Origin: Prosthecobacter sp.
GTDB lineage: Bacteria > Verrucomicrobiota > Verrucomicrobiia > Verrucomicrobiales > Verrucomicrobiaceae
Direction: 5' to 3'
DNA: 64,000 nt
Assembly: GCF_034366625.1 (NCBI RefSeq)
Contig: NZ_JAXMIH010000008.1
Span: 806,001-870,000 of the forward strand
Part shown: positions 1 through 64,000 of the stretch, one piece after another
Layout of the letters: every line of letters begins with the position of its first letter
Position numbering within the stretch: position 1 is the first letter of the stretch
Notes under the pieces: model-generated
What the model saw: the letters and a program-made list of their open reading frames with translations, nothing else
Told to the model about the DNA's origin: nothing
The model's database searches: none
Position numbers and translations under genes: made by a program

Positions 1-47
1 CCGCACTTTGAGCTTGGCGGAGGCCCATGAATTTGATTATCTAGGGC

Positions 48-599
48 ATGCACGAACGCACCTGGCATCTGCTCAAAGCCTCGGACAAGGAAGTCTATGG
101 CCCCATCGATCTCGAAACAATGCGCGGCTGGGCTGCCGATGCGAAAATTTCGCCGCTCGACAAGATTTCCAGTGATAACCGCATGAGCTGGCAGCGTGCA
201 CCGATGATTCCAGACCTGCAGATGGATCTGCTGGTGCAGATGCCGGACAATTACCTCTATGGCCCGACGAACGTGGCGACGATCCAGGAGTTTCTGGCCA
301 CGGGGGAAATCGACGAGAACGTGACGATCATCAACTGTCTGGACAACACAGAGGCGCGGCTGTCCGAGCTGGGCTGGTTCAAGGCCAGCCCGCATCATGT
401 GCGCAGCGCGGCCACGACCTTGCTCGGCACCGGGCGAACGGATGAAAAATCCGGCGCGGGGGATGTCATGCAACAGTCACGCATCACCACGCTGGAAAAG
501 CAGGTGATGGAACTGCAGCGGGTGGTGGATGAATGGCAGCAGGCCTACAGCAGTCTGCGCCAGCAGTTTGTCGAGGCCACAGGCCGCGAGCCGATGTAA
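48..599 (+). CDS. Tandem GYF_2-like domain protein with C-terminal coiled coil
   Basis: The 183-residue protein has two related segments. Residues about 5-55 contain W-x-L-L, then YGPIDLETMRGWAADAKISP. Residues about 65-105 repeat the pattern with YGPTNVATIQEFLATGEIDE. Both match the G-P-hydrophobic-helix pattern of the GYF_2 (DUF4339) family, a putative peptide- or protein-binding fold common in Planctomycetes and Verrucomicrobia. Residues about 143-178 are rich in L/V/Q heptads and probably form a coiled coil. There is no signal peptide or membrane segment, so it is likely a cytoplasmic adaptor. An AGGG lies only two bases before the ATG, so the start is not firmly set. Its partner is unknown. 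Confidence 0.75.
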   Translation: MHERTWHLLKASDKEVYGPIDLETMRGWAADAKISPLDKISSDNRMSWQRAPMIPDLQMDLLVQMPDNYLYGPTNVATIQEFLATGEIDENVTIINCLDNTEARLSELGWFKASPHHVRSAATTLLGTGRTDEKSGAGDVMQQSRITTLEKQVMELQRVVDEWQQAYSSLRQQFVEATGREPM

Positions 600-612
600 A
601 ACGCCTGCCCGG

Positions 613-870
613 TCAGGCGGCGTCTGTTTCGTCGTTGTCTTTCAATCCGGGCAGTTCCTTGGCCTTGTCGGCGTAGCGGTCGAAGCGGTTGGAGAGAATC
701 AGCAGCGTGGGCGCCCACAAGCCGATGAAGATGCCGAAGCGTTCGGCATGCGCCTGCTCTTCGGGAGAGTCGCCATTGAGAAACCACCAGATCCAGATGG
801 AGAGCAGGATGGAGAGCATGCCCGCCTGGAAACAGATCGTGCTGAGAGTGCGGCAGATGGAAGGATTCAT
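613..870 (-). CDS. Small two-TM membrane protein, unknown function
   Basis: The 85-residue protein has two hydrophobic helices, about residues 10-32 (CFQAGMLSILLSIWIWWFL) and 46-60 (IFIGLWAPTLLILS), joined by an acidic loop, and a charged tail rich in D, E and K. It converges with the GYF-like gene, leaving 13 bases between the stops. The amphipathic charge pattern and TM spacing look genuine, but I recognise no family. A reading frame on the opposite strand here has no recognisable features. Confidence 0.55.
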   Translation of the reverse strand: MNPSICRTLSTICFQAGMLSILLSIWIWWFLNGDSPEEQAHAERFGIFIGLWAPTLLILSNRFDRYADKAKELPGLKDNDETDAA

Positions 871-1010
871 GGAGCATGATTGTCACGCCCCCACGCCCTC
901 CGGCAAGCATTCACTGCCCTCAGCGCAAAGCTGGCGCAGCAAATCGCAGTCATGGGTTGGATGCGGAGGACGCTTGAGAGACAGCGGGGCCGGGGCATAG
1001 TGAGCCAAGA

Positions 1011-1388
1011 ATGTTTTCCAACGCTGACATCCGCTGTGCCACGGCTCCGGTGGTTCCGAAGAGGCCCCAGGTCGCCCCGCACCAGCCGCGCTCGCTGCCG
1101 CAGACAGCTCCGCCCGAGCTGGAGCCGCCGTGGCATGTCATCCTGCTGGATGACGAAGTTCACACGCACGAATATGTCATCGAGATGCTGGGAGCGATCT
1201 TTGGCCATGCGCACGATCTGGCGCTGAAAATGGCGAAGGAGGTGCATGCCAGCGGACGCGTGATCGTCGCGACAGTTCACAAGGAGCTGGCGGAACTGCG
1301 CCAGCAGCAGATCGAGGAGTATGGTCCTGACAAACGTGTGCCGGAGTGCAAGGTCTCCATGCGTGCGACCATCGAGTGCGCGGAGTAG
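1011..1388 (+). CDS. clpS: ClpS-like ATP-dependent protease adaptor
   Basis: The 125-residue protein has a proline-rich, disordered N-terminus (residues 1-40) followed by a ClpS core: W-H-V-I-L-L-D-D-E-V-H-T-H-E-Y-V-I-E-M-L, then FGHAHDLALKMAKEVHASGR and an E-L-A-E-L-R-Q-Q-Q-I-E-E-Y helix. ClpS binds the ClpA N-domain and delivers N-degron substrates to ClpAP; the L-D-D-E region corresponds to the (N)DD motif of the substrate pocket. The tail VPECKVSMRATIECAE is longer than in E. coli ClpS. The gene converges with the MFS gene, with no bases between the stops. No clp gene is nearby. Confidence 0.85.
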   Translation: MFSNADIRCATAPVVPKRPQVAPHQPRSLPQTAPPELEPPWHVILLDDEVHTHEYVIEMLGAIFGHAHDLALKMAKEVHASGRVIVATVHKELAELRQQQIEEYGPDKRVPECKVSMRATIECAE

Positions 1389-2672
1389 CTACGCACGTCG
1401 TTCGCGTGGCTCGGGAATTCCGCGCAGGATCAGAATGGAAACGAGCGAGAGGACTGCCGCAAGACAGGCGACGAGGTAAAACGAGCCGCTCATGGAGTAG
1501 ATCACGCCTCCGAGGCTGGTGGCGAGCAGCAGCGCCCACACATTGCAGAAGCCGAGCACGGCCTGGAGCGTGGAACGTCGCTCCGGCGGGCAGAGTTCGG
1601 CGGTGAGCGTCAGATCTCCCACCCGGTCCAGAAACAGACCAAAACCGAGGACGAAATAGGCGGCGGTGAAGCCGCTGAACGACTGAGTCAGGCATACCCA
1701 GACGCACATCACCACGCAGACGAGGCGCGAGAGGATGAGCAGCACCTTGCCGCCGCGGTGATAGCCCAGCCAGGCCGCGAGCACGCTGCCGAGGATGGTG
1801 CCGATGTTCTGGAAAGAAACGAAGTGTCCCTCATCCGCCTCCGGTCTGCCCGTGGTGTGCAGCGCGTGCAGCGTGAGGAAGGAGACGACCATCAAATAAC
1901 CCATGCCGGTGAAGCGTGCGGCGATCATCTTGAGAAGCTGAGGCTGCGCGCCCAGCAGGCCCGGCAGGCTGCGCAGATAGCTCCAGTAGCTGCCGGCAGG
2001 CGGATGATAGTGATGCGCGGCGGGTAGCTCGCGCATGAACGCCTGCGAGAGCCAGGACAGGAACAAAAAGCCGAAGGTGGCCAGATGCAGAATCGCGTAG
2101 CCGCGCTGCCCAGGCGCATGTGTGAGCACCTGATGGATCACCGCGCCTGCCCCCATGCCGATGCAGGCCTGGGTGATGTAACGCGCGGCCCAGCCCGCCG
2201 CACGGATGCGCTCCGGTACCATGCGCGTGACCATTTCCATCCACGCCACCACGCCGATGCCACCGATCAGGCCGGAGATCACCGGCGTCAGCACCACCAC
2301 CGGCAGCAGCCACGCGCCCGCATCCTGCATGAACCACAACAGCAGACCTGCGATGAGATACGGCAGTCGTTGCAGCAGGCCAAAGGTCATCACCCAGGGC
2401 TTGAAGCGTGTCAGGCGCTCTACCAGCGGTGACACAAACAGCCCCGCCATGGCGAAGGCGGCCGGCAGGAGCGCCGGCATGATAGCGATGATCGCGGAGC
2501 GTCCGCCGAGCTGCTCCACCATCTTCGGCATCACCGTTTCCGGCTGGAGAAATGCCACCCCGCCCATGTACAATCCACCCTCCAGGCAGTGGCAGAGGAA
2601 ATTTCGCCGCACGACCTGCGGGTGATGTTCGTGATGGGGTGATGCGGCGGGCTGGGGCATCGCGGGAGGCAT
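1389..2672 (-). CDS. Major facilitator superfamily transporter
   Basis: The 427-residue protein has about 12 hydrophobic segments, the usual MFS size and topology. A cytoplasmic His-rich N-terminus (SPHHEHHPQ) precedes TM1 (LEGGLYMGGVAFLQPETVMP). A basic loop after TM2 (VERLTRFKPWVM) fits the MFS loop 2-3 position. The second half contains FLDRVGDLTLTAELCPPERR, a typical cytoplasmic loop before TM10-12. Substrate cannot be inferred. The ATG at 2672 gives the longest frame; a second ATG four codons in is equally possible because neither has a good Shine-Dalgarno sequence. Confidence 0.85.
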   Translation of the reverse strand: MPPAMPQPAASPHHEHHPQVVRRNFLCHCLEGGLYMGGVAFLQPETVMPKMVEQLGGRSAIIAIMPALLPAAFAMAGLFVSPLVERLTRFKPWVMTFGLLQRLPYLIAGLLLWFMQDAGAWLLPVVVLTPVISGLIGGIGVVAWMEMVTRMVPERIRAAGWAARYITQACIGMGAGAVIHQVLTHAPGQRGYAILHLATFGFLFLSWLSQAFMRELPAAHHYHPPAGSYWSYLRSLPGLLGAQPQLLKMIAARFTGMGYLMVVSFLTLHALHTTGRPEADEGHFVSFQNIGTILGSVLAAWLGYHRGGKVLLILSRLVCVVMCVWVCLTQSFSGFTAAYFVLGFGLFLDRVGDLTLTAELCPPERRSTLQAVLGFCNVWALLLATSLGGVIYSMSGSFYLVACLAAVLSLVSILILRGIPEPRERRA

Positions 2673-2824
2673 TCATCGTGGCGCAGGCTGGCCCAAAGGA
2701 AAGTGAATCGTCCCTCACTCCGCCTTGCAGCAGCATTCTGCCTGCATAAAAAATCATCCGAGCAGCCTTGCGCTGCGTTCCCACTGCTGGTTCAATCACG
2801 TCACACCCAAACCCAACGCGCGTC

Positions 2825-3355
2825 ATGACACTCAATTCCAAACTCACCAAACTCCTCAACGAGCAGATCAACAACGAGATGAGCTCCAGCTACGTTTACC
2901 TCGCCATGGCCGCATGGTTTGAGCAGACGGCCTACGCGGGCTTTGCCCAGTGGATGTTCACCCAGAGCCGTGAGGAGACCATGCACGCGCTGAAGTTTTA
3001 CCAATACCTCGCCGATCGCGACGCGAAGGTCGAGCTCCAGCCCATCGCCAAGCCCAAGGCGGACTTCAAATCACCCATCGATGTCTTCCAGCACAGTCTG
3101 AAGCAGGAGGAGAAGGTCACCCAGCAGATCAACGATCTCTTTGAAGTCGCCGAGCAGGTGCGGGATCACGCCTCGAAAAATCTGCTGCTCTGGTTCCTCA
3201 ACGAGCAGATGGAGGAGGAGAAGATCGTGCGCGACATGCTCGACCGCCTCAAACTCGCCGACAATGACACTGCCAGCCTGCTGGTGCTCGACCGCGAGGC
3301 CGGCAGCCGTCCGGGCGGTGGTGGTGGCCGGTCCGGTGGCGGCGCGGGCGCGTAA
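2825..3355 (+). CDS. ftnA: Bacterial non-heme ferritin
   Basis: From the ATG at 2825 the protein is 176 residues, the usual ferritin length, plus a glycine-rich tail. It has the four-helix ferritin pattern: NEQINNEMSSSYVYLAMAAW (helix A, with ferroxidase Glu), QWMFTQSREETMHALKFYQY (helix B with the E-E-x-x-H ligands), then helices C and D including FLNEQMEEEKIVRDMLDRL. It stores iron as ferric oxide in a 24-mer cage in the cytoplasm. The last 20 residues (RPGGGGGRSGGGAGA) are low-complexity and probably disordered. An in-frame ATG 57 bases upstream would add residues foreign to the family, so 2825 is preferred. Confidence 0.93.
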   Translation: MTLNSKLTKLLNEQINNEMSSSYVYLAMAAWFEQTAYAGFAQWMFTQSREETMHALKFYQYLADRDAKVELQPIAKPKADFKSPIDVFQHSLKQEEKVTQQINDLFEVAEQVRDHASKNLLLWFLNEQMEEEKIVRDMLDRLKLADNDTASLLVLDREAGSRPGGGGGRSGGGAGA

Positions 3356-3367
3356 TCGCCAGTCTGC

Positions 3368-5920
3368 TCACGGCAACAGCGTCACCTCCCACGGCCAGAG
3401 TGGCGTGCAGGTGGCGGATTCGACCCAGCCACGGACGGGGTCGGTGCCGCTGGGGATTTCGACGTAGCTCCAGGCGCCGCGTTTTTCCAGCAGGCGCACC
3501 TGGCTGCCGGGGGGAATGTCGATGACACTGCCGGAGGTGAGCGTGGCGGCGGTGTAGGCGCTGACTTCCTTGGCGGTGACGACCATGACATCCTTCACGC
3601 GCTGGCCTGGTTCGGGGCGGATGGCGGCGAAGGTGGCGGAGGGAATGAAGAGCAGGATGCCCACGACGCTGAAGACGAGGGCGCAGGTGCCGCCGGAGGA
3701 CTTGCGAGAGGAGGCGAGGATGCAGCGCATGATGGCCAGCAGGATGAGCCACACACCGGCCGAGGCGGCGATGATCCAGGTGTTTTTGCCCAGCAGCAGG
3801 CTCCATTCGGCCAGCGGGGATTCTTCCTGGAAGCGGAAAAAGCGCAGCTTCTCATCGAGATGCCGCAGGTTCTGCCGCACCTCGGGATTCGCCGGTTCCA
3901 GCAAGTGCGCGCGCTGATACCACATGGCCGCGCGGCCCAGATCTTCCTGCCGGTAGCGTGCATGGGCGATGAGTGAGAAGACGGCGGCGCTCAAAGCGGG
4001 CGGATTCTGCCGGGTGAGCGATTCACCGAGGTACTGCGCCTGGGTGAACTTGCCTTTTTCCAAAGCCTCACGCGCTTGCCGGTAAAGCTCGTCGGGAGAT
4101 TCGTCCGCGGCGGCGGCATGAACCGTGAGCGTGGCCAAAGCGGCGATGAACAGGGCCGCGCGTCTCAGCAGCGGTGCCAGCATGGTCAAAATGCGGCTGC
4201 GTTCGCCCGTGCCGAGCGCTTCTGCTGCCACCGGCACGGCGGTGAAGCTCTGCGTTTCATAGCGGTGGAGGATCTGCTTCAACTCCGCGTCCTGAACCTC
4301 ACCGGGCTGGCTGCGATGGATGAAATGGGCGGCACGCTGGAGGAATTCACGATCATCCAGATTTTGCTGCTCGAGTCCGCGCCATAGTTGCTGCAACTCG
4401 CCACGCAGGCCGTGGGTGACTTCCTCTCGATGGCGTCGGAACCATGCGAAGAGTGTGGCAAAGATCACGAGTGCCGCCGGAATGGACTGAATCGCCCAAA
4501 AGCGCGCGCTGGTGGTGAGCGGTGCGCTGACGGTGGCGGTGTTCAGCCAGTTCGCCTTCGCGGGGACGGTCATGAGGATGTCGCTGATGTTGGGCTTCGG
4601 CTGCTGCACAGGCGGCGGCTTGGGCGCCTCGGTGCCACTGCTGCCCGTCGTGCCAGTGGCAGCGGCGATCGCCGCGCCGGGCGTGACGCGCAGCGGAATG
4701 GGAGCGGTGCGGGCGGCGACGTATTTTTTTTCCGTGGGGCTGAAGAAGCTCAGTTCAAACGGCGGCAGCTCGGCATGCACCTTTTCCGGCACAAACACCA
4801 TCGAATAGCCGATGCGGCGCTGCGCGGTGGGCGTGATGTTCGGATCGACCGGCCCATCGACGTTGTAGCGGCGCGGCGGATAGGCCTTCCAGCCGTCGGG
4901 CGGCATGAGGCTGGGCGGATTGAGTGCATCGAAATTGCCGCTGCCATCAATCGTGATGTCCACGGCCAGCGGATCGCCCACGGCGAGTTCGTTCGGCGTG
5001 GCGGTGGCGCTGATGCTGAAATCACCGACGGCACCGCTGAAGTTCGCGGGTTTGCCCTCGGCAGGCAGTGGCAGCACCTTGACCTTCACCTCCTGGCTTT
5101 TGACCACCTGTTTGCGCGTCTCGGCGTTGCCCATGATCATGCCAAAGGGCAGGCTGCGGCGCATCTGACGCGGGTCATCCTGGTCATACACTTCGTACAA
5201 CAGCTCGCAGTTGGCGGGGCCTACTTTCAACTCGCCCGCGTGCAGGGCGGACAGCGTGCTGCGGTAGGTGATGACGATGTAGCCGACGCCGTTGATGACG
5301 GTCTCCGCCTGGTCGGCCTGCTGCGGGAAGCGGGCGATGGCGAAGTCGTTCTTGGTCACCTCGATGAGGCCGACGCGGCGCAGCATCACGCTGCGTGGCA
5401 CGAACAGACTGGCGCTGATGGGCACGACCTCGCCCTGATAGACCTCCGTTTTGCCGACTTCGATCTGGAACAGCGGCACGTTGGCGTCATCGGCTGAATT
5501 CGGCGGCGTGGCGGGAGTGGGAGACTCGGAAACGATGAGGCGGACCTCGTTGGTCTTGAGAATTTCCCCGTTCACCTGCACTTCCTGCGGCGGAATGACA
5601 AATTCACCCGGTTCCGTGCCGGCGACGCCCCAGGAGAGCTGGGTGGAGAAAATCCGCTGATTGCCGCGGATCTCGATGTTCTGCGCGGAGGAGAGGCCGG
5701 AGTTCATGCCGACCTGCACCGGCAGCCGCAACTGCGGCACGCTTTGCACGGTGCCGTTCTGCACCGTGATGACGTAAGTGACCACCTGGCCGGTGTGCGC
5801 GCGGTCGGGCTGCAAGTACGCGCGCACCGTCGCCGCAGTGGCGCTGCCGCCGGTCAGCAGCGCCAAGGCCAGCGCGCCTGTTCTGATCAAGAGTGTCGGG
5901 AGGGCGGGCATGCGGTTCAC
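3368..5920 (-). CDS. BatD-BatE fusion: oxygen-tolerance domain, TPR and SH3-like domain
   Basis: The 850-residue protein begins with a signal peptide (LALALLTGGSATAA). Residues about 30-460 form the BatD region, a series of beta-sandwich segments, ending at a TM helix near 475-495 (ALVIFATLFAWF) and a basic linker. A second half begins near 590 with another hydrophobic segment, a TPR stretch (DELYRQAREALEKGKFTQAQ; AAMWYQRAHLLEPANPEVRQ), two TM helices, and a C-terminal SH3-like domain (GSQVRLLEKRGAWSYVEIP, then GWVES). That second half is what BatE normally is. It is the last gene of the operon and overlaps the preceding stop by four bases. Bat proteins are linked to envelope stress and oxygen tolerance, but their mechanism is poorly defined. 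Confidence 0.85.
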   Translation of the reverse strand: MNRMPALPTLLIRTGALALALLTGGSATAATVRAYLQPDRAHTGQVVTYVITVQNGTVQSVPQLRLPVQVGMNSGLSSAQNIEIRGNQRIFSTQLSWGVAGTEPGEFVIPPQEVQVNGEILKTNEVRLIVSESPTPATPPNSADDANVPLFQIEVGKTEVYQGEVVPISASLFVPRSVMLRRVGLIEVTKNDFAIARFPQQADQAETVINGVGYIVITYRSTLSALHAGELKVGPANCELLYEVYDQDDPRQMRRSLPFGMIMGNAETRKQVVKSQEVKVKVLPLPAEGKPANFSGAVGDFSISATATPNELAVGDPLAVDITIDGSGNFDALNPPSLMPPDGWKAYPPRRYNVDGPVDPNITPTAQRRIGYSMVFVPEKVHAELPPFELSFFSPTEKKYVAARTAPIPLRVTPGAAIAAATGTTGSSGTEAPKPPPVQQPKPNISDILMTVPAKANWLNTATVSAPLTTSARFWAIQSIPAALVIFATLFAWFRRHREEVTHGLRGELQQLWRGLEQQNLDDREFLQRAAHFIHRSQPGEVQDAELKQILHRYETQSFTAVPVAAEALGTGERSRILTMLAPLLRRAALFIAALATLTVHAAAADESPDELYRQAREALEKGKFTQAQYLGESLTRQNPPALSAAVFSLIAHARYRQEDLGRAAMWYQRAHLLEPANPEVRQNLRHLDEKLRFFRFQEESPLAEWSLLLGKNTWIIAASAGVWLILLAIMRCILASSRKSSGGTCALVFSVVGILLFIPSATFAAIRPEPGQRVKDVMVVTAKEVSAYTAATLTSGSVIDIPPGSQVRLLEKRGAWSYVEIPSGTDPVRGWVESATCTPLWPWEVTLLP

Positions 5921-7929
5921 CAGTCTTTTTTGTTCACGGGCGGGGTGTGGTAGCGATTGGTCGGCGGCGCTGTGATCTCGTCCATGTACTGGCGGATGAT
6001 GCCCTCGGCCTCGCCGGGGGTGTAACCGGTGCGCGGATTGCGCTGGTCGGTGGGAAGAGTGCCTTTGGCCGTCTGTTTCTTTTCATCGCCGCCGTCGCCG
6101 GGTTTCTGGCCTTGCTTGCCCTGCTGGCCGTCTTTTTCACCCTCTTTGTCACCACCGGCGGCTTGCAGGCGGCCTTCGGGGAGTTCTTTGGCGTCTTTGC
6201 CGCCGATGCCGTCGTCAGCCTCCTTCTTTTCGCCTTTGCCTTCCTGTTCTTTTTTCTCGCCTTCGCCGTTGGGGTCGCTGCCTTGCTTGCCAGCGCCTTC
6301 CTCGTCGCCTTCTTCACCTTCCTGGCCTTCGCCTTTCTGACCTTGCTGGCCCTTTTGTCCTTTTTGACCCTTCTGGCCTTTGTTGCCCTGCTGCTCCTCC
6401 ATCTGCTTCATGATCTTGCGAAGCTCGTCGAGCATTTTGGCCACGTGATCGCGGTTCTCGCGCAGTTCTTTGTTGTCAGGGTCGAGTTCGAGCGCGGCAT
6501 CGAGGTGGCGCAGGGCATCCGTCCAGCGCTGGATGGTGATCTTCGGCTGCTGCTGCAGGCCGCGGGCGCCTTGATCGTAAAGCGTGTGGCCGATGCCGCG
6601 GTGGGCGCGTGCGCGCAGGGATTGGTCCTGCGTGTGCAGCACCTCGCTGAAGTTCTTCACGCTGCCATCGTAGTTGGTGAGCTCATGCTCGGTGGCGGCT
6701 AGGCCGTACAGCAGTTCCTGGCGCGCGGCTTCGCCGTAGCCCTTCTGCTTCAGCAGCTTTTCGTAAAGATTGCGGGCGCGGGCGAAATCACGGCTCTGGA
6801 GGGCTTCACTGGCATCCGCGGGCGTCGGACCGCCCGGCTTGAAAATGGAGGCGAGCGTCTCGCGGATATTGAACGCATGCGCGGACGGTGAAGGGGCGAA
6901 GGCGGCGACGGCCAGCGCCAGCATGACCGGGCGTGCGGAGGGGCGGGGCAGGGAGCTGATGATCCAGGCGAGCATGAGGAGGATTATACCCAGACCGAGC
7001 GGCCAGGCAAAGCGCTCAATCGGTCGCGAAGTCTGGCGGTTGGCGGACTGCTGCTCGGTCAGGCGGTTGAGCACGGGCAGGATGGAATTGCGATTGAGCG
7101 GCTGGGCGCCGAGTTTGAGGAAACGCCCGCCGGTGGCGGAGGCAAGCTGCTGCAGCACGCCGCTTTCAAGGCGCGAACGCACCACATTGCCGGCCTCATC
7201 GCGAATGTAGTCACCGTCGATCTCGGGATTGGGGATGAGCGTGCCGCCTTCCGTGCCAACGCCGACGGTGACGACGATGACGCCCGCAGTGGTGAGGCGC
7301 TGGATGTAGGGGACGAGGTTGGCATCCGCATCACCGCCATCGCTGAAAATGACCAGTGCGTAATTGCTCTTCGGCAGGTTTTTGATCGCGCGTAGCGTCA
7401 CATCCAGCAGATCGCCGATGTTGCTGCCACCCCACTCGATGATGGTATGGTCGAAGGCCAGCAGCGATTCGATGATGGCGTCGTGATCGGTCGTCAACGG
7501 TGCCTGGAGATAGGCGCGCCCGGCGAAGGCCAGCAGGCCGACGCGCTCACCGGCGAGTTCGATCACCAAGTCGTGCGCGGCCAGCCGCGCACGGGTAAGG
7601 CGGTCCGGCGGCACGTCACGCGCGAGCATGGAGCGCGAGGTGTCGATGGCGATGAAGACGTTGCGGCCTTTGTCAGGCACTTCGAGCCGTTCCTCGCCCC
7701 AGCGCGGCTGGGCGACGGCCACGATGATGCAGGCCATGGCAAACGCATAGAGCGCGTAAATGAACCATGAGCGCCAGAGCGACCTGCCGATGACAAGCGC
7801 GGGCCGCAGCCGTGCCGCGGTGAACAGGCGCTCTGCCTGCGAGCCGTGCGCATCCACCCACAGCTTCAATCCCATGAGCGCGGGAATGATCAGCAGGAAC
7901 CAGAGCAGATGTTCGTGGGCAAAGGTCAT
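5917..7929 (-). CDS. BatB-BatC fusion: VWA domain plus TPR protein
   Basis: The 670-residue protein starts with two TM helices flanking a basic loop, then a von Willebrand factor A domain (residues about 90-280) with an intact MIDAS D-T-S-R-S motif (FIAIDTSRSMLARDVPPDRL). A further TM helix near 315-335 precedes a TPR region (residues about 365-490, ARNLYEKLLKQKGYGEAARQ and DALRHLDAALELDPDNKELR). This is the BatC part. Residues about 505-610 are a low-complexity G/K/Q/E tract with repeated GQKGQKGQKG units. It lies between BatA and the BatD-BatE gene, and its start codon overlaps none of BatA (five bases apart). Confidence 0.9.
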   Translation of the reverse strand: MTFAHEHLLWFLLIIPALMGLKLWVDAHGSQAERLFTAARLRPALVIGRSLWRSWFIYALYAFAMACIIVAVAQPRWGEERLEVPDKGRNVFIAIDTSRSMLARDVPPDRLTRARLAAHDLVIELAGERVGLLAFAGRAYLQAPLTTDHDAIIESLLAFDHTIIEWGGSNIGDLLDVTLRAIKNLPKSNYALVIFSDGGDADANLVPYIQRLTTAGVIVVTVGVGTEGGTLIPNPEIDGDYIRDEAGNVVRSRLESGVLQQLASATGGRFLKLGAQPLNRNSILPVLNRLTEQQSANRQTSRPIERFAWPLGLGIILLMLAWIISSLPRPSARPVMLALAVAAFAPSPSAHAFNIRETLASIFKPGGPTPADASEALQSRDFARARNLYEKLLKQKGYGEAARQELLYGLAATEHELTNYDGSVKNFSEVLHTQDQSLRARAHRGIGHTLYDQGARGLQQQPKITIQRWTDALRHLDAALELDPDNKELRENRDHVAKMLDELRKIMKQMEEQQGNKGQKGQKGQKGQQGQKGEGQEGEEGDEEGAGKQGSDPNGEGEKKEQEGKGEKKEADDGIGGKDAKELPEGRLQAAGGDKEGEKDGQQGKQGQKPGDGGDEKKQTAKGTLPTDQRNPRTGYTPGEAEGIIRQYMDEITAPPTNRYHTPPVNKKDW

Positions 7930-7934
7930 GAAAA

Positions 7935-8963
7935 TCAGGTGGCGACCGGTTCAGGGGCCGAATGCAGGACCGTCAGCGACAGCAGCAGGGCCAGAAACAG
8001 CGCGATGGCGGAAACCGCGAGCGGCCACGGGAACAATTCATCGGTCTCGGTGATTTTGCGCCGCTCAATCTTGGTTTTTTCGAGCTTGTCGATGGTGGCG
8101 AACACATCGCCGAGGGAACTGAGGTTCTGCGCCATGTAGAACTGGCCGCTGCCGATGGCGGCTACTTCTTTGAGCGTGCCTTCATCAAACAACTGCTGGC
8201 CCACCGGCGTGAAGGTGCCGCGTTTTGGATCGGGAATGCTGTGAATGCCCGGCGTGCCGATGGCGATGGTGTAGATCTTGATGCCGAGCGTGGCGGCCAG
8301 TTTCGCGGCATCCTGCGGGCTCAGACGGCCGGAATTGTTCGCCCCATCGGTCAGCAGCACGATGACCTTGCTGGGTGATTTTTCACGACGCATGCGGTTG
8401 GCGGCGGAGGCAATGCCAGAACCAATGGCGGTACCATCCCCCACGCGCTGGGTTTGCACACGGTCGAGATTGTTGATCAGCCAGTCGCGATCGAGCGTGA
8501 GCGGGCAGGGGAGGTAGGTCTCGCCTGCAAAGGCCACGATGCCGATGCGATCGCTTTTGCGGCCCTTGATGAAGTCCGCCATCACGCGCTTGGCGGCGGT
8601 GAGACGATTCACGGGCTGTCCGCCGATGTAGAAGTCTTCGATCAGCATCGAAAGTGAGACATCCACGGTCAGCATGATCGCGATGCCCTCGGCCTTTTCC
8701 TCATCAAACGACAGCACCTTCTGCGGACGTGACAGCGCCCCGATGCCAAAGGTGAGGCTGATCAGGACCAGGCCAAAGATGAAGCCGCCGAGACCGTTGC
8801 GTGCTGGCCGGCCGAGATCACGCAGCAGCGAGGTGGTGGGAAACTTGATCGCCGCGCGTCTGCCGCGCGCACCGCGCAGCATGGCCAGCAATGGCACGAA
8901 CAGCAGCAGCAGCAGCCACAGCGGATGCAGAATCTGAAAATTGGGGATGCCGGGGATGGTCAT
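7935..8963 (-). CDS. BatA-type VWA domain membrane protein
   Basis: The 342-residue protein has the BatA plan: two N-terminal TM segments (LWLLLLLFVPLLAMLRGARG; GLGGFIFGLVLISLTFG), a VWA domain from about residue 90 with MIDAS D-V-S-L-S-M (IMLTVDVSLSMLIEDF) and downstream LTDGANNSG, and a C-terminal TM helix (PLAVSAIALFLALLLSLTVL). The VWA domain binds a divalent metal and mediates protein contacts on the periplasmic side. Its start overlaps the stop of the DUF4381-like gene by four bases, indicating translational coupling. Confidence 0.92.
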   Translation of the reverse strand: MTIPGIPNFQILHPLWLLLLLFVPLLAMLRGARGRRAAIKFPTTSLLRDLGRPARNGLGGFIFGLVLISLTFGIGALSRPQKVLSFDEEKAEGIAIMLTVDVSLSMLIEDFYIGGQPVNRLTAAKRVMADFIKGRKSDRIGIVAFAGETYLPCPLTLDRDWLINNLDRVQTQRVGDGTAIGSGIASAANRMRREKSPSKVIVLLTDGANNSGRLSPQDAAKLAATLGIKIYTIAIGTPGIHSIPDPKRGTFTPVGQQLFDEGTLKEVAAIGSGQFYMAQNLSSLGDVFATIDKLEKTKIERRKITETDELFPWPLAVSAIALFLALLLSLTVLHSAPEPVAT

Positions 8964-9520
8964 GGTTTCTCCTCCTGCATGCGTGCAAGCGCTTGATCGA
9001 TGAGCACGGTTGATTCCTCCTGGGTGCGTGGAGCAGGCATGAACGAGATGTCATCACACAGGTGCGCGACGGGCTCAAAACGCTCACGCCACAATCCCTG
9101 GGTGCGAGGGATCGGCACCCCTGGCAGCCGTTCTGGTCTGCCGTCGAAAATTTCGTGGGTCGTGCGGGAGGGCGCGGGCACGGCGTAGCGCTCCTGCAGA
9201 TAGCGCCGCAGAACTTGCGAAACGCGGTGGCCCATGTCCTGGGGCGGAATGGCTTGGGCGCGGGTGCGCAGATCATTCAGCGCGCGAAAGGCCGCGCTCC
9301 ACGGCTGGCGCAGCGGTGCCGGCGGCAGATGCTTCGGCCGGACCAGCAGCCACACGATGATCGCGATCAATAGCACCAGCAGGAGGGCGGCGGCCCACGG
9401 AATCCACCACGGCGGCGGCAGGTCCACGCTCTCAGGCGGCGGAAGCTGCGGATGCGGCAGCGGTGCCGGGCCCGGAAACTGTGCCAGCAGTGTGTTCACG
9501 AGAAGCAGCGTGGTTTTCAT
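8960..9520 (-). CDS. DUF4381-like membrane protein of Bat operon
   Basis: The 186-residue protein has an N-terminal hydrophobic stretch (MKTTLLLVNTLLAQFPG), a proline-rich periplasmic loop (PLPHPQLPPPESVDLPPPW), a strong TM helix at about 38-62 (WAAALLLVLLIAIIVWLLV), and a cytoplasmic helical domain with a VLRRYLQERY motif. That plan and its position between the DUF58 and BatA genes match the DUF4381 family. Both ends overlap neighbouring genes by four bases, so it is almost certainly cotranslated. Its biochemical role is unknown. Confidence 0.75.
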   Translation of the reverse strand: MKTTLLLVNTLLAQFPGPAPLPHPQLPPPESVDLPPPWWIPWAAALLLVLLIAIIVWLLVRPKHLPPAPLRQPWSAAFRALNDLRTRAQAIPPQDMGHRVSQVLRRYLQERYAVPAPSRTTHEIFDGRPERLPGVPIPRTQGLWRERFEPVAHLCDDISFMPAPRTQEESTVLIDQALARMQEEKP

Positions 9521-10437
9521 CGGCGCCTCCTCCTTTTGCGTGAGCGGAAATACGCCTTCAAGGCCGGCACGTAATCCTCATCGGTGCGCACGGTGATGCG
9601 TTCCACTCCGCTGCGGCGCAGCAGATGCACCAGGGCGTTCTGTCGTTCGGTCACGCGTTGCTCATAACGCGCGCGCACGGCCGGATGGGAGGTGTTGACG
9701 AGGATTTGTTCCCCGGTTTCCGGGTCTTCGAGGCAGACGCGGCCCGCGTCCGGCAGGGTGATCTCGCGCGGGTCCATGATCTGCGCCGCCACCACGTCGT
9801 GTTTGGCCGCCACGGCACGCAGGCTCTTCTCCCAGGCGTGATCCGGGGTGATGAAATCCGAAATCACGATCACCAGCGCCCGATGCGCGATGCGTTCGAG
9901 GGCGAGGTCGAGCGCGGGCTTGATGTCCGTGCCCTGCTGCTTCGGTTCGTTGTTCAAAATATCGCGCAGGATGCGCAGCGCATGCGGCGCGCCTTTGCGT
10001 GCGGGCAGGTACTGCTCAATGCCGTTGGAAAACAGCGTGAGGCCGACCTTGTCCTGATTTTGCACGGCGCTGAAGGCAAACACCGCCGCGATCTCCGCCG
10101 CGCGCTCGCGTTTGGAGTCCTCTTGGCTGCCGTAGTCGGCGGAACCACTGACATCGACGCAGAGCATCACCGTCAGCTCACGTTCCTCGACGTACTTGCG
10201 CACAAAGGGGTCGTTCATGCGCGCGGTGACGTTCCAGTCGATGAAGCGCACATCATCGCCGGGCTGGTACTCGCGAAAATCGTCAAACTCGATGCCCTGG
10301 CCCTTGAAACGCGAGTGGTACTGCCCGCCGAGCATTTCCTTCACCATGCCACGTGTGAGCAGTTCGATGCGCCGCACGCGCTTGAGAATGCGCGTGAGCC
10401 TGGCGTCGTTGTCGTTCTGCGCAATTTCCCGGTTCAC
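9517..10437 (-). CDS. DUF58 domain protein (VWA-like)
   Basis: The 306-residue soluble protein has the DUF58 signature region YHSRFKGQGIEFDDFREYQ followed by PGDDVRFIDWNVTARMNDPFV. It then has a VWA-like fold with a D-x-S-x-S motif (LCVDVSGSADYG) and the segment DKVGLTLFSNGIEQYLP. DUF58 proteins occur next to MoxR ATPases across bacteria and probably act as their substrates or adaptors. Here the gene directly follows moxR (12 bases). The C-terminus is strongly basic (RSRKRRRRR). Confidence 0.92.
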   Translation of the reverse strand: MNREIAQNDNDARLTRILKRVRRIELLTRGMVKEMLGGQYHSRFKGQGIEFDDFREYQPGDDVRFIDWNVTARMNDPFVRKYVEERELTVMLCVDVSGSADYGSQEDSKRERAAEIAAVFAFSAVQNQDKVGLTLFSNGIEQYLPARKGAPHALRILRDILNNEPKQQGTDIKPALDLALERIAHRALVIVISDFITPDHAWEKSLRAVAAKHDVVAAQIMDPREITLPDAGRVCLEDPETGEQILVNTSHPAVRARYEQRVTERQNALVHLLRRSGVERITVRTDEDYVPALKAYFRSRKRRRRR

Positions 10438-10449
10438 GGTGTGGGCGGT

Positions 10450-11493
10450 TTAAGGAACCGGCAGCTTGTCGAGCAGCGTCTTGACCACGTCTTCCGCAGT
10501 CACACCCTCGGCCTCGGCTTCATACGAAAGCAGAATGCGGTGGCGCAAGATGTCGGGGGCGAGGTCTTTGATGTCCTGCGGAATGACGTAATTGCGGCCG
10601 TTGAGGAAGGCCAGCGCTTTGGCGGCCAGGGCGAGATTGATCGTGCCGCGTGGCGAGGCACCGCAGCGGATGAGCAGCTTCAAATGCGGTGCCAGCGTCT
10701 CGGGATGACGCGTGGAATGGATGAGGGCGACGATGTAATCGCGGATCTTTTCATCCATGAAAAGGTCGTTCACCACCATGCGGCTGGCGCTGATGGTGGC
10801 GACGTCCGTCACTTGGCTCACATCCAGCTTCGGCGCGGAAGTGGCCATCGCATCAAGCACCTGGCGTTCTTCGACCGGCGTCGGATAAGTGACGCGTACT
10901 TTGAGCAGGAAGCGGTCGAGCTGAGCCTCAGGCAGCGTGTAGGTGCCCTCCTGGTCGATGGGGTTCTGCGTGGCCAGCACCATGAAGGGATCAGGCAGCT
11001 TGTGGGTGTGCTCGCCGATGGTGACCTGGCGTTCCTGCATGGATTCGAGCAGGGCGCTCTGCACCTTCGCCGGAGCACGGTTGATTTCGTCCGCCAGCAC
11101 CAGATTGGCAAAAATGGGGCCGAGACGTGGCGTGAACGTGCCGTCCTTCGGATGATACACCATCGTGCCGATGACATCCGCTGGCAGCAGGTCAGGCGTG
11201 AACTGGATGCGCTGGAACTTCGCACGCAAAGTGCCCGCGAGTGTGCGCACGGCGAGCGTTTTGGCGATGCCGGGAACGCCTTCAAGCAGGACGTGGCCGT
11301 TGGTCAGCAGCGCCACCAGCAGGCGGTCCACCAGCGCCGTCTGACCTATCAGCACGCGGGCGATTTCGGTTCGGAGAGGAGCCACCCAGGAGGAGGCTTG
11401 GATGATGGCTTCCTGATCAGGAACGGCAGGGGGGGCGGCAGGGGCAGGCATGTGAAGGTGAGTACTGGTCAACGGGGCGGCATCACCCGTCAA
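10450..11493 (-). CDS. MoxR-family AAA+ ATPase
   Basis: The 347-residue AAA+ protein has Walker A G-V-P-G-I-A-K-T (HVLLEGVPGIAKTLAV), Walker B L-V-L-A-D-E-I-N-R-A, sensor 1 in LATQNPIDQEGTYTLPEAQL and the MoxR C-terminal lid domain. MoxR ATPases are chaperone-like and couple ATP hydrolysis to maturation of VWA-domain partners. Here it heads the six-gene Bat operon and is followed by four genes encoding VWA or Bat proteins. The ATG at 11493 is preceded by an AAGG 11 bases upstream. A start 14 codons in, which removes a poorly conserved lead, lacks a ribosome site. Confidence 0.93.
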   Translation of the reverse strand: MTGDAAPLTSTHLHMPAPAAPPAVPDQEAIIQASSWVAPLRTEIARVLIGQTALVDRLLVALLTNGHVLLEGVPGIAKTLAVRTLAGTLRAKFQRIQFTPDLLPADVIGTMVYHPKDGTFTPRLGPIFANLVLADEINRAPAKVQSALLESMQERQVTIGEHTHKLPDPFMVLATQNPIDQEGTYTLPEAQLDRFLLKVRVTYPTPVEERQVLDAMATSAPKLDVSQVTDVATISASRMVVNDLFMDEKIRDYIVALIHSTRHPETLAPHLKLLIRCGASPRGTINLALAAKALAFLNGRNYVIPQDIKDLAPDILRHRILLSYEAEAEGVTAEDVVKTLLDKLPVP

Positions 11494-11575
11494 CCTTCAA
11501 GGATCAGCGTATTAACGCCGCTCATGCCTGTTTATGTTGCTGGAATTGCGGGAGGTTCCGGCTTTGATGCCGTGA

Positions 11576-12274
11576 ATGACCCTCAACGACCTTCGCGAAC
11601 AAGTCTGTGACGCCAACCGTGCCCTTGAGCCCAGCGGCCTTGTGCGTCTGACCTGGGGCAACGTCAGCGGCATCGACCGTGCATCTGGTCTGTGGGCGAT
11701 CAAACCGAGCGGCGTTGATTATTCCGCGCTCAAGCCTGCCGACATCGTCGTGCTCGATCTCGCGGGGAAAGTCGTGGAGGGCAAACTGCGGCCCTCCTCC
11801 GATACGAAGACGCATCTGGTGCTTTACCGTGAATTTCCCGACATCGGCGGCATCACGCACACGCACAGCCTGCATGCCACGATGTTCGCGCAGGCCGGAC
11901 GCGAGCTGCCGTGCTTCGGCACCACGCATGCCGATCATTTCCACGGCACCGTGCCCATCGTGCGTGCGCTCACGCCGGAGGAAGTGGCCGGGGACTACGA
12001 GCACTTCACTGGCGTCGCCATCGTTGAGCGTCTGCGTGAGCTGAAATTGAATCCGCTCGAAATGCCCGCCGTGCTGCAACTGCACCACGCGCCCTTCACC
12101 TTCGGCAGAAACGCCATGGACTCGCTCAACAACAGCATCGCCCTCGAAATGTGCGCCCACATGGCCCTCGGCTCGTTTTCACTCAATTCGGCGATGGAAT
12201 CACTCCCGGCGCACATTTTGGAAAAACATCATCTGCGCAAACACGGGCCGGGGGCGTATTACGGACAGAAATAG
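11576..12274 (+). CDS. araD: L-ribulose-5-phosphate 4-epimerase (AraD-like)
   Basis: The 232-residue protein is a class II aldolase-fold enzyme. It has the AraD N-terminus (LNDLREQVCDANRALEPSGL, then TWGNVSGID and IKPSGVDY), the zinc-site segment GGITHTHSLHATMFAQAGRE and CFGTTHADHFHG, a third zinc His in LQLHHAPFTFG, and a C-terminal KHHLRKHGPGAYYGQ. The family uses a zinc-bound enolate to interconvert L-ribulose-5-P and D-xylulose-5-P. No araA or araB is adjacent, so the physiological substrate could be another pentulose phosphate. It is divergent from the Bat operon, with an 82-base gap. Confidence 0.92.
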   Translation: MTLNDLREQVCDANRALEPSGLVRLTWGNVSGIDRASGLWAIKPSGVDYSALKPADIVVLDLAGKVVEGKLRPSSDTKTHLVLYREFPDIGGITHTHSLHATMFAQAGRELPCFGTTHADHFHGTVPIVRALTPEEVAGDYEHFTGVAIVERLRELKLNPLEMPAVLQLHHAPFTFGRNAMDSLNNSIALEMCAHMALGSFSLNSAMESLPAHILEKHHLRKHGPGAYYGQK

Positions 12275-12302
12275 TCAAAAAGCAGCCAAACATCGCCGCC
12301 TT

Positions 12303-12533
12303 GTGAAACACAGTCATTCATTCTCAAATTCCCGCCGCTTGAGCGTTCCCGCACTGCTGATCCTGCCGGTATTCGCAGCTTGTACAACTGAGAAGCGTCA
12401 TGAAATCTGGCGCACACTCGACCCCGCCGGCTACAAGCACACGCACAGCGAGGTCTTCAATCCCAAGAAGTACAAACGCGCGCCTGAACGTGAAACCGAG
12501 GACATGGAACTGGAGATGGAAAACCTTCGGTAG
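12303..12533 (+). CDS. Small putative lipoprotein
   Basis: The 76-residue protein starts at a GTG and has a basic, hydrophobic lead (SRRLSVPALLILPVFAAC) ending in a lipobox-like V-F-A-A-C, followed by an unconserved charged tail with ERETEDMELEMENLR. It lies 28 bases after araD, possibly cotranscribed. The start is uncertain because no Shine-Dalgarno sequence is visible. I recognise no family. Confidence 0.5.
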   Translation: MKHSHSFSNSRRLSVPALLILPVFAACTTEKRHEIWRTLDPAGYKHTHSEVFNPKKYKRAPERETEDMELEMENLR

Positions 12534-12599
12534 GAACAAAAAGGGGAATTGACACGAAAAGTCCGTTGAGACGCCGGACGCGTGTGAGAGAATCCGCGC

Positions 12600-14174
12600 A
12601 TGCCAAACGCCTCACACGCTCCAACCGGTGACGCTGTGCCTGCGGCGTTTCCGCCTGCCGCTTCGCGTCGTGAATTTTTGCGTCTGCTCACCTTGGCGTC
12701 GGCGGCACCACTGAGCGTCGCACCGCTTTTCGCCGACGTGAATGCGGCGACAAAGACCGGAAAGCCGCTCAAGATCATCATCGCTGGAGCTGGTCTCGCC
12801 GGTTTGTGTGCCGCCTACGAATTGGAGAAACGCGGCCACCAGTGCGTGATCCTGGAAGCAGATGGAAGTCACGTCGGTGGCCGCGTGCGGACATTGCGTC
12901 TGCAAGATGGACTTTACGGCGAAGCCGGGGCCATGCGTGTGCCAGAGTCGCATCAGATCACGCGGCATTATCTCAAAGAGCTGGGCGTGGCGCTGAGGCC
13001 CTTCGTTTACACCAACGACAACGCCTGGTGTTATCTGCGTGGCCACCGCGCACGGCTCAAGGATCTGGACACGCTCAAACCGCACTTCGCACTCAGTGAG
13101 CGTGAGCGGAAGATGTCACCGGCGGACATGTGGAAGGTATCGGTAGTGAGCCGTTTGGAAAAACTCTCCGCCGCCGAGAAGGCTGACATGCTCGCTCCCC
13201 ACCCGACCACTTCCGCGTGCCAGGCGCTCGACAGGCTGTCGCTGCGGCAGTTGCTGGAGGCGGATGGATTTTCCGATGAAGCCATTGAACTGGCGGCGGT
13301 GATCTGGGGCCAGGAAGCCCTGCTCGACAGCGCCGCCACCGAGCACATGCGTGAGGAGATGGAGAATGTGTGGAACCTCACGTTCGACGAGATAGTCGGC
13401 GGCACAGATCGCTTCGCTACCGCCTTCGTGTCGCAGCTAAAATCCAAACTGCGTACGGGCTGCGAGATCATTCGACTCGAGCAAAGCGCGGACGGAAAAC
13501 GCGCCGCCGCTGTTTTTCGCAATCGCGCGAACAACGGCGCGGAGGAACGTGAGGAGGGTGATTTCCTCATCTGTACGCTGCCATGTCCTGTGCTCGGTCG
13601 TATCGAGACACCCGGCTTTTCCGGCGCGAAGCTGCGCAGCATCCGCCAGCTCATCTACGACTCCTCCACCAAGGTGCTCGCGGTGACGAAACGCCGCTTC
13701 TGGGAAACAGACGACGGTATTTACGGCGGCGGCACCTTCACCGATATGCCAACCGCGACGACTTACTACCCGGCGGACAACGCGCAGGCCAAAGACCCTG
13801 CTGTTTCTGCGAAACCATCCGTTTTTCTCGCTTCCTACTCATGGGGACAGCAGGCAAGACGCCTCGGTGCGCTCGAACCCACTGCACAGCGTGACGTGGT
13901 GCTCGCGCATTTGAGCAAGGTGCATCCGCAGCTCTCCGTGCCCGGCATGGTCACGCGCACCATCGGTTGGAGCTGGGATCGCCATCCGTGGAGCGGCGGA
14001 GCCTTCGCGTGGTTCAATCCCGGCCAGCACGGCGCGCTGCATCGGCATCTGCTCGAACCCGAAGGCCGCATCCACTTCGCTGGTGAGCACGCGTCGCTCG
14101 CGCACACTTGGATGCAGGGCGCGTTGGAGTCCGCGTTGCGTGCGGTGAAGGAAGTGCTCACCGCGCAGGCTTGA
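12600..14174 (+). CDS. Tat-exported flavin amine oxidase
   Basis: The 524-residue protein has a twin-arginine type lead (SRREFLRLLTLASAAPLSVA), then an FAD Rossmann motif G-A-G-L-A-G-L with E-A at the end of beta 2 (CVILEADGSHVGGRVRTLRL). It has the GG-doublet region GGRVRT and a C-terminal FAD motif (GRIHFAGEHASLAHTWMQGA). This is the monoamine/L-amino acid oxidase family, which oxidises amines or amino acids to imines with production of hydrogen peroxide. The active-site residues of a specific substrate class cannot be read reliably. It converges with the ThuA gene. Confidence 0.88.
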   Translation: MPNASHAPTGDAVPAAFPPAASRREFLRLLTLASAAPLSVAPLFADVNAATKTGKPLKIIIAGAGLAGLCAAYELEKRGHQCVILEADGSHVGGRVRTLRLQDGLYGEAGAMRVPESHQITRHYLKELGVALRPFVYTNDNAWCYLRGHRARLKDLDTLKPHFALSERERKMSPADMWKVSVVSRLEKLSAAEKADMLAPHPTTSACQALDRLSLRQLLEADGFSDEAIELAAVIWGQEALLDSAATEHMREEMENVWNLTFDEIVGGTDRFATAFVSQLKSKLRTGCEIIRLEQSADGKRAAAVFRNRANNGAEEREEGDFLICTLPCPVLGRIETPGFSGAKLRSIRQLIYDSSTKVLAVTKRRFWETDDGIYGGGTFTDMPTATTYYPADNAQAKDPAVSAKPSVFLASYSWGQQARRLGALEPTAQRDVVLAHLSKVHPQLSVPGMVTRTIGWSWDRHPWSGGAFAWFNPGQHGALHRHLLEPEGRIHFAGEHASLAHTWMQGALESALRAVKEVLTAQA

Positions 14175-14186
14175 GGCTGTCGCGGC

Positions 14187-14984
14187 TTACTTCTGCTTCG
14201 ACTCGTAGCCCGGCAGCGGCTTGCCGTTTTCGTCGAGCTTGTCGCAGGCCCAAAGCAGGCCGCGTGCGACGAGATCGAGGTAAACCGGATCCTGCATCGT
14301 GCTGTTGTTGTGACCGAGCGTGGTGCCGAACACGCGGCCTGCACCGTATTGGTTCGTCCAGATGCAGTGATGGTCCTTTTGCGTGTCCTCGCCGAAGGCG
14401 GTGGCCAGCGGCTTGAAGTTCTCCCACAGCTTCTCGTTCTTGTAGAGCTCGTCCTTGGGGTCGAGCCACTCTTTGGGAAAAGCCTTCATGATCGGGTGCT
14501 CCTCGGCCACGTTCCGCACTTTGAGATCGCGGTTCTTTTCGTGGCTCATCGAGGTCTGGCCCAGGCATTTGCGCCACTCGTCGGTCTTCGCGGCACGGTA
14601 ACTGTGCGTGGAGCAGTGCAGCATCACGGCGGGCACGCCTTCGAAATGCGCTTTGGCGATGCCATCGACAAACGCCACGTCCGTCACCGCTCCGAAGCAT
14701 TCGTTGTGAACGACCACGTCATATTTTTTCGCCCAGCCTGCTTCCTTGTAGATGCTGATCTGATGCGTGCGGTCATCCTTCACCCGCGCCTCCTCATGCA
14801 CGATGGTGAACTCGACATTCGCCCGCGCGCTGATGCCCTCGCTGAGGATCAGCTTCTGGTTTTCGTAATCATGACAGCAGCCGCCGCAGACCATGAGGAC
14901 TTTGAGTGGTTTCACATCTTCGGCCCGGATGCTGGAGGCAAGCAGGCAGGTGAGGGAGAGAAGGAAGAGCAGAGTTGGGCGCAT
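14187..14984 (-). CDS. ThuA-domain protein, secreted
   Basis: From the ATG at 14984 the protein is 265 residues with a clean signal peptide (LFLLSLTCLLASSIRA). The ThuA-like core follows: LKVLMVCGGCCHDYENQKLI, YDVVVHNECFGAVTDVAFVD, VPAVMLHCSTHSYRA and GRVFGTTLGHNNSTMQDPVY. ThuA proteins resemble class I glutamine amidotransferases and are common in verrucomicrobial sugar-utilisation loci, where they are associated with trehalose or 3-keto-sugar metabolism. The motif CGGCCHDYENQK is typical of the PVC subfamily. Upstream in-frame codons would add a non-signal lead, so 14984 is preferred. Confidence 0.88.
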   Translation of the reverse strand: MRPTLLFLLSLTCLLASSIRAEDVKPLKVLMVCGGCCHDYENQKLILSEGISARANVEFTIVHEEARVKDDRTHQISIYKEAGWAKKYDVVVHNECFGAVTDVAFVDGIAKAHFEGVPAVMLHCSTHSYRAAKTDEWRKCLGQTSMSHEKNRDLKVRNVAEEHPIMKAFPKEWLDPKDELYKNEKLWENFKPLATAFGEDTQKDHHCIWTNQYGAGRVFGTTLGHNNSTMQDPVYLDLVARGLLWACDKLDENGKPLPGYESKQK

Positions 14985-15060
14985 GGCGGCAGCATTATCG
15001 TCAGGTGATGACTTTTTCTCCCAAAATTCTATTTTTTCGGCTAAGCATGCCGCCCTTCTC

Positions 15061-16017
15061 ATGAAAATCGTTCTTCTCGACGCCCACACCGCGAATCCAG
15101 GTGACCTTTCCTGGCAACCGCTCGAAGCCATCGCTCTCTGCGACGTCTATCCGCGCACGCCTCTGGATGAAACCGTGGCCCGCTGTGCCGGGGCGGAAAT
15201 TGTGATCACGAACAAGGCCCCTCTGACGCGTGAAATCATCGCAGCGCTGCCAGAATTGAAATACATCGGTGTCACGGCCACGGGCTTTAATGTGGTCGAT
15301 GTCGTGGCCGCGAAGGAACGCGGCATCGTGGTGACGAATGTGCCGGGCTACAGCACACCGGCGGTCGCGCAGCATGTGATCGCTTTGATGCTGGAACTGA
15401 CGAATCATGTCGGCCATGCGGCGAAGAGTGTGGAGCAGGGTGGCTGGGTGAAATGCCCGGATTTTTGCTACTGGGACCATCCGATCATCGAACTAGCCGG
15501 ACGCACGCTGGGAATCATCGGTTATGGCGAAATTGGCGGTGCGGTGGCGAGGATCGGCGTGGCTTTTGGCATGAAGGTGCTCGCTTCCAAGCGCACCTGG
15601 AAAGAAGCACCGCCCGCAGGCGTCGAAGCCGCTGAGATCGACGATATTTTCCGCCAGTCAGACGTGATCAGCCTGCACTGCCCGCTGACCGATGCCACGA
15701 AGCATCTCGTCGGCGAGCGCACGCTCGGATTGATGAAGCGCGAGACATTCGTGATCAACACCGGCCGTGGTCCGCTCGTGGATGAAGCCGCTTTGGCCCA
15801 GGCATTGAACGAAGGCCGCATCGCCGGTGCCGGACTCGACGTGCTGTCGGTGGAGCCTGCGAAAGCGGACAATCCGCTGCTCAGCACGAAAAACTGCCTC
15901 ATTACCCCGCACGTCGCCTGGGCCAGCCGCGAATCACGCGCCCGCCTCATCGACATCACCGCCGCGAACTTGAGGGCGTACCTGGCGGGGAAGCCGGTGA
16001 ATGTGGTGAATCCTTGA
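15061..16017 (+). CDS. D-2-hydroxyacid dehydrogenase (glycerate dehydrogenase-like)
   Basis: From the ATG at 15061 the protein is 318 residues. It has the NAD Rossmann motif G-Y-G-E-I-G (LGIIGYGEIGGAVARIG), the family signature TFVINTGRGPLVDEAALAQA with catalytic Arg and the downstream Glu/His pair (VLSVEP and NCLITPHVAWAS). N-terminal residues (ITNKAPLTREIIAALPELKY) match the substrate-domain lobe. It reduces a 2-keto acid to a D-2-hydroxy acid using NAD(P)H; hydroxypyruvate is the likeliest substrate by similarity to HprA. It is divergent from the ThuA gene by 76 bases. Confidence 0.92.
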   Translation: MKIVLLDAHTANPGDLSWQPLEAIALCDVYPRTPLDETVARCAGAEIVITNKAPLTREIIAALPELKYIGVTATGFNVVDVVAAKERGIVVTNVPGYSTPAVAQHVIALMLELTNHVGHAAKSVEQGGWVKCPDFCYWDHPIIELAGRTLGIIGYGEIGGAVARIGVAFGMKVLASKRTWKEAPPAGVEAAEIDDIFRQSDVISLHCPLTDATKHLVGERTLGLMKRETFVINTGRGPLVDEAALAQALNEGRIAGAGLDVLSVEPAKADNPLLSTKNCLITPHVAWASRESRARLIDITAANLRAYLAGKPVNVVNP

Positions 16018-16028
16018 GAGCGGACTGC

Positions 16029-16967
16029 TCACAGATCATCATCGTTCACGTCTTCGAATGCTTTGCGTTTTGGGAGAACGCCGGTTTCACGCCATAAGCG
16101 AGCATCGGCGACTGCCTCGGCGAGCAAGCGGTCGGTCGAAATCAAGCCTGGCGGGACTGGTGCCAGCAGGGCGTCGATGATGCATGACTGCCTGTTGGCA
16201 TTTTGCATGACGTTGCCGGGGTGAAGGTCACTGAGCACCCAGGCGCGTTCATCGCACCAGATGATCCAGACCGGGCGCTTAAAGCTGGCCTTGCAAGGCA
16301 CGGCGCGCATTGCTTCGATCGCTTGTGGTCGTGCGGTGTCAATTTTGGCAATCGTCGCATCGCGTTCGCTTTCGATGTCACCGAAGGATTGGGCCAGGGG
16401 CTGTTTGGCGATCAGGTAATCTCCATGCTCGTCCAAGCCGACGAGTTCGGTGGGGTGTGCGCCAGCATCGTGCAAAACCATGAGTTTCTCGATAGTCTCG
16501 GCGAGGACGGCATCGCGGACGCTCATCGAGAATCCAGTGCGCTCGGCATCACGTTCAATCTCGAAGGTCTTTCCCAAGCCGCCGTTGCTGTGCAGAGGAA
16601 AGAGCTTGTAAACGACTCCCCACTCCAGATCGGCGAAGGGGGATGCCTCGGCTCCGGTTTTGAGAGGAATCAGGAAGCGTGAAGTCAGCATGCCATCGCG
16701 GTCCAGGCCAAGCCCGAGGCCGCTCAAACTGACGAGCGGGACGGCCCAGTCGCGTGCCCTTGAGGCAACAAGGGCTGCCCAAACATCAGCCGAAAGCGAT
16801 TCCCGGGATGGAGCTGATCGAGCTGCCTCCTGGATGCCTTGCGCTCGCTGTCGGTTAAGGGCAGAGCAAGCTGCGCGTTCTCCTGCCCCGAAGGCCGCGC
16901 CGGTGAGGGCGGTTTCGCGACCGGTGCGGAAGTCGATGTGAAATTGAGTTGAGGCGATTCCATTCAC
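16029..16967 (-). CDS. Kinase-fold protein resembling polyvalent-protein kinases
   Basis: The 312-residue protein shows weak kinase-like features. There is a basic lobe with a YKLFP lysine (DLEWGVVYKLFPL), a hydrophobic regulatory middle (ETIEKLMVLHDAGAHPTELV), and a catalytic-loop-like L-S-D-L-H-P-G-N-V-M-Q followed by CIIDALLAPVP, which could be the DFG-equivalent. This order fits Ser/Thr/Tyr kinases found in phage polyvalent proteins. The pattern could also fit an aminoglycoside phosphotransferase-like fold. The N-terminal 60 residues are not recognised. The gene converges with the hydroxyacid dehydrogenase gene. No phage genes are adjacent. Confidence 0.5.
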   Translation of the reverse strand: MNGIASTQFHIDFRTGRETALTGAAFGAGERAACSALNRQRAQGIQEAARSAPSRESLSADVWAALVASRARDWAVPLVSLSGLGLGLDRDGMLTSRFLIPLKTGAEASPFADLEWGVVYKLFPLHSNGGLGKTFEIERDAERTGFSMSVRDAVLAETIEKLMVLHDAGAHPTELVGLDEHGDYLIAKQPLAQSFGDIESERDATIAKIDTARPQAIEAMRAVPCKASFKRPVWIIWCDERAWVLSDLHPGNVMQNANRQSCIIDALLAPVPPGLISTDRLLAEAVADARLWRETGVLPKRKAFEDVNDDDL

Positions 16968-17022
16968 TTAGAATTATCCATGCTGGGGGTCGATTCAACT
17001 GCTAGACTGACGAGTTTGAAGC

Positions 17023-18249
<1,227 letters not shown>

Positions 18250-18322
18250 CTATGGTTCCTTCGCGGCCCCACATCCTAGAACACACACCGCCTGACAAGT
18301 TGTCCGGCCATTCAACCAAACC

Positions 18323-18583
18323 ATGAGCGAAGCAACCCTCCCCGATTCCACCTCCTTCAAGATCCACGACAAGGACACCGGCAGCGCCGACGTCCAGGTG
18401 GCCCTCTTGACGAAGCGAATCAACGATCTGACGCAGCACCTCGCCGCGCATCAGAAAGATCATTCCACACGTCGCGGCCTCCTTCAGATGGTCGCACGTC
18501 GTCGCAAGCTGCTGGACTACCTGAAGCTGACCGCTGTAGAACGTTACCAGAAGCTGCTCAAGAGCCTGAATCTGCGCCGCTAA
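18323..18583 (+). CDS. rpsO: 30S ribosomal protein S15
   Basis: The 86-residue protein has the S15 signature: [40 protein letters not shown] and [20 protein letters not shown]. It binds 16S rRNA at the three-way junction of the central domain. As in E. coli, it is followed by pnp. A strong terminator lies between them, so the two are probably transcribed partly separately. Confidence 0.98.
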
Positions 18584-18596
18584 CAGAATTTTACGA

Positions 18597-18630
18597 GGGG
18601 TGATGCCACAAGCATCGCCCCTTTTCTGTT
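18597..18630 (+). terminator. Rho-independent terminator after rpsO
   Basis: A ten-base stem, GGGGTGATGC pairing with GCATCGCCCC (one G-T wobble), with a five-base loop is followed by TTTTCTGTT. It lies 14 bases after the rpsO stop. Confidence 0.85.
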
Positions 18631-18759
18631 TCAGGCTTCCACCAGCATGTCGGCGATAGCCGATGCTCACGCTGCATGATGCGCCATCGCGCATCCCCGA
18701 CGGGCTGAAGCCCGGGATTATTTTCACCCAAACACAAACCAACACACACACGCCAACCT

Positions 18760-20913
18760 ATGGCCATACACAAAGTAACCGCCGCCCTCGGACAGGGCAC
18801 CATTGAAATCGAAACCGGCAAGCTCGCAAAGCTCGCTGATGGAGCCGTCACCGTTCGTCTCGGCGACACCATCGTCATCGTCACCGCCGTCTCCGCCACC
18901 AAGCTGAAAGAAGGCCAGGACTGGTTCCCGCTCAGCGTGGAATACAAAGAAAAGGCATCCGCCGCAGGCCGCTTCCCTGGTGGCTACTTCAAACGCGAAG
19001 GCCGCCCCACCGAAAAGGAAATCCTCACCTGCCGCATGACGGACCGCCCATTGCGCCCGTTGTTCCCGAAAGGCTACCTCTACGACACCCAGATCGTCGC
19101 CCTGCTCCTCAGCGCTGATGGCGAAAATGATCCCGACATCCTCGCGATGAACGGCGCTTCCGCCGCCCTTTGCGTTTCCGACATCCCGTTCGCCGGCCCG
19201 GTGGGCGCGGTGCGCGTCGGCCGCATCAATGGCGAGTTCGTTGCCAATCCGACACAGACGCAGCGTCTCGACAGCGATCTCGACCTCGTCTATGTCGGCA
19301 ATGCCACGGACGTGATCATGATCGAAGGCGCGGCCAATGAGCTGCCTGAAGCCGAGTTCGTGAAAGCCCTCCACTTTGCGCAAGCTCAGGTGCAGCCGAT
19401 CGTGGCCGCCCAGGTTGAACTGGCCAGACTGGCTGGCAAAGCCAAGCGCGAAGTCCCTCTCATGCTCGTCAAAGATGAGCTGCTCGAAATCGCCTACCAG
19501 ATCGCGGGTGACCGCATCGAAGGCGCGCTTTACACGCCTTCCAAAGTTGCCCGCGGCAAAGCCGTCGGCGCGTTGAAGGACGAAGCGGAAGCAGCCATCA
19601 AGGCCAAGTTCCCCGAAGCCACCGGCTTCGAAATCAGCCAGGCATTCGACTACCTCCAGAAGAAAGCCTTCCGCATCAGCATCCTCGACAAGAAGAACCG
19701 CTGCGACGGCCGTGGTCTCGACGATCTGCGCACGCTCTACGGCGAAGCCTCCGTGCTTCCCCGCACGCATGGTTCCGCCATCTTCTCGCGTGGCGAAACG
19801 CAGGCGCTCGCCATCGCGACGCTCGCTCCCGCTGATGAAGCCCAGGAAATGGACACCTACGCCGGTGGCCCAGAATCGAAGCGCTTCATCCTGCATTACA
19901 ACTTCCCTCCGTTCTCCGTCGGTGAAACCGGCCGCTTCGGCGGTCAGAATCGTCGTGAAATCGGCCACGGCGCTCTCGCCGAGCGTTCCATCGCTCCCGT
20001 CATTCCTGCGAAGGAAGTCTTCCCTTACGCCATGCGCGTGAGCAGCGAGGTCATGGAGTCCAACGGCTCCACTTCGATGGCCTCCGTGTGCTCCGGCGTC
20101 ATGGCGCTCATGGATGCAGGCGTGCCTCTGATCCGCCCTGTGGCTGGCATCAGTGTCGGCCTCGTCTCCGAGTTCGACTCCAGCGACAAGATGTCCCGCT
20201 ACCTCACGATGATCGACATCCTGGGCAGCGAAGACCACTTCGGCGACATGGACTTCAAGCTCTGCGGCACCAGCGAAGGCGTCACAGGCTACCAGCTCGA
20301 CCTCAAGCTCCCCGGCATCCCTTTGAGCATTCTCGAGGAAGCCATCGTGAAGGCCAAGAGCGCCCGCACCACCATCCTCTCGGCCATGCACGCCGCCATC
20401 GGCGAAATCAAGCCGCTGAGCAAGTATGCCCCGCGCATCGAGATCATCAAAATCAACCCTGACAAGATCGGTGAGCTCATCGGTCCTGGCGGCAAGAACA
20501 TCAAGGCCATCCAGGCCGAGTCCGGCGCTGAAATCAGCATCGAGGACGACGGCACGGTGTACGTTTATTCCAACCGCAAGGAAGGCATCGAACGCGCGAT
20601 CGAAATGATCAGCGGCACCTCCCAGGAAATCGAAGTCGGCAAGATCTACACCGGCAAGATCGTCAGCACGACGAACTTCGGCGCCTTCATGAACCTCGGC
20701 GGCAAGAAGGACGGGCTGATCCACATCAGCGAACTCGCCGACTTCCGCGTCAACCGCACCGAAGACGTCGTCAAGGTCGGCGACATCGTCACCGCCAAGT
20801 GCCTCGGCATTGACGACAAGGGCCGCGTGAAAATGAGCCGCAAGGCCGCGATGAAGGAAAAAGACGCCGCTGCCGCCGCTGGCGAAGCCGCTCCTGCCGA
20901 AGACCTCGGCTAA
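18760..20913 (+). CDS. pnp: Polyribonucleotide nucleotidyltransferase (PNPase)
   Basis: The 717-residue protein has both RNase PH domains: an N-terminal one (TVRLGDTIVIVTAVSATKLK; GGYFKREGRPTEKEILTCRM), an all-helical linker and a second catalytic domain with GRGLDDLRTLYGEASVLPRT, HGSAIFSRGETQALAIATLA and the active-site DxxxxD-containing RYLTMIDILGSEDHFGDMDF. A KH domain (IGPGGKNIKAIQAESGAEIS) and an S1 domain (GKIVSTTNFGAFMNLGGKKD) complete the standard architecture. It degrades RNA 3' to 5' phosphorolytically. Start position and length match the family. Confidence 0.98.
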   Translation: MAIHKVTAALGQGTIEIETGKLAKLADGAVTVRLGDTIVIVTAVSATKLKEGQDWFPLSVEYKEKASAAGRFPGGYFKREGRPTEKEILTCRMTDRPLRPLFPKGYLYDTQIVALLLSADGENDPDILAMNGASAALCVSDIPFAGPVGAVRVGRINGEFVANPTQTQRLDSDLDLVYVGNATDVIMIEGAANELPEAEFVKALHFAQAQVQPIVAAQVELARLAGKAKREVPLMLVKDELLEIAYQIAGDRIEGALYTPSKVARGKAVGALKDEAEAAIKAKFPEATGFEISQAFDYLQKKAFRISILDKKNRCDGRGLDDLRTLYGEASVLPRTHGSAIFSRGETQALAIATLAPADEAQEMDTYAGGPESKRFILHYNFPPFSVGETGRFGGQNRREIGHGALAERSIAPVIPAKEVFPYAMRVSSEVMESNGSTSMASVCSGVMALMDAGVPLIRPVAGISVGLVSEFDSSDKMSRYLTMIDILGSEDHFGDMDFKLCGTSEGVTGYQLDLKLPGIPLSILEEAIVKAKSARTTILSAMHAAIGEIKPLSKYAPRIEIIKINPDKIGELIGPGGKNIKAIQAESGAEISIEDDGTVYVYSNRKEGIERAIEMISGTSQEIEVGKIYTGKIVSTTNFGAFMNLGGKKDGLIHISELADFRVNRTEDVVKVGDIVTAKCLGIDDKGRVKMSRKAAMKEKDAAAAAGEAAPAEDLG

Positions 20914-20944
20914 GCCTCACCTGCCACATAATCCAAACCACGAA

Positions 20945-20975
20945 GGGGCCGCGTAACTGCGGCCCCTTTTTTGTG
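20945..20975 (+). terminator. Rho-independent terminator after pnp
   Basis: GGGGCCGC and GCGGCCCC form a perfect eight-base stem with a six-base loop, followed by TTTTTTGTGTT, 31 bases after the pnp stop. Confidence 0.9.
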
Positions 20976-21052
20976 TTCGCGATGGATTGAGGAATGAGTT
21001 GCGCCCAAGACGGCGTTCTGGCAAAAACCATACGCACCAACCACTCACCGCC

Positions 21053-22486
21053 ATGACCTCACGTCGCTCCTTCATCACGCAATCCGCTCTCGCTTTTACT
21101 GCTTTGTCCGCCACCCGCGTGCTGGGGGCGAATGACAAGATTCGCATCGCTTCCATCGGTCTGGGTGGTCAGGGGATGGGGAATGCGAGCCGCATGGCGA
21201 AGGTGCCGGGCGTGGAGATTGCTTACCTGTGCGATCCTGACACGGCGGCTTTGGATCGGGCGAAGAAGGTGTATCCGCAGGCGAAGACGACGCAGGACTT
21301 GCGCAAGGTGATGGAGGACAAGGACATCGACGCCGTGGTCGTCTCCACCGGCAACCACTGGCATGTGCTGGCATCCATTTGGGCGCTGCAAGCGGGCAAG
21401 GATGTGTATGTGGAGAAGCCAATCTCCCACAACATCTGGGAAGGCCGCAAGCTGGTGGAAGCGGCGCGGAAGTACAACCGCATCGTGCAAGGCGGCACGC
21501 AGCAGCGCAGTGATCCGCTGCAGGACGAGATCAAGGGCTTCCTGGACGCGGGCACGATCGGCAAGATCAAGTATGTGCGCTGCAACCATTACAGCATGCG
21601 TTCCACCATCGGCAAGCAGGCCGAACCACTGGCACCGCCGTCCACGTTGAACTACGACCTGTGGCTCGGCCCGGCGAAGGATGAACCGATCTTCCGCAAA
21701 AAGTTCCACTACGACTGGCACTGGGACTGGAACACCGGCAACGGCGAGATGGGCAACTGGGGACCGCACATTCTCGACGACCTGCGCAACGTCGTCTTCC
21801 GCGACAAGGTCACGCTGCCGAAGCGTGTGATCGCCGGTGGCGGACGTTTTGCCTGGGACGACGCGGGCGAGACGCCGAACACGCACTTCGCCTACATGGA
21901 CACGGGCGACATTCCGGTGATCGTTGATTTCCACAACCTGCCACGGCAGAAAGACATCAAGGCTCCAGATGTGTATCTGCGTCGTCGCACCGGAGCCTTC
22001 CTCATCATTGAGTGCGAGGGCGGCTACTACACCGGCAGTCGTGGCGGTGGCACGGCTTATGACGCCGAAGGAAATAAGCTCCACACCTTCAAAGGCGACG
22101 GCGGCAAAACGCACGCGGCCAATTTCATCGCCGCCATCCGCAGCCGCAAACAGGCGGAGCTGAAGGCCGAGATCGAAGCCATTCATTACTCCAGCGCGTG
22201 GTGTCATCTGGGCAATCTGTCCTATCGTCTCGGTCAGCAATACAATCGCGAGCAGGCCGAGGCCGTCGTGAAGGATTTCCAGCCTTGGAACGACGTGATC
22301 GCCGATTTCCACGAGCATCTGGGCCGCAACGAGCTCGACGCCGCGAAGCTCGACATTAAAATGGGGCCGCTGCTGGAGCTGGATGCCGCAAAGGAAACCT
22401 TCATCGGCGAAACGGCGACTCCTGAGGCCCTGGCGTTGCTCACGCGTGAGTATCGCGCGGGCTATGAGGTGCCGCAGGCGGTTTGA
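21053..22486 (+). CDS. Tat-exported Gfo/Idh/MocA family oxidoreductase
   Basis: From the ATG at 21053 the protein is 477 residues. It has a twin-arginine lead (MTSRRSFITQSALAFTALSA), then a dinucleotide-binding motif (IRIASIGLGGQGMGNASRMA) and the conserved EKP (GKDVYVEKPISHNIWEGRKL). The C-terminal alpha/beta domain has the DWHWDWNTGNGEMGNWGPHI segment common in verrucomicrobial members. NAD(P) is probably bound tightly, and the substrate is likely a sugar or inositol derivative, but it is not predicted from sequence. The upstream in-frame lead lacks a ribosome site. Confidence 0.9.
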   Translation: MTSRRSFITQSALAFTALSATRVLGANDKIRIASIGLGGQGMGNASRMAKVPGVEIAYLCDPDTAALDRAKKVYPQAKTTQDLRKVMEDKDIDAVVVSTGNHWHVLASIWALQAGKDVYVEKPISHNIWEGRKLVEAARKYNRIVQGGTQQRSDPLQDEIKGFLDAGTIGKIKYVRCNHYSMRSTIGKQAEPLAPPSTLNYDLWLGPAKDEPIFRKKFHYDWHWDWNTGNGEMGNWGPHILDDLRNVVFRDKVTLPKRVIAGGGRFAWDDAGETPNTHFAYMDTGDIPVIVDFHNLPRQKDIKAPDVYLRRRTGAFLIIECEGGYYTGSRGGGTAYDAEGNKLHTFKGDGGKTHAANFIAAIRSRKQAELKAEIEAIHYSSAWCHLGNLSYRLGQQYNREQAEAVVKDFQPWNDVIADFHEHLGRNELDAAKLDIKMGPLLELDAAKETFIGETATPEALALLTREYRAGYEVPQAV

Positions 22487-22503
22487 TCTCGCCGCACGAC
22501 GAC

Positions 22504-22535
22504 AAAAAAGAGCGTCAGGAGTGATCCTGACGCTC
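22504..22535 (-). terminator. Rho-independent terminator for the minus-strand Ala-rich lipoprotein gene
   Basis: A perfect eleven-base stem, GAGCGTCAGGA with TCCTGACGCTC, has a four-base loop. On the minus strand it is followed by TTTTTT; on the plus strand there is no T tract, so it serves the minus-strand gene. Confidence 0.82.
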
Positions 22536-22561
22536 TCGCGTGGTTCAGAGATGAACGGCAA

Positions 22562-22951
22562 TCATTTTGGAGGCGCTGGAGCTGCCGGAGGCGCAGCGGG
22601 AGCCGCTGGCGGTGTGGCAGGAGCAGGAGGCGTGAGGGCTTCCTGAGCCTTCTTGGCGGCGTCTTCGACGGCCTTGGCGGCTTCAGCGGCCTTTTTAGCG
22701 GCAGCTTCCTTGAGCGCGGCGGCTTCTTTTTCAGCCGCAGCTTTCAATTCCGCAGCCTTCTTCGCAGCATCAGCTTTGGCGATCTCCAATTCCTTGGCGG
22801 CGGCGTCAGTGCTGGACTTGACGGCTTCTTTGAGAGCTTCCGTCGCCTTTTTGGTGTCTTCGGCAGCCTTGGCGGCTTCCGGTGTTTTTTTGTTGCATGA
22901 GGTGAGGCCGCCCGCGAGCAGCCCGATCAGAAGAATGTGTGTGAGTTTCAT
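22562..22951 (-). CDS. Ala/Lys-rich coiled-coil lipoprotein
   Basis: From the ATG at 22951 the protein is 129 residues. The lead MKLTHILLIGLLAGGLTSCN ends in a lipobox (L-T-S-C), so it should be acylated and membrane-anchored. Residues about 25-105 are Ala/Lys/Glu-rich helix with heptad spacing (KAAELKAAAEKEAAALKEAA). The last 25 residues are P/A-rich (TPPAPATPPAAPAAPPAAPA). This design recalls Lpp-like or spacer-type envelope proteins, but the family is not assigned. Upstream in-frame codons lack a signal peptide. Confidence 0.75.
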   Translation of the reverse strand: MKLTHILLIGLLAGGLTSCNKKTPEAAKAAEDTKKATEALKEAVKSSTDAAAKELEIAKADAAKKAAELKAAAEKEAAALKEAAAKKAAEAAKAVEDAAKKAQEALTPPAPATPPAAPAAPPAAPAPPK

Positions 22952-23031
22952 AGCAAAGCGAGCCTCCACGACTTCCGAACCGAAACAAGCCCGGAGATGA
23001 CAAAAAGTGGCTTCCGATTGCGCTGCTCTTT

Positions 23032-24126
23032 TCAAAGCTTGCTCTGCAATCGCCTCAGGGATTCCACATTTGCCCCGAACACACCATGCTCGGTGACGAG
23101 CGCCGTGACGAGGCTGGCAGGCGTGACATCGAAGCCATCATTGCGGGCCTGGGTGCCTGCGGGAGTGATCAGAATTTCCTGGCGCATGCCTTCGGCGTTC
23201 AAACCGGACATGTGGGTGACTTCGTGGGCGCTGCGCTGCTCGATGGGGATGTCGCGGATGCCGTCGATGATGGTCCAGTCGATGGTACTGGCGGGCAGGG
23301 CGACGTAAAACGGCACGTTGTGGGCTTTGGCGGCCAGCGCTTTGAGATAGGTGCCGATCTTGTTCGCCACATCGCCCTGCGCGGTGACGCGGTCGGCCCC
23401 GACGATGACAAGATCGACGAGACCGCGCTGGAGGAGGTGTCCGGCGTTGTTATCGACGATCAAGGTGTGCGGCACGCCGTGCTCGCGCAGCTCCCAGGCG
23501 GTGAGCGAGGCTCCCTGGCCGCGCGGTCGCGTCTCACTGACCCAAACATGGATGTTCATGCCTGCGTCGTGTGCTTGATAAACGGGTGCCAACGCCATGC
23601 CCCAGTCCACGGCGGCCAGCCAGCCGGCATTGCAGTGTGTCATGACGTTCAACGGCGTGGTGGGGTCGGCTTTCTTCGACTGGATGGCGCGGAACAGCTC
23701 CAGAGCGTGTCTGCCGATGGCGTGATTGGTCCGCACGTCTTCATCGCAGATGGCCAAAGCCTCGCTCCAGGCCGCGTCGGCACGTTTTTCGACTGGAAGC
23801 GGCGAGACGACGCGCTTCACGCGATCCAGTGCCCAGCGCAGATTCACCGCGGTGGGGCGTGTGGCGTGTAAAACGTCATAAGCACGCTGCAAAGCAGCGT
23901 CGGAGGCATCATCGCGCAGCGCGAAGAACATGCCGAAGCTGGCAGTGGCACCGATGAGTGGCGCGCCACGCACGCGCATGACTTGGATGGCCTCGGCGGC
24001 GTTCTCCATCGTCTGGAGATCACGCCACTCGACGTGATGCGGCAGGAAGGTCTGATCGAGAATGCGGGCCGCGCGCGTGGCGTGATCGGCTTCGATGGAA
24101 CGGTGCGGCTGGCCGTGGATGTGCAT
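23032..24126 (-). CDS. mtnA: Methylthioribose-1-phosphate isomerase
   Basis: The 364-residue protein has the MtnA hallmarks: RVRGAPLIGATASFGMFFAL, catalytic Cys in MTHCNAGWLAAVDWGMALAP, the ETRPRGQGASLTAWEL segment and catalytic Asp in VGADRVTAQGDVANKIGTY. These distinguish it from eIF2B-alpha relatives. It converts 5-methylthioribose-1-phosphate to methylthioribulose-1-phosphate in the methionine salvage pathway. No other mtn gene is next to it. It is divergent from the YkvA gene. Confidence 0.95.
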   Translation of the reverse strand: MHIHGQPHRSIEADHATRAARILDQTFLPHHVEWRDLQTMENAAEAIQVMRVRGAPLIGATASFGMFFALRDDASDAALQRAYDVLHATRPTAVNLRWALDRVKRVVSPLPVEKRADAAWSEALAICDEDVRTNHAIGRHALELFRAIQSKKADPTTPLNVMTHCNAGWLAAVDWGMALAPVYQAHDAGMNIHVWVSETRPRGQGASLTAWELREHGVPHTLIVDNNAGHLLQRGLVDLVIVGADRVTAQGDVANKIGTYLKALAAKAHNVPFYVALPASTIDWTIIDGIRDIPIEQRSAHEVTHMSGLNAEGMRQEILITPAGTQARNDGFDVTPASLVTALVTEHGVFGANVESLRRLQSKL

Positions 24127-24243
24127 GGCGGATGATTCAGGAGGCCGGCGGCAAGGTCAATGAACACCAGAGCTATTGACCGGCACAATGGCAGTTTCCA
24201 CTGCCAACTGGACTTCATCAGCGCATCCGCTTATTTTTCCCGC

Positions 24244-24618
24244 ATGAGCACCACCAAAGGCGAGCACGATCTGAGCATCGAGAAAGTCAGCCAGCGCGCA
24301 CAAGACATCGAGGGCAAGCTGCCGAAGCTCAAGACGCTGTTTGAGCAGGGGAAGATCATGCTGGGCATGGTGAAGGATTACTGGAACGGCTCCTACCGCG
24401 AGGTTCCCTACTGGGCGATCAGCGCGGTGTCACTGGCGCTGCTCTATGTGCTCAATCCAGCGGATGTGCTGCCGGATGTGCTGCTGGGCGTGGGGTATCT
24501 GGATGATGCGACGGTGGTGGCGTTCTGCCTGAAACTGGTGCAGCGGGAGATTGAGCGTTATCAGGAGTGGGTGGCGGCGAAGACGAAGGGTGGAGGCGGC
24601 AAGGTGGTGGATGTTTGA
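24244..24618 (+). CDS. YkvA/DUF1232 small membrane protein
   Basis: From the ATG at 24244 the protein is 124 residues. It has a charged helical N-terminus and a hydrophobic core with VPYWAISAVSLALLYVLNPA then DVLPDVLLGVGYLDDATVVA. The N-P-A-D-x-L-P-D signature defines the DUF1232/YkvA family. Function is unknown. A longer in-frame reading from 24160 lacks similarity. Confidence 0.85.
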   Translation: MSTTKGEHDLSIEKVSQRAQDIEGKLPKLKTLFEQGKIMLGMVKDYWNGSYREVPYWAISAVSLALLYVLNPADVLPDVLLGVGYLDDATVVAFCLKLVQREIERYQEWVAAKTKGGGGKVVDV

Positions 24619-24637
24619 GGCTTGGCTCCCAGTATTG

Positions 24638-24709
24638 TAGTCCCGGCTTTAGCCGGTCTGGAGACGAGTATCACGTGTTTCACGCCAGAACCGGCTGAAG
24701 CCGGAACTA
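24638..24709. repeat. REP-like inverted hairpin pair
   Basis: Two similar hairpins, CCGGCTTTAGCCGG (24643-24656) and CCGGCTGAAGCCGG (24691-24704), sit in mirror orientation. Outer arms TAGTC and GAACTA, and inner arms TCTGG and CCAGA, extend the symmetry. The unit resembles REP/BIME elements spread by RAYT transposases, as in the element at 31335-32011 of this window. Confidence 0.6.
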
Positions 24710-24714
24710 CGAAC

Positions 24715-24747
24715 AAAAAACCGCCGTGCAGGGGCGCTGCACGGCGG
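24715..24747 (-). terminator. Rho-independent terminator for the discoidin lipoprotein operon
   Basis: CCGCCGTGCA pairs with TGCACGGCGG in a perfect ten-base stem. On the minus strand the stem is followed by six T. It lies 27 bases after the stop of the minus-strand gene at 24774. Confidence 0.85.
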
Positions 24748-24773
24748 TGGATCAAACGGGATGTTGATTCGGC

Positions 24774-25502
24774 TTACTTGGCAGGGGTGCCATAGACCTG
24801 AACTTCACAGTAGTGGTTCATGTCGTTGCTGGTGTTGCCGTTGCTCCAGAGGCGCACGTAGCGGGCCTTGGTGCCTTTGGCGTCGATGACGCGGCCGTGG
24901 TTGGTTTCGACGTAAGCAGGATCGCCACCTTTGCCGAGGGCGGAGGTGTCGTCGTGGTCGGAGTTGAACAGGGTGGTGACACCGGTCTTGAACTCAGCGT
25001 CGTCAGAAACCTGCACGAGCACGTCGATGTAGGCCTGGGCCTGCTTGTGGTAGTGCCACATGGCGATCTTGTAAATGTTGGCCGGAGCGCCGAGGTCGAT
25101 CTGCACCCACTGTTTGCCGGGCATGAGCTCGACGAAGGAACCGTCAGCGCCATCGGCATCGCCGTCGGTGACGAGGGTGAGATCGCCGATGATCGGAGCA
25201 GAGTCGGAGCTGCTGACTTTCTTGCCTTTGGCGAGGTTCACAGTGCCCTTGGGAGCCTGGAAGGACTTCACCACCTTGCTTGGGTCGGCTTTTTCGAGGT
25301 TTGGCAGCTCAGCAGGCACCGGGGTGCCGATGAACATGGGCTTGGGGAACTCGAGTTTGATTTCTTCGAGGTCACCGGCTGGAACGGCGGCGGCTGCAGG
25401 AGCAGCGGCGGCGCCTTCGGCCTTTTTGTCTTCGGTCTTGCCGCAGGAGGCAAGGGTGATGACGAGCGCGAGGCCCGTGAGGATGTGGATGCTGTTTTTC
25501 AT
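24774..25502 (-). CDS. Lipoprotein with discoidin-like (F5/8 type C) domain
   Basis: The 242-residue protein has a lipobox lead (LTGLALVITLASC) and an Ala-rich linker. Residues about 90-240 form a discoidin-like beta-sandwich: ASSSD-like SSSDSAPIIGDLTLVTDGDA, WVQIDLGAPANIYKIAMWHY and the end motif ARYVRLWSNGNTSNDMNHYC. Such domains bind glycans. It is the last of three minus-strand genes with the Gfo/Idh oxidoreductase and DoxX-like protein (39 and 47-base gaps) and a terminator follows. Confidence 0.82.
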   Translation of the reverse strand: MKNSIHILTGLALVITLASCGKTEDKKAEGAAAAPAAAAVPAGDLEEIKLEFPKPMFIGTPVPAELPNLEKADPSKVVKSFQAPKGTVNLAKGKKVSSSDSAPIIGDLTLVTDGDADGADGSFVELMPGKQWVQIDLGAPANIYKIAMWHYHKQAQAYIDVLVQVSDDAEFKTGVTTLFNSDHDDTSALGKGGDPAYVETNHGRVIDAKGTKARYVRLWSNGNTSNDMNHYCEVQVYGTPAK

Positions 25503-25541
25503 GGGGGAGTGGTGGGTGCTAGATGCTGGATCCTGGATTGT

Positions 25542-27011
25542 TTAGGCTTGGAAGTCTTCGGGGGTGAAGATGTATTTGCTGCCGGTCTTGATGGATTCGT
25601 AGGCCTTGAGCACGGTGACGCAGGATTTGAAGGCGGCTTCGACGTTGCAGGTGAGATGCTCGGGTTTCTTCATCTGCACGGCTTCGATGAAATTCTGCAC
25701 ATGCGGCGCGTGCGGCTTGCGGCTGAGCTTCACACCGAGTTCCCATTGGGCCAGGGCCTTGCTCTCGCGCACATCGGCGACACTGACAGCACCGTAGGAT
25801 GGCGCTTTGGGTTTTTCCCAGTCGCGGGGATGTTCCCAGAACTTGTTCTTGGCTTTGTCGGCGGCCTTGAGAATGGGCGGGTTTTCACCACCGGCGAATT
25901 CGTCCCAAGCCTGGCCGGGTTCGGCGTAGAGCTGGTTGCCGGAGGTGTCGAGTTCGGAAATGATGGCGGTGCCACCGACGCCCATGTGCTTTTCATACGC
26001 ACCTTGGGAACCCGTGGTGGTGAGCACCTGGTAGTAGGCGCGGAGGGCACCCTGCGGGGTTTTGAATTCGTAGATGCACATCATGTTGTCAGGCAGCTCG
26101 AATTTCGGGCGGCCTTCGCTGCCGTCGAAGTAATCGACGCCGCCGGAGGCGATGACGGAGACCGGGGTGGACTCGTACATCCAGTTGAACATGTCGATCT
26201 GGTGCGCACCGAGATCGGAGAGCGGACCGCCGCCGTATTTGGAAAAGAAACGCCAGTTGCGGAACTCTTCGATGCTGCCGTAGCCGTGCTTCGCGAGAAC
26301 GTCAGCGGGGATGTCGTAGCCTTTCACGGCTCCCTGAGGGGCGCTGCCGGAGACGCCGCGGTTCCATTGCGCATAAGCGTGGGTGACGCGGCCGAGCATC
26401 TTGCCGGGCTTGATGATGTTGTCGCGCAGGTTGATGTAGCGCGGGTTCGAGTGGCGCTGGTGGCCGATCTGGAAGATGCCGCTGTTCGCCTTGCCAGCGC
26501 GCACCATGTCACGCGCGCCGTCGAGCGTGTTGCTCATCATTTTTTCGCAGTACACGCTTTTGCCTTTTTCGAGGCAGAGGCGCGAATAGGGCGCGTGCAG
26601 GAAGTCGGGCGTGGCGATGAAGACGGCCTCAATGGACGGCTCCTTGTCGAGCATCTCATTGATGTCCTCGTAGATTTTGATCTCGCCTTCGACCTGGTGC
26701 TTGTTTTCGCTGAGGAAGCCGCCACGCGCCTGGGCGATGGAGTATTTCCAGATGTCGCACATAGCCACCCATTGGATGCCGGGCACGTCTTTGGAGGCAA
26801 CACGGAGCGCTTTGTTGCCCTGCGCGCCGCAGCCGACGAGGGCGCACTTGATGGTGCGGCCCGGGGCTGTCTGCTGCGCGACGGCACTTTTGCTGGTGGC
26901 GAGGTAAAGGCCGCTGCTGGTCAGGGCGCTGGTGCGGAGGAAGCCGCGACGATCCATGAAGCGGGACAGCGGCGCTGTGGCTGTGGGAGAGGGGAGAGGC
27001 TGGGAATTCAT
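25542..27011 (-). CDS. Tat-exported Gfo/Idh/MocA family oxidoreductase
   Basis: The 489-residue protein has a twin-arginine lead (FMDRRGFLRTSALTSSG), a nucleotide-binding motif (IKCALVGCGAQGNKALRVAS), and the conserved E-K (GKSVYCEKMMSNTLDGARDM), with M in place of the usual P. The motif GGGPLSDLGAHQIDMFNWMY is the substrate-domain helix with the catalytic-type D and H. The initial Met at 27011 puts 18 residues ahead of the twin Arg, longer than normal, and Met19 at 26957 is a possible alternative start. It belongs to a likely operon with the DoxX-like gene upstream. Confidence 0.9.
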   Translation of the reverse strand: MNSQPLPSPTATAPLSRFMDRRGFLRTSALTSSGLYLATSKSAVAQQTAPGRTIKCALVGCGAQGNKALRVASKDVPGIQWVAMCDIWKYSIAQARGGFLSENKHQVEGEIKIYEDINEMLDKEPSIEAVFIATPDFLHAPYSRLCLEKGKSVYCEKMMSNTLDGARDMVRAGKANSGIFQIGHQRHSNPRYINLRDNIIKPGKMLGRVTHAYAQWNRGVSGSAPQGAVKGYDIPADVLAKHGYGSIEEFRNWRFFSKYGGGPLSDLGAHQIDMFNWMYESTPVSVIASGGVDYFDGSEGRPKFELPDNMMCIYEFKTPQGALRAYYQVLTTTGSQGAYEKHMGVGGTAIISELDTSGNQLYAEPGQAWDEFAGGENPPILKAADKAKNKFWEHPRDWEKPKAPSYGAVSVADVRESKALAQWELGVKLSRKPHAPHVQNFIEAVQMKKPEHLTCNVEAAFKSCVTVLKAYESIKTGSKYIFTPEDFQA

Positions 27012-27058
27012 AGGTGCAATCAGGCGCGTGGGTTCACTGGCCGATACGCTGGCAGCCG

Positions 27059-27544
27059 TTAGGCGGACTTCTTGCGAGCAAGGATGCCATCGAGGGAGAA
27101 GGTCTTCGCCTTCGAGGTCACGAGCGCCGCGGCCACGATGAGGACGGAGAGGCCGATGTTGGTGACGACTTCGGTGTCATCCGGCAATGCGGCAAGACCG
27201 AAGCCAAGCGCGAGGAACACCAGGCCGGCGGCAAGGAGCCCGAACTCGGTGCAGATGCCGATGGCCACCCAGATGCCGACCGGAATGAGGACGTAGCCAA
27301 TGCTGGCGGCGAAGCCTTTGCACGCTGCCTCAGGGAGGAAGCTGTTGTCCGCCATGAGCTTGGCCAGCGGCTCGGTTTTCTTCGGATAATTCTCCAGACC
27401 AAACGTGGTGGTGGCTCCATTGCCCCAGCGAAACTTGTCGAGGCCCGCCATGAACAGACGCATGCCGACCCAAAGACGAAGGAGGAGGTGGGCAAAGGCG
27501 TAGCCAGAATTGCCACAGCAATTGGAGGAGGAAGAGTCAGACAT
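27059..27544 (-). CDS. DoxX-like membrane protein
   Basis: From the ATG at 27544 the protein is 161 residues with an initial Cys pair (SSNCCGNSG), then four probable TM helices. Motifs include LLLRLWVGMRLFMAGLDKFR (the DoxX-like R-x-x-x-G-x-x-F/L-x-x-G-x-x-K pattern) and four hydrophobic segments ending in SVLIVAAALVTSK. DoxX-like proteins are inner-membrane proteins, often associated with redox enzymes; the specific role is unknown. It leads an operon with a Gfo/Idh oxidoreductase and a lipoprotein. Confidence 0.75.
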   Translation of the reverse strand: MSDSSSSNCCGNSGYAFAHLLLRLWVGMRLFMAGLDKFRWGNGATTTFGLENYPKKTEPLAKLMADNSFLPEAACKGFAASIGYVLIPVGIWVAIGICTEFGLLAAGLVFLALGFGLAALPDDTEVVTNIGLSVLIVAAALVTSKAKTFSLDGILARKKSA

Positions 27545-27799
27545 GAATAGGTTGGGTTGCTGGTTGATGGGAGGGCGATTCTGAACCGTTGGACTTGGAA
27601 ATCCAGTAGAATTTAGAGGGCGGATGCTTCGCAAATATGAACGAACACAGCAGATGAAAATGCTGGAGAACCGCTCTCACGCTCGAATGTCCCGGCTTCG
27701 TGGCGAATGTCGGATTCTGAGGCTTCCTATTCGCCGTGCTTGCCATTCAGGGCATCTCCGCTTAAAAAAGACGGCTTAATTCAATCCCAACACTCTCCC

Positions 27800-28255
27800 A
27801 TGAGCTCACTCTCGACTCCCAAGCTCCCTGCCCAAGGCATTCTTGAACCCCTCGGCGACGAGGATCGTGACATCCTGAGCGGCTACGGCGAATTCCTTCC
27901 CGTGCAGCCCGGCCAGCACCTCATTGAGGAAGGCCAGCAGCAGAACAGCCTCTTCTTCGTTGTCTCCGGCAAGTTCCACGCCACCGCCATGCGTGGCGGC
28001 CACAAGGTGCTCCTCGGCTCGATTCAGAAAGGCGAAACGATTGGAGAAATCAATTTGCTCGATCCGAACGTCGCCAGCGCCAGTGTCACTGCCGTCGAAT
28101 TTTCCCAAGTCTGGCGCATCGACGGGGAAAGCCTCGAAGGGTACATCAACGAATATCCACGAGCCGCCGCCTGGCTGCTTATCGGCGTGGGCCGCACCAT
28201 CTCCCATCGTCTGCGTGCGGTGAATGAGAAGATCGCCGCCTTCTACAGCGCATGA
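27800..28255 (+). CDS. Cyclic nucleotide-binding domain protein
   Basis: From the ATG at 27800 the protein is 151 residues consisting of one cNMP-binding beta-roll. Residues about 35-75 contain VQPGQHLIEEGQQQNSLFFV and the phosphate-binding-cassette region GETIGEINLLDPNVASASVT, where G-E-I-N-L stands in for the usual G-E-x-x-L. The last Arg of the cassette (R-A/T) is replaced by S-A-S, so cyclic nucleotide binding is uncertain. No DNA-binding domain follows, so it is not a CRP-type regulator. Upstream in-frame codons lack similarity. Confidence 0.82.
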   Translation: MSSLSTPKLPAQGILEPLGDEDRDILSGYGEFLPVQPGQHLIEEGQQQNSLFFVVSGKFHATAMRGGHKVLLGSIQKGETIGEINLLDPNVASASVTAVEFSQVWRIDGESLEGYINEYPRAAAWLLIGVGRTISHRLRAVNEKIAAFYSA

Positions 28256-28272
28256 TGCGGTGATCGGTGTGA

Positions 28273-28315
28273 GCGGACTTGGGCGCGCATGAACACAGCG
28301 CGCCGGGAGGTCCGC
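28273..28315. repeat. Stem-loop after the cNMP-binding gene
   Basis: GCGGAC (28273-28278) pairs with GTCCGC (28310-28315), and GCGCGC pairs with GCGCGC inside. No T tract follows, so a terminator is only one possibility. Confidence 0.4.
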
Positions 28316-28340
28316 AGCCCGCGAATAGGTAAATTACCCC

Positions 28341-28724
28341 ATGTCCGGCCTGTTGCCATTTCCCCCCACTAATTCGCTGGAAGCCCTCCAGCTCATTTTC
28401 CTGCTGTTCGCCGGCCACGCGCTGATGGATTATCCTTTGCAGGGTGAGTTCCTCTCCTCCTGCAAAAACCGCCACCTGCTCATGAAGCGACAGGATCCCA
28501 CGCGACCGGTGGGAATCTGGCCCGTTTGCATGACGGCGCACTGCCTGATCCACGGAGCCACCGTCTGGGCCATCACCGGCTGTTTTGTCGTCGGTTGCAT
28601 CGAGTTAGTCCTGCACTGGATCATCGACTACGCCAAGTGTGAGAACTGGACCACGCTCAATCAGGATCAGGCCCTGCACTGCATCTGCAAGATCGGCTAC
28701 GTCATCGCGGCCATGCTGGTTTGA
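28341..28724 (+). CDS. DUF3307-like small membrane protein
   Basis: The 127-residue protein has three hydrophobic stretches. It contains FLLFAGHALMDYPLQGEFLS, then MTAHCLIHGATVWAITG and LVLHWIIDYAKCENW. The conserved polar pattern H-x-x-x-D-x-x-x-Q within TM1, followed by H-x-x-x-H and D-x-x-K, matches the DUF3307 family. The role of that family is unknown; the polar residues might bind metal. The downstream neighbour, an AlkP-like gene, is separated by a repeat. Confidence 0.6.
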   Translation: MSGLLPFPPTNSLEALQLIFLLFAGHALMDYPLQGEFLSSCKNRHLLMKRQDPTRPVGIWPVCMTAHCLIHGATVWAITGCFVVGCIELVLHWIIDYAKCENWTTLNQDQALHCICKIGYVIAAMLV

Positions 28725-28725
28725 G

Positions 28726-28813
28726 GTTCCAAGTTTGAAGTTTCAGGTTTCAAGTTCGCCTTAACACGTTCATGACTGGCAGAACTTGAAACTTTGAACC
28801 TGAAACTTGAAAC
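28726..28813. repeat. Imperfect inverted repeat of the TTTGAAGTTTCAGG type
   Basis: The left arm contains AAGTTTGAAGTTTCAGGTTT and the right arm its near-reverse complement, GAACCTGAAACTTGAAAC. It fills the gap between the DUF3307-like and AlkP-like genes. Interior spacer is about 25 bases. Confidence 0.55.
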
Positions 28814-28822
28814 TCCGACCTC

Positions 28823-30223
28823 ATGCAGCGGACAGCGATTTTAAACGTCGTCGGCCTCACCACGCGGCTCATCGGCGAGCACACCCCGGCGATCCGTGCG
28901 TTTCTGGAGCGCAACCGCTCCACGCTCATCGAGCCGGTGCTCCCCGCCGTCACCTGCACAGCCCAGGCCACTTATCTGACCGGCAGACTGCCGCGTGATC
29001 ACGGTGCCGTCGCCAACGGCTGGTATGACCGCGAGTACGCCGAGCACCGCTTCTGGAAGCAGCCCGAGCAGCTCATGCAGGGCGAAAAACTGTGGGAGGC
29101 GCTCCGCCGTGTCGATCCGCAGTTCACCTGCGCGAAGCTGTTTTGGTGGTTCAACATGTATTCCACCGCCGACATCTCCATCACGCCGCGTCCGCTCTAT
29201 CCCGCCGATGGCCGCAAGGTCTTCGACATCCACACGCAGCCCATGCCGCTGCGAGACCGCATCAAAAAAGACCTCGGGCCCTTCCCCTTCCGCAGCTTCT
29301 GGGGCCCCGGCTCCGACATCAAATCCTCCATCTGGATCGCCGAAAGCGCCAAATGGATCGAGGAAAAGCACTGGCCCGGCCTCTCGCTCGTTTACCTCCC
29401 GCATCTCGACTACAACCTCCAGCGCGTCGGCATCGACATGGAAAAAATCCGTTTCGACCTGCGCCAGATCGACAACGTCGTCGGCGATCTCATCCGCTTC
29501 TACGAGACGCGGAACATCAAAGTCGTCCTCCTCTCTGAATACGGCATCACCAACGTCGAACAGCCCATCCACCTGAACCGCGTCTTCCGCGAACGCGGCT
29601 GGCTCAGCATCAAAGACGAGCTGGGCCGCGAAACCCTCGACCTCGGCGGCTCCAAAGCCTTCGCCATCGCCGATCATCAGATCGCCCATGTCTATGTGAA
29701 CGATCAGAGCCTCCTCGCCAACGTCCGCGGTGCGCTCGAAACCACGCCCGGCGTCGCCCAGGTGCTCGGCAAGATGGAAAAACATCTCCACGGCCTCAAT
29801 CACGAACGCAGCGGCGATCTCATCGCCATCGCCGACGCCAAGAGCTGGTTCACCTACTACTACTGGCAGGACGACCGCAAAGCCCCCGACTTCGCCCGCT
29901 GCGTCGATATCCACCGCAAATGCGGCTACGACCCCGTCGAGCTCTTCCTCGATCCGCAGCTCAAGTGGCCCAAGCTCAAGATCGCCGGCAAGCTCGCCAA
30001 AAAAGCCATCGGTCAGCGCATGCTCATGGACGTCATCCCGCTCGATGCATCGCTCGTCAAAGGCTCCCACGGCCGCATCCCCGAAGACCGCAGCGACTGG
30101 CCCGTTCTCATCGGCGACTTCGACCAGCTCCCCCGCACCGGCATCCTCGCCGCCCACGAAGTCTGCAACCACCTCTTCCGCCTCTGCTCCAGCGGGCATG
30201 GGTATGGCAATGTGGGGTTGTGA
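28823..30223 (+). CDS. Alkaline phosphatase superfamily protein (NPP-like, divergent)
   Basis: The 466-residue protein matches the nucleotide pyrophosphatase/phosphodiesterase branch. The nucleophile segment PAVTCTAQATYLTGRLPRDH (Thr44 likely) precedes the typical H-G. However, the usual N-terminal metal Asp is replaced (LNVVGLT), the D-x-x-x-H site reads LPHLDYNLQRVG (Asp kept, His replaced by Gln), and the S-D-H-G motif reads LLSEYGIT. Active-site metal geometry should therefore differ. Homologues occur in eboABCDEF-like loci, a family I recall only generally. No signal peptide is seen. It ends before an AT-richer hypothetical gene. Confidence 0.8.
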   Translation: MQRTAILNVVGLTTRLIGEHTPAIRAFLERNRSTLIEPVLPAVTCTAQATYLTGRLPRDHGAVANGWYDREYAEHRFWKQPEQLMQGEKLWEALRRVDPQFTCAKLFWWFNMYSTADISITPRPLYPADGRKVFDIHTQPMPLRDRIKKDLGPFPFRSFWGPGSDIKSSIWIAESAKWIEEKHWPGLSLVYLPHLDYNLQRVGIDMEKIRFDLRQIDNVVGDLIRFYETRNIKVVLLSEYGITNVEQPIHLNRVFRERGWLSIKDELGRETLDLGGSKAFAIADHQIAHVYVNDQSLLANVRGALETTPGVAQVLGKMEKHLHGLNHERSGDLIAIADAKSWFTYYYWQDDRKAPDFARCVDIHRKCGYDPVELFLDPQLKWPKLKIAGKLAKKAIGQRMLMDVIPLDASLVKGSHGRIPEDRSDWPVLIGDFDQLPRTGILAAHEVCNHLFRLCSSGHGYGNVGL

Positions 30224-30265
30224 TTATAGATTGCCTTGGTTCGCAAGATTTTGAAAACTTAAACA

Positions 30266-31315
30266 ATGAAACCATCTGCCTGTGTCGGTCTGTTTATTCT
30301 TGTGGCAGGAAATTTGCTGGGGATTGACCCATTCTACCAACCTGAGGAATGGGATCGTTATCAAGAACGCGTTCTGCGACTGCGTGAACATGAAAAACTG
30401 GCATTTATCCGCCCTGATCCCGGTAAACACCCGATAGTAGCTTTGCAGACTCTCATCCTGCGGGAATTCAAAGTTAAAGACGTGAATGTTTATGAAGCTT
30501 TTGAGGCGTTGGCGGATGGCTGTGGATCGTCTGGTGTGAGTGTCACATTTTATGTGGATTCGTCGGCTCGACACAATGAGTCACGCATAAGTTACGAGGC
30601 CCCTGCGGGGGAAACTGTTGCCAAAACGCTCGGCTATCTGATGATGCTAACCAGAACACATATCCATCTGTCTGGTAACCACATACTGGTCGCCAATTAC
30701 GACACGCTTAATCCTTATGTTGTCTCTTACGGTGTTTATGTGTTGAGTGAAAAGGCGGCTGATTATTGCCGCCTCCCCAAACCGGATGTTGCTGGCAAGG
30801 AGGGAGAATGGATGGCGGCGGAGAAGCATTTAATGGAGCAGGGGATTCCATTTCCTGCGGGAACCTATGCTGACTACCGACCCGATATTCACTCTTTGGT
30901 CGTCATTAATACTGATGTCACGCGTGGTTCACTAAGGGCTTGGCTGCGAGAAATCGAAAATCGTGTCATTATCGAAACCACCAAAGATCAGGGAATCGTC
31001 GCCATGGACGGTTTTAAGATTGAAACACGGAGCTACCCAGTAAGCGACCAAACTGCGCAGAGAATGCATGGTTGGCTGATGGACAAGAAAAACAAACTCG
31101 TTCCATTCGCTCACGACACTGCCGATCTTGTGTCTTATCGCACTACCATTTCTAACAATCAGACGGGTAGCGCGGCTTGGCTTGACGTGAAATCCAAACG
31201 TCTCTGGGTGCGCAATAGGCCGGAAGATCTTGATGATTTTGAAAAGGGCTGGGAAGCATGGCTCGCGAGACTAGAGGCGCACCCAGCATATGGAGTTAAG
31301 CCCTCAAAAAAGTGA
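30266..31315 (+). CDS. Secretin/TonB-short-N-terminal-like protein, exported
   Basis: The 349-residue protein has a signal-like lead (ACVGLFILVAGNLLG). Two regions look like the short STN repeats seen in secretins: residues about 60-130 (LILREFKVKDVNVYEAFEAL then LGYLMMLTRTHIHLSGNHIL) and residues about 190-240 (IPFPAGTYADYRPDIHSLVV, then TDVTRGSLRAWLREIENRV). Verrucomicrobial genomes contain many such stand-alone domains. The gene is AT-richer than its neighbours, with more A/T-ending codons, suggesting recent acquisition. It has no identifiable partner. Confidence 0.6.
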   Translation: MKPSACVGLFILVAGNLLGIDPFYQPEEWDRYQERVLRLREHEKLAFIRPDPGKHPIVALQTLILREFKVKDVNVYEAFEALADGCGSSGVSVTFYVDSSARHNESRISYEAPAGETVAKTLGYLMMLTRTHIHLSGNHILVANYDTLNPYVVSYGVYVLSEKAADYCRLPKPDVAGKEGEWMAAEKHLMEQGIPFPAGTYADYRPDIHSLVVINTDVTRGSLRAWLREIENRVIIETTKDQGIVAMDGFKIETRSYPVSDQTAQRMHGWLMDKKNKLVPFAHDTADLVSYRTTISNNQTGSAAWLDVKSKRLWVRNRPEDLDDFEKGWEAWLARLEAHPAYGVKPSKK

Positions 31316-31334
31316 CGGCGGATTCAGGCTGTTC

Positions 31335-31376
31335 GGCCCAACGGGCCAGGACTCAACCCAGGGCACCAGCCCTGGG
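31335..31376. repeat. Left REP hairpin cluster of the RAYT element
   Basis: Two hairpins stand in a row: GGCCC-AAC-GGGCC (31335-31347) and CCCAGGGC-ACCA-GCCCTGGG (31357-31376). The mirror-image pair sits at 31968-32011. A third partial hairpin (CTCTGAAGGAGCGCGGGA near 31420) lies closer to the gene. Confidence 0.75.
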
Positions 31377-31451
31377 AGTTGCGCATCACCTCGGCCCGTT
31401 CTCATTCGGTTGCGCTCTGAAGGAGCGCGGGAAAACGTCCTTGCCGCCGCC

Positions 31452-31903
31452 ATGCCCCAATCGCTCGCCAAAATCTACGTCCACTCATCTTCAGCACGAA
31501 GAACCGCGAGCGCCTGCTCCCCGACGATCTTCGCCCCGGACTCCACGCCTACCTCGGCGGCATCCTCCGCGATCTCGGCGGCACGGCGGTCGAGATCAAT
31601 TCCGAACCGGATCATGTGCACCTCCTCTTCCTCGCCTCCCGCGCCGAGACGTTGAGCGATGTCGTAGGCCAGCTCAAAACCGGTTCCAACCTCTGGCTCC
31701 AGGAGCAACGGCCCGAGTTGCACCCTTTCCATTGGCAGAACGGCTACGGTGCCTTCTCCGTCAGCCCGTCTGCCGTCGAGGACGTGCGCGATTACATCCG
31801 CCGCCAGCGCGAGCATCATCGCATGATGACGTTCCAGGACGAATACCGCAAATTCCTCGTTAAACACGGCATTGAGTTCGACGAACGGCATGTGTGGGAT
31901 TGA
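31452..31903 (+). pseudogene. REP-associated tyrosine transposase (IS200-like), frameshifted
   Basis: The N-terminus MPQSLAKIYVH is in one frame. After base 31481 the frame must shift to continue as LIFSTKNRERLLPDDLRPGL, HAYLGGILRDLGG, EINSEPDHVHLLFLASRAET, and the end YIRRQREHHRMMTFQDEYRK then HGIEFDERHVWD. This is the Y1 transposase of RAYT type: D-H-V-H-L-L is the HUH-type metal site, and Y of YIRRQREHH is the nucleophile. The break is one missing base near 31482-31484 (GTCCACTC instead of GTCCACCTC), so a sequencing error cannot be excluded. Mirrored REP hairpins flank it. Confidence 0.8.
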
Positions 31904-31967
31904 ATCACGCCCTCCCGCGCTCCGTTGGAGCGCGACCTTGGGTGAATCGGTGGTCGTGGCACGCAAT

Positions 31968-32011
31968 CCCAGGGCTATCGCCCTGGGCTGAATCCTTCGG
32001 CCCGTTGGGCC
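31968..32011. repeat. Right REP hairpin cluster of the RAYT element
   Basis: CCCAGGGC-TATC-GCCCTGGG (31968-31987) and GGCCC-GTT-GGGCC (31999-32011) repeat the left-side hairpins in reverse order. A sequence CCCGCGCTCCGTTGGAGCGC near 31913 mirrors the third left hairpin. Confidence 0.75.
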
Positions 32012-32065
32012 TCCAATCGCGCCGACAAAACACTGCCTGCCTTTTTCCTTAGCGCCGTGTCATTC

Positions 32066-32143
32066 AACCGCTGATAAGACGCTGATTGAACGCTAATAAT
32101 AAATCTCCGTTATCAGCGTCTCATTAGCGTCATATCAGCGGTT
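32066..32143. repeat. Inverted repeat made of 11-bp units
   Basis: The left arm (32066-32099) contains CGCTGATAAGA, CGCTGATTGAA and CGCTAATAATA in tandem. The right arm (32110-32143) is nearly its reverse complement. Arms are 34 bp with a 10-bp spacer. The unit length of 11 bp is close to a helical turn. It lies between the RAYT element and thiS. Confidence 0.7.
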
Positions 32144-32186
32144 CAAACCTCCGTTTCAACTGTCCCTGCGGCACCGCTAACCGGAT

Positions 32187-32387
32187 CTAACCCCCCGCCG
32201 TGATCTGCACGATCTCGATCACGTCGCCATCACTCACCGTGGCGGTCTCAATCTCACGCGGCAGCAGCGCGGCTTGATTCTGCTCCACCACCACCGGCTT
32301 GCCTGCGAGTCCTACAGTCACCAGCAGCGACTTCACCGTCTGCGGTGCTTCAAACTCACGTTTCTCTCCGTTCAAAGTGATCTTCAT
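32187..32387 (-). CDS. thiS: Sulfur carrier protein ThiS
   Basis: The 66-residue protein has a ubiquitin-like beta-grasp fold. It begins MKITLNGEKREFEAPQTVKS and ends DGDVIEIVQITAGG, with the C-terminal Gly-Gly that is adenylated by ThiF and thiocarboxylated. It is the sulfur donor in thiazole synthesis for thiamine. It lies 26 bases downstream of thiH, probably in one operon. Confidence 0.93.
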   Translation of the reverse strand: MKITLNGEKREFEAPQTVKSLLVTVGLAGKPVVVEQNQAALLPREIETATVSDGDVIEIVQITAGG

Positions 32388-32413
32388 GGCTGGTCAGGAT
32401 GATTGAAATGGTC

Positions 32414-33553
32414 TCAAGCGATCATCGTTGCGAGAATCGACGCATCCCAATCCTTCCACACGGGATCAAGACCGCTCTGGCGCAGCATCTCGGCCACGCT
32501 TTGCGCCGAACGCTGATCCGCGATGCCAAACTGGCCTTCCGCACGATTCGTGTCGGCCTTCACTTCGACTTCGACGCGCTTGCCGCGCACGGTGAGATGC
32601 AGGTCGTCGTTCCCTGCGCCCGTGTAACCTCCCGGTTCGGTGTGACTGCCCGCGCTCATCACCGTGATGCCCAGCGGGGCCAGCGCGTCGCGCAGCGGTG
32701 CGGACTCACGCGTGCTCAAAATGATGCCCACCTCCGGGAACGTGAGGCGAAACGCGCAGATCGTCTGCACCAGCGCCCAGTCCGGAAAATCCGTCATCGG
32801 GGTGAATCCACCTGCCGCCGGCCGCAAGCGCGGAAACGCCACCGTGAAGGTCGATTTCCAGCAGTGTTTATAAAGATGCTCCAAATGCGCCGCCAGTCGC
32901 AGCGCCTCAAGCCGCCAGTCGCTCAATCCAAACAACGCGCCGATGCCGATGCGACGAAATCCACCCGCATAACCACGTTCCGGGCACGCCAGCCGCCAGT
33001 CGAAGTCCTTCTTCGGCCCCGCCGTGTGCATCTGCTCATACACGCCGCGATCATACGTCTCCTGATACACCACGAGTCCTTCCGCGCCCGCCTTGACCAT
33101 GCGCTCATACTCCGGTGCCTCCATCGGCCCGACCTCGATGCCAATCGTCGGCACCAAATCACGCAGCGCCCGAATGCACTCCTCCAGATAGCCATCACTC
33201 ACAAACCGCGGATGCTCCCCCGCCACGAGCAGGATATTCCGAAAGCCCTGTGCCACGAGATGCTTCGCCTCGGCCACGACTTGATCCACCGTGAGTGTCA
33301 CGCGCAGGATCGCATTGTTGTCCCGCGAGAAGCCGCAGTAGCTGCAGTTGTTCACGCACTCATTGGAAACATACAGCGGCGCAAACAGCCGCATCGTCTT
33401 CCCAAAATTCCGCCGCGTGATCATCCTCGACTCCCGCGCCATCGCCTCGATCTGCGCCGGCCCCTTCGACTCCAGCAACGCCGCAAACCGCTCCATCAGC
33501 GGCGATTTGCGCTGTGGGAGGGCATCAAGCGTGGGAATGAAGGAGGTTTGCAT
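32414..33553 (-). CDS. thiH: 2-iminoacetate synthase ThiH
   Basis: From the ATG at 33553 the protein is 379 residues, the usual ThiH length. It carries the radical SAM motif C-V-N-N-C-S-Y-C (SNECVNNCSYCGFSRDN) and GEHPRFVSDGYLEECIRALR, LVVYQETYDRGVYEQMHTAG and SAGSHTEPGGYTGAG near the end. It cleaves tyrosine to dehydroglycine and p-cresol for thiazole synthesis. Upstream in-frame codons lack similarity. Confidence 0.95.
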   Translation of the reverse strand: MQTSFIPTLDALPQRKSPLMERFAALLESKGPAQIEAMARESRMITRRNFGKTMRLFAPLYVSNECVNNCSYCGFSRDNNAILRVTLTVDQVVAEAKHLVAQGFRNILLVAGEHPRFVSDGYLEECIRALRDLVPTIGIEVGPMEAPEYERMVKAGAEGLVVYQETYDRGVYEQMHTAGPKKDFDWRLACPERGYAGGFRRIGIGALFGLSDWRLEALRLAAHLEHLYKHCWKSTFTVAFPRLRPAAGGFTPMTDFPDWALVQTICAFRLTFPEVGIILSTRESAPLRDALAPLGITVMSAGSHTEPGGYTGAGNDDLHLTVRGKRVEVEVKADTNRAEGQFGIADQRSAQSVAEMLRQSGLDPVWKDWDASILATMIA

Positions 33554-33599
33554 CTGGACTGCTTTGGATAGTCCGCAATCCGGCATCTGCAATCCACAA

Positions 33600-33947
33600 T
33601 CACCCAACATACTGCGTCATGAAGACCTCGTTGCCCTCGGCATCACGGAAGACACCGAGCAAAATCGGCTCGCCTTCCCGCTGCTGCGGCGATTGAAGGA
33701 TCGTGGCACCGGCCTTTGTGACCTTCTCAGCCATCGCCAGCACGTCCTCATATTGAAAACTCAGTCCCGTCGGATTGCGCGAGCCGTCGTGACCGCCGTG
33801 CAGGGCCACAATCGCGTCGCCATGCCGCAGTTCCGTCCAGAAATCGCTCACAAAGATTTCTTCGAGGCCGATCACATCGCGATAGAAGGCCACCGCACGC
33901 TTCATGTCGGCGGCCATGATCATGAATTTCACTTTTTCGGGTTTCAT
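33600..33947 (-). CDS. VOC (glyoxalase/bleomycin-resistance) family protein
   Basis: The 115-residue protein has one VOC module pair: MIMAADMKRAVAFYRDVIGL and E-E-I-F-V-S-D-F-W-T-E-L, then FQYEDVLAMAEKVTKAGATI and LLGVFRDAEGNEVFMTQYV. The usual metal ligands (H/Q..E) are only partly visible: the final E of GNEVFM is kept. The substrate is unknown. It lies 18 bases from the neighbouring minus-strand hypothetical gene. Confidence 0.8.
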   Translation of the reverse strand: MKPEKVKFMIMAADMKRAVAFYRDVIGLEEIFVSDFWTELRHGDAIVALHGGHDGSRNPTGLSFQYEDVLAMAEKVTKAGATILQSPQQREGEPILLGVFRDAEGNEVFMTQYVG

Positions 33948-33965
33948 CGTCTTGGGAGAAGAGAT

Positions 33966-34397
33966 TTAGCAATCGTGTCCGGGTTCCAGCAGTTGTACCG
34001 CCACGCCGAGCATGTTGGCAATCTGCGTGGCTTTGTCCATGCACCAGTGCTCAACCGCCTCGCTATGCGGTCCGCACATGAAAAACTCGAGGTAGTTTCT
34101 GGGGTCCTTTGCATCCAGCTCCAGATTCATCTGCACATGGCCGCAGGCCTTCGCGGGCAGCACCGGATACACGCTGAGTTCGCGGATCGAGTTGCGCGGC
34201 AGGCGCCGCACGCCATCGCGCACCTGCAGAATGAGGTTTGTTTCGTCCATCGCCACCAGCATCAGCACCTCCGGGCCGCAGGTGGAGAAAGCTTCGATCA
34301 ACGTCGCATCCAAATCCTTGTCGCCACAATATGCCGCATAGCAAAACGAGGCTGGCGGCGTTTGTGCGAACTCAATGATGTGTTCTGGCCGGATCAT
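33966..34397 (-). CDS. Conserved-looking hypothetical protein
   Basis: From the ATG at 34397 the protein is 143 residues with no signal or TM segment. It contains CGDKDLDATLIEAFSTCGPE, RDGVRRLPRNSIRELSVYPV and CMDKATQIANMLGVAVQLLE. An extra ATG at 34424 would add nine residues. I recognise no family. Spacing suggests cotranscription with the VOC gene. Confidence 0.6.
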   Translation of the reverse strand: MIRPEHIIEFAQTPPASFCYAAYCGDKDLDATLIEAFSTCGPEVLMLVAMDETNLILQVRDGVRRLPRNSIRELSVYPVLPAKACGHVQMNLELDAKDPRNYLEFFMCGPHSEAVEHWCMDKATQIANMLGVAVQLLEPGHDC

Positions 34398-34417
34398 ACC
34401 GCGGAAGCTGGACGCAC

Positions 34418-35833
34418 TTGGCAAAACCGCAAGCCGCGCCCACTGTGTCCCGCGTGAAGAATGTCCTGATCATCCTGCTTCTCCTGGCGCTCGCGGCTTC
34501 GCTGTTCCTGCCTCGCGAAGTTGTACCGCCGAAAATCGAAACGCCGCCACTGCCGCGTTTTCCCGGCATTGTCGCCTTGTTGAAGGAGGCGCGTGCCAAT
34601 CCTGCGCTCGCCGGTGCTGCCATCGGCTTCTGCCTCATCAATGCGCAGGGCGAGGTGGTGATGGAGGACAATGCTCAAACCGCCTTCATTCCCGCCTCCA
34701 GCCTCAAAACGCTCACCACCGCCACCGCCCTCGAAGTTCTTGGTCCTGATTTCCGCTTCACCACCACGCTCAAATCCACCGCGCCCATGAAGGACGGCAC
34801 GATCGCAGGTGATCTCGTTATTGTCGGCGGCGGTGATCCGATGCTGGCGATGGCAGATTTGCAGGCGTGGGCAGCGGACTTGAAAAAACGCGGGCTGAAA
34901 CGAATCACGGGCCGCGTTCGTGGCGATGCGAGCCTCTTTTCTGGCAGTCTTTACGGCGACTTCTGGAACTGGGGTGACATCGGCAACGGCTACGGCAGCG
35001 GGGTGTCCGGCCTCAATCTCAATCACAATCGCTACATTCTCGTGTTTCGCGCTGGAGCAGCCGTCGGCACTCCTGCGGAGCTGCTTGGTATCAGCACCGA
35101 GCTTCCTGCAATTGCCTGGAAGAATGAAGTGACCACCGGACCCACCGGTTCCGGGGACGGCGTGGTCATTCATGGCGGTGAAAGCACCACGAAGGTCCAC
35201 CTGCGTGGCACGGTGCCCCTCGGGGCCGCGAAGTTTCAAGTGACCGGAGCCGTGCCTGATCCCGAACGTTTCATCGCGCATCACTTCAGCCGGGTGCTCG
35301 TGACGGCAGGCATCCAAATCAATGAAGCAGCTAGCGGGAACAACAAACCCGAGCACGAACTGCTGAAACACGAGTCGCCATCCTTGACCGATATCGTCAC
35401 CAGCATCCACGCCACTTCCGACAATCACGAAACCGAGTGCGTCTTCCGCATGCTGGGCTTGAAGGCCGGCAAAGCGCCCGATGTCGTGATTCGCGAGCAT
35501 TGGAAGCCGCGCGGGCTCGATTTCATCGGCCTGCGCATGGAGGACGGTTGCGGCCTGGCTCGCGCTGACTTCATCCGCCCGCTCGATCTCGCGTGTTTAC
35601 AGTTTCTCGCTGGCAAAGGTCCGCAGGGAGCCGTCTACAAGGCATCGCTGCTGTCCAAAGACGGCCTGCGCTGGAAGGGCGGCGCGATGTCCGGCGTGCG
35701 AACGGTCACTGGCTATGTCACGGGCAAATCTGGCGAAGAGTTCTGCTTCGCCTTCATGGTGAATCACTACGCCGATGGCAAAGTCGTTTCCGAACTCAAC
35801 CAGCGGCTGACGGATGCGATGCTGGGGCTGTAG
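34418..35833 (+). CDS. dacB: D-alanyl-D-alanine carboxypeptidase/endopeptidase (S13, PBP4-type)
   Basis: The 471-residue protein has an N-terminal TM/signal segment (VLIILLLLALAASLFLP) and the peptidase S13 layout: catalytic S-S-L-K (FIPASSLKTLTTATALEVLG), GGGDPML after the insert-domain start, the S-D-N motif (IHATSDNHETECVF) and K-G-G (RWKGGAMSGVRTVTGYVTGK), standing in for K-T-G. It trims or cleaves peptidoglycan cross-bridges in the periplasm. The frame begins at a TTG (34418); a GTG at 34445 gives a more normal lead and is a good alternative. Confidence 0.88.
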   Translation: MAKPQAAPTVSRVKNVLIILLLLALAASLFLPREVVPPKIETPPLPRFPGIVALLKEARANPALAGAAIGFCLINAQGEVVMEDNAQTAFIPASSLKTLTTATALEVLGPDFRFTTTLKSTAPMKDGTIAGDLVIVGGGDPMLAMADLQAWAADLKKRGLKRITGRVRGDASLFSGSLYGDFWNWGDIGNGYGSGVSGLNLNHNRYILVFRAGAAVGTPAELLGISTELPAIAWKNEVTTGPTGSGDGVVIHGGESTTKVHLRGTVPLGAAKFQVTGAVPDPERFIAHHFSRVLVTAGIQINEAASGNNKPEHELLKHESPSLTDIVTSIHATSDNHETECVFRMLGLKAGKAPDVVIREHWKPRGLDFIGLRMEDGCGLARADFIRPLDLACLQFLAGKGPQGAVYKASLLSKDGLRWKGGAMSGVRTVTGYVTGKSGEEFCFAFMVNHYADGKVVSELNQRLTDAMLGL

Positions 35834-35839
35834 CGGCGG

Positions 35840-36472
35840 CTACTTCACTTCCTGAATCCGCAGATTCCGGAACTTGTAGGTCTGCCCCTTCTCACCGTGA
35901 TGCTGGATGGCGATCATGCCGCTGGCATCGACTTCGTCTTCCACGTCAGTCGTCAGCACGCCGTTGACGAAAATCTTGAGATGCTTGCCACGGCATTCGA
36001 TGCGGTAGGTGTTCCAGTCGTTGCGCTTGAACGCATCGCCCGCACGAGCGCGAAAGGCATCTTCACTCTCTTTGTTACCCTTGATCGGGCTGGCGAACCA
36101 CATGCGGCGGCCTTCATCATACAAACCGCCGCTCCACTTGCGCTTCGCATCGCCGTCCACCTCGGCTTGGTAGCCGAAGACCTTGTTCTTTTCGACATGC
36201 GCCCGAAACATGAAGCCGCTGTTCGCCTGGCCTTCCGGCAGCAGGATGTCGCCCTCAAAGATGAAGTCGCCATAAGTCTTCTCGGTCACGACGAAGAACT
36301 TCTTCTCGCCCGTGAGGTGAATCTCGCCGTTCACGACTTCGATCTGGCCCCATTCATACGGATTCTTCCAGCCGGTCATCGTTTTGCCATCGAACAACGA
36401 CACCCATTCCTCCGCAAAGGCAGGAATCGAGATAGCAAGGGCGAGAGCGGCGAAGAGAAAGCGGGTTTTCAT
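35840..36472 (-). CDS. DUF1080 (3-keto-disaccharide hydrolase) domain protein, secreted
   Basis: From the ATG at 36472 the protein is 210 residues with a signal peptide (MKTRFLFAALALAISIPAFA). The DUF1080 beta-jelly-roll contains EWVSLFDGKTMTGWKNP, the conserved SGFMFRAH region, KRKWSGGLYDEGRRMWF and the NDWNTYRIECRGKHLKIFVN element. Known members act on 3-keto sugars, but specificity cannot be read here. It converges with dacB, with only six bases between the stops. Confidence 0.9.
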   Translation of the reverse strand: MKTRFLFAALALAISIPAFAEEWVSLFDGKTMTGWKNPYEWGQIEVVNGEIHLTGEKKFFVVTEKTYGDFIFEGDILLPEGQANSGFMFRAHVEKNKVFGYQAEVDGDAKRKWSGGLYDEGRRMWFASPIKGNKESEDAFRARAGDAFKRNDWNTYRIECRGKHLKIFVNGVLTTDVEDEVDASGMIAIQHHGEKGQTYKFRNLRIQEVK

Positions 36473-36554
36473 GGCTGGTAGTTTGCAAACATGCACATCT
36501 ACACCAGACCCACAATGAAATCGTCACCTAGTTCGCCTCAAGGAAGGCTTCGGT

Positions 36555-37082
36555 TCATTTGTAGCGCATCAACCAATCCTTAAACTTCGTAAAGTCCACC
36601 AGCTCCATTTTGGTAGCGATTTTCTTGTGCTCCGCTTTAGCGGGTTCGGTGAAGAATGACGTCGTCACGATCATGCCTTTGTCGGCGTTGTTGATTGTGC
36701 AGGTTCCGTGCAGTCGCTGCACGATTTCAATGCCGACGTTATCCTTCCATTTTTTGCATTCGACGAACATGAGAAAGCTGGTCGCGGCGTTACGGATAAA
36801 GGCATAAATATCACGCCCTCCGTCTCGCGTCGCCTGGGTAAGCTGCGTTTCGAACCCTAAATCTTTGAGGATGTCGGCGATGAGAATTTCAAACTTCCGA
36901 GGGGCAAGGTCATGCAGTCTTTCTGGATGACGGGCAAAGAAACGTTTCACCTCATCATTGATGTCGGTCACAAAGAGAGGAGCCTCGCTCTCTTGTTGGA
37001 AGAGCAATTCATCCATTGGAGAGTCTTCCGTTGTCTTGGTGGTGGCCCCTGATCTGCCGGCCCCCATGGTCGTCATGCTCAT
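36555..37082 (-). CDS. Mrr-like restriction endonuclease-fold protein
   Basis: The 175-residue protein has a PD-(D/E)XK core: LAPRKFEILIADILKDLGFE, then R-D-G-G-R-D-I and the E-C-K motif (LMFVECKKWKDNVGIEIV). The G-x-D/E-C-K signature is like Mrr and other DNA nucleases; the C-terminus KGMIVTTSFFTEPAK is also typical. The initial 35 residues are poorly ordered; an ATG at 37016 is a second start option. The gene is AT-richer than its neighbours, suggesting transfer. No methylase is nearby, so a modification-dependent or repair role is possible. Confidence 0.78.
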   Translation of the reverse strand: MSMTTMGAGRSGATTKTTEDSPMDELLFQQESEAPLFVTDINDEVKRFFARHPERLHDLAPRKFEILIADILKDLGFETQLTQATRDGGRDIYAFIRNAATSFLMFVECKKWKDNVGIEIVQRLHGTCTINNADKGMIVTTSFFTEPAKAEHKKIATKMELVDFTKFKDWLMRYK

Positions 37083-37163
37083 ATGACGACTGTGTTACCT
37101 GAGTACAGAAAATCAATGACGGGAATTCGCTTCCAGCTAACACCTCCAATTCTTTTGATTTAT

Positions 37164-38165
37164 TCAGAGGTGTTTGAAGTCCCGCCACGCGCCCTCGGTC
37201 ATCACGATCTTCGGAGCCTCGGGAATACCGCGTTCGTTCTGCTGATACTGCGCCACGAGCAGATCGATTGCCGCGGCACCGAGAACGTCGGCCTGCTGAT
37301 CGATGCCGGCGACTTCGGGGTGATCGGAGCGCCAAGCGAGAGTGATGTGACGCGGACGCTGCACCTTGGGCACCGATTCGAGCCATTTTTGGACGACATG
37401 GCCGCCATCAATGACCACTTCCGGCTTCGCTGAGCGAATCCATGCGAGGAAATCCGTTCGCGATGGCGATTTGCGCAGCGCCAGCAGTTCATCCGGTTTC
37501 GTCAGCGGATGATGCGCCAAAAAACTGGCTGACCACGCACGGAACATGCGGTCATTGATCGTACTGCCGCAGTAGAAGCCGATGCGTTTGAAGCCCTGCT
37601 TCTTCAGCATGCGCAGGGCCGTCATCATGCCGAGGAAGTGATGATGATGCACGCGGTGCAGTTGCGGTCGTGCGTAGCCGAGACCAATCACCACGCTGCT
37701 GAATTTGTCCCATGCTATCGAGACATGCCCGCGACTGCGCGAGATCAGCGGCGAGAGAATGAGTCCGGGAATGCCACGTGCTTCGAGGATGCTCGAAAGC
37801 CGCCGCGCCGTCATGCCACGTGCGGCGAGATGGAATTCTTCGAGCTGGAAACCGAGCTTCTTTGCCTGCCTGTGCGCACCGAGGACGAGTTGCTGTGACC
37901 ACGATGACCGCGCGATCTCATCCGCCTCACGCTCGGCCCAAATGAAGGCCAGCGTGCGTGGCGCCGCCGCCCGTCGCGTGCGCCGCATGTGCGTCATGAG
38001 CTTCGCAATGTCTGGATCGGGCCGGTAGCCGAGTTTCTCAGCCGTCCGCACGATTTTTTCTCGCAACTCCACCTCCACATGTTTCTCGCCACGCAGAGCG
38101 CGGGAAACGGTCATTTTTGAAACGCCCAATGCGCGGGCGATGTCGTTTAAAGTAGGACGGGACAC
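37164..38165 (-). CDS. LacI family transcriptional regulator
   Basis: The 333-residue protein has an N-terminal LacI helix-turn-helix with hinge (PTLNDIARALGVSKMTVSRA, then KLGYRPDPDI) and a periplasmic-binding-like ligand domain (VIDGGHVVQKW and GIDQQADVLGAAAIDLLVAQ). The HTH sits at residues 5-24, as in LacI. It is divergent from the FAD oxidoreductase gene, with an 86-base gap containing a palindromic operator next to its own start codon, so it is probably autoregulated and controls the divergent gene. Ligand unknown. Confidence 0.92.
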   Translation of the reverse strand: MSRPTLNDIARALGVSKMTVSRALRGEKHVEVELREKIVRTAEKLGYRPDPDIAKLMTHMRRTRRAAAPRTLAFIWAEREADEIARSSWSQQLVLGAHRQAKKLGFQLEEFHLAARGMTARRLSSILEARGIPGLILSPLISRSRGHVSIAWDKFSSVVIGLGYARPQLHRVHHHHFLGMMTALRMLKKQGFKRIGFYCGSTINDRMFRAWSASFLAHHPLTKPDELLALRKSPSRTDFLAWIRSAKPEVVIDGGHVVQKWLESVPKVQRPRHITLAWRSDHPEVAGIDQQADVLGAAAIDLLVAQYQQNERGIPEAPKIVMTEGAWRDFKHL

Positions 38166-38167
38166 GG

Positions 38168-38182
38168 CTGTTACCGTAACAG
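38168..38182. promoter_or_regulatory. Predicted LacI-family operator
   Basis: CTGTTAC-C-GTAACAG is a perfect 7-1-7 inverted repeat two bases from the LacI-type gene start and 69 bases from the divergent gene start. The half-site length and dyad match LacI family operators. Confidence 0.7.
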
Positions 38183-38251
38183 AAGCGAATTGATTGCGCC
38201 AACAGCCTGTGTTCGTTTATGGCTGCCCGTTCCACCAACCCGCCTCTTGTC

Positions 38252-40573
38252 ATGAAAACCGCCCTTCTAGCCTCACTCATCGCTTTTTCCGCTGCGCATG
38301 CGCAACCGAAGTGGATCGAAGCCGAATCCTTCACCAATCCCGGAGGCTGGGTGCTGGACACGCAGTTCATTGATGTGATGGGATCGCCTTACCTGATGGC
38401 GCATGGCATGGGGAAGACGGTAAAGGACGCGGAGACGGAAATCGAGCTGCCTGCGGGTGAATACACACTTTGGGCGCGCACCAAGAACTGGGTGGGGCCG
38501 TGGGATGCGCCGGGGGCTCCGGGACGTTTCGAGATCAGCGTGAATGGCGAGAAGCTGAAGCATGAATTTGGTACCACGGGCAAAGACTGGCAGTGGGAGA
38601 AAGCGGGACCGGTCAAAGTGTCCGGCAAAGCCAAGATCTCTTTGCATGACCTCACGGGCTTTGACGGTCGCGTGGACGCCATCGTGTTGAGTGATGACGC
38701 GGGCTTCACGCCGACGACGGAGATGCGCAGAAAGATGCTCGGCCTGCCGGAGAAAGCGCCGGAGACGCCGGAGTATGATCTGGTGGTCGTCGGTGGTGGC
38801 TATTCCGGCATGGGCGCGGCCATTTCGGGTGCGCGTCAGGGTTTGAAGGTGGCGTTCATTCAAAATCGTCCGGTGCTCGGCGGCAATGGTTCGAGCGAAA
38901 TCCAGGTGTGGGCGATGGGCGGCACGCGTCGCGGGTTGTATCCGCATCTTGGTGAAATCGTGGAGGAGTTCGCAGATCGCGCGAGCAACAGTCCGGCTGC
39001 TTCGCCGGATGAATTCAACGACAAGCTCAAGGAAGACACGGTGAAGGCGGAGAAAAGCATCGAGCTGTTTCTCAACACGCACGTTTATGGCGTCGAGCTG
39101 CACGCGGACAAAAAGAACATCCGCAGCGTCATCGGCCTCGACACGAAGAGCGGCAAGGAAACGCGCTTTGTGGGCAAGCTGTTCGTCGATTGCACCGGCC
39201 ACGGAAGCGTGGGCGCGCTGGCAGGTGCGGAGTTCATGATGGAGGAGAAGGGCCGCATGGGCATGAGCAACATGTGGGTGATGCAGAACCTCAAAAAGCC
39301 GGTCACATGGCCTGCCACCCCCTGGGCGCTGCCATTGAAGCTGGAGGACTTCCCGGAGCCGAAAGCCATGGCTCCGGTGGGCAAGAAAAATGCCGCAAAC
39401 ATGGCCGGTTTCGATCTCGGCTACACGCCGGTGCCAAATCCTGAGGAATACCTGCATGGCGAGTGGTTCTGGGAGAGCGGCTTCGACAAGCACCCGATCA
39501 ACGATCTCGAACTCATCCGCGATCACAACTTCCGCGCCGTCTATGGCGCTGTTTCGGCTCTCAAAACGAATCTGACCGACAAATATGCGCAGTATGACCT
39601 CACCTGGCTGGCCTACATCGGCGGACCGCGTGAATCGCGTCGAATCGTCGGCGATATGATCCTCAACGGTGAGGACATGGTGAAAGGCATCATTCATCCC
39701 GATGGTTGCGTGCCGACGACCTGGGACCAGGATCTGCATTATCCGAAGGAGCAATATGCGAAGAACTTCCCGGACAATCCCTTCATCAGCCGCGCCGAGT
39801 TCGGCAAGCACACGGACCGTAAAAACGGTTATCCCGTGCCTTATCGCTGCTTCTACAGCAAGGACATCGGCAATCTCTTCATGGCGGGCCGCACGATCAG
39901 CGTTGATCGCAACTCGCTGGGCAGCACGCGTGTCATGCGCACCTGCGGCATGATGGGCGAGGTCGTGGGCAAGGCCGCGTGGATCTGCGTGCGCCACCAC
40001 ACCACGCCGCGCGGTGTGTATGAGCAGTATCTCGATATTTTGAAGGATCTCATGAACAAGCCTGGCGCGATGCGCCGTGACAACCTCGAAGGCGATCTCT
40101 ACCTGCCAAAAAACGCTAAAAAGCTCCCCGACATCACCCTTTCTGCCGACAGCATCGACCCGAAGAAGCTCGAAGGCATTGTCATCGACGACACCGAAGC
40201 CGAGCTCAACGGCAAGTGGGCGCACGGCGAAGGTTTGAAGCCTTTTGTCGGCGAATACTACAGCTACGGCAGCGAGAAGAACGCCAGCGCACGTTTCGCC
40301 TTCAGCGTGAAACAGACGGGCAGCTACGAGGTGCGCATTTTCTTCCAGCCGCATGAGAATCGCGGGAAGACCACTCCGGTGAGCGTGCTCAGCGCCGATG
40401 GCGAAAAAACCGTGACGGTGAACCAAACCAAGCCCGCCCCGCTGCCGCAGGGCGCGTACAGCCTGGGCACCTTCAAGTTCACCGCCGGTGAAGAGGCCGC
40501 CGTCATCTTCCGCACCGCTGGTGCCGGTGGAAACGTGCATCTCGACGCTGTGCAGGTGCTGCCTGCCAAGTAG
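38252..40573 (+). CDS. FAD-dependent oxidoreductase flanked by CBM-like and golvesin/Xly-like domains
   Basis: From the ATG at 38252 the protein is 773 residues with a signal peptide (LLASLIAFSAAHA). Residues about 20-155 look like a beta-sandwich carbohydrate-binding domain. From about 180 there is a FAD Rossmann motif V-V-V-G-G-G-Y-S-G-M-G-A-A (DLVVVGGGYSGMGAAISG) and NRPVLGGNGSSEIQVWAMGG, typical of FAD-dependent oxidoreductases of the PF12831 type. The last about 130 residues (GKWAHGEGLKPFVGEYYSYG, ending GNVHLDAVQVLP) match the golvesin/Xly CBD-like domain. It is probably a secreted or periplasmic carbohydrate oxidase, with control by the divergent LacI regulator. Confidence 0.85.
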   Translation: MKTALLASLIAFSAAHAQPKWIEAESFTNPGGWVLDTQFIDVMGSPYLMAHGMGKTVKDAETEIELPAGEYTLWARTKNWVGPWDAPGAPGRFEISVNGEKLKHEFGTTGKDWQWEKAGPVKVSGKAKISLHDLTGFDGRVDAIVLSDDAGFTPTTEMRRKMLGLPEKAPETPEYDLVVVGGGYSGMGAAISGARQGLKVAFIQNRPVLGGNGSSEIQVWAMGGTRRGLYPHLGEIVEEFADRASNSPAASPDEFNDKLKEDTVKAEKSIELFLNTHVYGVELHADKKNIRSVIGLDTKSGKETRFVGKLFVDCTGHGSVGALAGAEFMMEEKGRMGMSNMWVMQNLKKPVTWPATPWALPLKLEDFPEPKAMAPVGKKNAANMAGFDLGYTPVPNPEEYLHGEWFWESGFDKHPINDLELIRDHNFRAVYGAVSALKTNLTDKYAQYDLTWLAYIGGPRESRRIVGDMILNGEDMVKGIIHPDGCVPTTWDQDLHYPKEQYAKNFPDNPFISRAEFGKHTDRKNGYPVPYRCFYSKDIGNLFMAGRTISVDRNSLGSTRVMRTCGMMGEVVGKAAWICVRHHTTPRGVYEQYLDILKDLMNKPGAMRRDNLEGDLYLPKNAKKLPDITLSADSIDPKKLEGIVIDDTEAELNGKWAHGEGLKPFVGEYYSYGSEKNASARFAFSVKQTGSYEVRIFFQPHENRGKTTPVSVLSADGEKTVTVNQTKPAPLPQGAYSLGTFKFTAGEEAAVIFRTAGAGGNVHLDAVQVLPAK

Positions 40574-40581
40574 TCAAGGAG

Positions 40582-40631
40582 GCGGGGACTCTGTCCCCGC
40601 GTTGGGTTTAGAGGGGGACAGAGTCCCCCTC
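40582..40631. repeat. Two perfect tandem hairpins between convergent genes
   Basis: GCGGGGAC-TCT-GTCCCCGC (40582-40600) and GAGGGGGAC-AGA-GTCCCCCTC (40611-40631) lie head to tail in a 66-bp gap between converging stops. They could be REP-like or terminator-like; no T run follows on either strand. Confidence 0.7.
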
Positions 40632-40639
40632 TCCTTGGC

Positions 40640-41494
40640 CTATGCCACGCCTCTTCGTTTGCTGAACAGTCCGTATTTCGGACTGAAAATGTAAGCGAGG
40701 AGGAAAAAGGTGCCGAGGACGACGATGATGGTGGCGCTGACGCTCCAGCCGAGCGGATACGAGAGGAAAAAAGCGATCACGGAGCCGACAGCACCCAAAA
40801 TCCCGCCGCCCCAGAACAGGGTGCGGGCGTTGTTAGTCAGGAGATAAATCGTGGCGGCGGGAGCGACCATGAGGCCGACACTGAGGATGCAGCCGACGGC
40901 TTGCAACGAGGACACGAGCACGAGGATGGTGACGGCGAAGGTGGCGTAGTTTAGCAAACGCACGGGCACGCCGAGGCTGGCGGCGATGTTCGGCTCGAAC
41001 AGGTAGATGAGCAGCGGGCGCTGCAAGGCGGTGAGGGTGATGACGGCGATGGCGCTGATGCCGAAGGCGATCCACAGGTCGGAGTCGGCCATGCCGATGA
41101 TGCTGCCAAAGAGCCATTCATCAAGCTTCTGGCGCACATCGAGATTTTTGAGGATCAGCAGGCCGGCGGCGAAGGCAGTGGTGTAAAGCACGCCCATGGC
41201 GGTGTCTTGATCGAGCCGGGAAGTGCGGGAAAGGAAGATGGAGCCGAGCCCGACGATGAGCGCGGCGAAGATGGCACCAATAAGAGCGCTCCATTGCGAG
41301 AGGCCGGCGATCAACACGGCCACGGCGAGTCCTGGCAGCAAGGAATGCGAGATGGTGCCGATCTTGAGCGCGGATTTGCGCAGCACGACGAAGGCACTGA
41401 CAAAGCCGTTGGAGAAACCGATCATCAAACACGCGAGCAGGGCGCGTTTGGCGATGGGTTCGGCGAGGAAGTCGGTGATCGTGGGCAGCGGCAT
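40640..41494 (-). CDS. znuB: Zinc ABC transporter permease (ZnuB-like)
   Basis: From the ATG at 41494 the protein is 284 residues with about 8-9 TM segments of the ABC-3 family. Markers: ACLMIGFSNGFVSAFVVLRK (TM1), ISHSLLPGLAVAVLIA, SRTSRLDQDTAMGVLYTTAF, and PNIAASLGVPVRLLNY with the conserved G of the coupling helix. The in-frame extension to 41914 overlaps the ATPase and is discarded. It is the last gene of the minus-strand zinc operon, just 8 bases after the ATPase stop. Confidence 0.9.
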   Translation of the reverse strand: MPLPTITDFLAEPIAKRALLACLMIGFSNGFVSAFVVLRKSALKIGTISHSLLPGLAVAVLIAGLSQWSALIGAIFAALIVGLGSIFLSRTSRLDQDTAMGVLYTTAFAAGLLILKNLDVRQKLDEWLFGSIIGMADSDLWIAFGISAIAVITLTALQRPLLIYLFEPNIAASLGVPVRLLNYATFAVTILVLVSSLQAVGCILSVGLMVAPAATIYLLTNNARTLFWGGGILGAVGSVIAFFLSYPLGWSVSATIIVVLGTFFLLAYIFSPKYGLFSKRRGVA

Positions 41495-41502
41495 GCTCGT
41501 GG

Positions 41503-42296
<794 letters not shown>

Positions 42297-42306
<10 letters not shown>

Positions 42307-42722
42307 GAGAAGGTGATGACTTCATCGAGACTGCCTGCGGCGGACCAGCGTGTCTCGCTGCGTGCTTCGAGACCGTCGGGCTCAAGTTCGAGCGTGAGGG
42401 CGGTGTCGGGTGTGTTTGCCGGCCAGGTGGCGCTGAGGAAGACATCGACGCCATCCTTGGTGGAAGGCAGCACGGCATCAACTTCGAGCGGCGAAGTGTC
42501 GGCGTTCGTGATCAGCTCCTTGTCGGCGATCTTGAGGCTCAGCGTGGTTGGTTTATGAGCAAAACGCAGACGCAGCAGCGCTTTTACGCTTTGGGTGTCT
42601 TTGGCGGCGACTTTGACGACCTTGGCGTTGCTGGTGTTACCAGTCAGATGGCTCAGCGGCACCGCCAGCACGATGAACGCGAGGCAGAGCAGAAAAATCT
42701 GAATGGGCGGAAAGCCACGCAT
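42297..42722 (-). CDS. Membrane-anchored protein of the zinc operon, unknown
   Basis: The 141-residue protein has an N-terminal TM anchor (IFLLCLAFIVLAVPLSHL), then a periplasmic domain of about 110 residues with alternating hydrophobic strands (ALLRLRFAHKPTTLSLKIAD, VFLSATWPANTPDTALTLEL, DEVITFSWK), suggesting a beta-sandwich. It lies 2 bases after znuA and overlaps znuC by ten bases, so it is surely part of the operon. I recognise no family. Candidate roles are periplasmic zinc handling or partner of ZnuA. Confidence 0.7.
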
Positions 42723-42724
42723 GA

Positions 42725-43621
42725 TTATTTCGCGGGAGCAAGAGCAGCGACGAGGGCGCGGACGTTGTGCGCGAGCATCGTTTCAAAGGTGTGCGCGGTC
42801 TTGGCGGTGCCGTCAGCGATGAGCGGATCGCCAATCTTCACGCCAGTGCTGCGGGCGATCTCGGCGAGAACTTTGGGATTGGCCTGGTCTTCAGGGAAGA
42901 CGGCCTTGATGCCATGCTCGCGGATTTCCGCGATGGTTTCGGCGACGTGTTTCGAGTCGGCATCGTCGCTGCGACCGACACCGAGGAGGGAGATGGGTTC
43001 AAAGCCGAACTCTTTGCAAAAGTAACCGAAGGCGGCATGCGCGGTGACGAGTTTGCGGTCTGCACGGGAGATCTTGGCGATTTCCTTCTGCGCCCAGACT
43101 TTGAGTTCGCCGAAGCGCTTGGAGGCGGCCTTGGCACCGGCTTCGTAAGCAGCGGCGTTCGCGGGATCGGCGGCGCTGAGTTCATCGGCCACGATGCGGG
43201 CGGCGCGCTTCATGTTTTCGGCGCTGTGCCACCAGTGCGGGTCAAACTGGCCGTGATGGTGATCATGGTCGCCATCGCCGTGATCGTGATTGCAGACGTA
43301 AGGGATGGAGGGGATTTTTTCGCCGACTTCGACGAGCTTGATGCTAGCGCCGAGGCTGTCGCGCAGCTTGTCGAGGTAGGTTTCGAGTTCCTTGCCGGAG
43401 GCGAGCAGCAATTTGGAGCCACGCATCGCGGCGATGTCCTTTGGTGCTGGCTCAAAGTGATGGATGTCACCGCCAGGCTTGAGGATTTCGATGACTTCGA
43501 CATTCGCGCCGCCGACCTGCCGGGCGAGATCGGCCACGATGGGATGCAGCGAGGCGACTTTGAGAGGAGCGGCCTGACCGATGGCGAGAGACAGCGCAAA
43601 AGCTGCGAGGATGGTTTTCAT
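42725..43621 (-). CDS. znuA: Zinc ABC transporter substrate-binding protein (ZnuA-like)
   Basis: From the ATG at 43621 the protein is 298 residues with a signal peptide (LAAFALSLAIGQAAPLK). It shows the cluster A-I fold: SLHPIVADLARQVGGANVEV, the first metal His region GGDIHHFEPAPKDIAAM, the His-rich loop HDHGDGDHDHHHGQFDPHWW, AHAAFGYFCKEFGFEPISLL (third His) and the ending PEDQANPKVLAEIARSTGVK with the Glu/Asp ligand. The His-rich loop favours zinc over manganese. It heads a four-gene operon and has a Zur-like palindrome 44 bases upstream. Confidence 0.93.
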   Translation of the reverse strand: MKTILAAFALSLAIGQAAPLKVASLHPIVADLARQVGGANVEVIEILKPGGDIHHFEPAPKDIAAMRGSKLLLASGKELETYLDKLRDSLGASIKLVEVGEKIPSIPYVCNHDHGDGDHDHHHGQFDPHWWHSAENMKRAARIVADELSAADPANAAAYEAGAKAASKRFGELKVWAQKEIAKISRADRKLVTAHAAFGYFCKEFGFEPISLLGVGRSDDADSKHVAETIAEIREHGIKAVFPEDQANPKVLAEIARSTGVKIGDPLIADGTAKTAHTFETMLAHNVRALVAALAPAK

Positions 43622-43664
43622 GGCGGTGGCTGGTTTGGGCACCAGTAACCGCCAGGCGCCGTTG

Positions 43665-43681
43665 TTGCAACTTGATTGCGA
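43665..43681. promoter_or_regulatory. Predicted Zur-like operator upstream of znuA
   Basis: TTGCAACTTGATTGCGA is an imperfect 7-3-7 dyad 44 bases before the znuA start. It shares 14 of 17 positions with the perfect palindrome at 45908-45924 upstream of the zinc receptor. Confidence 0.55.
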
Positions 43682-43682
43682 A

Positions 43683-44144
43683 TTAGGCTTTGCGCTTGGC
43701 TGCTTTCCGTTTCGCGAGTTTCAGTCCCGCCTCGATGATCTGAGTGCGGAGTTTTTCGAGGCAGGCTTTCCAGGTGGCGGGGCTGATGGGGAGGTAGCGG
43801 TCGGTGCCGTCGGGGAAGCGCTTGGTTTCGAAGATGTTGCTGGGCTGCTGGATGAGGTCGTCGTAGAGGCCGTGGATGAAGAAGGTGCGGGCGTCGGCGC
43901 CGTCGGGCCAGGGGCTGGGGTGGCCCTCGGCCTCGCGGATGGCCGCTTCGATGGCGCTGAGGATCTCGACGGGGTTGAGCGTGATCTTGAGCGGTGCGCC
44001 GGATTTCAGGTAGTCGGCGATGGCGATCTGCACTTTGCCGAGGACGGCCTGGATTTGCCGCAGGTCGGCAGGGGCTTCCGCCGCAATGAGCTGTTTCAGC
44101 TCAAGCTCGGCGCGGGTGGCTTTTTTGGAGCGTTTGGTGGCCAT
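43683..44144 (-). CDS. Hypothetical basic protein
   Basis: From the ATG at 44144 the protein is 153 residues, with Lys/Arg-rich ends (TKRSKKATR; AKRKAAKRKA) and a middle containing LKITLNPVEILSAIEAAIRE and ARTFFIHGLYDDLIQQPSNI. No signal peptide or TM. I recognise no family. Its stop lies two bases beyond the predicted Zur operator, so it is probably not part of the zinc operon but sits upstream of it. Confidence 0.55.
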   Translation of the reverse strand: MATKRSKKATRAELELKQLIAAEAPADLRQIQAVLGKVQIAIADYLKSGAPLKITLNPVEILSAIEAAIREAEGHPSPWPDGADARTFFIHGLYDDLIQQPSNIFETKRFPDGTDRYLPISPATWKACLEKLRTQIIEAGLKLAKRKAAKRKA

Positions 44145-44226
44145 TCGGCGGCATTTTGCATTGATTGGTCGTCTGGCCAAGGGCTGGAGGAAAAACTATT
44201 CAGCACTCCTTCTCCAAAAACTCAAA

Positions 44227-44331
44227 TTCGCGGATATTCGCGCTCATTGGCGAGCATTCGCGTTAAAAAATGGCTCATGCCTTCAGGTCTCAACGCGAAT
44301 GGCCGCGAATATCCGCGAATGAGCACGAATA
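44227..44331. repeat. Inverted repeat made of 10-bp units
   Basis: Left arm (44227-44266): TTCGCGGATA, TTCGCGCTCA, TTGGCGAGCA, TTCGCGTTAA, four 10-bp units. Right arm (44292-44331): AACGCGAATG, GCCGCGAATA, TCCGCGAATG, AGCACGAATA, the inverse orientation. A 25-bp spacer separates them. It lies in the 282-bp gap before selO, where no gene is supported. Confidence 0.75.
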
Positions 44332-44394
44332 AAAACCCCTCCTGAATCAGTTCCTTTTCTGGCAGGAAACGCTGCTGCCGGGCTCGTCTCCTTC

Positions 44395-44412
44395 GCGGAA
44401 TCGGAATTCCGC
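44395..44412. repeat. Hairpin just upstream of selO
   Basis: GCGGAAT-CGGA-ATTCCGC is a perfect seven-base stem-loop 14 bases before the selO ATG. It could hinder ribosome access or be a REP-like copy. Confidence 0.55.
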
Positions 44413-44426
44413 GCTACAACGTCTGC

Positions 44427-45860
44427 ATGCCCAACTCATCTGACACACTCAGTTCACCAGCCGGCTGGCGGCTGGATCACTCCTATGCGCGGCTGCCACA
44501 GTCGTTTCATATGCGGATCAATCCGACGCCGGTGAGTGAGCCGAAGATGGTGGTGCTGAACCGACCACTGGCGGAGGCTTTGGGACTGAATACGGACGAC
44601 TTGAACGATGCGGCGATCTTTGCGGGCAATGCGCTGCCGCCGGGTGCGGAACCGCTGGCGCAGGCCTATGCGGGGCATCAATACGTGCATTTCACGATGC
44701 TGGGCGATGGACGGGCGATCCTGCTTGGCGAGCAGATGACGCCGAGTGGCGCACGGTTTGACATCCAGCTCAAAGGACCGGGCCCGACGCCGTTTTCGCG
44801 TCGTGGGGATGGTCGCGCGGCATTGGGGCCGATGCTGCGGGAATACATCATCAGCGAGGCGATGCATGCGCTGGGCATTCCGACGACGCGCAGCCTCGCG
44901 GTTGTCAGCACGGGTGAAAAAGTTTGGCGGCAGGATGGTGGACTGCCCGGCGCGGTGCTCACACGCGTGGCGGCCAGTCACATTCGCGTGGGCACATTTG
45001 AGTATGCGGCGGCGCGTGGGGAGAAGGATGCGTTGCAAGCACTCGCGGATCACACGAGGCAGCGACACTACCCCGAGCTTGAAGGTGACTATGCAGCATT
45101 CTTTGAGGCCGTGATGGAGCGGCAGGCGACGTTGATCGCGCAGTGGATGCACGTCGGTTTCATTCATGGCGTGATGAACACGGACAACATGGCCCTCAGC
45201 GGCGAGACGATCGACTATGGGCCGTGTGCGTTCATGGACGCATATGATCCGGCCACGGTCTTCAGCTCGATTGATCGCAATGGTCGCTACGCGTATGGCA
45301 ATCAGCCGCACATCGCGCAGTGGAACCTAGCGCGGCTGGCTGAGGCGATGCTGCCGTTGTTTCACGACGATGAAAAACAGGCCATCGAGATCGCGAACGA
45401 GGCGATTGGGAGTTTCGAGGCGCGTTTCAAGCGCCACTGGCTCGCAGGCATGCGGGCGAAGCTGGGCTTGTTCACGGCGGAGAGCGATGACACGGCGTTG
45501 ATTCAATCGCTGCTTGAATGGATGCAGGAAACGAAGGCGGATTTCACGAACACCTTCCGTGATCTGACGAATGGCCGCCTGGAGCCACTGGAATGGCATC
45601 AGCGGTGGTCCGAACGGCTCAAGCGGCAGCCACAATCGGCCAGTGATGTGACTGATCTGATGCGTCGGCACAATCCCGCCTTCATTCCCCGCAATCACAA
45701 AGTCGAGGAAGCGCTGGCCGCCGCCTCGGAGCATGGCGATCTGAATCCTATGCAGCGTTTGTTGACGGTGCTGGCCGATCCCTATGATCACACCCAGGAT
45801 TTGCCTGAGTTCAGTGAGCCTGCGGATTCGACCGGGTATCAGACGTTCTGCGGGACATGA
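44427..45860 (+). CDS. selO: Protein adenylyltransferase SelO (YdiU/UPF0061 family)
   Basis: The 477-residue protein is the length of E. coli YdiU. It has [20 protein letters not shown], the nucleotide region [40 protein letters not shown], then [20 protein letters not shown] and AFMDAYDP. The C-terminus ends YQTFCGT with Cys antepenultimate, where eukaryotic SelO has selenocysteine. SelO is a pseudokinase-fold enzyme that AMPylates protein targets in oxidative stress. It has no visible operon partner. Confidence 0.95.
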
Positions 45861-45907
45861 TCCGTTGGCTATGGTGGGAGAGGGGATTAAATACAAATAG
45901 TTTGCAA

Positions 45908-45924
45908 TTGCAATATGATTGCAA
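45908..45924. promoter_or_regulatory. Predicted Zur-like operator upstream of the zinc receptor
   Basis: TTGCAATATGATTGCAA is a perfect palindrome with 7-bp arms and a 3-bp spacer, 31 bases before the receptor ATG. A further half-site TTGCAA abuts it at 45902-45907. Confidence 0.6.
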
Positions 45925-45954
45925 TAAATGGGTGGATCATTCGAATCCACGCCC

Positions 45955-48048
45955 ATGAAAATTCCCCTGCCTTCGTATTTTTTAACCGCTGCGCTGTCTT
46001 TGACTGCTGTGGGTTTTAGCACGGCCCAGACAGCTTCTCGCATCGAGAAACTTGCGAGTCAGCCGACGTTGCAGTCTGAGATCGCGATGGATGAAATCGT
46101 TATTTCTGCCCCGCTGGACCGACCGCTGTTTCAGCAGGCGCAGGCGACTTCGGTACTGACTGGGCAGCCGTTGAATCTGGCGATTGAGCCGTCCCTGGGG
46201 CAGACACTGGCGCGGCTGCCGGGGGTGAGCAGTTCGTATTTCGGGCCGGCGGCGAGTCGGCCGATCATTCGCGGGCTGGATGGGGACCGCGTGCGCATTT
46301 TGCAGAACGGACTGAACACCATCGACGCCTCCTCGGCCAGCCCAGATCATGCGGTGAGCTTTGATGTGGCAAATTTGAAGTCGGTGGAGGTGATTCGCGG
46401 TCCGGCGACGCTGCTGTATGGCTCGAACGCCATCGGGGGCGTGGTGAACGCGATCGACGGGCGCATCGTGGATGAAAAACTTGATGGGACGATCCGTGGC
46501 TCGATGGGCGGACGGTTTTCCTCCGTGGACAGCGGCTATCAGTCGAATGCGATGCTCGAAGGCGGCTGGAAAGGACTGGCCTTTCATGTGGAGGCATTCA
46601 CACGGGCGGCGGAAGATTTCCACATTCCGGGAAACGCACGCACCGTGGGCGAGCAGGAGCGTAATCCGCTGCCAGCGGGTGATCTGGAGCCGAGCAAGAA
46701 CGTGCCAAACAGCCATCTGCGCTCGGAGGGCGTCTCCGGTGGTCTGAGCTATGTTTGGGAAGGTGGCTTTGTGGGTTTCGCGTGGACGGAGTTTCACTCA
46801 CTCTACGGGTCACCGGCGGAGCCTTCAGTCTTCATCGATCTGAACCAGACGCGTCTGGATGTGCGCGGTGCCTTTTACAAGCCGCTGCCACGCATCAAGG
46901 AGATCAGCTACCGCTTTGCGTGGTCGGATTACGAGCATGTGGAATACGAGGACGGCATGGACAACACCGTGTTCAAAAACGACGGCTATGACGCCCGTGT
47001 GGAGGTGAAGCATGAAAAGATCGCGGGCATGGAAGGCGTGGTGGGTTTTCAATCGGACCGTAGCGATTTTCTCATCGCCGGAGCGGAGGCGTTTCTGCCG
47101 CCGAACATCACGCAGTCGAACTCGCTGTTCTTCTTTGAGGACATCACGCGGGGACCGCTCAGCTTCCAGTTTGGCGGTCGTTACGACCACATCTCGGTGG
47201 AGGCGCTGGACAACGATGTCTTCGGCCCGGCGCGCAGCCGCACGTTTGACAACTTCAGCGGTTCGGTGGGAGTCGTCTTCAATCCCAATGACGAGTACTC
47301 CGCCGCGTTCACTGTCACGCATGCCGAACGTGCGCCGACCAGCCAGGAACTCTATGCCAACGGTGCGCATCTGGCGACGAACACCTTCGAGGTCGGCAAT
47401 GCGGATCTCGGCGTGGAAAGCTCGCTTGGCTTTGATTTGAACCTGCGCAAACGCACCGGCTGGGTCACGGGTAGCGTCAGCGGCTACTACAACCGCTACA
47501 ACGACTTCATCGGCCAGTTCCCCACCGGTGTCATGGTGGACACGGACGGTGATCTCATCGGCGACACGCCTGAGTATGCTTACACGGCTGTGGCGGCCCA
47601 GTTCATCGGCGCTGAACTGGAGACTACTTTTCATCTGCTGCATCCCGTCACTACGGAGCAGCAGGCAACCACGAACCTGAACTGGGAATTCAAGGCCGAC
47701 GCCGTCCGCGCACGTGACGCCAGCACCGGACGCTCGCTGCCGCGCATCCCGCCGTTCCATCTCTCCAGCGCATTGATCGTCGAGCGTGGACCATTTGGCG
47801 CGAAGCTGGAGGGCATTTATGCCGCTCCCCAGGCTCGTGTGGCCGCCAGCGAGTTTGGGACTGACAGTTACTTCCTCGTCAATCTCACGCTGAGCTATCG
47901 CGTGGTGCAGGGGCCGACGACCATCGATTTGTATGTCAAAGGCATGAACCTCACCAACGAGGACGCCCGTGAGCACACCTCCTTCCTCAAAGAACGTGTG
48001 CCGCTGCCAGGCCGTGGCATTGTGGCTGGTATGAAAATGACGTTTTGA
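45955..48048 (+). CDS. znuD: ZnuD-type TonB-dependent outer-membrane receptor
   Basis: From the ATG at 45955 the protein is 697 residues with a signal peptide ending near TAAL-SLTAVGFSTAQ. Residues about 45-170 are the plug: LGQTLARLPGVSSSYFGPAA, SRPIIRGLDGDRVRILQNGL, ASSASPDHAVSFDVANLKSV and GPATLLYGSNAIGGVVNAID. These specific motifs (FGPAASRPIIRGLDG..SPDHAV) are those of ZnuD-type zinc receptors. The beta-barrel ends in a C-terminal Phe (VAGMKMTF). TonB/ExbBD supply energy. The operator palindrome upstream supports zinc control. Confidence 0.9.
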   Translation: MKIPLPSYFLTAALSLTAVGFSTAQTASRIEKLASQPTLQSEIAMDEIVISAPLDRPLFQQAQATSVLTGQPLNLAIEPSLGQTLARLPGVSSSYFGPAASRPIIRGLDGDRVRILQNGLNTIDASSASPDHAVSFDVANLKSVEVIRGPATLLYGSNAIGGVVNAIDGRIVDEKLDGTIRGSMGGRFSSVDSGYQSNAMLEGGWKGLAFHVEAFTRAAEDFHIPGNARTVGEQERNPLPAGDLEPSKNVPNSHLRSEGVSGGLSYVWEGGFVGFAWTEFHSLYGSPAEPSVFIDLNQTRLDVRGAFYKPLPRIKEISYRFAWSDYEHVEYEDGMDNTVFKNDGYDARVEVKHEKIAGMEGVVGFQSDRSDFLIAGAEAFLPPNITQSNSLFFFEDITRGPLSFQFGGRYDHISVEALDNDVFGPARSRTFDNFSGSVGVVFNPNDEYSAAFTVTHAERAPTSQELYANGAHLATNTFEVGNADLGVESSLGFDLNLRKRTGWVTGSVSGYYNRYNDFIGQFPTGVMVDTDGDLIGDTPEYAYTAVAAQFIGAELETTFHLLHPVTTEQQATTNLNWEFKADAVRARDASTGRSLPRIPPFHLSSALIVERGPFGAKLEGIYAAPQARVAASEFGTDSYFLVNLTLSYRVVQGPTTIDLYVKGMNLTNEDAREHTSFLKERVPLPGRGIVAGMKMTF

Positions 48049-48206
48049 GCCAACTTGTTGGTGGGATGAGGAATCCTCAAGCGAGGCGAAGCTCTGTCTT
48101 TGCAGGATGTTATTCGGAATTGGAAGCATTCATTGCCACTTTCTCATTTTTGAGCCTCCAATATGAACTGGTAAACCAAAAGTAAGATAATTTTCATAAC
48201 AATGTC

Positions 48207-48240
48207 TTGCTGTCTTGGCTCGATTGAATATAATTTCAAT
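48207..48240 (+). promoter_or_regulatory. Sigma-70-like promoter with a palindrome over the -10
   Basis: TTGCTG (48207-48212), a 16-base spacer and a consensus TATAAT (48229-48234) precede the sugar transferase gene by 27 bases. The -10 is exactly framed by ATTGAA and TTCAAT (48223-48240). Confidence 0.55.
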
Positions 48241-48260
48241 ACAATAACCTCGACTAGAGC

Positions 48261-49751
48261 ATGAATTCCACAAACTCCACCGCCAGTATCTTGAGCGCAG
48301 GCTCAACTCTCCAGGCTTTGGAGGCACGGCGTGCGTGGCGGGAGAATGAGCAGGTGTCACCGCACTTTTGGGTGCTCATCAGCATTCTGGGAGATCTGGT
48401 CATGGCCGTACTCGCCGCCTATGCGGCCTACTGGTTGCGGTTCCACTCCATCATTCGGGATTTCGGCAATTTTGATGCGATGACCTTCCGCCAGTACGGC
48501 GGTCACATGGCCTTGGGAAGTCTCACGCTCGTCTTGGTGCTGGGATGGCAGGACGTCTATCACCAGAATGTTCTGCTGCGCAGCCGCTGGGTGGCTTCAA
48601 AGATCGCGAAAGGCATTCTCGTCTGGACCGCAGGTTTCCTGGCCATCACACTGGCCTTGAAACTGCAGCCCAGCATCTCCCGTGTGTATGTGATGCTCAA
48701 CGGTGCCACCGCGCTGCTGCTGATCCTGGGCTGGCGTTCGGTTTTCATGCATTGCCTGCGTGCACCGGGACGCATCGAGGCGTTGCAGCAGCGCACGCTG
48801 TTTGTCGGCTGGAATGCCGAGGCGGTGAGCCTGTGGAAGACGTTGAAACGCGACCGGGCATGCGCCTTTGACCTCCTGGGCTGGGTGAACACCGGCAGCA
48901 GCGAAGATGGCGGGCCTGCCGATGAGAGCCTTCCCTGTCTGGGAGAACTCAACGATGTGGAGCACCTGATCTCAACTCAAGCGGTGGACATGGTCGTGGT
49001 GGCGGATCTGCACGGTCCTCGCGAGCAGATGATCGCCCTCGCCAATCTCTGCGAGCGTGAAATGATTCAGTTCAAGGTCATCCCCTCCTGTTTCCGGGTT
49101 TTTGTGTCCGGTCTCACCCTCGAAACCATCGCCGGCACGCCGGTGCTCGGTGTCACACGTCTGCCGCTGGATGACACGCTCAATGTCATGGTCAAGCGTG
49201 CCCTTGACATCGTTGGCGCCGTGATTGGGCTCGTTTTGAGCGCCCCCGTCATCGCGATTTTCAGCGCCATGGTCTGGCTGGAATCACCGGGCGCCGTCTT
49301 CTACCGCCAGCGTCGCTGGGGTTGCAACGGCGTGCCGTTTGAGATCATCAAAATTCGCTCCATGAAAATCGACGCCGAGAATGCCTCCGGCGCCCAATGG
49401 TGTGTCAAAGACGATCCACGTCGTCTCAGGATCGGCGCGTTCATGCGCAAGTGGAACATCGACGAGCTGCCGCAGTTCTGGAACGTTTTGAAGGGCGAGA
49501 TGAGCCTCGTGGGGCCGCGGCCTGAGCGCCCGGAACTCATCGCCGGATTCAAGCACCAGATTCCGCATTACAACGCCCGCCATCACGCCAAACCGGGCAT
49601 GACCGGCTGGGCGCAGGTCAACGGCCTGCGTGGCGACACCGATCTCAGCGAGCGCATCCAGTGCGACCTCTGGTATCTCGAAAACTGGAGCCTCTGGCTC
49701 GATCTCCAGGTCATGCTGCTCACCTTCTTCAAGCGCGACAACGCCTATTGA
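48261..49751 (+). CDS. Polyprenyl-phosphate sugar phosphotransferase (exopolysaccharide type)
   Basis: The 496-residue protein has five predicted TM helices: four in the N-terminal half (about residues 37-150) and one near 315-335. A CoA-binding-like middle domain follows the first four (QQRTLFVGWNAEAVSLWKTL). The C-terminal bacterial sugar transferase domain has FYRQRRWGCNGVPFEIIKIR, the SLVGPRPERPELI motif and YNARHHAKPGMTGWAQVNGL. It transfers a sugar-1-phosphate from a nucleotide sugar to undecaprenyl phosphate and starts exopolysaccharide or O-antigen units. A consensus -10 lies upstream. Confidence 0.93.
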   Translation: MNSTNSTASILSAGSTLQALEARRAWRENEQVSPHFWVLISILGDLVMAVLAAYAAYWLRFHSIIRDFGNFDAMTFRQYGGHMALGSLTLVLVLGWQDVYHQNVLLRSRWVASKIAKGILVWTAGFLAITLALKLQPSISRVYVMLNGATALLLILGWRSVFMHCLRAPGRIEALQQRTLFVGWNAEAVSLWKTLKRDRACAFDLLGWVNTGSSEDGGPADESLPCLGELNDVEHLISTQAVDMVVVADLHGPREQMIALANLCEREMIQFKVIPSCFRVFVSGLTLETIAGTPVLGVTRLPLDDTLNVMVKRALDIVGAVIGLVLSAPVIAIFSAMVWLESPGAVFYRQRRWGCNGVPFEIIKIRSMKIDAENASGAQWCVKDDPRRLRIGAFMRKWNIDELPQFWNVLKGEMSLVGPRPERPELIAGFKHQIPHYNARHHAKPGMTGWAQVNGLRGDTDLSERIQCDLWYLENWSLWLDLQVMLLTFFKRDNAY

Positions 49752-49810
49752 GGATTGCGTGAATTCGTGGTGGCGTCCGGCCATGGACGAGGACATTCGT
49801 CACCCACCCC

Positions 49811-50728
49811 ATGCCGCTTTTCACGGTTTACACGCCCACCTACAATCGCGCGCACACGCTCCATCGTGTGTTTGAAAGCCTGCAAGCCCAGACCTGCCGT
49901 GATTTTGAGTGGCTGGTGATCGACGACGGCTCCACCGACGGCACGGCGGAGTTGATGCGGCGCTATCAGGCCGAGGCCGGCTTTCCCGTGCGCTATCTGC
50001 CCATGCCGCATCGTGGTGCCCACCATGCACACAATCTTTCGCTGCGTGAATCCCACGGTGAGCTGTGGTTGAAGCTCGATTCTGACGACGGCTGCGTGCC
50101 GCAGGCGCTGGAGCGTTTGCAGCATCAATGGGAAAGCATCCCAACCGCGCAGCGCGATGCCTTCTCCGGTGTCACTGGTCTGTGTCGTGATCAAAACGGG
50201 CAGAGGGTTGGCACACCCTTTCCGGCCGATCCGCTCGACTGCTCTGCGGCCGAACTGGAATACCGCCACAAGGTGCGCGGTGAAAAGTGGGGCTTTCTCC
50301 GGCTCGATGTGCTGCGCCAGTTTCCCTATCCTGCGGATGTGCCGGGCAACTTCATCCCCGAGTCCTTCATCTGGTGCCAGGTGTCGCGTCAGTTCAAGAC
50401 ACGCCACATCAATGAGGAACTGCGCATCTACTGGACGGACGCGCCCTCGCTTGTGCATGGCCGCTCCAATCCGCGCACGAACGCCGCTGGCCACCGGCTG
50501 ATGTTCAAAATGGTGCTCGATCTGGAGAGCGGCTGGTCTTTCCTCGCGCCGCTGCGTCTGCTGCGGGCTGCGGTGCAGTACAGCCGTTTTGCCTGGCTCA
50601 GCGGGGTGGGGCTGGTGCGGCAGTTTCGCGGGCTGAAATCCAGCGGCGGTCGTCTGCTGTGGTTGATCGCGCTGCCAGTAGGCTGGGGGCTGGGGTGGCG
50701 GGATGGTGTCCGGTTTCCGAAGGATTGA
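49811..50728 (+). CDS. Family 2 glycosyltransferase
   Basis: The 305-residue protein has the GT-A nucleotide-binding start (LFTVYTPTYNRAHTLHRVFE), D-D-G-S (WLVIDDGSTDGTAELMRRY) and the D-S-D metal-binding DxD-like motif (LWLKLDSDDGCVPQALERLQ). Its substrate is not predictable. It follows the sugar transferase gene by 59 bases, so the two probably form a polysaccharide unit. Confidence 0.92.
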   Translation: MPLFTVYTPTYNRAHTLHRVFESLQAQTCRDFEWLVIDDGSTDGTAELMRRYQAEAGFPVRYLPMPHRGAHHAHNLSLRESHGELWLKLDSDDGCVPQALERLQHQWESIPTAQRDAFSGVTGLCRDQNGQRVGTPFPADPLDCSAAELEYRHKVRGEKWGFLRLDVLRQFPYPADVPGNFIPESFIWCQVSRQFKTRHINEELRIYWTDAPSLVHGRSNPRTNAAGHRLMFKMVLDLESGWSFLAPLRLLRAAVQYSRFAWLSGVGLVRQFRGLKSSGGRLLWLIALPVGWGLGWRDGVRFPKD

Positions 50729-50877
50729 AACGGGCGGACTCCAGTTCCGGCATGCCTGGCATCCTCCCGGTTCCAAAACGCGCGCAAACCTCCACTTGGC
50801 CCCGCCCACGTCCTCCGCTCCTGTCCCGCCACGGCTCCCAACGAACCACGAACCACGAACTGCCACCCCACAACACC

Positions 50878-51219
50878 ATGCACCTCTCCGACCTCCTCTT
50901 CACCGGCTTCAACAAACGCGTCGCCGCCCTGCATCGGGACAGCGGCGAGATCCTGTGGGACTGGACCGCCCCTTCCGGTTCCAGCTACACCACCCTCCTG
51001 CTCGATGGCGACCGCCTCATCGTCAGCGTACAGGGCTACACCTATGCGCTCGATCCCCTCACGGGAGCGCAGCTCTGGATGAACGAGATGAAGGGCTTCG
51101 GCTTCGGCGTCGCCAGCCTCGTCTCCGTCCATGGTAGCTCCAGCGCCCACCTCCTCGCTGCTGCTGCGGCGGATGCGGCAGCGGCTGCTGCCGCCACCAC
51201 GACCACGACTGCGGCTTAG
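50878..51219 (+). CDS. Short PQQ-like beta-propeller repeat protein
   Basis: From the ATG at 50878 the protein is 113 residues. It has PQQ-type repeats (LFTGFNKRVAALHRDSGEIL, W-D-W; YTYALDPLTGAQLWMNEMKG), as in outer-membrane BamB-like or quinoprotein propellers, but only about two blades. The C-terminus is low-complexity (LLAAAAADAAAAAAATTTTT). It is too short for a full propeller, so either it oligomerises or it is a remnant. No signal peptide is seen. Confidence 0.65.
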   Translation: MHLSDLLFTGFNKRVAALHRDSGEILWDWTAPSGSSYTTLLLDGDRLIVSVQGYTYALDPLTGAQLWMNEMKGFGFGVASLVSVHGSSSAHLLAAAAADAAAAAAATTTTTAA

Positions 51220-51299
51220 GCGGTCAGGCATCGTCCTCGACCGCGTCTTGAAGACGACGGTGAAGGGAGCGCGGACACTTATGTCCGCTTCTGCTGGTT

Positions 51300-52094
51300 T
51301 CATGTATTGCTGAAAATCTTCTTCCGGTGCTCAGCAATGAACGCCAGATCCGGCAAAGCCGCATCGTCCGGTAAAATCAACGCTTCGCCTGCATAAGCAG
51401 CGAAACTTTCGGCAATGGCCCGTTGTGGCAGCTCCTGTTTCAGGCGCTTGGAAAGCAGCAGCCGCAAATCGTCATCGAACGCAATCAAACCACGATCAAA
51501 GGCCGCATCATGCAATCGCGAGAGGCACAGCCCGTTGCGAACATTCAGGCGCTCATTCGCATGTGATCCCCACGGCAGGATGTGAGAAGCGACCAGAAGC
51601 TCCCGAACACCAAGCTGTGTGACTCCGCAGCGGCCGCCAAAGTTGTTCACCACCGCATCGCGAAAGTATTCCTGACCACGGCGTTGTTTCACGGTCACGA
51701 CTGCTTCTGTGGGACCCTGCGGGCACCTTCTAACGCGGACACCTTCATTCGGAAGCACCTCAAGCTCACTGCCTTCATCAAGATCAAATATTTTTCGCAA
51801 GGCCTCCTCGCTGGCAGGAACAGTTTCATTGAGATCGGCATGGAAATCATTCCATACGACGAGATCGAGTGCGCTTGCATTCGCCATACCCTTGATGCCG
51901 CGAAGTTTCAGGACGGGATCGAGGGATGCCAAATTAACAAGTTTAAGAGCGACGCTGTTTGCACCACGTCCAAGCTTTTCAGCAAGGCTTATGATCACTG
52001 GCTGCCTCGCATGCATCTGGCCGAAGGTGAGCTTGTGATAGAGATTGAGCACGACCAACAATTCGTCGCGCGTCCAATTTTTCCGCGTTGCCAT
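51300..52094 (-). CDS. HNH endonuclease (HNH_2-like)
   Basis: From the ATG at 52094 the protein is 264 residues. The N-terminal half is a helical DNA-binding-like domain (MATRKNWTRDELLVVLNLYH, GRGANSVALKLVNLASLDP). The C-terminal HNH domain has CGVTQLGVRELLVASHILPW, then LNVRNGLCLSRLHDAAFDRG, with the H-x14+-N-x8-H arrangement (SHILPW, N-G-L, LHDAAFD). It cleaves DNA with one metal ion. No methyltransferase is adjacent. It may be an accessory or defence nuclease. Confidence 0.85.
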   Translation of the reverse strand: MATRKNWTRDELLVVLNLYHKLTFGQMHARQPVIISLAEKLGRGANSVALKLVNLASLDPVLKLRGIKGMANASALDLVVWNDFHADLNETVPASEEALRKIFDLDEGSELEVLPNEGVRVRRCPQGPTEAVVTVKQRRGQEYFRDAVVNNFGGRCGVTQLGVRELLVASHILPWGSHANERLNVRNGLCLSRLHDAAFDRGLIAFDDDLRLLLSKRLKQELPQRAIAESFAAYAGEALILPDDAALPDLAFIAEHRKKIFSNT

Positions 52095-52320
52095 GCTGGG
52101 AAAGTGCGCCGTTCCATCGCCATGGCAACGGGTTCTCCGGGAAAACACCTCTGCGATTCGGCTGCGTATGCATTCATCATTTGAATCGCACATCACCAAG
52201 ACTGGCTTTCATGTTTCTTCTCTGGAGGGAACTGCAAATACTGGGCGATGAACGAGTGAAATGTTGCAAATAGTCCGGGATCACGTTTCATCACGCTGTT
52301 ACAAAACAAAACGGCCAGCA

Positions 52321-52950
52321 ATGAAAGAGCTTATTTGGTTTACAATTCCTGGTGGAATAGCAGCGTTTGCTTGGTGGCTGATTTTCCCACATGGCTTCGA
52401 GTCGGACAACGCACCGTTCTTTGCGGCGGCGGCTTCATTTGGGTTCGGCTATATGCTGAATCAGATAGTGCGATGTATCTGGGAGCAATGGTTTGGCTAC
52501 AACCACAAGAGACGAACGGTTTTAAACAAAATTAAGCAGGCATATGATTTGAAGGAAGAAGGGAGCCATGAGAATAAGGCGTTCGACATCTGGCATTCTG
52601 CCTTTTACTCCGACTGTATTCCTGAGAGCTTTCGAGAGCACAATAGTGGAACTTGGCATTACTTGATCGCGTTTCTCACTGTGCAGTGGGCATGGATTCT
52701 CGGCGCATTCGCCTTGATGGCTGCCCAATGTCTCTCTTCGCACAAAGGCGACGGTCGGTGTCTTTGTGGAGGGGTCATCTTATTCCTGGTCATGGCCGTA
52801 ATTATTTGGTGGAAGAGAGACCTCACACTGCGCGCGCTCGATCGGCAAGAAGAAGCCTGTTTCAAGCGCTATCGTTCAGTTTTCAACAAAGCGAAGGAGG
52901 AGATCATGAAGAACGGGGAGGAATCGAAACACAAGCAGTCGGGAAATTGA
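52321..52950 (+). CDS. Multi-pass membrane protein, unknown
   Basis: From the ATG at 52321 the protein is 209 residues with four TM segments: about 5-22 (IWFTIPGGIAAFAWWLIF), 32-48, 120-140 (IAFLTVQWAWILGAFALMAA) and 150-170 (GVILFLVMAVIIWW). A cytoplasmic charged loop and tail (RYRSVFNKAKEEIMKNGEES) follow. The gene is AT-richer than neighbours, suggesting acquisition. It is divergent from the HNH endonuclease gene. No family recognised. Confidence 0.6.
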   Translation: MKELIWFTIPGGIAAFAWWLIFPHGFESDNAPFFAAAASFGFGYMLNQIVRCIWEQWFGYNHKRRTVLNKIKQAYDLKEEGSHENKAFDIWHSAFYSDCIPESFREHNSGTWHYLIAFLTVQWAWILGAFALMAAQCLSSHKGDGRCLCGGVILFLVMAVIIWWKRDLTLRALDRQEEACFKRYRSVFNKAKEEIMKNGEESKHKQSGN

Positions 52951-53078
52951 ATGGTTCATCCACCGATTTCACTGATTCGCCTTTCTAGTGCTCAACACGG
53001 GCCTAAGCCTGACGCAAGGCGACCATTCACCGGGCGTGCGTTGCGTTGTCCGATCTGGACCGCCACGGACCGCGATCA

Positions 53079-53150
53079 CAGGCTTGCACCCTGCGTGCTC
53101 AAGCTTGAATCGTGCGTGCGCAGGCCTGAACCAGGACCATGCAGGCTTGT
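53079..53150. repeat. 21-bp tandem repeats
   Basis: Three and a half copies of a 21-bp unit lie at 53079, 53100, 53121 and 53142, starting CAGGCTTG, CAAGCTTG, CAGGCCTG and CAGGCTTG. The first two also share TGCGTGC. The 497-bp stretch 52951-53447 around it has no supported gene; it also contains a run of nine G near 53261 and the left ParDE repeat. Confidence 0.6.
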
Positions 53151-53312
53151 AGAAAGACGCGGCGAGGTTGAGTCACGAGCGTGAATGACGGCGGGGTAGA
53201 CTTGAACGCGGCGGTGCCAGAAGTTGGGCAAAGAATTGAGAATGAGGGAGATGCTGGGCCGGGGGGGGGCCTAGGGGGGCATCGGAGCCTTGGGGGTGAG
53301 GCAGAGATCATC

Positions 53313-53360
53313 GAGGACGAGGAGGAGTAGGAGGACGAGGAGGATCACCTGCGGTGGGCT
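53313..53360. repeat. Left direct repeat flanking the ParDE module
   Basis: GAGGACGAGGAGGAGTAGGA starts the repeat and GGATCACCTGCGGTGGGCT ends it. It matches 54014-54049 except for an extra 12 bases in the middle. Confidence 0.65.
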
Positions 53361-53447
53361 TGAAGGCGCCACGTCGAGGACGACCCTCGTGGTAAGCATG
53401 TCGATCGTGAGGCTTGACAGTTTTACGGCTGGTGGAGACACTGGCGC

Positions 53448-53699
53448 ATGACTGTGACACTGCCAGCTTCGTTGGAATCGTTCGTGAGCCAGAAGATCGC
53501 CTCCGGCCTGTATCACAATGCGGATGAGGTGGTGGTGGAGTCGCTGGGGTTGATGCGGCAGGAGGAACGCTGGAAGGCGGTGGCCTCGGCGAAGATCGAC
53601 GAGGGACTGCGTGATCTGGAGGAAGGCCGCGTTTTGACCGCCGAGCAGTCACGGGAGGAGATGGCGGCGTTCAAGCAGCGGTGGCGTGCGGGCGCATGA
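53448..53699 (+). CDS. parD: ParD-like antitoxin
   Basis: The 83-residue protein has a ribbon-helix-helix start (MTVTLPASLESFVSQKIASG then YHNADEVVVESLGLM) and an acidic flexible C-terminus that would mask the toxin (EGLRDLEEGRVLTAEQSREE). It overlaps the toxin start by four bases. The module is bounded by direct repeats, suggesting acquisition. Confidence 0.88.
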   Translation: MTVTLPASLESFVSQKIASGLYHNADEVVVESLGLMRQEERWKAVASAKIDEGLRDLEEGRVLTAEQSREEMAAFKQRWRAGA

Positions 53700-53989
53700 G
53701 GGAACTGGTATACAGCCATGCGGCGCACAGTGATCTGCAGGACATCTGGATGTTCATTGCGGAGGACAATCCTGAGGCGGCGGATGCTTTGGAGGCGGAT
53801 ATTCGCACCGAGGTGCAGCGATTGGCGGACCTGCCGTCACTAGGCCATCGCAGACGGGATCTGACGGTGCACGATTTGTGGTTTCACACAGTGAGGAGGA
53901 ATTATTTGATCGTGTATCGTCAAGGCGAGGTGCTGGAAGTCGTCCGCGTGCTGCATGGTGCGAGAGATGCGGTGCATGAGCTGCAGTGA
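53696..53989 (+). CDS. parE: ParE-like toxin (RelE/ParE superfamily)
   Basis: From the ATG at 53696 the protein is 97 residues. It has VYSHAAHSDLQDIWMFIAED, LADLPSLGHRRRDLTVHDLW and the C-terminal RRNYLIVYRQGEVLEVVRVL with the R-Y-L-I-x-Y and V-x-V-L-H-G motifs. ParE inhibits DNA gyrase in characterised members. The start overlaps the antitoxin stop (ATGA), the usual ParDE arrangement. Confidence 0.88.
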   Translation: MRELVYSHAAHSDLQDIWMFIAEDNPEAADALEADIRTEVQRLADLPSLGHRRRDLTVHDLWFHTVRRNYLIVYRQGEVLEVVRVLHGARDAVHELQ

Positions 53990-54013
53990 TCATTGCCCCG
54001 AAGAGCCGAGATT

Positions 54014-54049
54014 GAGGACGAGGACGAGTAGGATCACCTGCGGTGGGCT
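54014..54049. repeat. Right direct repeat flanking the ParDE module
   Basis: GAGGACGAGGACGAGTAGGA then TCACCTGCGGTGGGCT; same orientation as 53313-53360. It lies 24 bases after the toxin stop. Confidence 0.65.
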
Positions 54050-54107
54050 GGGCTTGAGGCAAGCCATGACCTCTTGACCACGCCTTGACCAGACCCTACC
54101 TCAACCC

Positions 54108-54665
54108 ATGGCACTGAAGGCAATCATTTACCGGGCAGGTGTGGCGTTTTCCGATCTGGATCGCAATCTCTACAGCGATCACACGCTGACGATTGCGCGG
54201 CATCCGTCGGAGACGGAGGAGCGGATGATGGTGCGGCTGCTGGCGTTTGTGCTGAATGCGCCAGCGACGAATGACTTGGGAACATTGGAGTTTGGCAAAG
54301 ACATGTGGGAAGCGGATGAACCGGCGCTGGTGCAGCAAGATCTGACGGGCCTCACGGAACACTGGATCGAGCTGGGACAGCCGGAGGAGAAGCGGCTGGT
54401 GCGCGTGTGCGGCCGGGCGAAGCGGGTGACGGTGTATAGCTTCGGCAGCACGGCACCGGCGTGGTGGGCGGCGCTGGCGGGACGGTTTTCCCGCGTGAAC
54501 AATCTGACGGTGTGGCAGCTCCCGGCGGCGCAAGCCCAAGCGCTGGGCGCGCTGGCGGCGCGGTCGATGGATCTGCAAATCACGCTGCAAGAGGGCGTGC
54601 TGTTTGTGGGGGAAGGTGAGCGCAGCGTGGAGATCACGCCGGTGCGGTTGTTTGGCGGAGAGTGA
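54108..54665 (+). CDS. yaeQ: YaeQ family protein
   Basis: The 185-residue protein has MALKAIIYRAGVAFSDLDRN, then HTLTIARHPSETEERMMVRL and WIELGQPEEKRLVRVCGRAK, the hallmarks of YaeQ. YaeQ has a PD-(D/E)XK-like fold, but a nuclease activity is not established. It starts 58 bases beyond the ParDE right repeat. Not evidently coupled to neighbours. Confidence 0.93.
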   Translation: MALKAIIYRAGVAFSDLDRNLYSDHTLTIARHPSETEERMMVRLLAFVLNAPATNDLGTLEFGKDMWEADEPALVQQDLTGLTEHWIELGQPEEKRLVRVCGRAKRVTVYSFGSTAPAWWAALAGRFSRVNNLTVWQLPAAQAQALGALAARSMDLQITLQEGVLFVGEGERSVEITPVRLFGGE

Positions 54666-54738
54666 TGGCCCACGAAACACACGAAAGGACACGAAAGCAG
54701 AGGCGGATGGGGGCAGTTGGAGGTTGAAATAACAGAGG

Positions 54739-54885
54739 TTGCAAACGGACTTCACTTTCGGCTTAGCAGCCAAGAGAAAACTGACGAAGGCCGAGGCGGA
54801 GGAACTGGAGAGCTACCGCAGCGTGGGAACCGCGCTGGAATTTCTCAAGTCGAAGGCCCGTCGCAGTCTGGCCGTGCATGCCTAG
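54739..54885 (+). pseudogene. Remnant of a small protein C-terminus
   Basis: In one frame, after a TAA at 54730, the bases read LTKAEAEELESYRSVGTALE then FLKSKARRSLAVHA and a TAG at 54883. This resembles the C-terminal helix of short antitoxin-like proteins. No ribosome site or plausible start is present, so it is a probable remnant. Alternative frames are less convincing. Confidence 0.3.
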
Positions 54886-54907
54886 CTGCACCGCGCTGAC
54901 GTGGTTG

Positions 54908-55489
54908 TTAGGCGAGGTGCTTTTTCAGGAAGCTCACGAGTCCTTGGGCCAGGGCGGTGACTTGTTTGGCCGGGCGTTCGTCCTTGAGCTGGCCTGCGGC
55001 ATCGAAGGCTTCGTGGGCCTTGGGCAGGGCGACTTGATCCGGCAGGACGATGACGCCGATGTTGCCAAGCATGGCCCTCAGATGGACGAGACCGCGCAGA
55101 CCGCCGAGCGCGCCGGGCGAAGCACTGAGGAGCGCGGCCGTTTTGCCGCGATAGGCGGAGAGCGCGGGTTCGTCGTCGGACTCGCTGCGGGAGGCCCAGT
55201 CGAGGGCGTTCTTGAGCACGCCGGTGATGGAGCTGTTGTATTCCGGGGCGGCGATGAGGAAGGCGTGGTGGTCGCGGAAGAGGGCCTTCAATTTTTTGGC
55301 GTTGTCGGGCAGGCCGTGCTCGGTCTCGAAATCTCCATCGAACAGCGGCAGCGGGAGATCACGCAGATCGAGAAGGGTGACTTCGGCACCGGCGGCACGT
55401 GCCGCATCGGCAGCGACGCGGATGAGCTGCTTGTTGAAGGAGCCGGAGCGCGTGCTGCCCGCGAAAGCGAGGATTTTGGGTGGGTTCAT
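54908..55489 (-). CDS. NADPH-dependent FMN reductase
   Basis: From the ATG at 55489 the protein is 193 residues with a flavodoxin-like fold: ILAFAGSTRSGSFNKQLIRV (FMN phosphate-binding), LLDLRDLPLPLFDGDFETEH and AAPEYNSSITGVLKNALDWA. Further features are GALGGLRGLVHLRAMLGNIG. It reduces FMN or quinones using NADPH and may help in oxidative-stress or metal reduction. Upstream ATGs at 55501 and 55546 are less likely, the start at 55489 gives the usual family N-terminus. Confidence 0.92.
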   Translation of the reverse strand: MNPPKILAFAGSTRSGSFNKQLIRVAADAARAAGAEVTLLDLRDLPLPLFDGDFETEHGLPDNAKKLKALFRDHHAFLIAAPEYNSSITGVLKNALDWASRSESDDEPALSAYRGKTAALLSASPGALGGLRGLVHLRAMLGNIGVIVLPDQVALPKAHEAFDAAGQLKDERPAKQVTALAQGLVSFLKKHLA

Positions 55490-55598
55490 GTGAGATGGCA
55501 TACGCCTGCCAGAAGTCACTGGCGATGGAAACTGTGAGCGCGCCACCGGTGTGTTTTGGAGATTGACGTTGTGCTGGTGCTCCGGTTAAACCGGCGGG

Positions 55599-56480
55599 AT
55601 GAATTTACGGCGTGTGTCTTTCTGCGTGGGTGCTGTCACCGTGCTGCTGCTGGCGGGCTGCTCGCCGATCCGGACGGAGACGATGTCGCTTAGCGCGGCG
55701 CGGCGGTGTTTGAACAACACCGTGGATTTTGGCCACGATGGTGGGGTGATCCGCCCTGACCAGCTTCGCCGGATGGGCGTGGAGTTGATGATTCACCGTG
55801 CGACACTCGGCGGGACGAAGACGGACGTGGACTATGCGCGGCGGGAACGATCGGCACGTGTGGCGGGTCTGAAATGGGGCGCGTATCATTACCTCAAACG
55901 CCGTGAGAGCGTGGGGGCGCAGATGCAGCGTTTCACGAACGTGGTGGCGGCGACGGCTCGGCGCAACGGCACCGCGAATCACCCGGTGATGCTGGTGCTG
56001 GACAATGAGGGTGCGGATCGTGTGTCGTGGACCGAACTCGCCAGAGCGGCGCAGAGGGTGAGTGGTCGCACCGGTGTGTGGCCGCTGCTGTATTGCAGCG
56101 TGCCATCGCCGGGCACCGCTGCATTTGCCCGGCAGTGCCAGGAACTGGAGGCGCTGTCCGCCAGCGAACGCCAGGTGCTGCGGGAATGCGGCCTGTGGGT
56201 GCCGCGCTATGGCGAGCAGCCGGACACGCGGGTGACATTCAGCGTGCCGCGGGTGTTCGGTGACTGGACGTTCTGGCAATACTGCGGCGATCTGAGCGGC
56301 AGGCCGAAGACGGCGCTGGCGGCCATGGAATTTTCCGGGCAGGTGGGCGGTGCTTTCACGCGCAGCGGCGGACGGACGTCACTTCGGCATTTTTGTGATC
56401 GCAACTTGTTCAACGGTTCGCCTGCGGAGTTTGAGCGGTTTTATCGTGAGCATGCGTCGGCGGTGAGTGCATGGCGGTGA
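55599..56480 (+). CDS. Lipoprotein with GH25-like (lysozyme) domain
   Basis: The 293-residue protein has a lipobox lead (VTVLLLAGC). The GH25 family follows from residue about 40: VDFGHDGG, VELMIHRAT, KWGAYHYLK, then VMLVLDNEGAD (D-x-E-type acidic pair) and a late WTFWQYCGD. GH25 enzymes hydrolyse peptidoglycan between MurNAc and GlcNAc. It is probably anchored in an outer or inner membrane and faces the periplasm. Confidence 0.8.
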   Translation: MNLRRVSFCVGAVTVLLLAGCSPIRTETMSLSAARRCLNNTVDFGHDGGVIRPDQLRRMGVELMIHRATLGGTKTDVDYARRERSARVAGLKWGAYHYLKRRESVGAQMQRFTNVVAATARRNGTANHPVMLVLDNEGADRVSWTELARAAQRVSGRTGVWPLLYCSVPSPGTAAFARQCQELEALSASERQVLRECGLWVPRYGEQPDTRVTFSVPRVFGDWTFWQYCGDLSGRPKTALAAMEFSGQVGGAFTRSGGRTSLRHFCDRNLFNGSPAEFERFYREHASAVSAWR

Positions 56481-56582
56481 GGTGGGCAGGCTTCCCGATC
56501 AAGATGCTCTCAGACTTCTGATTTCGCCGAGAGAATGCTTGCCAAAATGGCGGGGCAGGGCCGTAATCTGCGGCTTCCCTTT

Positions 56583-59500
56583 ATGATCTCCCGCCTTGCC
56601 CTCATTTTTGTTTGTTCGATTGGTTTTGCACGCGCTTCGCAGCCGAATTCCGTCGCCGATTTGCCGGATGCGAATCCAGATGCGGAGTTGAAGTCGTTTG
56701 TGGTGCCGGAGGGCCTGGAGGTGAACCTGTTCGCAGCGGAGCCGATGATTCAGAAGCCGGTGCAGATGAACTGGGATGCCCAGGGCAGGCTGTGGGTGGT
56801 GACGAGTTCGACGTATCCGCACATCAAGCCGGGCGAGGAGGCGAAGGACCAAGTCGTGGTGCTGGAAGATACGGATGGCGATGGCAAGGCGGACAAATCG
56901 ACAACGTTCGCGGACGGGCTGCACATTCCAACGGCGCTGGCGCCGGGTGATGGCGGTCTGTATGTGGCGAACTCGACGGAGGTGTTGTTTTTGAAGGACA
57001 CGAACGGTGATCTGAAGGCGGATGAGCGCACGATCTTGCTCAGCGGCTTTGGCACGGAGGACACGCATCATCTGCTGCACACGATGCGCTGGGGGCCGGA
57101 GGGGATGCTGTATTTTAACCAGTCGATCTACATCCACACGCACATGGAGACGCCGCATGGCATCCGCCGGCTGATGGGCGGTGGCATTTGGGAATTCCGG
57201 CCGGAGACGCGTCGGGCGGAGATCATCAGCAAAGGGCTGGTGAATCCATGGGGCTTTGAATTTGATCGCTGGGGCCAGAGTTTCGCGTGTGATGGGGCGG
57301 GCGGTGAAGGGGTGAATTTTATTTTTCCAGGCTCGGTGTTTTCCACGTCGCCGGGAGCGAAGCGGATTTTGCACGGACTCAGTCCAGGGCAGCCGAAGCA
57401 GTGCGGGCTGGAGATCATCGAAGATCCGCATTTTCCGGAGGACTGGCAGGGGACGTTTGTGTTGAACGACTTCCGTGGCAATCGCGTGAACCGTTTCAAG
57501 CTGACGGCGAGCGGGAGCAGCTACATCGCGAAGCAGATGCCAGATGTGCTGGCGAGTACGCATCGTGCGTTTCGTCCCATCGACGTGAAGATGGGACCGG
57601 ATGGAGCGCTTTATATCGCCGACTGGTACAATCCGATCATCCAGCATGGCGAGGTGGATTTCCGTGATGCGCGGCGTGATCATGAGCATGGCCGCATCTG
57701 GCGGGTGACGGCGAAGGGCCGTCCGTTGAGCGCGAAGCCGAAGATTGCGGGCGCGGCGACGGGTGAGTTGCTGGAGATGCTGAAAAGTGACCGCAATTAT
57801 GTGCGGCGCTTTGCGAAGCGTGAGCTGCGGGATCAAGGCGCGGCGAAGGTGGTGCCGGAGATCGATGCGTGGGCGGCGAAGCTGGATGTGACGAAGCTTG
57901 AGGATGCGCATGCGCTGCTCGAAGCGGCATGGGCACGCGAGGGCGTGAATGCATTTTCGGCGAAGCTGTGGCGGCCACTGGTGGAGCATGGTGATGCACG
58001 GATTCGTGCGGCGGCGCTGCGGATTTTGAGCCATCGCTGGAAGGAACTGCCGGATGCGATGAAGGTGCTGGAGAAAGCCGTGACGGATGAGAATGCGCAG
58101 GTGCGCCTGTGGGCGCTGGCGGTGCTGGCGGACATGCGCACGCCCGGAGGGATCAGTGTGGCGCTAAAGGTGCTCGATCAGCCGATGGATGAGCCGCTCG
58201 ACTTTTTATTGGAACTGACCTGTCGCGAGCAGGCGGACATCTGGATGCCTTTGGTGGCGAATGGCAAGCTGAAGCTGGACGAGCGTCCGAAGCACCTGGT
58301 GTATGCGATGAAGAGCACGGGACGCAGCGATGCGCTGCCACCGTTGTTTGCAGCGCTGAAGAGCGGCAAGTTGAGCGTTGAAGACGCAGCGGCGGTGCTC
58401 GGCATGGCCGGTGATGCGGCCGATGCGGCGCAGGCGAAGGTTTTGAGCGACATGGTCAATGATGCGGCGATGGGGGCTTACTACATCGGGTTGCAGGACG
58501 CGCTGGTGAAGGCGGCGACGGATCGCAAAATCATTCCGGAAGGGGCCAAGGATACCGTGATGGCGTGGTTTGACCGCCCCGAGCCGCATGTGGTGCATCG
58601 TGCGGCGATTTTGGCGGGACTTTGGAAGGTGGAGCCAGCGCGTGAGAAGTTGGTGGCGCTGCTGACCGACGCGAAAACGATCCCGGCGATCCGTGATGGA
58701 GCGACGCGCGGCCTGACGGCACTCGGCGGGGTGAAGACGCGGGATTTGTTCGACAAGCTGTTCATGGAATCGACCGACGGCGGCCTGCGAGGTCTCATGA
58801 TCGACGGTTTGACCACCGTGGGGCCGCAACTGGCGGCGAAGCGCGCGGTGGAGTTTTTGGCGAAGGCCGAGGTGGAGGCTGCGAAGCCGGTTTTGACGGC
58901 GTTTTTGAAGAACAAGCAGCTTCCGGGCGTGCTGGCGAAGGAACTGGCCGGCAAGACGATTCCTGACCTCGTGGCGGTCGAAGGCATTCGCATGGTGACC
59001 TCACGCGGCATTCAAGGACCTCTGGCCGATGCGTTGAAAACCGCAGGCGGGGTGAAGCAGATGGACAAGCCGCTCACCGGGCCGGAAATGGCCGCTTTGG
59101 TCGAAAAAGTGAAGAAGAACGGCGACCCAGCTCGCGGCGAGGCGGTTTACCGCCGCCAGCAACTTTTGTGCATGACCTGCCACGCGATTGGCGAGTCGGG
59201 CGGGGTGCTGGGGCCGAATCTGGTGAGCATTGGAGCCAGCGCACCGGTGGATTATCTGATCGAAAGCATGTTGGAGCCGAGCAAGAAGATCAAAGAGGGC
59301 TACCACATGGTCATCGTCAGCAAAAAGGACGGCGGAGTCGTCTCCGGCGGCCTCGTGAACGACGGCGTGGAAGAGTTGACGATTCGTGACCCGGCCAATC
59401 AGATCGTCAAAGTGGCCAAAGCGGCCATCGCCAGCCGCCAGATGAGCCCGGTGAGCATGATGCCGCCTGGCATGACCGCCAGCCTGCGAGAGGACGAATT

Positions 59501-59996
59501 CGTCGATCTGGTGCGCTTTCTGTCCGAACTGGGCCGGGAAGGGGCCTACAAGACGCAGCCGAATCGTTATGTCCGCACTTGGAAAGCCATGGGCAAGATG
59601 GAGCAGAAGGACATCGATCATGTGCGCCATGTGGGCAGCTTTGCGCTGAACGACGAAAAATACGCGTATCCGTGGCAAATCGCGTTCAGCCAGGTGAATG
59701 GCGACTTGCCGCTGGCCGATTTGCCTGCGGCACAAAAAATGTACCCATGGTTTCCAAAAATCGTGCAGTTTGGCCTCAAGCTGGACAGTGCCGGGAGGGT
59801 GAAACTGGGCTTTAGTGTGGTGAAGGGAATCGTTGTCGCGGTGGATGGCGCGGAACTGAAGGAACTGAATCCGCAACAGGATCTTGATTTGGCCGCTGGA
59901 ACACACCGAATCAGCGTGTTGGTGACGCGAGATGCCGGAGATGCGGCGGGTTTGCGGGTGGAAATCCTAGATGGTGCCGCTGTGGCAGTGCCGTGA
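56583..59996 (+). CDS. PVC-type membrane-bound dehydrogenase with HEAT repeats and c-type heme
   Basis: From the ATG at 56583 the protein is 1137 residues with a signal peptide (LALIFVCSIGFARASQ). The N-terminal about 400 residues form a six-bladed propeller-like domain: GLEVNLFAAEPMIQKPVQMN, then DTDGDGKADKSTTFADGL and GPDGALYIADWYNPIIQHGE. Residues about 420-830 show helical HEAT-like repeats. Near residues 855-870 is a single C-x-x-C-H heme site (LLCMTCHAIGESGGVLGPNL), and a C-terminal beta-domain follows. It is the PVC-specific membrane-bound dehydrogenase/cytochrome family, probably periplasmic and oxidising an unknown carbohydrate. The upstream ATG at 56535 lacks a signal peptide. Confidence 0.92.
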   Translation: MISRLALIFVCSIGFARASQPNSVADLPDANPDAELKSFVVPEGLEVNLFAAEPMIQKPVQMNWDAQGRLWVVTSSTYPHIKPGEEAKDQVVVLEDTDGDGKADKSTTFADGLHIPTALAPGDGGLYVANSTEVLFLKDTNGDLKADERTILLSGFGTEDTHHLLHTMRWGPEGMLYFNQSIYIHTHMETPHGIRRLMGGGIWEFRPETRRAEIISKGLVNPWGFEFDRWGQSFACDGAGGEGVNFIFPGSVFSTSPGAKRILHGLSPGQPKQCGLEIIEDPHFPEDWQGTFVLNDFRGNRVNRFKLTASGSSYIAKQMPDVLASTHRAFRPIDVKMGPDGALYIADWYNPIIQHGEVDFRDARRDHEHGRIWRVTAKGRPLSAKPKIAGAATGELLEMLKSDRNYVRRFAKRELRDQGAAKVVPEIDAWAAKLDVTKLEDAHALLEAAWAREGVNAFSAKLWRPLVEHGDARIRAAALRILSHRWKELPDAMKVLEKAVTDENAQVRLWALAVLADMRTPGGISVALKVLDQPMDEPLDFLLELTCREQADIWMPLVANGKLKLDERPKHLVYAMKSTGRSDALPPLFAALKSGKLSVEDAAAVLGMAGDAADAAQAKVLSDMVNDAAMGAYYIGLQDALVKAATDRKIIPEGAKDTVMAWFDRPEPHVVHRAAILAGLWKVEPAREKLVALLTDAKTIPAIRDGATRGLTALGGVKTRDLFDKLFMESTDGGLRGLMIDGLTTVGPQLAAKRAVEFLAKAEVEAAKPVLTAFLKNKQLPGVLAKELAGKTIPDLVAVEGIRMVTSRGIQGPLADALKTAGGVKQMDKPLTGPEMAALVEKVKKNGDPARGEAVYRRQQLLCMTCHAIGESGGVLGPNLVSIGASAPVDYLIESMLEPSKKIKEGYHMVIVSKKDGGVVSGGLVNDGVEELTIRDPANQIVKVAKAAIASRQMSPVSMMPPGMTASLREDEFVDLVRFLSELGREGAYKTQPNRYVRTWKAMGKMEQKDIDHVRHVGSFALNDEKYAYPWQIAFSQVNGDLPLADLPAAQKMYPWFPKIVQFGLKLDSAGRVKLGFSVVKGIVVAVDGAELKELNPQQDLDLAAGTHRISVLVTRDAGDAAGLRVEILDGAAVAVP

Positions 59997-60323
59997 GGTT
60001 TTGCAGAGCTGAAATTTGGTAATGCCCATGTATTTGCATTGACGCACACGATGCGTTTTCGCTATTCTGAACGCGAAGCCTGAAATCTCTGTCTTACCCT
60101 GCAGAGTTTCCAGCCCCAGCCGTTCCATTGCAGCCCCATGAGAAAACGCCCCAACCGCCTGACAGAAAACGAGATGCTCGTCCTGCCATCATGCTGTGAC
60201 CTTTTCATGCGCCCTGCCGGTGATCGCCGGTCGCTGCTTCAGGCTCTCAGGCCGACTTTCTGAGCCGCTCGTTCTTTGCCGCCTTTCAAACAATCCTTCC
60301 GCCATTTACAGACAATCCTATTG
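59997..60323. other. Gap upstream of the autotransporter-type gene
   Basis: These 327 bases have no supported gene. A 41-codon open frame (60138-60263, beginning MRKRPNRLTENEMLVLPSCC) is unsupported by a ribosome site. Upstream at 60046-60072 there are TTGACG and TATTCT blocks 17 bases apart, a possible promoter for the next gene. Confidence 0.4.
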
Positions 60324-63300
60324 ATGAAAACACTTCGCCATCATCGCCTCCTGCTCGGCTGGTTCATGACCGTGCTGGTATTCTGCCTGCAAGTCGCCAC
60401 ACCGCTCCAGTCAGCCACGTTTTACTGGGGGGAGCCAGGGGATGCCGGGAATCCGCAATACGACGCTGATTGGAACACGACAGACGAGACTTGGTATCCC
60501 GATGCTGATGTGAACCTCGATGCGACAACTTGGGACAACGGTGCATTTAACATTGCCGCGTTCGGCAATGCCGCTCAAACTTTTTTGGGCGGGCCGAGTC
60601 TGGTGACGCTTACTGAAAATATCACCGCCGGAGGCTTGAGGTTTGAGGTGGGGGGCGTCGAACTCTCCGCACAGGACGACATGACTCTGCTGAACCTGGA
60701 AGTGGCTTCGGGGGTGCCTACGATCACCTTTGTGGGTGATTCCAGTTCCTTCACCGAAGATTTGACGGCGACGCTGACGGCCGGACTGACCGGGAACCAG
60801 GGCTTGGTGGTTCAGTTTGAGGAGACCGGCACAGTGGGATCTTTTGGAGGCAGGCTGATTCTGGGTGCCATTCCAAGCGGAGGCACGGTGCCCTTTGCCA
60901 ACAACTTGACGGGCGGCATCACCCTCAAGAATCGGACAACCATCCAGGCGCTCATTGCCACCGCGAATCCGAATCCTCTGGGGCCTCTGGGCCTCGCTAA
61001 CAAGCTGACCCTGGAAGGTGGAGCGACGCTGGAACTGCGGGGAACCGCGAACCAGGCAGCGGGGATCTCGGGGCGCGTTTTTGATACCATCACGGCAGCG
61101 ACTCCCAATGGCACCAGCAACTCCAGCCGGGTGGACTTTAGCCAGATCGCCACGGGGAAGGTGCTGCCGACGACCACGCTTGGTACCACCGCCTCCTCCG
61201 GAGCGACTCTCATCACCATCAATCCGATTCCCGGGGTGGACATTCCCACGAGTACCATCGCCGTGGGGCAGAGTGTTTCCGGAGCGGGTGTTCCGGTAGG
61301 ATCAATCATCGCCTCCATCGTGAACGGGACTCAGTTTACCATCAACAACAGCCTGACCGGGGCCAATCCCACGGTGACGGTGACGCCCGCACTGGCCTCG
61401 TTGTCACTTCCGGTGGGTCCGACCCATGTGGTTGGAACTTTGGGCGGGAATGCGGCATCCACTTCGATACGCTATACGAATGCCGCCGGGGCGGTTGTAA
61501 CCCTGCCCGGATACGGGGTGCAATGGGTGGGCAAGCTGGACATCAGCGGTGCGGGCGAATACTCCTTCTTTGGCAGCCCCGACGATGGCGCGAGAGTGTT
61601 CATCGACGGCGTGCTGGTGTTGAACAACGATGGTGGCAAGGGAGCCACGGATTTGTCGAGCGCACCGGTCAGTCTGGCCAAAGGGCTGCATGAAATACGT
61701 GTGGATTATGTGCAGGGAACAGGCGGCGGTTCCATGAACCTGGGCTACTCCGGCCCTGACACGGCTAACGCTCGCACCGTCATTCCCCTGCTACAGGCGG
61801 AGACCAATTCAGCCGCCGGTTCCAGCAATGCGATCTTTCTGGGCAACGAGGTGCATCTCACCGGGAATGCGACGATCAAGCTGATCGGCGATGATTTTAC
61901 CTCGGCCAAGATGGGGGCGCTGATGCTGAACACGGGCCGGACATTGACCGTTGAATCGCGCCTTCTCACCGGCGCGTTGATCACCGGAAATTCGGATGGC
62001 TTCGGCCAGACGCTGCGCTTTGGCGGCGGCACGGCGGAAACACCGAGCACAACGCCGACCTTGTTTGGGGATGCGGCGGGGGGCAATGGCACGGTGACGA
62101 TTGCCGCCGATCCGAACGTGGCGTTCGACGGGGTGGTCTCCGATGAAGGTCGAACCATGACGATTGTCAAAACGGGTGCCGGTCGTTTGTATTTCAGCGG
62201 GACGGCGAGCGCCAATTCTCTTCAATCGGGAACCACCATAGAGATTCAGGACAGCAACCTCGTGCTGGTGGGCGGCACAGCTTCCGGAGCCTTCAATCCG
62301 ATCGGCAGCGCAGGCATCAAGCTCAACGGAGGTGGATTGATTCTGGATTCCAAGGGCGCCACATTGACAGGAACGGGACCGACGTTTGCCAACTCGGTCA
62401 CGGTTCAGCAAAATGCGACGATTCAGAGCGTTGTGAATGCGGCGACGACCACGCTGGGAGGAGTTGGAAAAACAATTGTGATCGGTTCTGGTTTGACCCT
62501 GACGCTGGATGCGATCTCCGGCGGTCGTCCAGCCACCGACCCAGGTGCCACGCTTGCGATTGCCGGAAACATCAGCGGCGGCACCAATACCAATCTGCTG
62601 ATTCGGTCCACTTTGATGAATGCGGGGAGTCTGCAGGGGCCGCTGGCCTCCAGTCTCGCCACAACGGCGCAGCCTGCGGTGGGAGTGCTCCCCGCCACGC
62701 TCAACAACACGGCGACGGTGACGGTGGCCAGCACCGAGGGACTGGCGGCGGGGCTTGCTGTCAGTGGCAGCGGAATCCCCGGTGGAACGACCATTCTCTC
62801 CATCGACAGCCCAACCACATTCACCCTTTCCGCCAGTGCGACCGGCACGGGCAATGTGACGCTGAGTCTGGTGCTGCCGACACCCTTGGTCGGCTTTAGC
62901 ACGGCTGCGCGCGGCATCGTGGCGCTGCGGGGAGACAATACGGGTTTTGACGGAGATGTGGATGTGGGGCCTGGTGCTGTGCTGCGGGTGGAAACTGCCA
63001 ATTCGCTCAAGGGCAATGATGTCAACTTGGGCATCAACAGCACGCTGTCATTGAGTTCGGATGGGGACGGGACCGGCGGGCTGGAGAACTTCGCCTACGA
63101 CCTGCACCTGACGATGCAGGGCAATGGCACCCTGACCGTGGGACGATTGGGAACGTCACAGGCTCCCCTGTTCACGCAGGCCGCCAACAAGACGTCCCAA
63201 GTGGCCACGCTCGCCTTGGGAAGAAGCACGCTCACGGTGGCCAACAATAACGGCTACGGATTTGAGGTGACTGGACAGACCACACTCAGCGGCGCACCAA

Positions 63301-64000
63301 CGATCATCGTCAACAACGCTTCGACCTCCAACGTGGTGCCGGGGCTGACGCTGAGCGGAGTTCTGACCGGAGGCGCCACCTTTGTCAAGGCGGGCAACGG
63401 CACCCTGGTGCTCGACAATGCCGGGAACGACTTTGGCGGCGGGTTCGACATCAGCACCACCGGCAGTTCTGGATCCAACCAACTGACCACGGCCACCACC
63501 GCCTTCTTGGTGGTGGGCGAGCCTGTTAGCGGGGCTGGCATCCTGGCCAATACGGTCATTTCCGCCATCATTGACGGCACGACGTTTCAGATCAGTCAGA
63601 ACCTTAACGCAGCCAATTCAGGACTAACCACCGTGACGCCGCAGATCGAAGTCACCGGCGGCGTGCTGGCGGTCTCCCATGACGGAGCGTTCGGTGCTGC
63701 GGCAAACCGGGTGAGGTTGAATGTTCCCGCCGCAAGTGGCGCGGGTCTGCGGATCATCGGCGACGTCACCACCACCCGCACCATTATTCTGAACCAAGCG
63801 AACAATGCGGTGGATGTCACCGCCGGCAACACGCTGACGATGAACGCGGCGTTCTCGATTCCGTTTGCCACCAACAACCTGCAGAAGAACGACCTGGGCA
63901 CGCTGGTGCTCACCCAAAATCAGACGGACTGGAACGGCAACCTGACCGTGGGTCAGGGCGTGGTGAGGGTCAACAATGCGGGGGTTTTTGGCAACACTGC
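60324..64000 (+). CDS. Autotransporter-type beta-strand-repeat protein with PA14-like domain, partial
   Basis: The frame opens at ATG 60324 and has no stop before the right edge; 1225 residues are visible. The signal peptide is LGWFMTVLVFCLQVATPLQS. Residues about 30-100 contain TFYWGEP and the W-rich start of autotransporter-associated repeats. A PA14-like domain occurs at about 395-480 (GEYSFFGSPDDGARVFIDGV and LAKGLHEIRVDYVQGTGGGS). Repeats of the type GTLVLDNAGNDFGGGFDI and LGTLVLTQNQTDWNGNLTVG recur, and a V-x-G-x-G-I/V-P module occurs three times. It is a probably secreted or surface-anchored adhesin-like protein. Confidence 0.85.
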   Translation, partial: MKTLRHHRLLLGWFMTVLVFCLQVATPLQSATFYWGEPGDAGNPQYDADWNTTDETWYPDADVNLDATTWDNGAFNIAAFGNAAQTFLGGPSLVTLTENITAGGLRFEVGGVELSAQDDMTLLNLEVASGVPTITFVGDSSSFTEDLTATLTAGLTGNQGLVVQFEETGTVGSFGGRLILGAIPSGGTVPFANNLTGGITLKNRTTIQALIATANPNPLGPLGLANKLTLEGGATLELRGTANQAAGISGRVFDTITAATPNGTSNSSRVDFSQIATGKVLPTTTLGTTASSGATLITINPIPGVDIPTSTIAVGQSVSGAGVPVGSIIASIVNGTQFTINNSLTGANPTVTVTPALASLSLPVGPTHVVGTLGGNAASTSIRYTNAAGAVVTLPGYGVQWVGKLDISGAGEYSFFGSPDDGARVFIDGVLVLNNDGGKGATDLSSAPVSLAKGLHEIRVDYVQGTGGGSMNLGYSGPDTANARTVIPLLQAETNSAAGSSNAIFLGNEVHLTGNATIKLIGDDFTSAKMGALMLNTGRTLTVESRLLTGALITGNSDGFGQTLRFGGGTAETPSTTPTLFGDAAGGNGTVTIAADPNVAFDGVVSDEGRTMTIVKTGAGRLYFSGTASANSLQSGTTIEIQDSNLVLVGGTASGAFNPIGSAGIKLNGGGLILDSKGATLTGTGPTFANSVTVQQNATIQSVVNAATTTLGGVGKTIVIGSGLTLTLDAISGGRPATDPGATLAIAGNISGGTNTNLLIRSTLMNAGSLQGPLASSLATTAQPAVGVLPATLNNTATVTVASTEGLAAGLAVSGSGIPGGTTILSIDSPTTFTLSASATGTGNVTLSLVLPTPLVGFSTAARGIVALRGDNTGFDGDVDVGPGAVLRVETANSLKGNDVNLGINSTLSLSSDGDGTGGLENFAYDLHLTMQGNGTLTVGRLGTSQAPLFTQAANKTSQVATLALGRSTLTVANNNGYGFEVTGQTTLSGAPTIIVNNASTSNVVPGLTLSGVLTGGATFVKAGNGTLVLDNAGNDFGGGFDISTTGSSGSNQLTTATTAFLVVGEPVSGAGILANTVISAIIDGTTFQISQNLNAANSGLTTVTPQIEVTGGVLAVSHDGAFGAAANRVRLNVPAASGAGLRIIGDVTTTRTIILNQANNAVDVTAGNTLTMNAAFSIPFATNNLQKNDLGTLVLTQNQTDWNGNLTVGQGVVRVNNAGVFGNT

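Follow-up and report, generated by a model that had tools for sequence, protein, structure and literature searches.

A TGCAA-N5-TTGCA dyad in the znuA and ZnuD-type receptor promoters points to a probable Zur-type zinc regulon in Prosthecobacter

Introduction

The Zur regulon of Acinetobacter baumannii includes ZnuD receptors, and a single box located between znuA and the divergent zur-znuCB operon probably serves both (PMC3516566). That box was identified by means of the gamma-proteobacterial consensus AATGTTATAWTATAACATT. At the znuABC operator of E. coli, two Zur dimers are bound per operator, and the sites of the two dimers overlap (PMC4219657). In Streptomyces, the nickel regulator Nur controls superoxide dismutase genes and has a box with the consensus tTGCaa-N5-ttGCAA (PMC3919588). 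Genes of the COG0523 and HisI families have been linked to Zur (PMC2770081); the site tables of that study cover Bacilli, proteobacteria, and Cyanobacteria, and the string "Verrucomicrobi" is absent from the main text. Zur sites are named only for Actinobacteria, Bacilli, and Proteobacteria in the accessible part of another study (PMC3087516). A limited literature search, mostly of titles and abstract openings, found no published Zur box for Verrucomicrobiota.

Here we describe a locus of Prosthecobacter sp., located in a window of 64,000 nucleotides (the whole stretch of DNA analyzed), in which znuA and the gene of a TonB-dependent receptor are preceded by similar palindromic boxes. As in A. 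baumannii, a ZnuD-type receptor is proposed to belong to a Zur regulon; the dyad at this locus, however, is TGCAA-N5-TTGCA. It has the same consensus as the Streptomyces Nur box, which the site at 45908-45924 fits fully, but the targets here are of zinc type. Unlike the overlapping dimer sites of E. coli, two complete dyads abut at a 17-bp pitch before the receptor gene, and these paired boxes suggest the same number of dimers per operator. Genes of the COG0523 and HisI families occur beside the box in relatives.

Genes and operator boxes of the locus

The initial annotation placed one 17-bp site before znuA and one before the receptor gene. Both were found there (Table 1), and 14 of the 17 positions are indeed common to the two. 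Each is a TGCAA-N5-TTGCA dyad; 43 bases separate the first from the znuA ATG at 43621, and 30 bases separate the second from the receptor ATG at 45955. The 7-3-7 dyad that had been ascribed to both sites applies in full to the receptor site, where seven of seven positions pair, but only in part to the znuA site, where five of seven do. A third box, which abuts the receptor site, was overlooked in the initial annotation. No sigma-70-like promoter was found by a simple scan. A short hairpin of seven pairs occupies 45932-45950, downstream of the receptor box and before the start codon; the terminator-like count of the hairpin scan was at chance level.

Table 1. Features of the znuA and receptor locus, in window positions.
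Feature	Position	Strand	Remarks
znuB, importer membrane subunit	40640-41494	-	Pfam ABC-3, 1.6e-49
znuC, ABC transporter ATPase	41503-42300	-	Pfam ABC_tran; ATG start
141-aa protein, family unassigned	42297-42722	-	in znu operon, between znuA and znuC
znuA, zinc-binding protein of ABC importer	42725-43621	-	Pfam ZnuA, 9.3e-68
operator box of znuA	43665-43681	.	TTGCAACTTGATTGCGA; same position in several relatives
protein without family match, between both promoters	43683-44144	-	on znuA strand, 61 bp upstream of znuA
selO, between both promoters in the window's lineage	44427-45860	+	Pfam SelO
second receptor-promoter box	45891-45907	.	ATACAAATAGTTTGCAA; abutting pair in 23/24 receptor promoters of the genus, including the window
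receptor operator box	45908-45924	.	TTGCAATATGATTGCAA; perfect 7-3-7 dyad
ZnuD-type TonB-dependent outer-membrane receptor	45955-48048	+	Pfam plug and barrel

The receptor most plausibly starts at the ATG given in Table 1, which yields a signal-peptide-like N-terminus. Among proteins of solved structure, ZnuD is its best match (4rdr, E 1.5e-54). The best NCBIfam match is also ZnuD (NF038289), at 325 bits against a cut-off of 950; because this score lies below the curated cut-off, we refer to the receptor as ZnuD-type. For znuC, a TTG at 42306 is a possible alternative start. The N-terminus of ZnuC contains a Cys/His-rich stretch, HVCWGGGGKHTHHH, which is similar in relatives and is possibly a metal-binding tail. 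The 141-amino acid protein encoded between znuA and znuC has no match in Pfam or NCBIfam. A similar protein occurs at the equivalent place in relatives (e.g., L117, L118, and L120), and this product is possibly an accessory component of the importer. The gene directly upstream of znuA likewise encodes a protein with no Pfam or NCBIfam family match, and a similar gene is present in L117, L118, and L145. In a relative with no receptor match (G005), a 427-amino acid protein having a signal-like start and no Pfam family is encoded in front of znuA (L149:1458-2741).

Frequency of the motif in the genome

The motif was sought in 6,645,079 bases of the window's genome, distributed over 30 contigs. 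The joint pattern of the two sites, as given in the initial annotation, is not rare if up to three mismatches are allowed (four occurrences in the window, 4.11 expected). Without mismatch, this pattern, which was derived from the two sites, occurs only at those two sites in 6.65 Mb. With one mismatch, a 17-bp pattern derived from relatives, WTGCAANNNNNTTGCAW, occurs at 14 places in the genome, as compared with three for the reversed control. The two receptor boxes and the znuA box account for three of the 14; ten of the other 11 lie inside open frames of at least 279 codons, with one of these ten (L075/L265) classed as intergenic in a separate gene calling. In this 17-bp form, the motif is therefore not common throughout the genome, a possibility the initial annotation had raised against its own proposal.

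The looser core TGCAANNNNNTTGCA showed no enrichment genome-wide at one mismatch (78 places, 76 in the control). Among the matches listed, 49 places with this core were examined, in 45 stretches of the same genome. At least eight of them lie outside called genes and no more than 250 bp from a called gene start, two being the receptor pair.

Conservation in relatives

The genus set consisted of 35 genomes, with gene calls in relatives made by a codon-score script as the single caller. A close receptor ortholog occurs in 25 genomes and has enough upstream DNA in 24; the receptor of G021, whose upstream stretch is cut by a contig end, was left out of the count, and its partner znuA was included. 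The initial annotation had also considered that the motif might be absent from homologous promoters. This is not the case, as a box with at most one mismatch was found upstream of all 24 receptor orthologs (exact in 18) and upstream of 25 of the 30 znuA genes scanned. By comparison, the best of 59 permuted half-sites reached 3 of the 24 receptors and 2 of the 30 znuA genes. The conservation is specific to a spacing of 5, with signal also at spacings 0 and 11 because tandem boxes produce those spacings. Two boxes exactly 17 bp apart, each with at most two mismatches and one of them with at most one, were present in all but one of the 24 receptor promoters.

Genomes that also bear the receptor have a znuA box in 23 of 24 cases, two of these boxes (G013 and G028) being weak and overlapping the start codon. 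Where znuA and the receptor gene are adjacent, the counts for the two describe one shared DNA stretch. In the other 11 receptor-bearing genomes, the receptor box was found in 11 of 11 and a convincing znuA box in 7 of the 10 scanned; the clade of G013, G015, and G028 has no convincing box at znuA itself. Genomes of the genus with no receptor have a box at two of six scanned znuA genes, and all six contain an ortholog of the candidate regulator L010 discussed below.

We also counted all dyads formed by a 5-mer and its reverse complement at spacings from 0 to 11, using 71 de-duplicated regions upstream of znuA from Prosthecobacter, Verrucomicrobiaceae, and neighbors (80 regions, from 79 loci and the window, minus near-copies; L216 lacked upstream DNA). 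TGCAA-N5-TTGCA ranked first, being exact in 13 regions and present with one mismatch in 29, as compared with at most two for shuffled half-sites. The runners-up, TGCAA-N11-TTGCA and TTGCA-N2-TGCAA, are those expected from tandem boxes. Among 1624 other stretches of the same znuA loci, 38 contained the box, and receptor promoters may be included in these 38. Across 39 genomes of the genus, WTGCAANNNNNTTGCAW occurred exactly at 52 places and its reversed control at nine. As expected of members of a Zur regulon, a shared palindromic operator is kept in the promoters of relatives.

Arrangement of the two promoters

In 14 of the 25 receptor-bearing genomes, znuA and the receptor gene are divergent neighbors separated by about 150 to 270 bp, a gap that contains the boxes and leaves no room for selO. 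A small gene with no family match and selO stand between the two in the window and in G032, and additional genes are present there in G004. The other 11 genomes have the two genes apart or on different contigs; in the fragmentary assemblies of G014 and G016, the genes may or may not be neighbors. On the ZnuA tree, which has 31 rows and lacks G007, G008, G014, G017, and G018, the adjacent arrangement is found to either side of the deepest split among the genomes with a receptor, and the adjacent-versus-apart character needs two changes. G026, in which the two genes are adjacent, falls among the split genomes on the tree, with poor support.

Given this distribution on both sides and the two changes on the tree, the simplest reconstruction has the two genes adjacent in the ancestor, and the split order looks derived. 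As adjacency appears ancestral, the sites in the window are probably relics of a single divergent operator region that was later split by inserted genes. The initial annotation regarded shared ancestry of the neighboring DNA as unlikely, a view against which the 14 adjacent, divergent pairs and the apparently derived split argue.

A candidate regulator

The genome has three Fur-family proteins. The third of these, L010 (C23:315204-315677), is encoded on a different contig from that of the window. G049, a genome from a different family of the order, has an exact box and, downstream of it and all in one direction, znuA, znuC, znuB, and a Fur-family gene (L116). In G010 and G030, boxes are clustered with a Fur-family gene and COG0523 genes. 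In the stretch read of G001, a Fur-family gene is located near a COG0523-like gene, and no box was found at one mismatch or fewer. The Fur-family proteins of these four genomes match L010 with E values of 3e-37 to 5e-41, as compared with 1e-6 or weaker for the two other Fur paralogs of the window's genome. A Zur-like protein is thus present and, in relatives, linked to its putative targets, as expected of a Zur regulon.

Outside the genus, a znuA box was found in six of nine genomes with an L010-like protein and in one of ten without, at a threshold of 100 bits that we set, with G040 and G055 left out for their weak znuA match and with six of the ten regulator-free genomes coming from a single genus. 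Of the three genomes that have an L010-like protein and lack the box, one had only 186 bases scanned.

L010 scores 32.5 bits with the Zur equivalog NF008646, below its cut-off of 167. Its best NCBIfam matches are Fur models, all far below their cut-offs, and the closest proteins of solved structure are also Fur. We use the name Zur for L010 by inferred function and not by the NF008646 model. A weaker site precedes the esterase-L010 operon of the window's genome (L264:4684). Fourteen of 30 L010 loci have a site at that place, seven with one mismatch and seven with two; the remaining 16 have none there, one of them with hardly any upstream DNA. In 12 of the 14 sites, chosen as loci that have one, GCAAA and CTT are invariant. 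This pattern hints, weakly, at self-regulation of L010.

Other genes carrying the box and the identity of the metal

Seventeen regions in other genomes were fetched because they contain an exact box. In seven of these, a gene for a COG0523 (cobW) GTPase, assigned by Pfam, starts no more than 125 bp from the box. The NCBIfam ZigA cut-off of 600 is passed by that gene in L133 (627), L138 (610), L140 (606), and L141 (610), and by the following gene in two more regions, L136 (609) and L147 (612). A further box precedes a hisI-family gene, which is followed by a COG0523 gene. The operator is thus carried in relatives by zigA and hisI-family genes in addition to the zinc-uptake genes znuA, znuB, znuC, and that of the ZnuD-type receptor, a gene content expected of a Zur regulon. 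In the window's genome, the two CobW-family matches have no box nearby at one mismatch, and no boxed zigA-type gene was found. The COG0523 promoters of L136, L139, L140, L141, and L147 have two boxes exactly 36 bp apart, a different pitch from the 17 bp of receptor promoters.

Several other kinds of genes have a box nearby. Siderophore-type TonB receptor genes are preceded by one in L138 (L138:1748-3865, divergent from zigA) and L146 (L146:653-2725), and these are possibly zincophore receptors. Genes with an FeoB-type Gate domain lie beside a box at L139:2677-4311, which also has a GTPase domain, and at L143:4549-5376; the COG0523 gene of L139 is also next to the FeoB-like gene. These FeoB-like permease genes are candidate zinc-regulated transporters. 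In three genomes, a box is located just upstream of dcd, encoding dCTP deaminase (L137:14606-15190, L138:6795-7379, and L142:4724-5308; the family was scanned in L137, and the proteins of L138 and L142 begin alike), which is possibly an unexpected member of the regulon. Boxes also occur near a peptidase gene (L132) and other, unrelated genes. These additional boxes may mark zinc genes, may be due to chance, or may indicate that the motif is not purely zinc-linked.

The siderophore-type receptors of L138 and L146 would fit sites that are iron (Fur) operators, with the Fur paralog L008 as regulator, and so would the fact that L010 itself scores best with Fur models. We consider this very unlikely, since most of the gene content is of zinc type and since the Fur-family proteins encoded with znuABC and COG0523 genes belong to the L010 kind and not to the L008 kind. 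A nickel-sensing Nur-like regulator, with an importer and receptor that serve nickel, would share its operator sequence with Streptomyces Nur. The closest families of the targets, however, are ZnuA and ZnuD, and the box precedes genes that pass the ZigA cut-off and a hisI-family gene, both of them kinds named as Zur-regulated (PMC2770081). Zinc is favored over nickel for the latter reason, and we regard a nickel regulon as highly improbable. That the likeness of the sites is due to chance, or is a leftover of split neighboring DNA with no regulatory role, is scarcely credible: the two sites probably do share ancestry, but their flanks change while the box is kept, and the box recurs at unlinked genes in other genomes.

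Discussion

A Zur-type zinc regulon is well supported by the comparison of these sequences. We are confident, if short of certain, that a Zur-type repressor, in all likelihood L010, acts at these sites as its operators, which probably were split from one divergent region. The Fur-family (Zur-type) operator common to znuA and the receptor gene, as first proposed, finds good support in its conservation, in its occurrence at zigA, hisI-family, and znuABC-zur-like genes, and in its co-occurrence with L010-like proteins; the argument that shared ancestry of the neighboring DNA is unlikely does not hold.

Under zinc-replete conditions, zinc-loaded Zur dimers are predicted to occupy the TGCAA-N5-TTGCA dyads, one before znuA and two abutting at a 17-bp pitch before the receptor gene, and would block transcription. 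In zinc shortage the dimers would dissociate, allowing joint expression of the inner-membrane importer ZnuABC and the ZnuD-type receptor of the outer membrane. The divergent control region of znuA and the receptor gene would have been split once selO and other genes came between them. We infer that Zur binds the boxes, that zinc is what it senses, that it represses and does not activate, and that a pair of boxes holds two dimers; the zinc-loaded repressor is proposed by analogy with Zur of E. coli (PMC4219657) and A. baumannii (PMC3516566).

A broader proposal, which we put forward tentatively and think somewhat less probable than its opposite, is that Verrucomicrobiaceae have a separate Zur subfamily that acts on the Nur-type sequence TTGCAA-N5-TTGCAA, with receptor pairs at a 17-bp pitch and a regulon that would extend beyond the uptake of free zinc to siderophore-like receptors, possibly for zincophore uptake, and an FeoB-like permease.

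The regulon proposed here for Verrucomicrobiota is of Zur type, and its operator has a Nur-type sequence. Since one operator sequence appears to be used for nickel in Streptomyces and for zinc at this locus, the box by itself cannot tell which metal is sensed. The locus provides a testable Zur box and a candidate regulator for Verrucomicrobiota, and an example of a divergent operator region that was probably split by other genes, with boxes kept in both halves.
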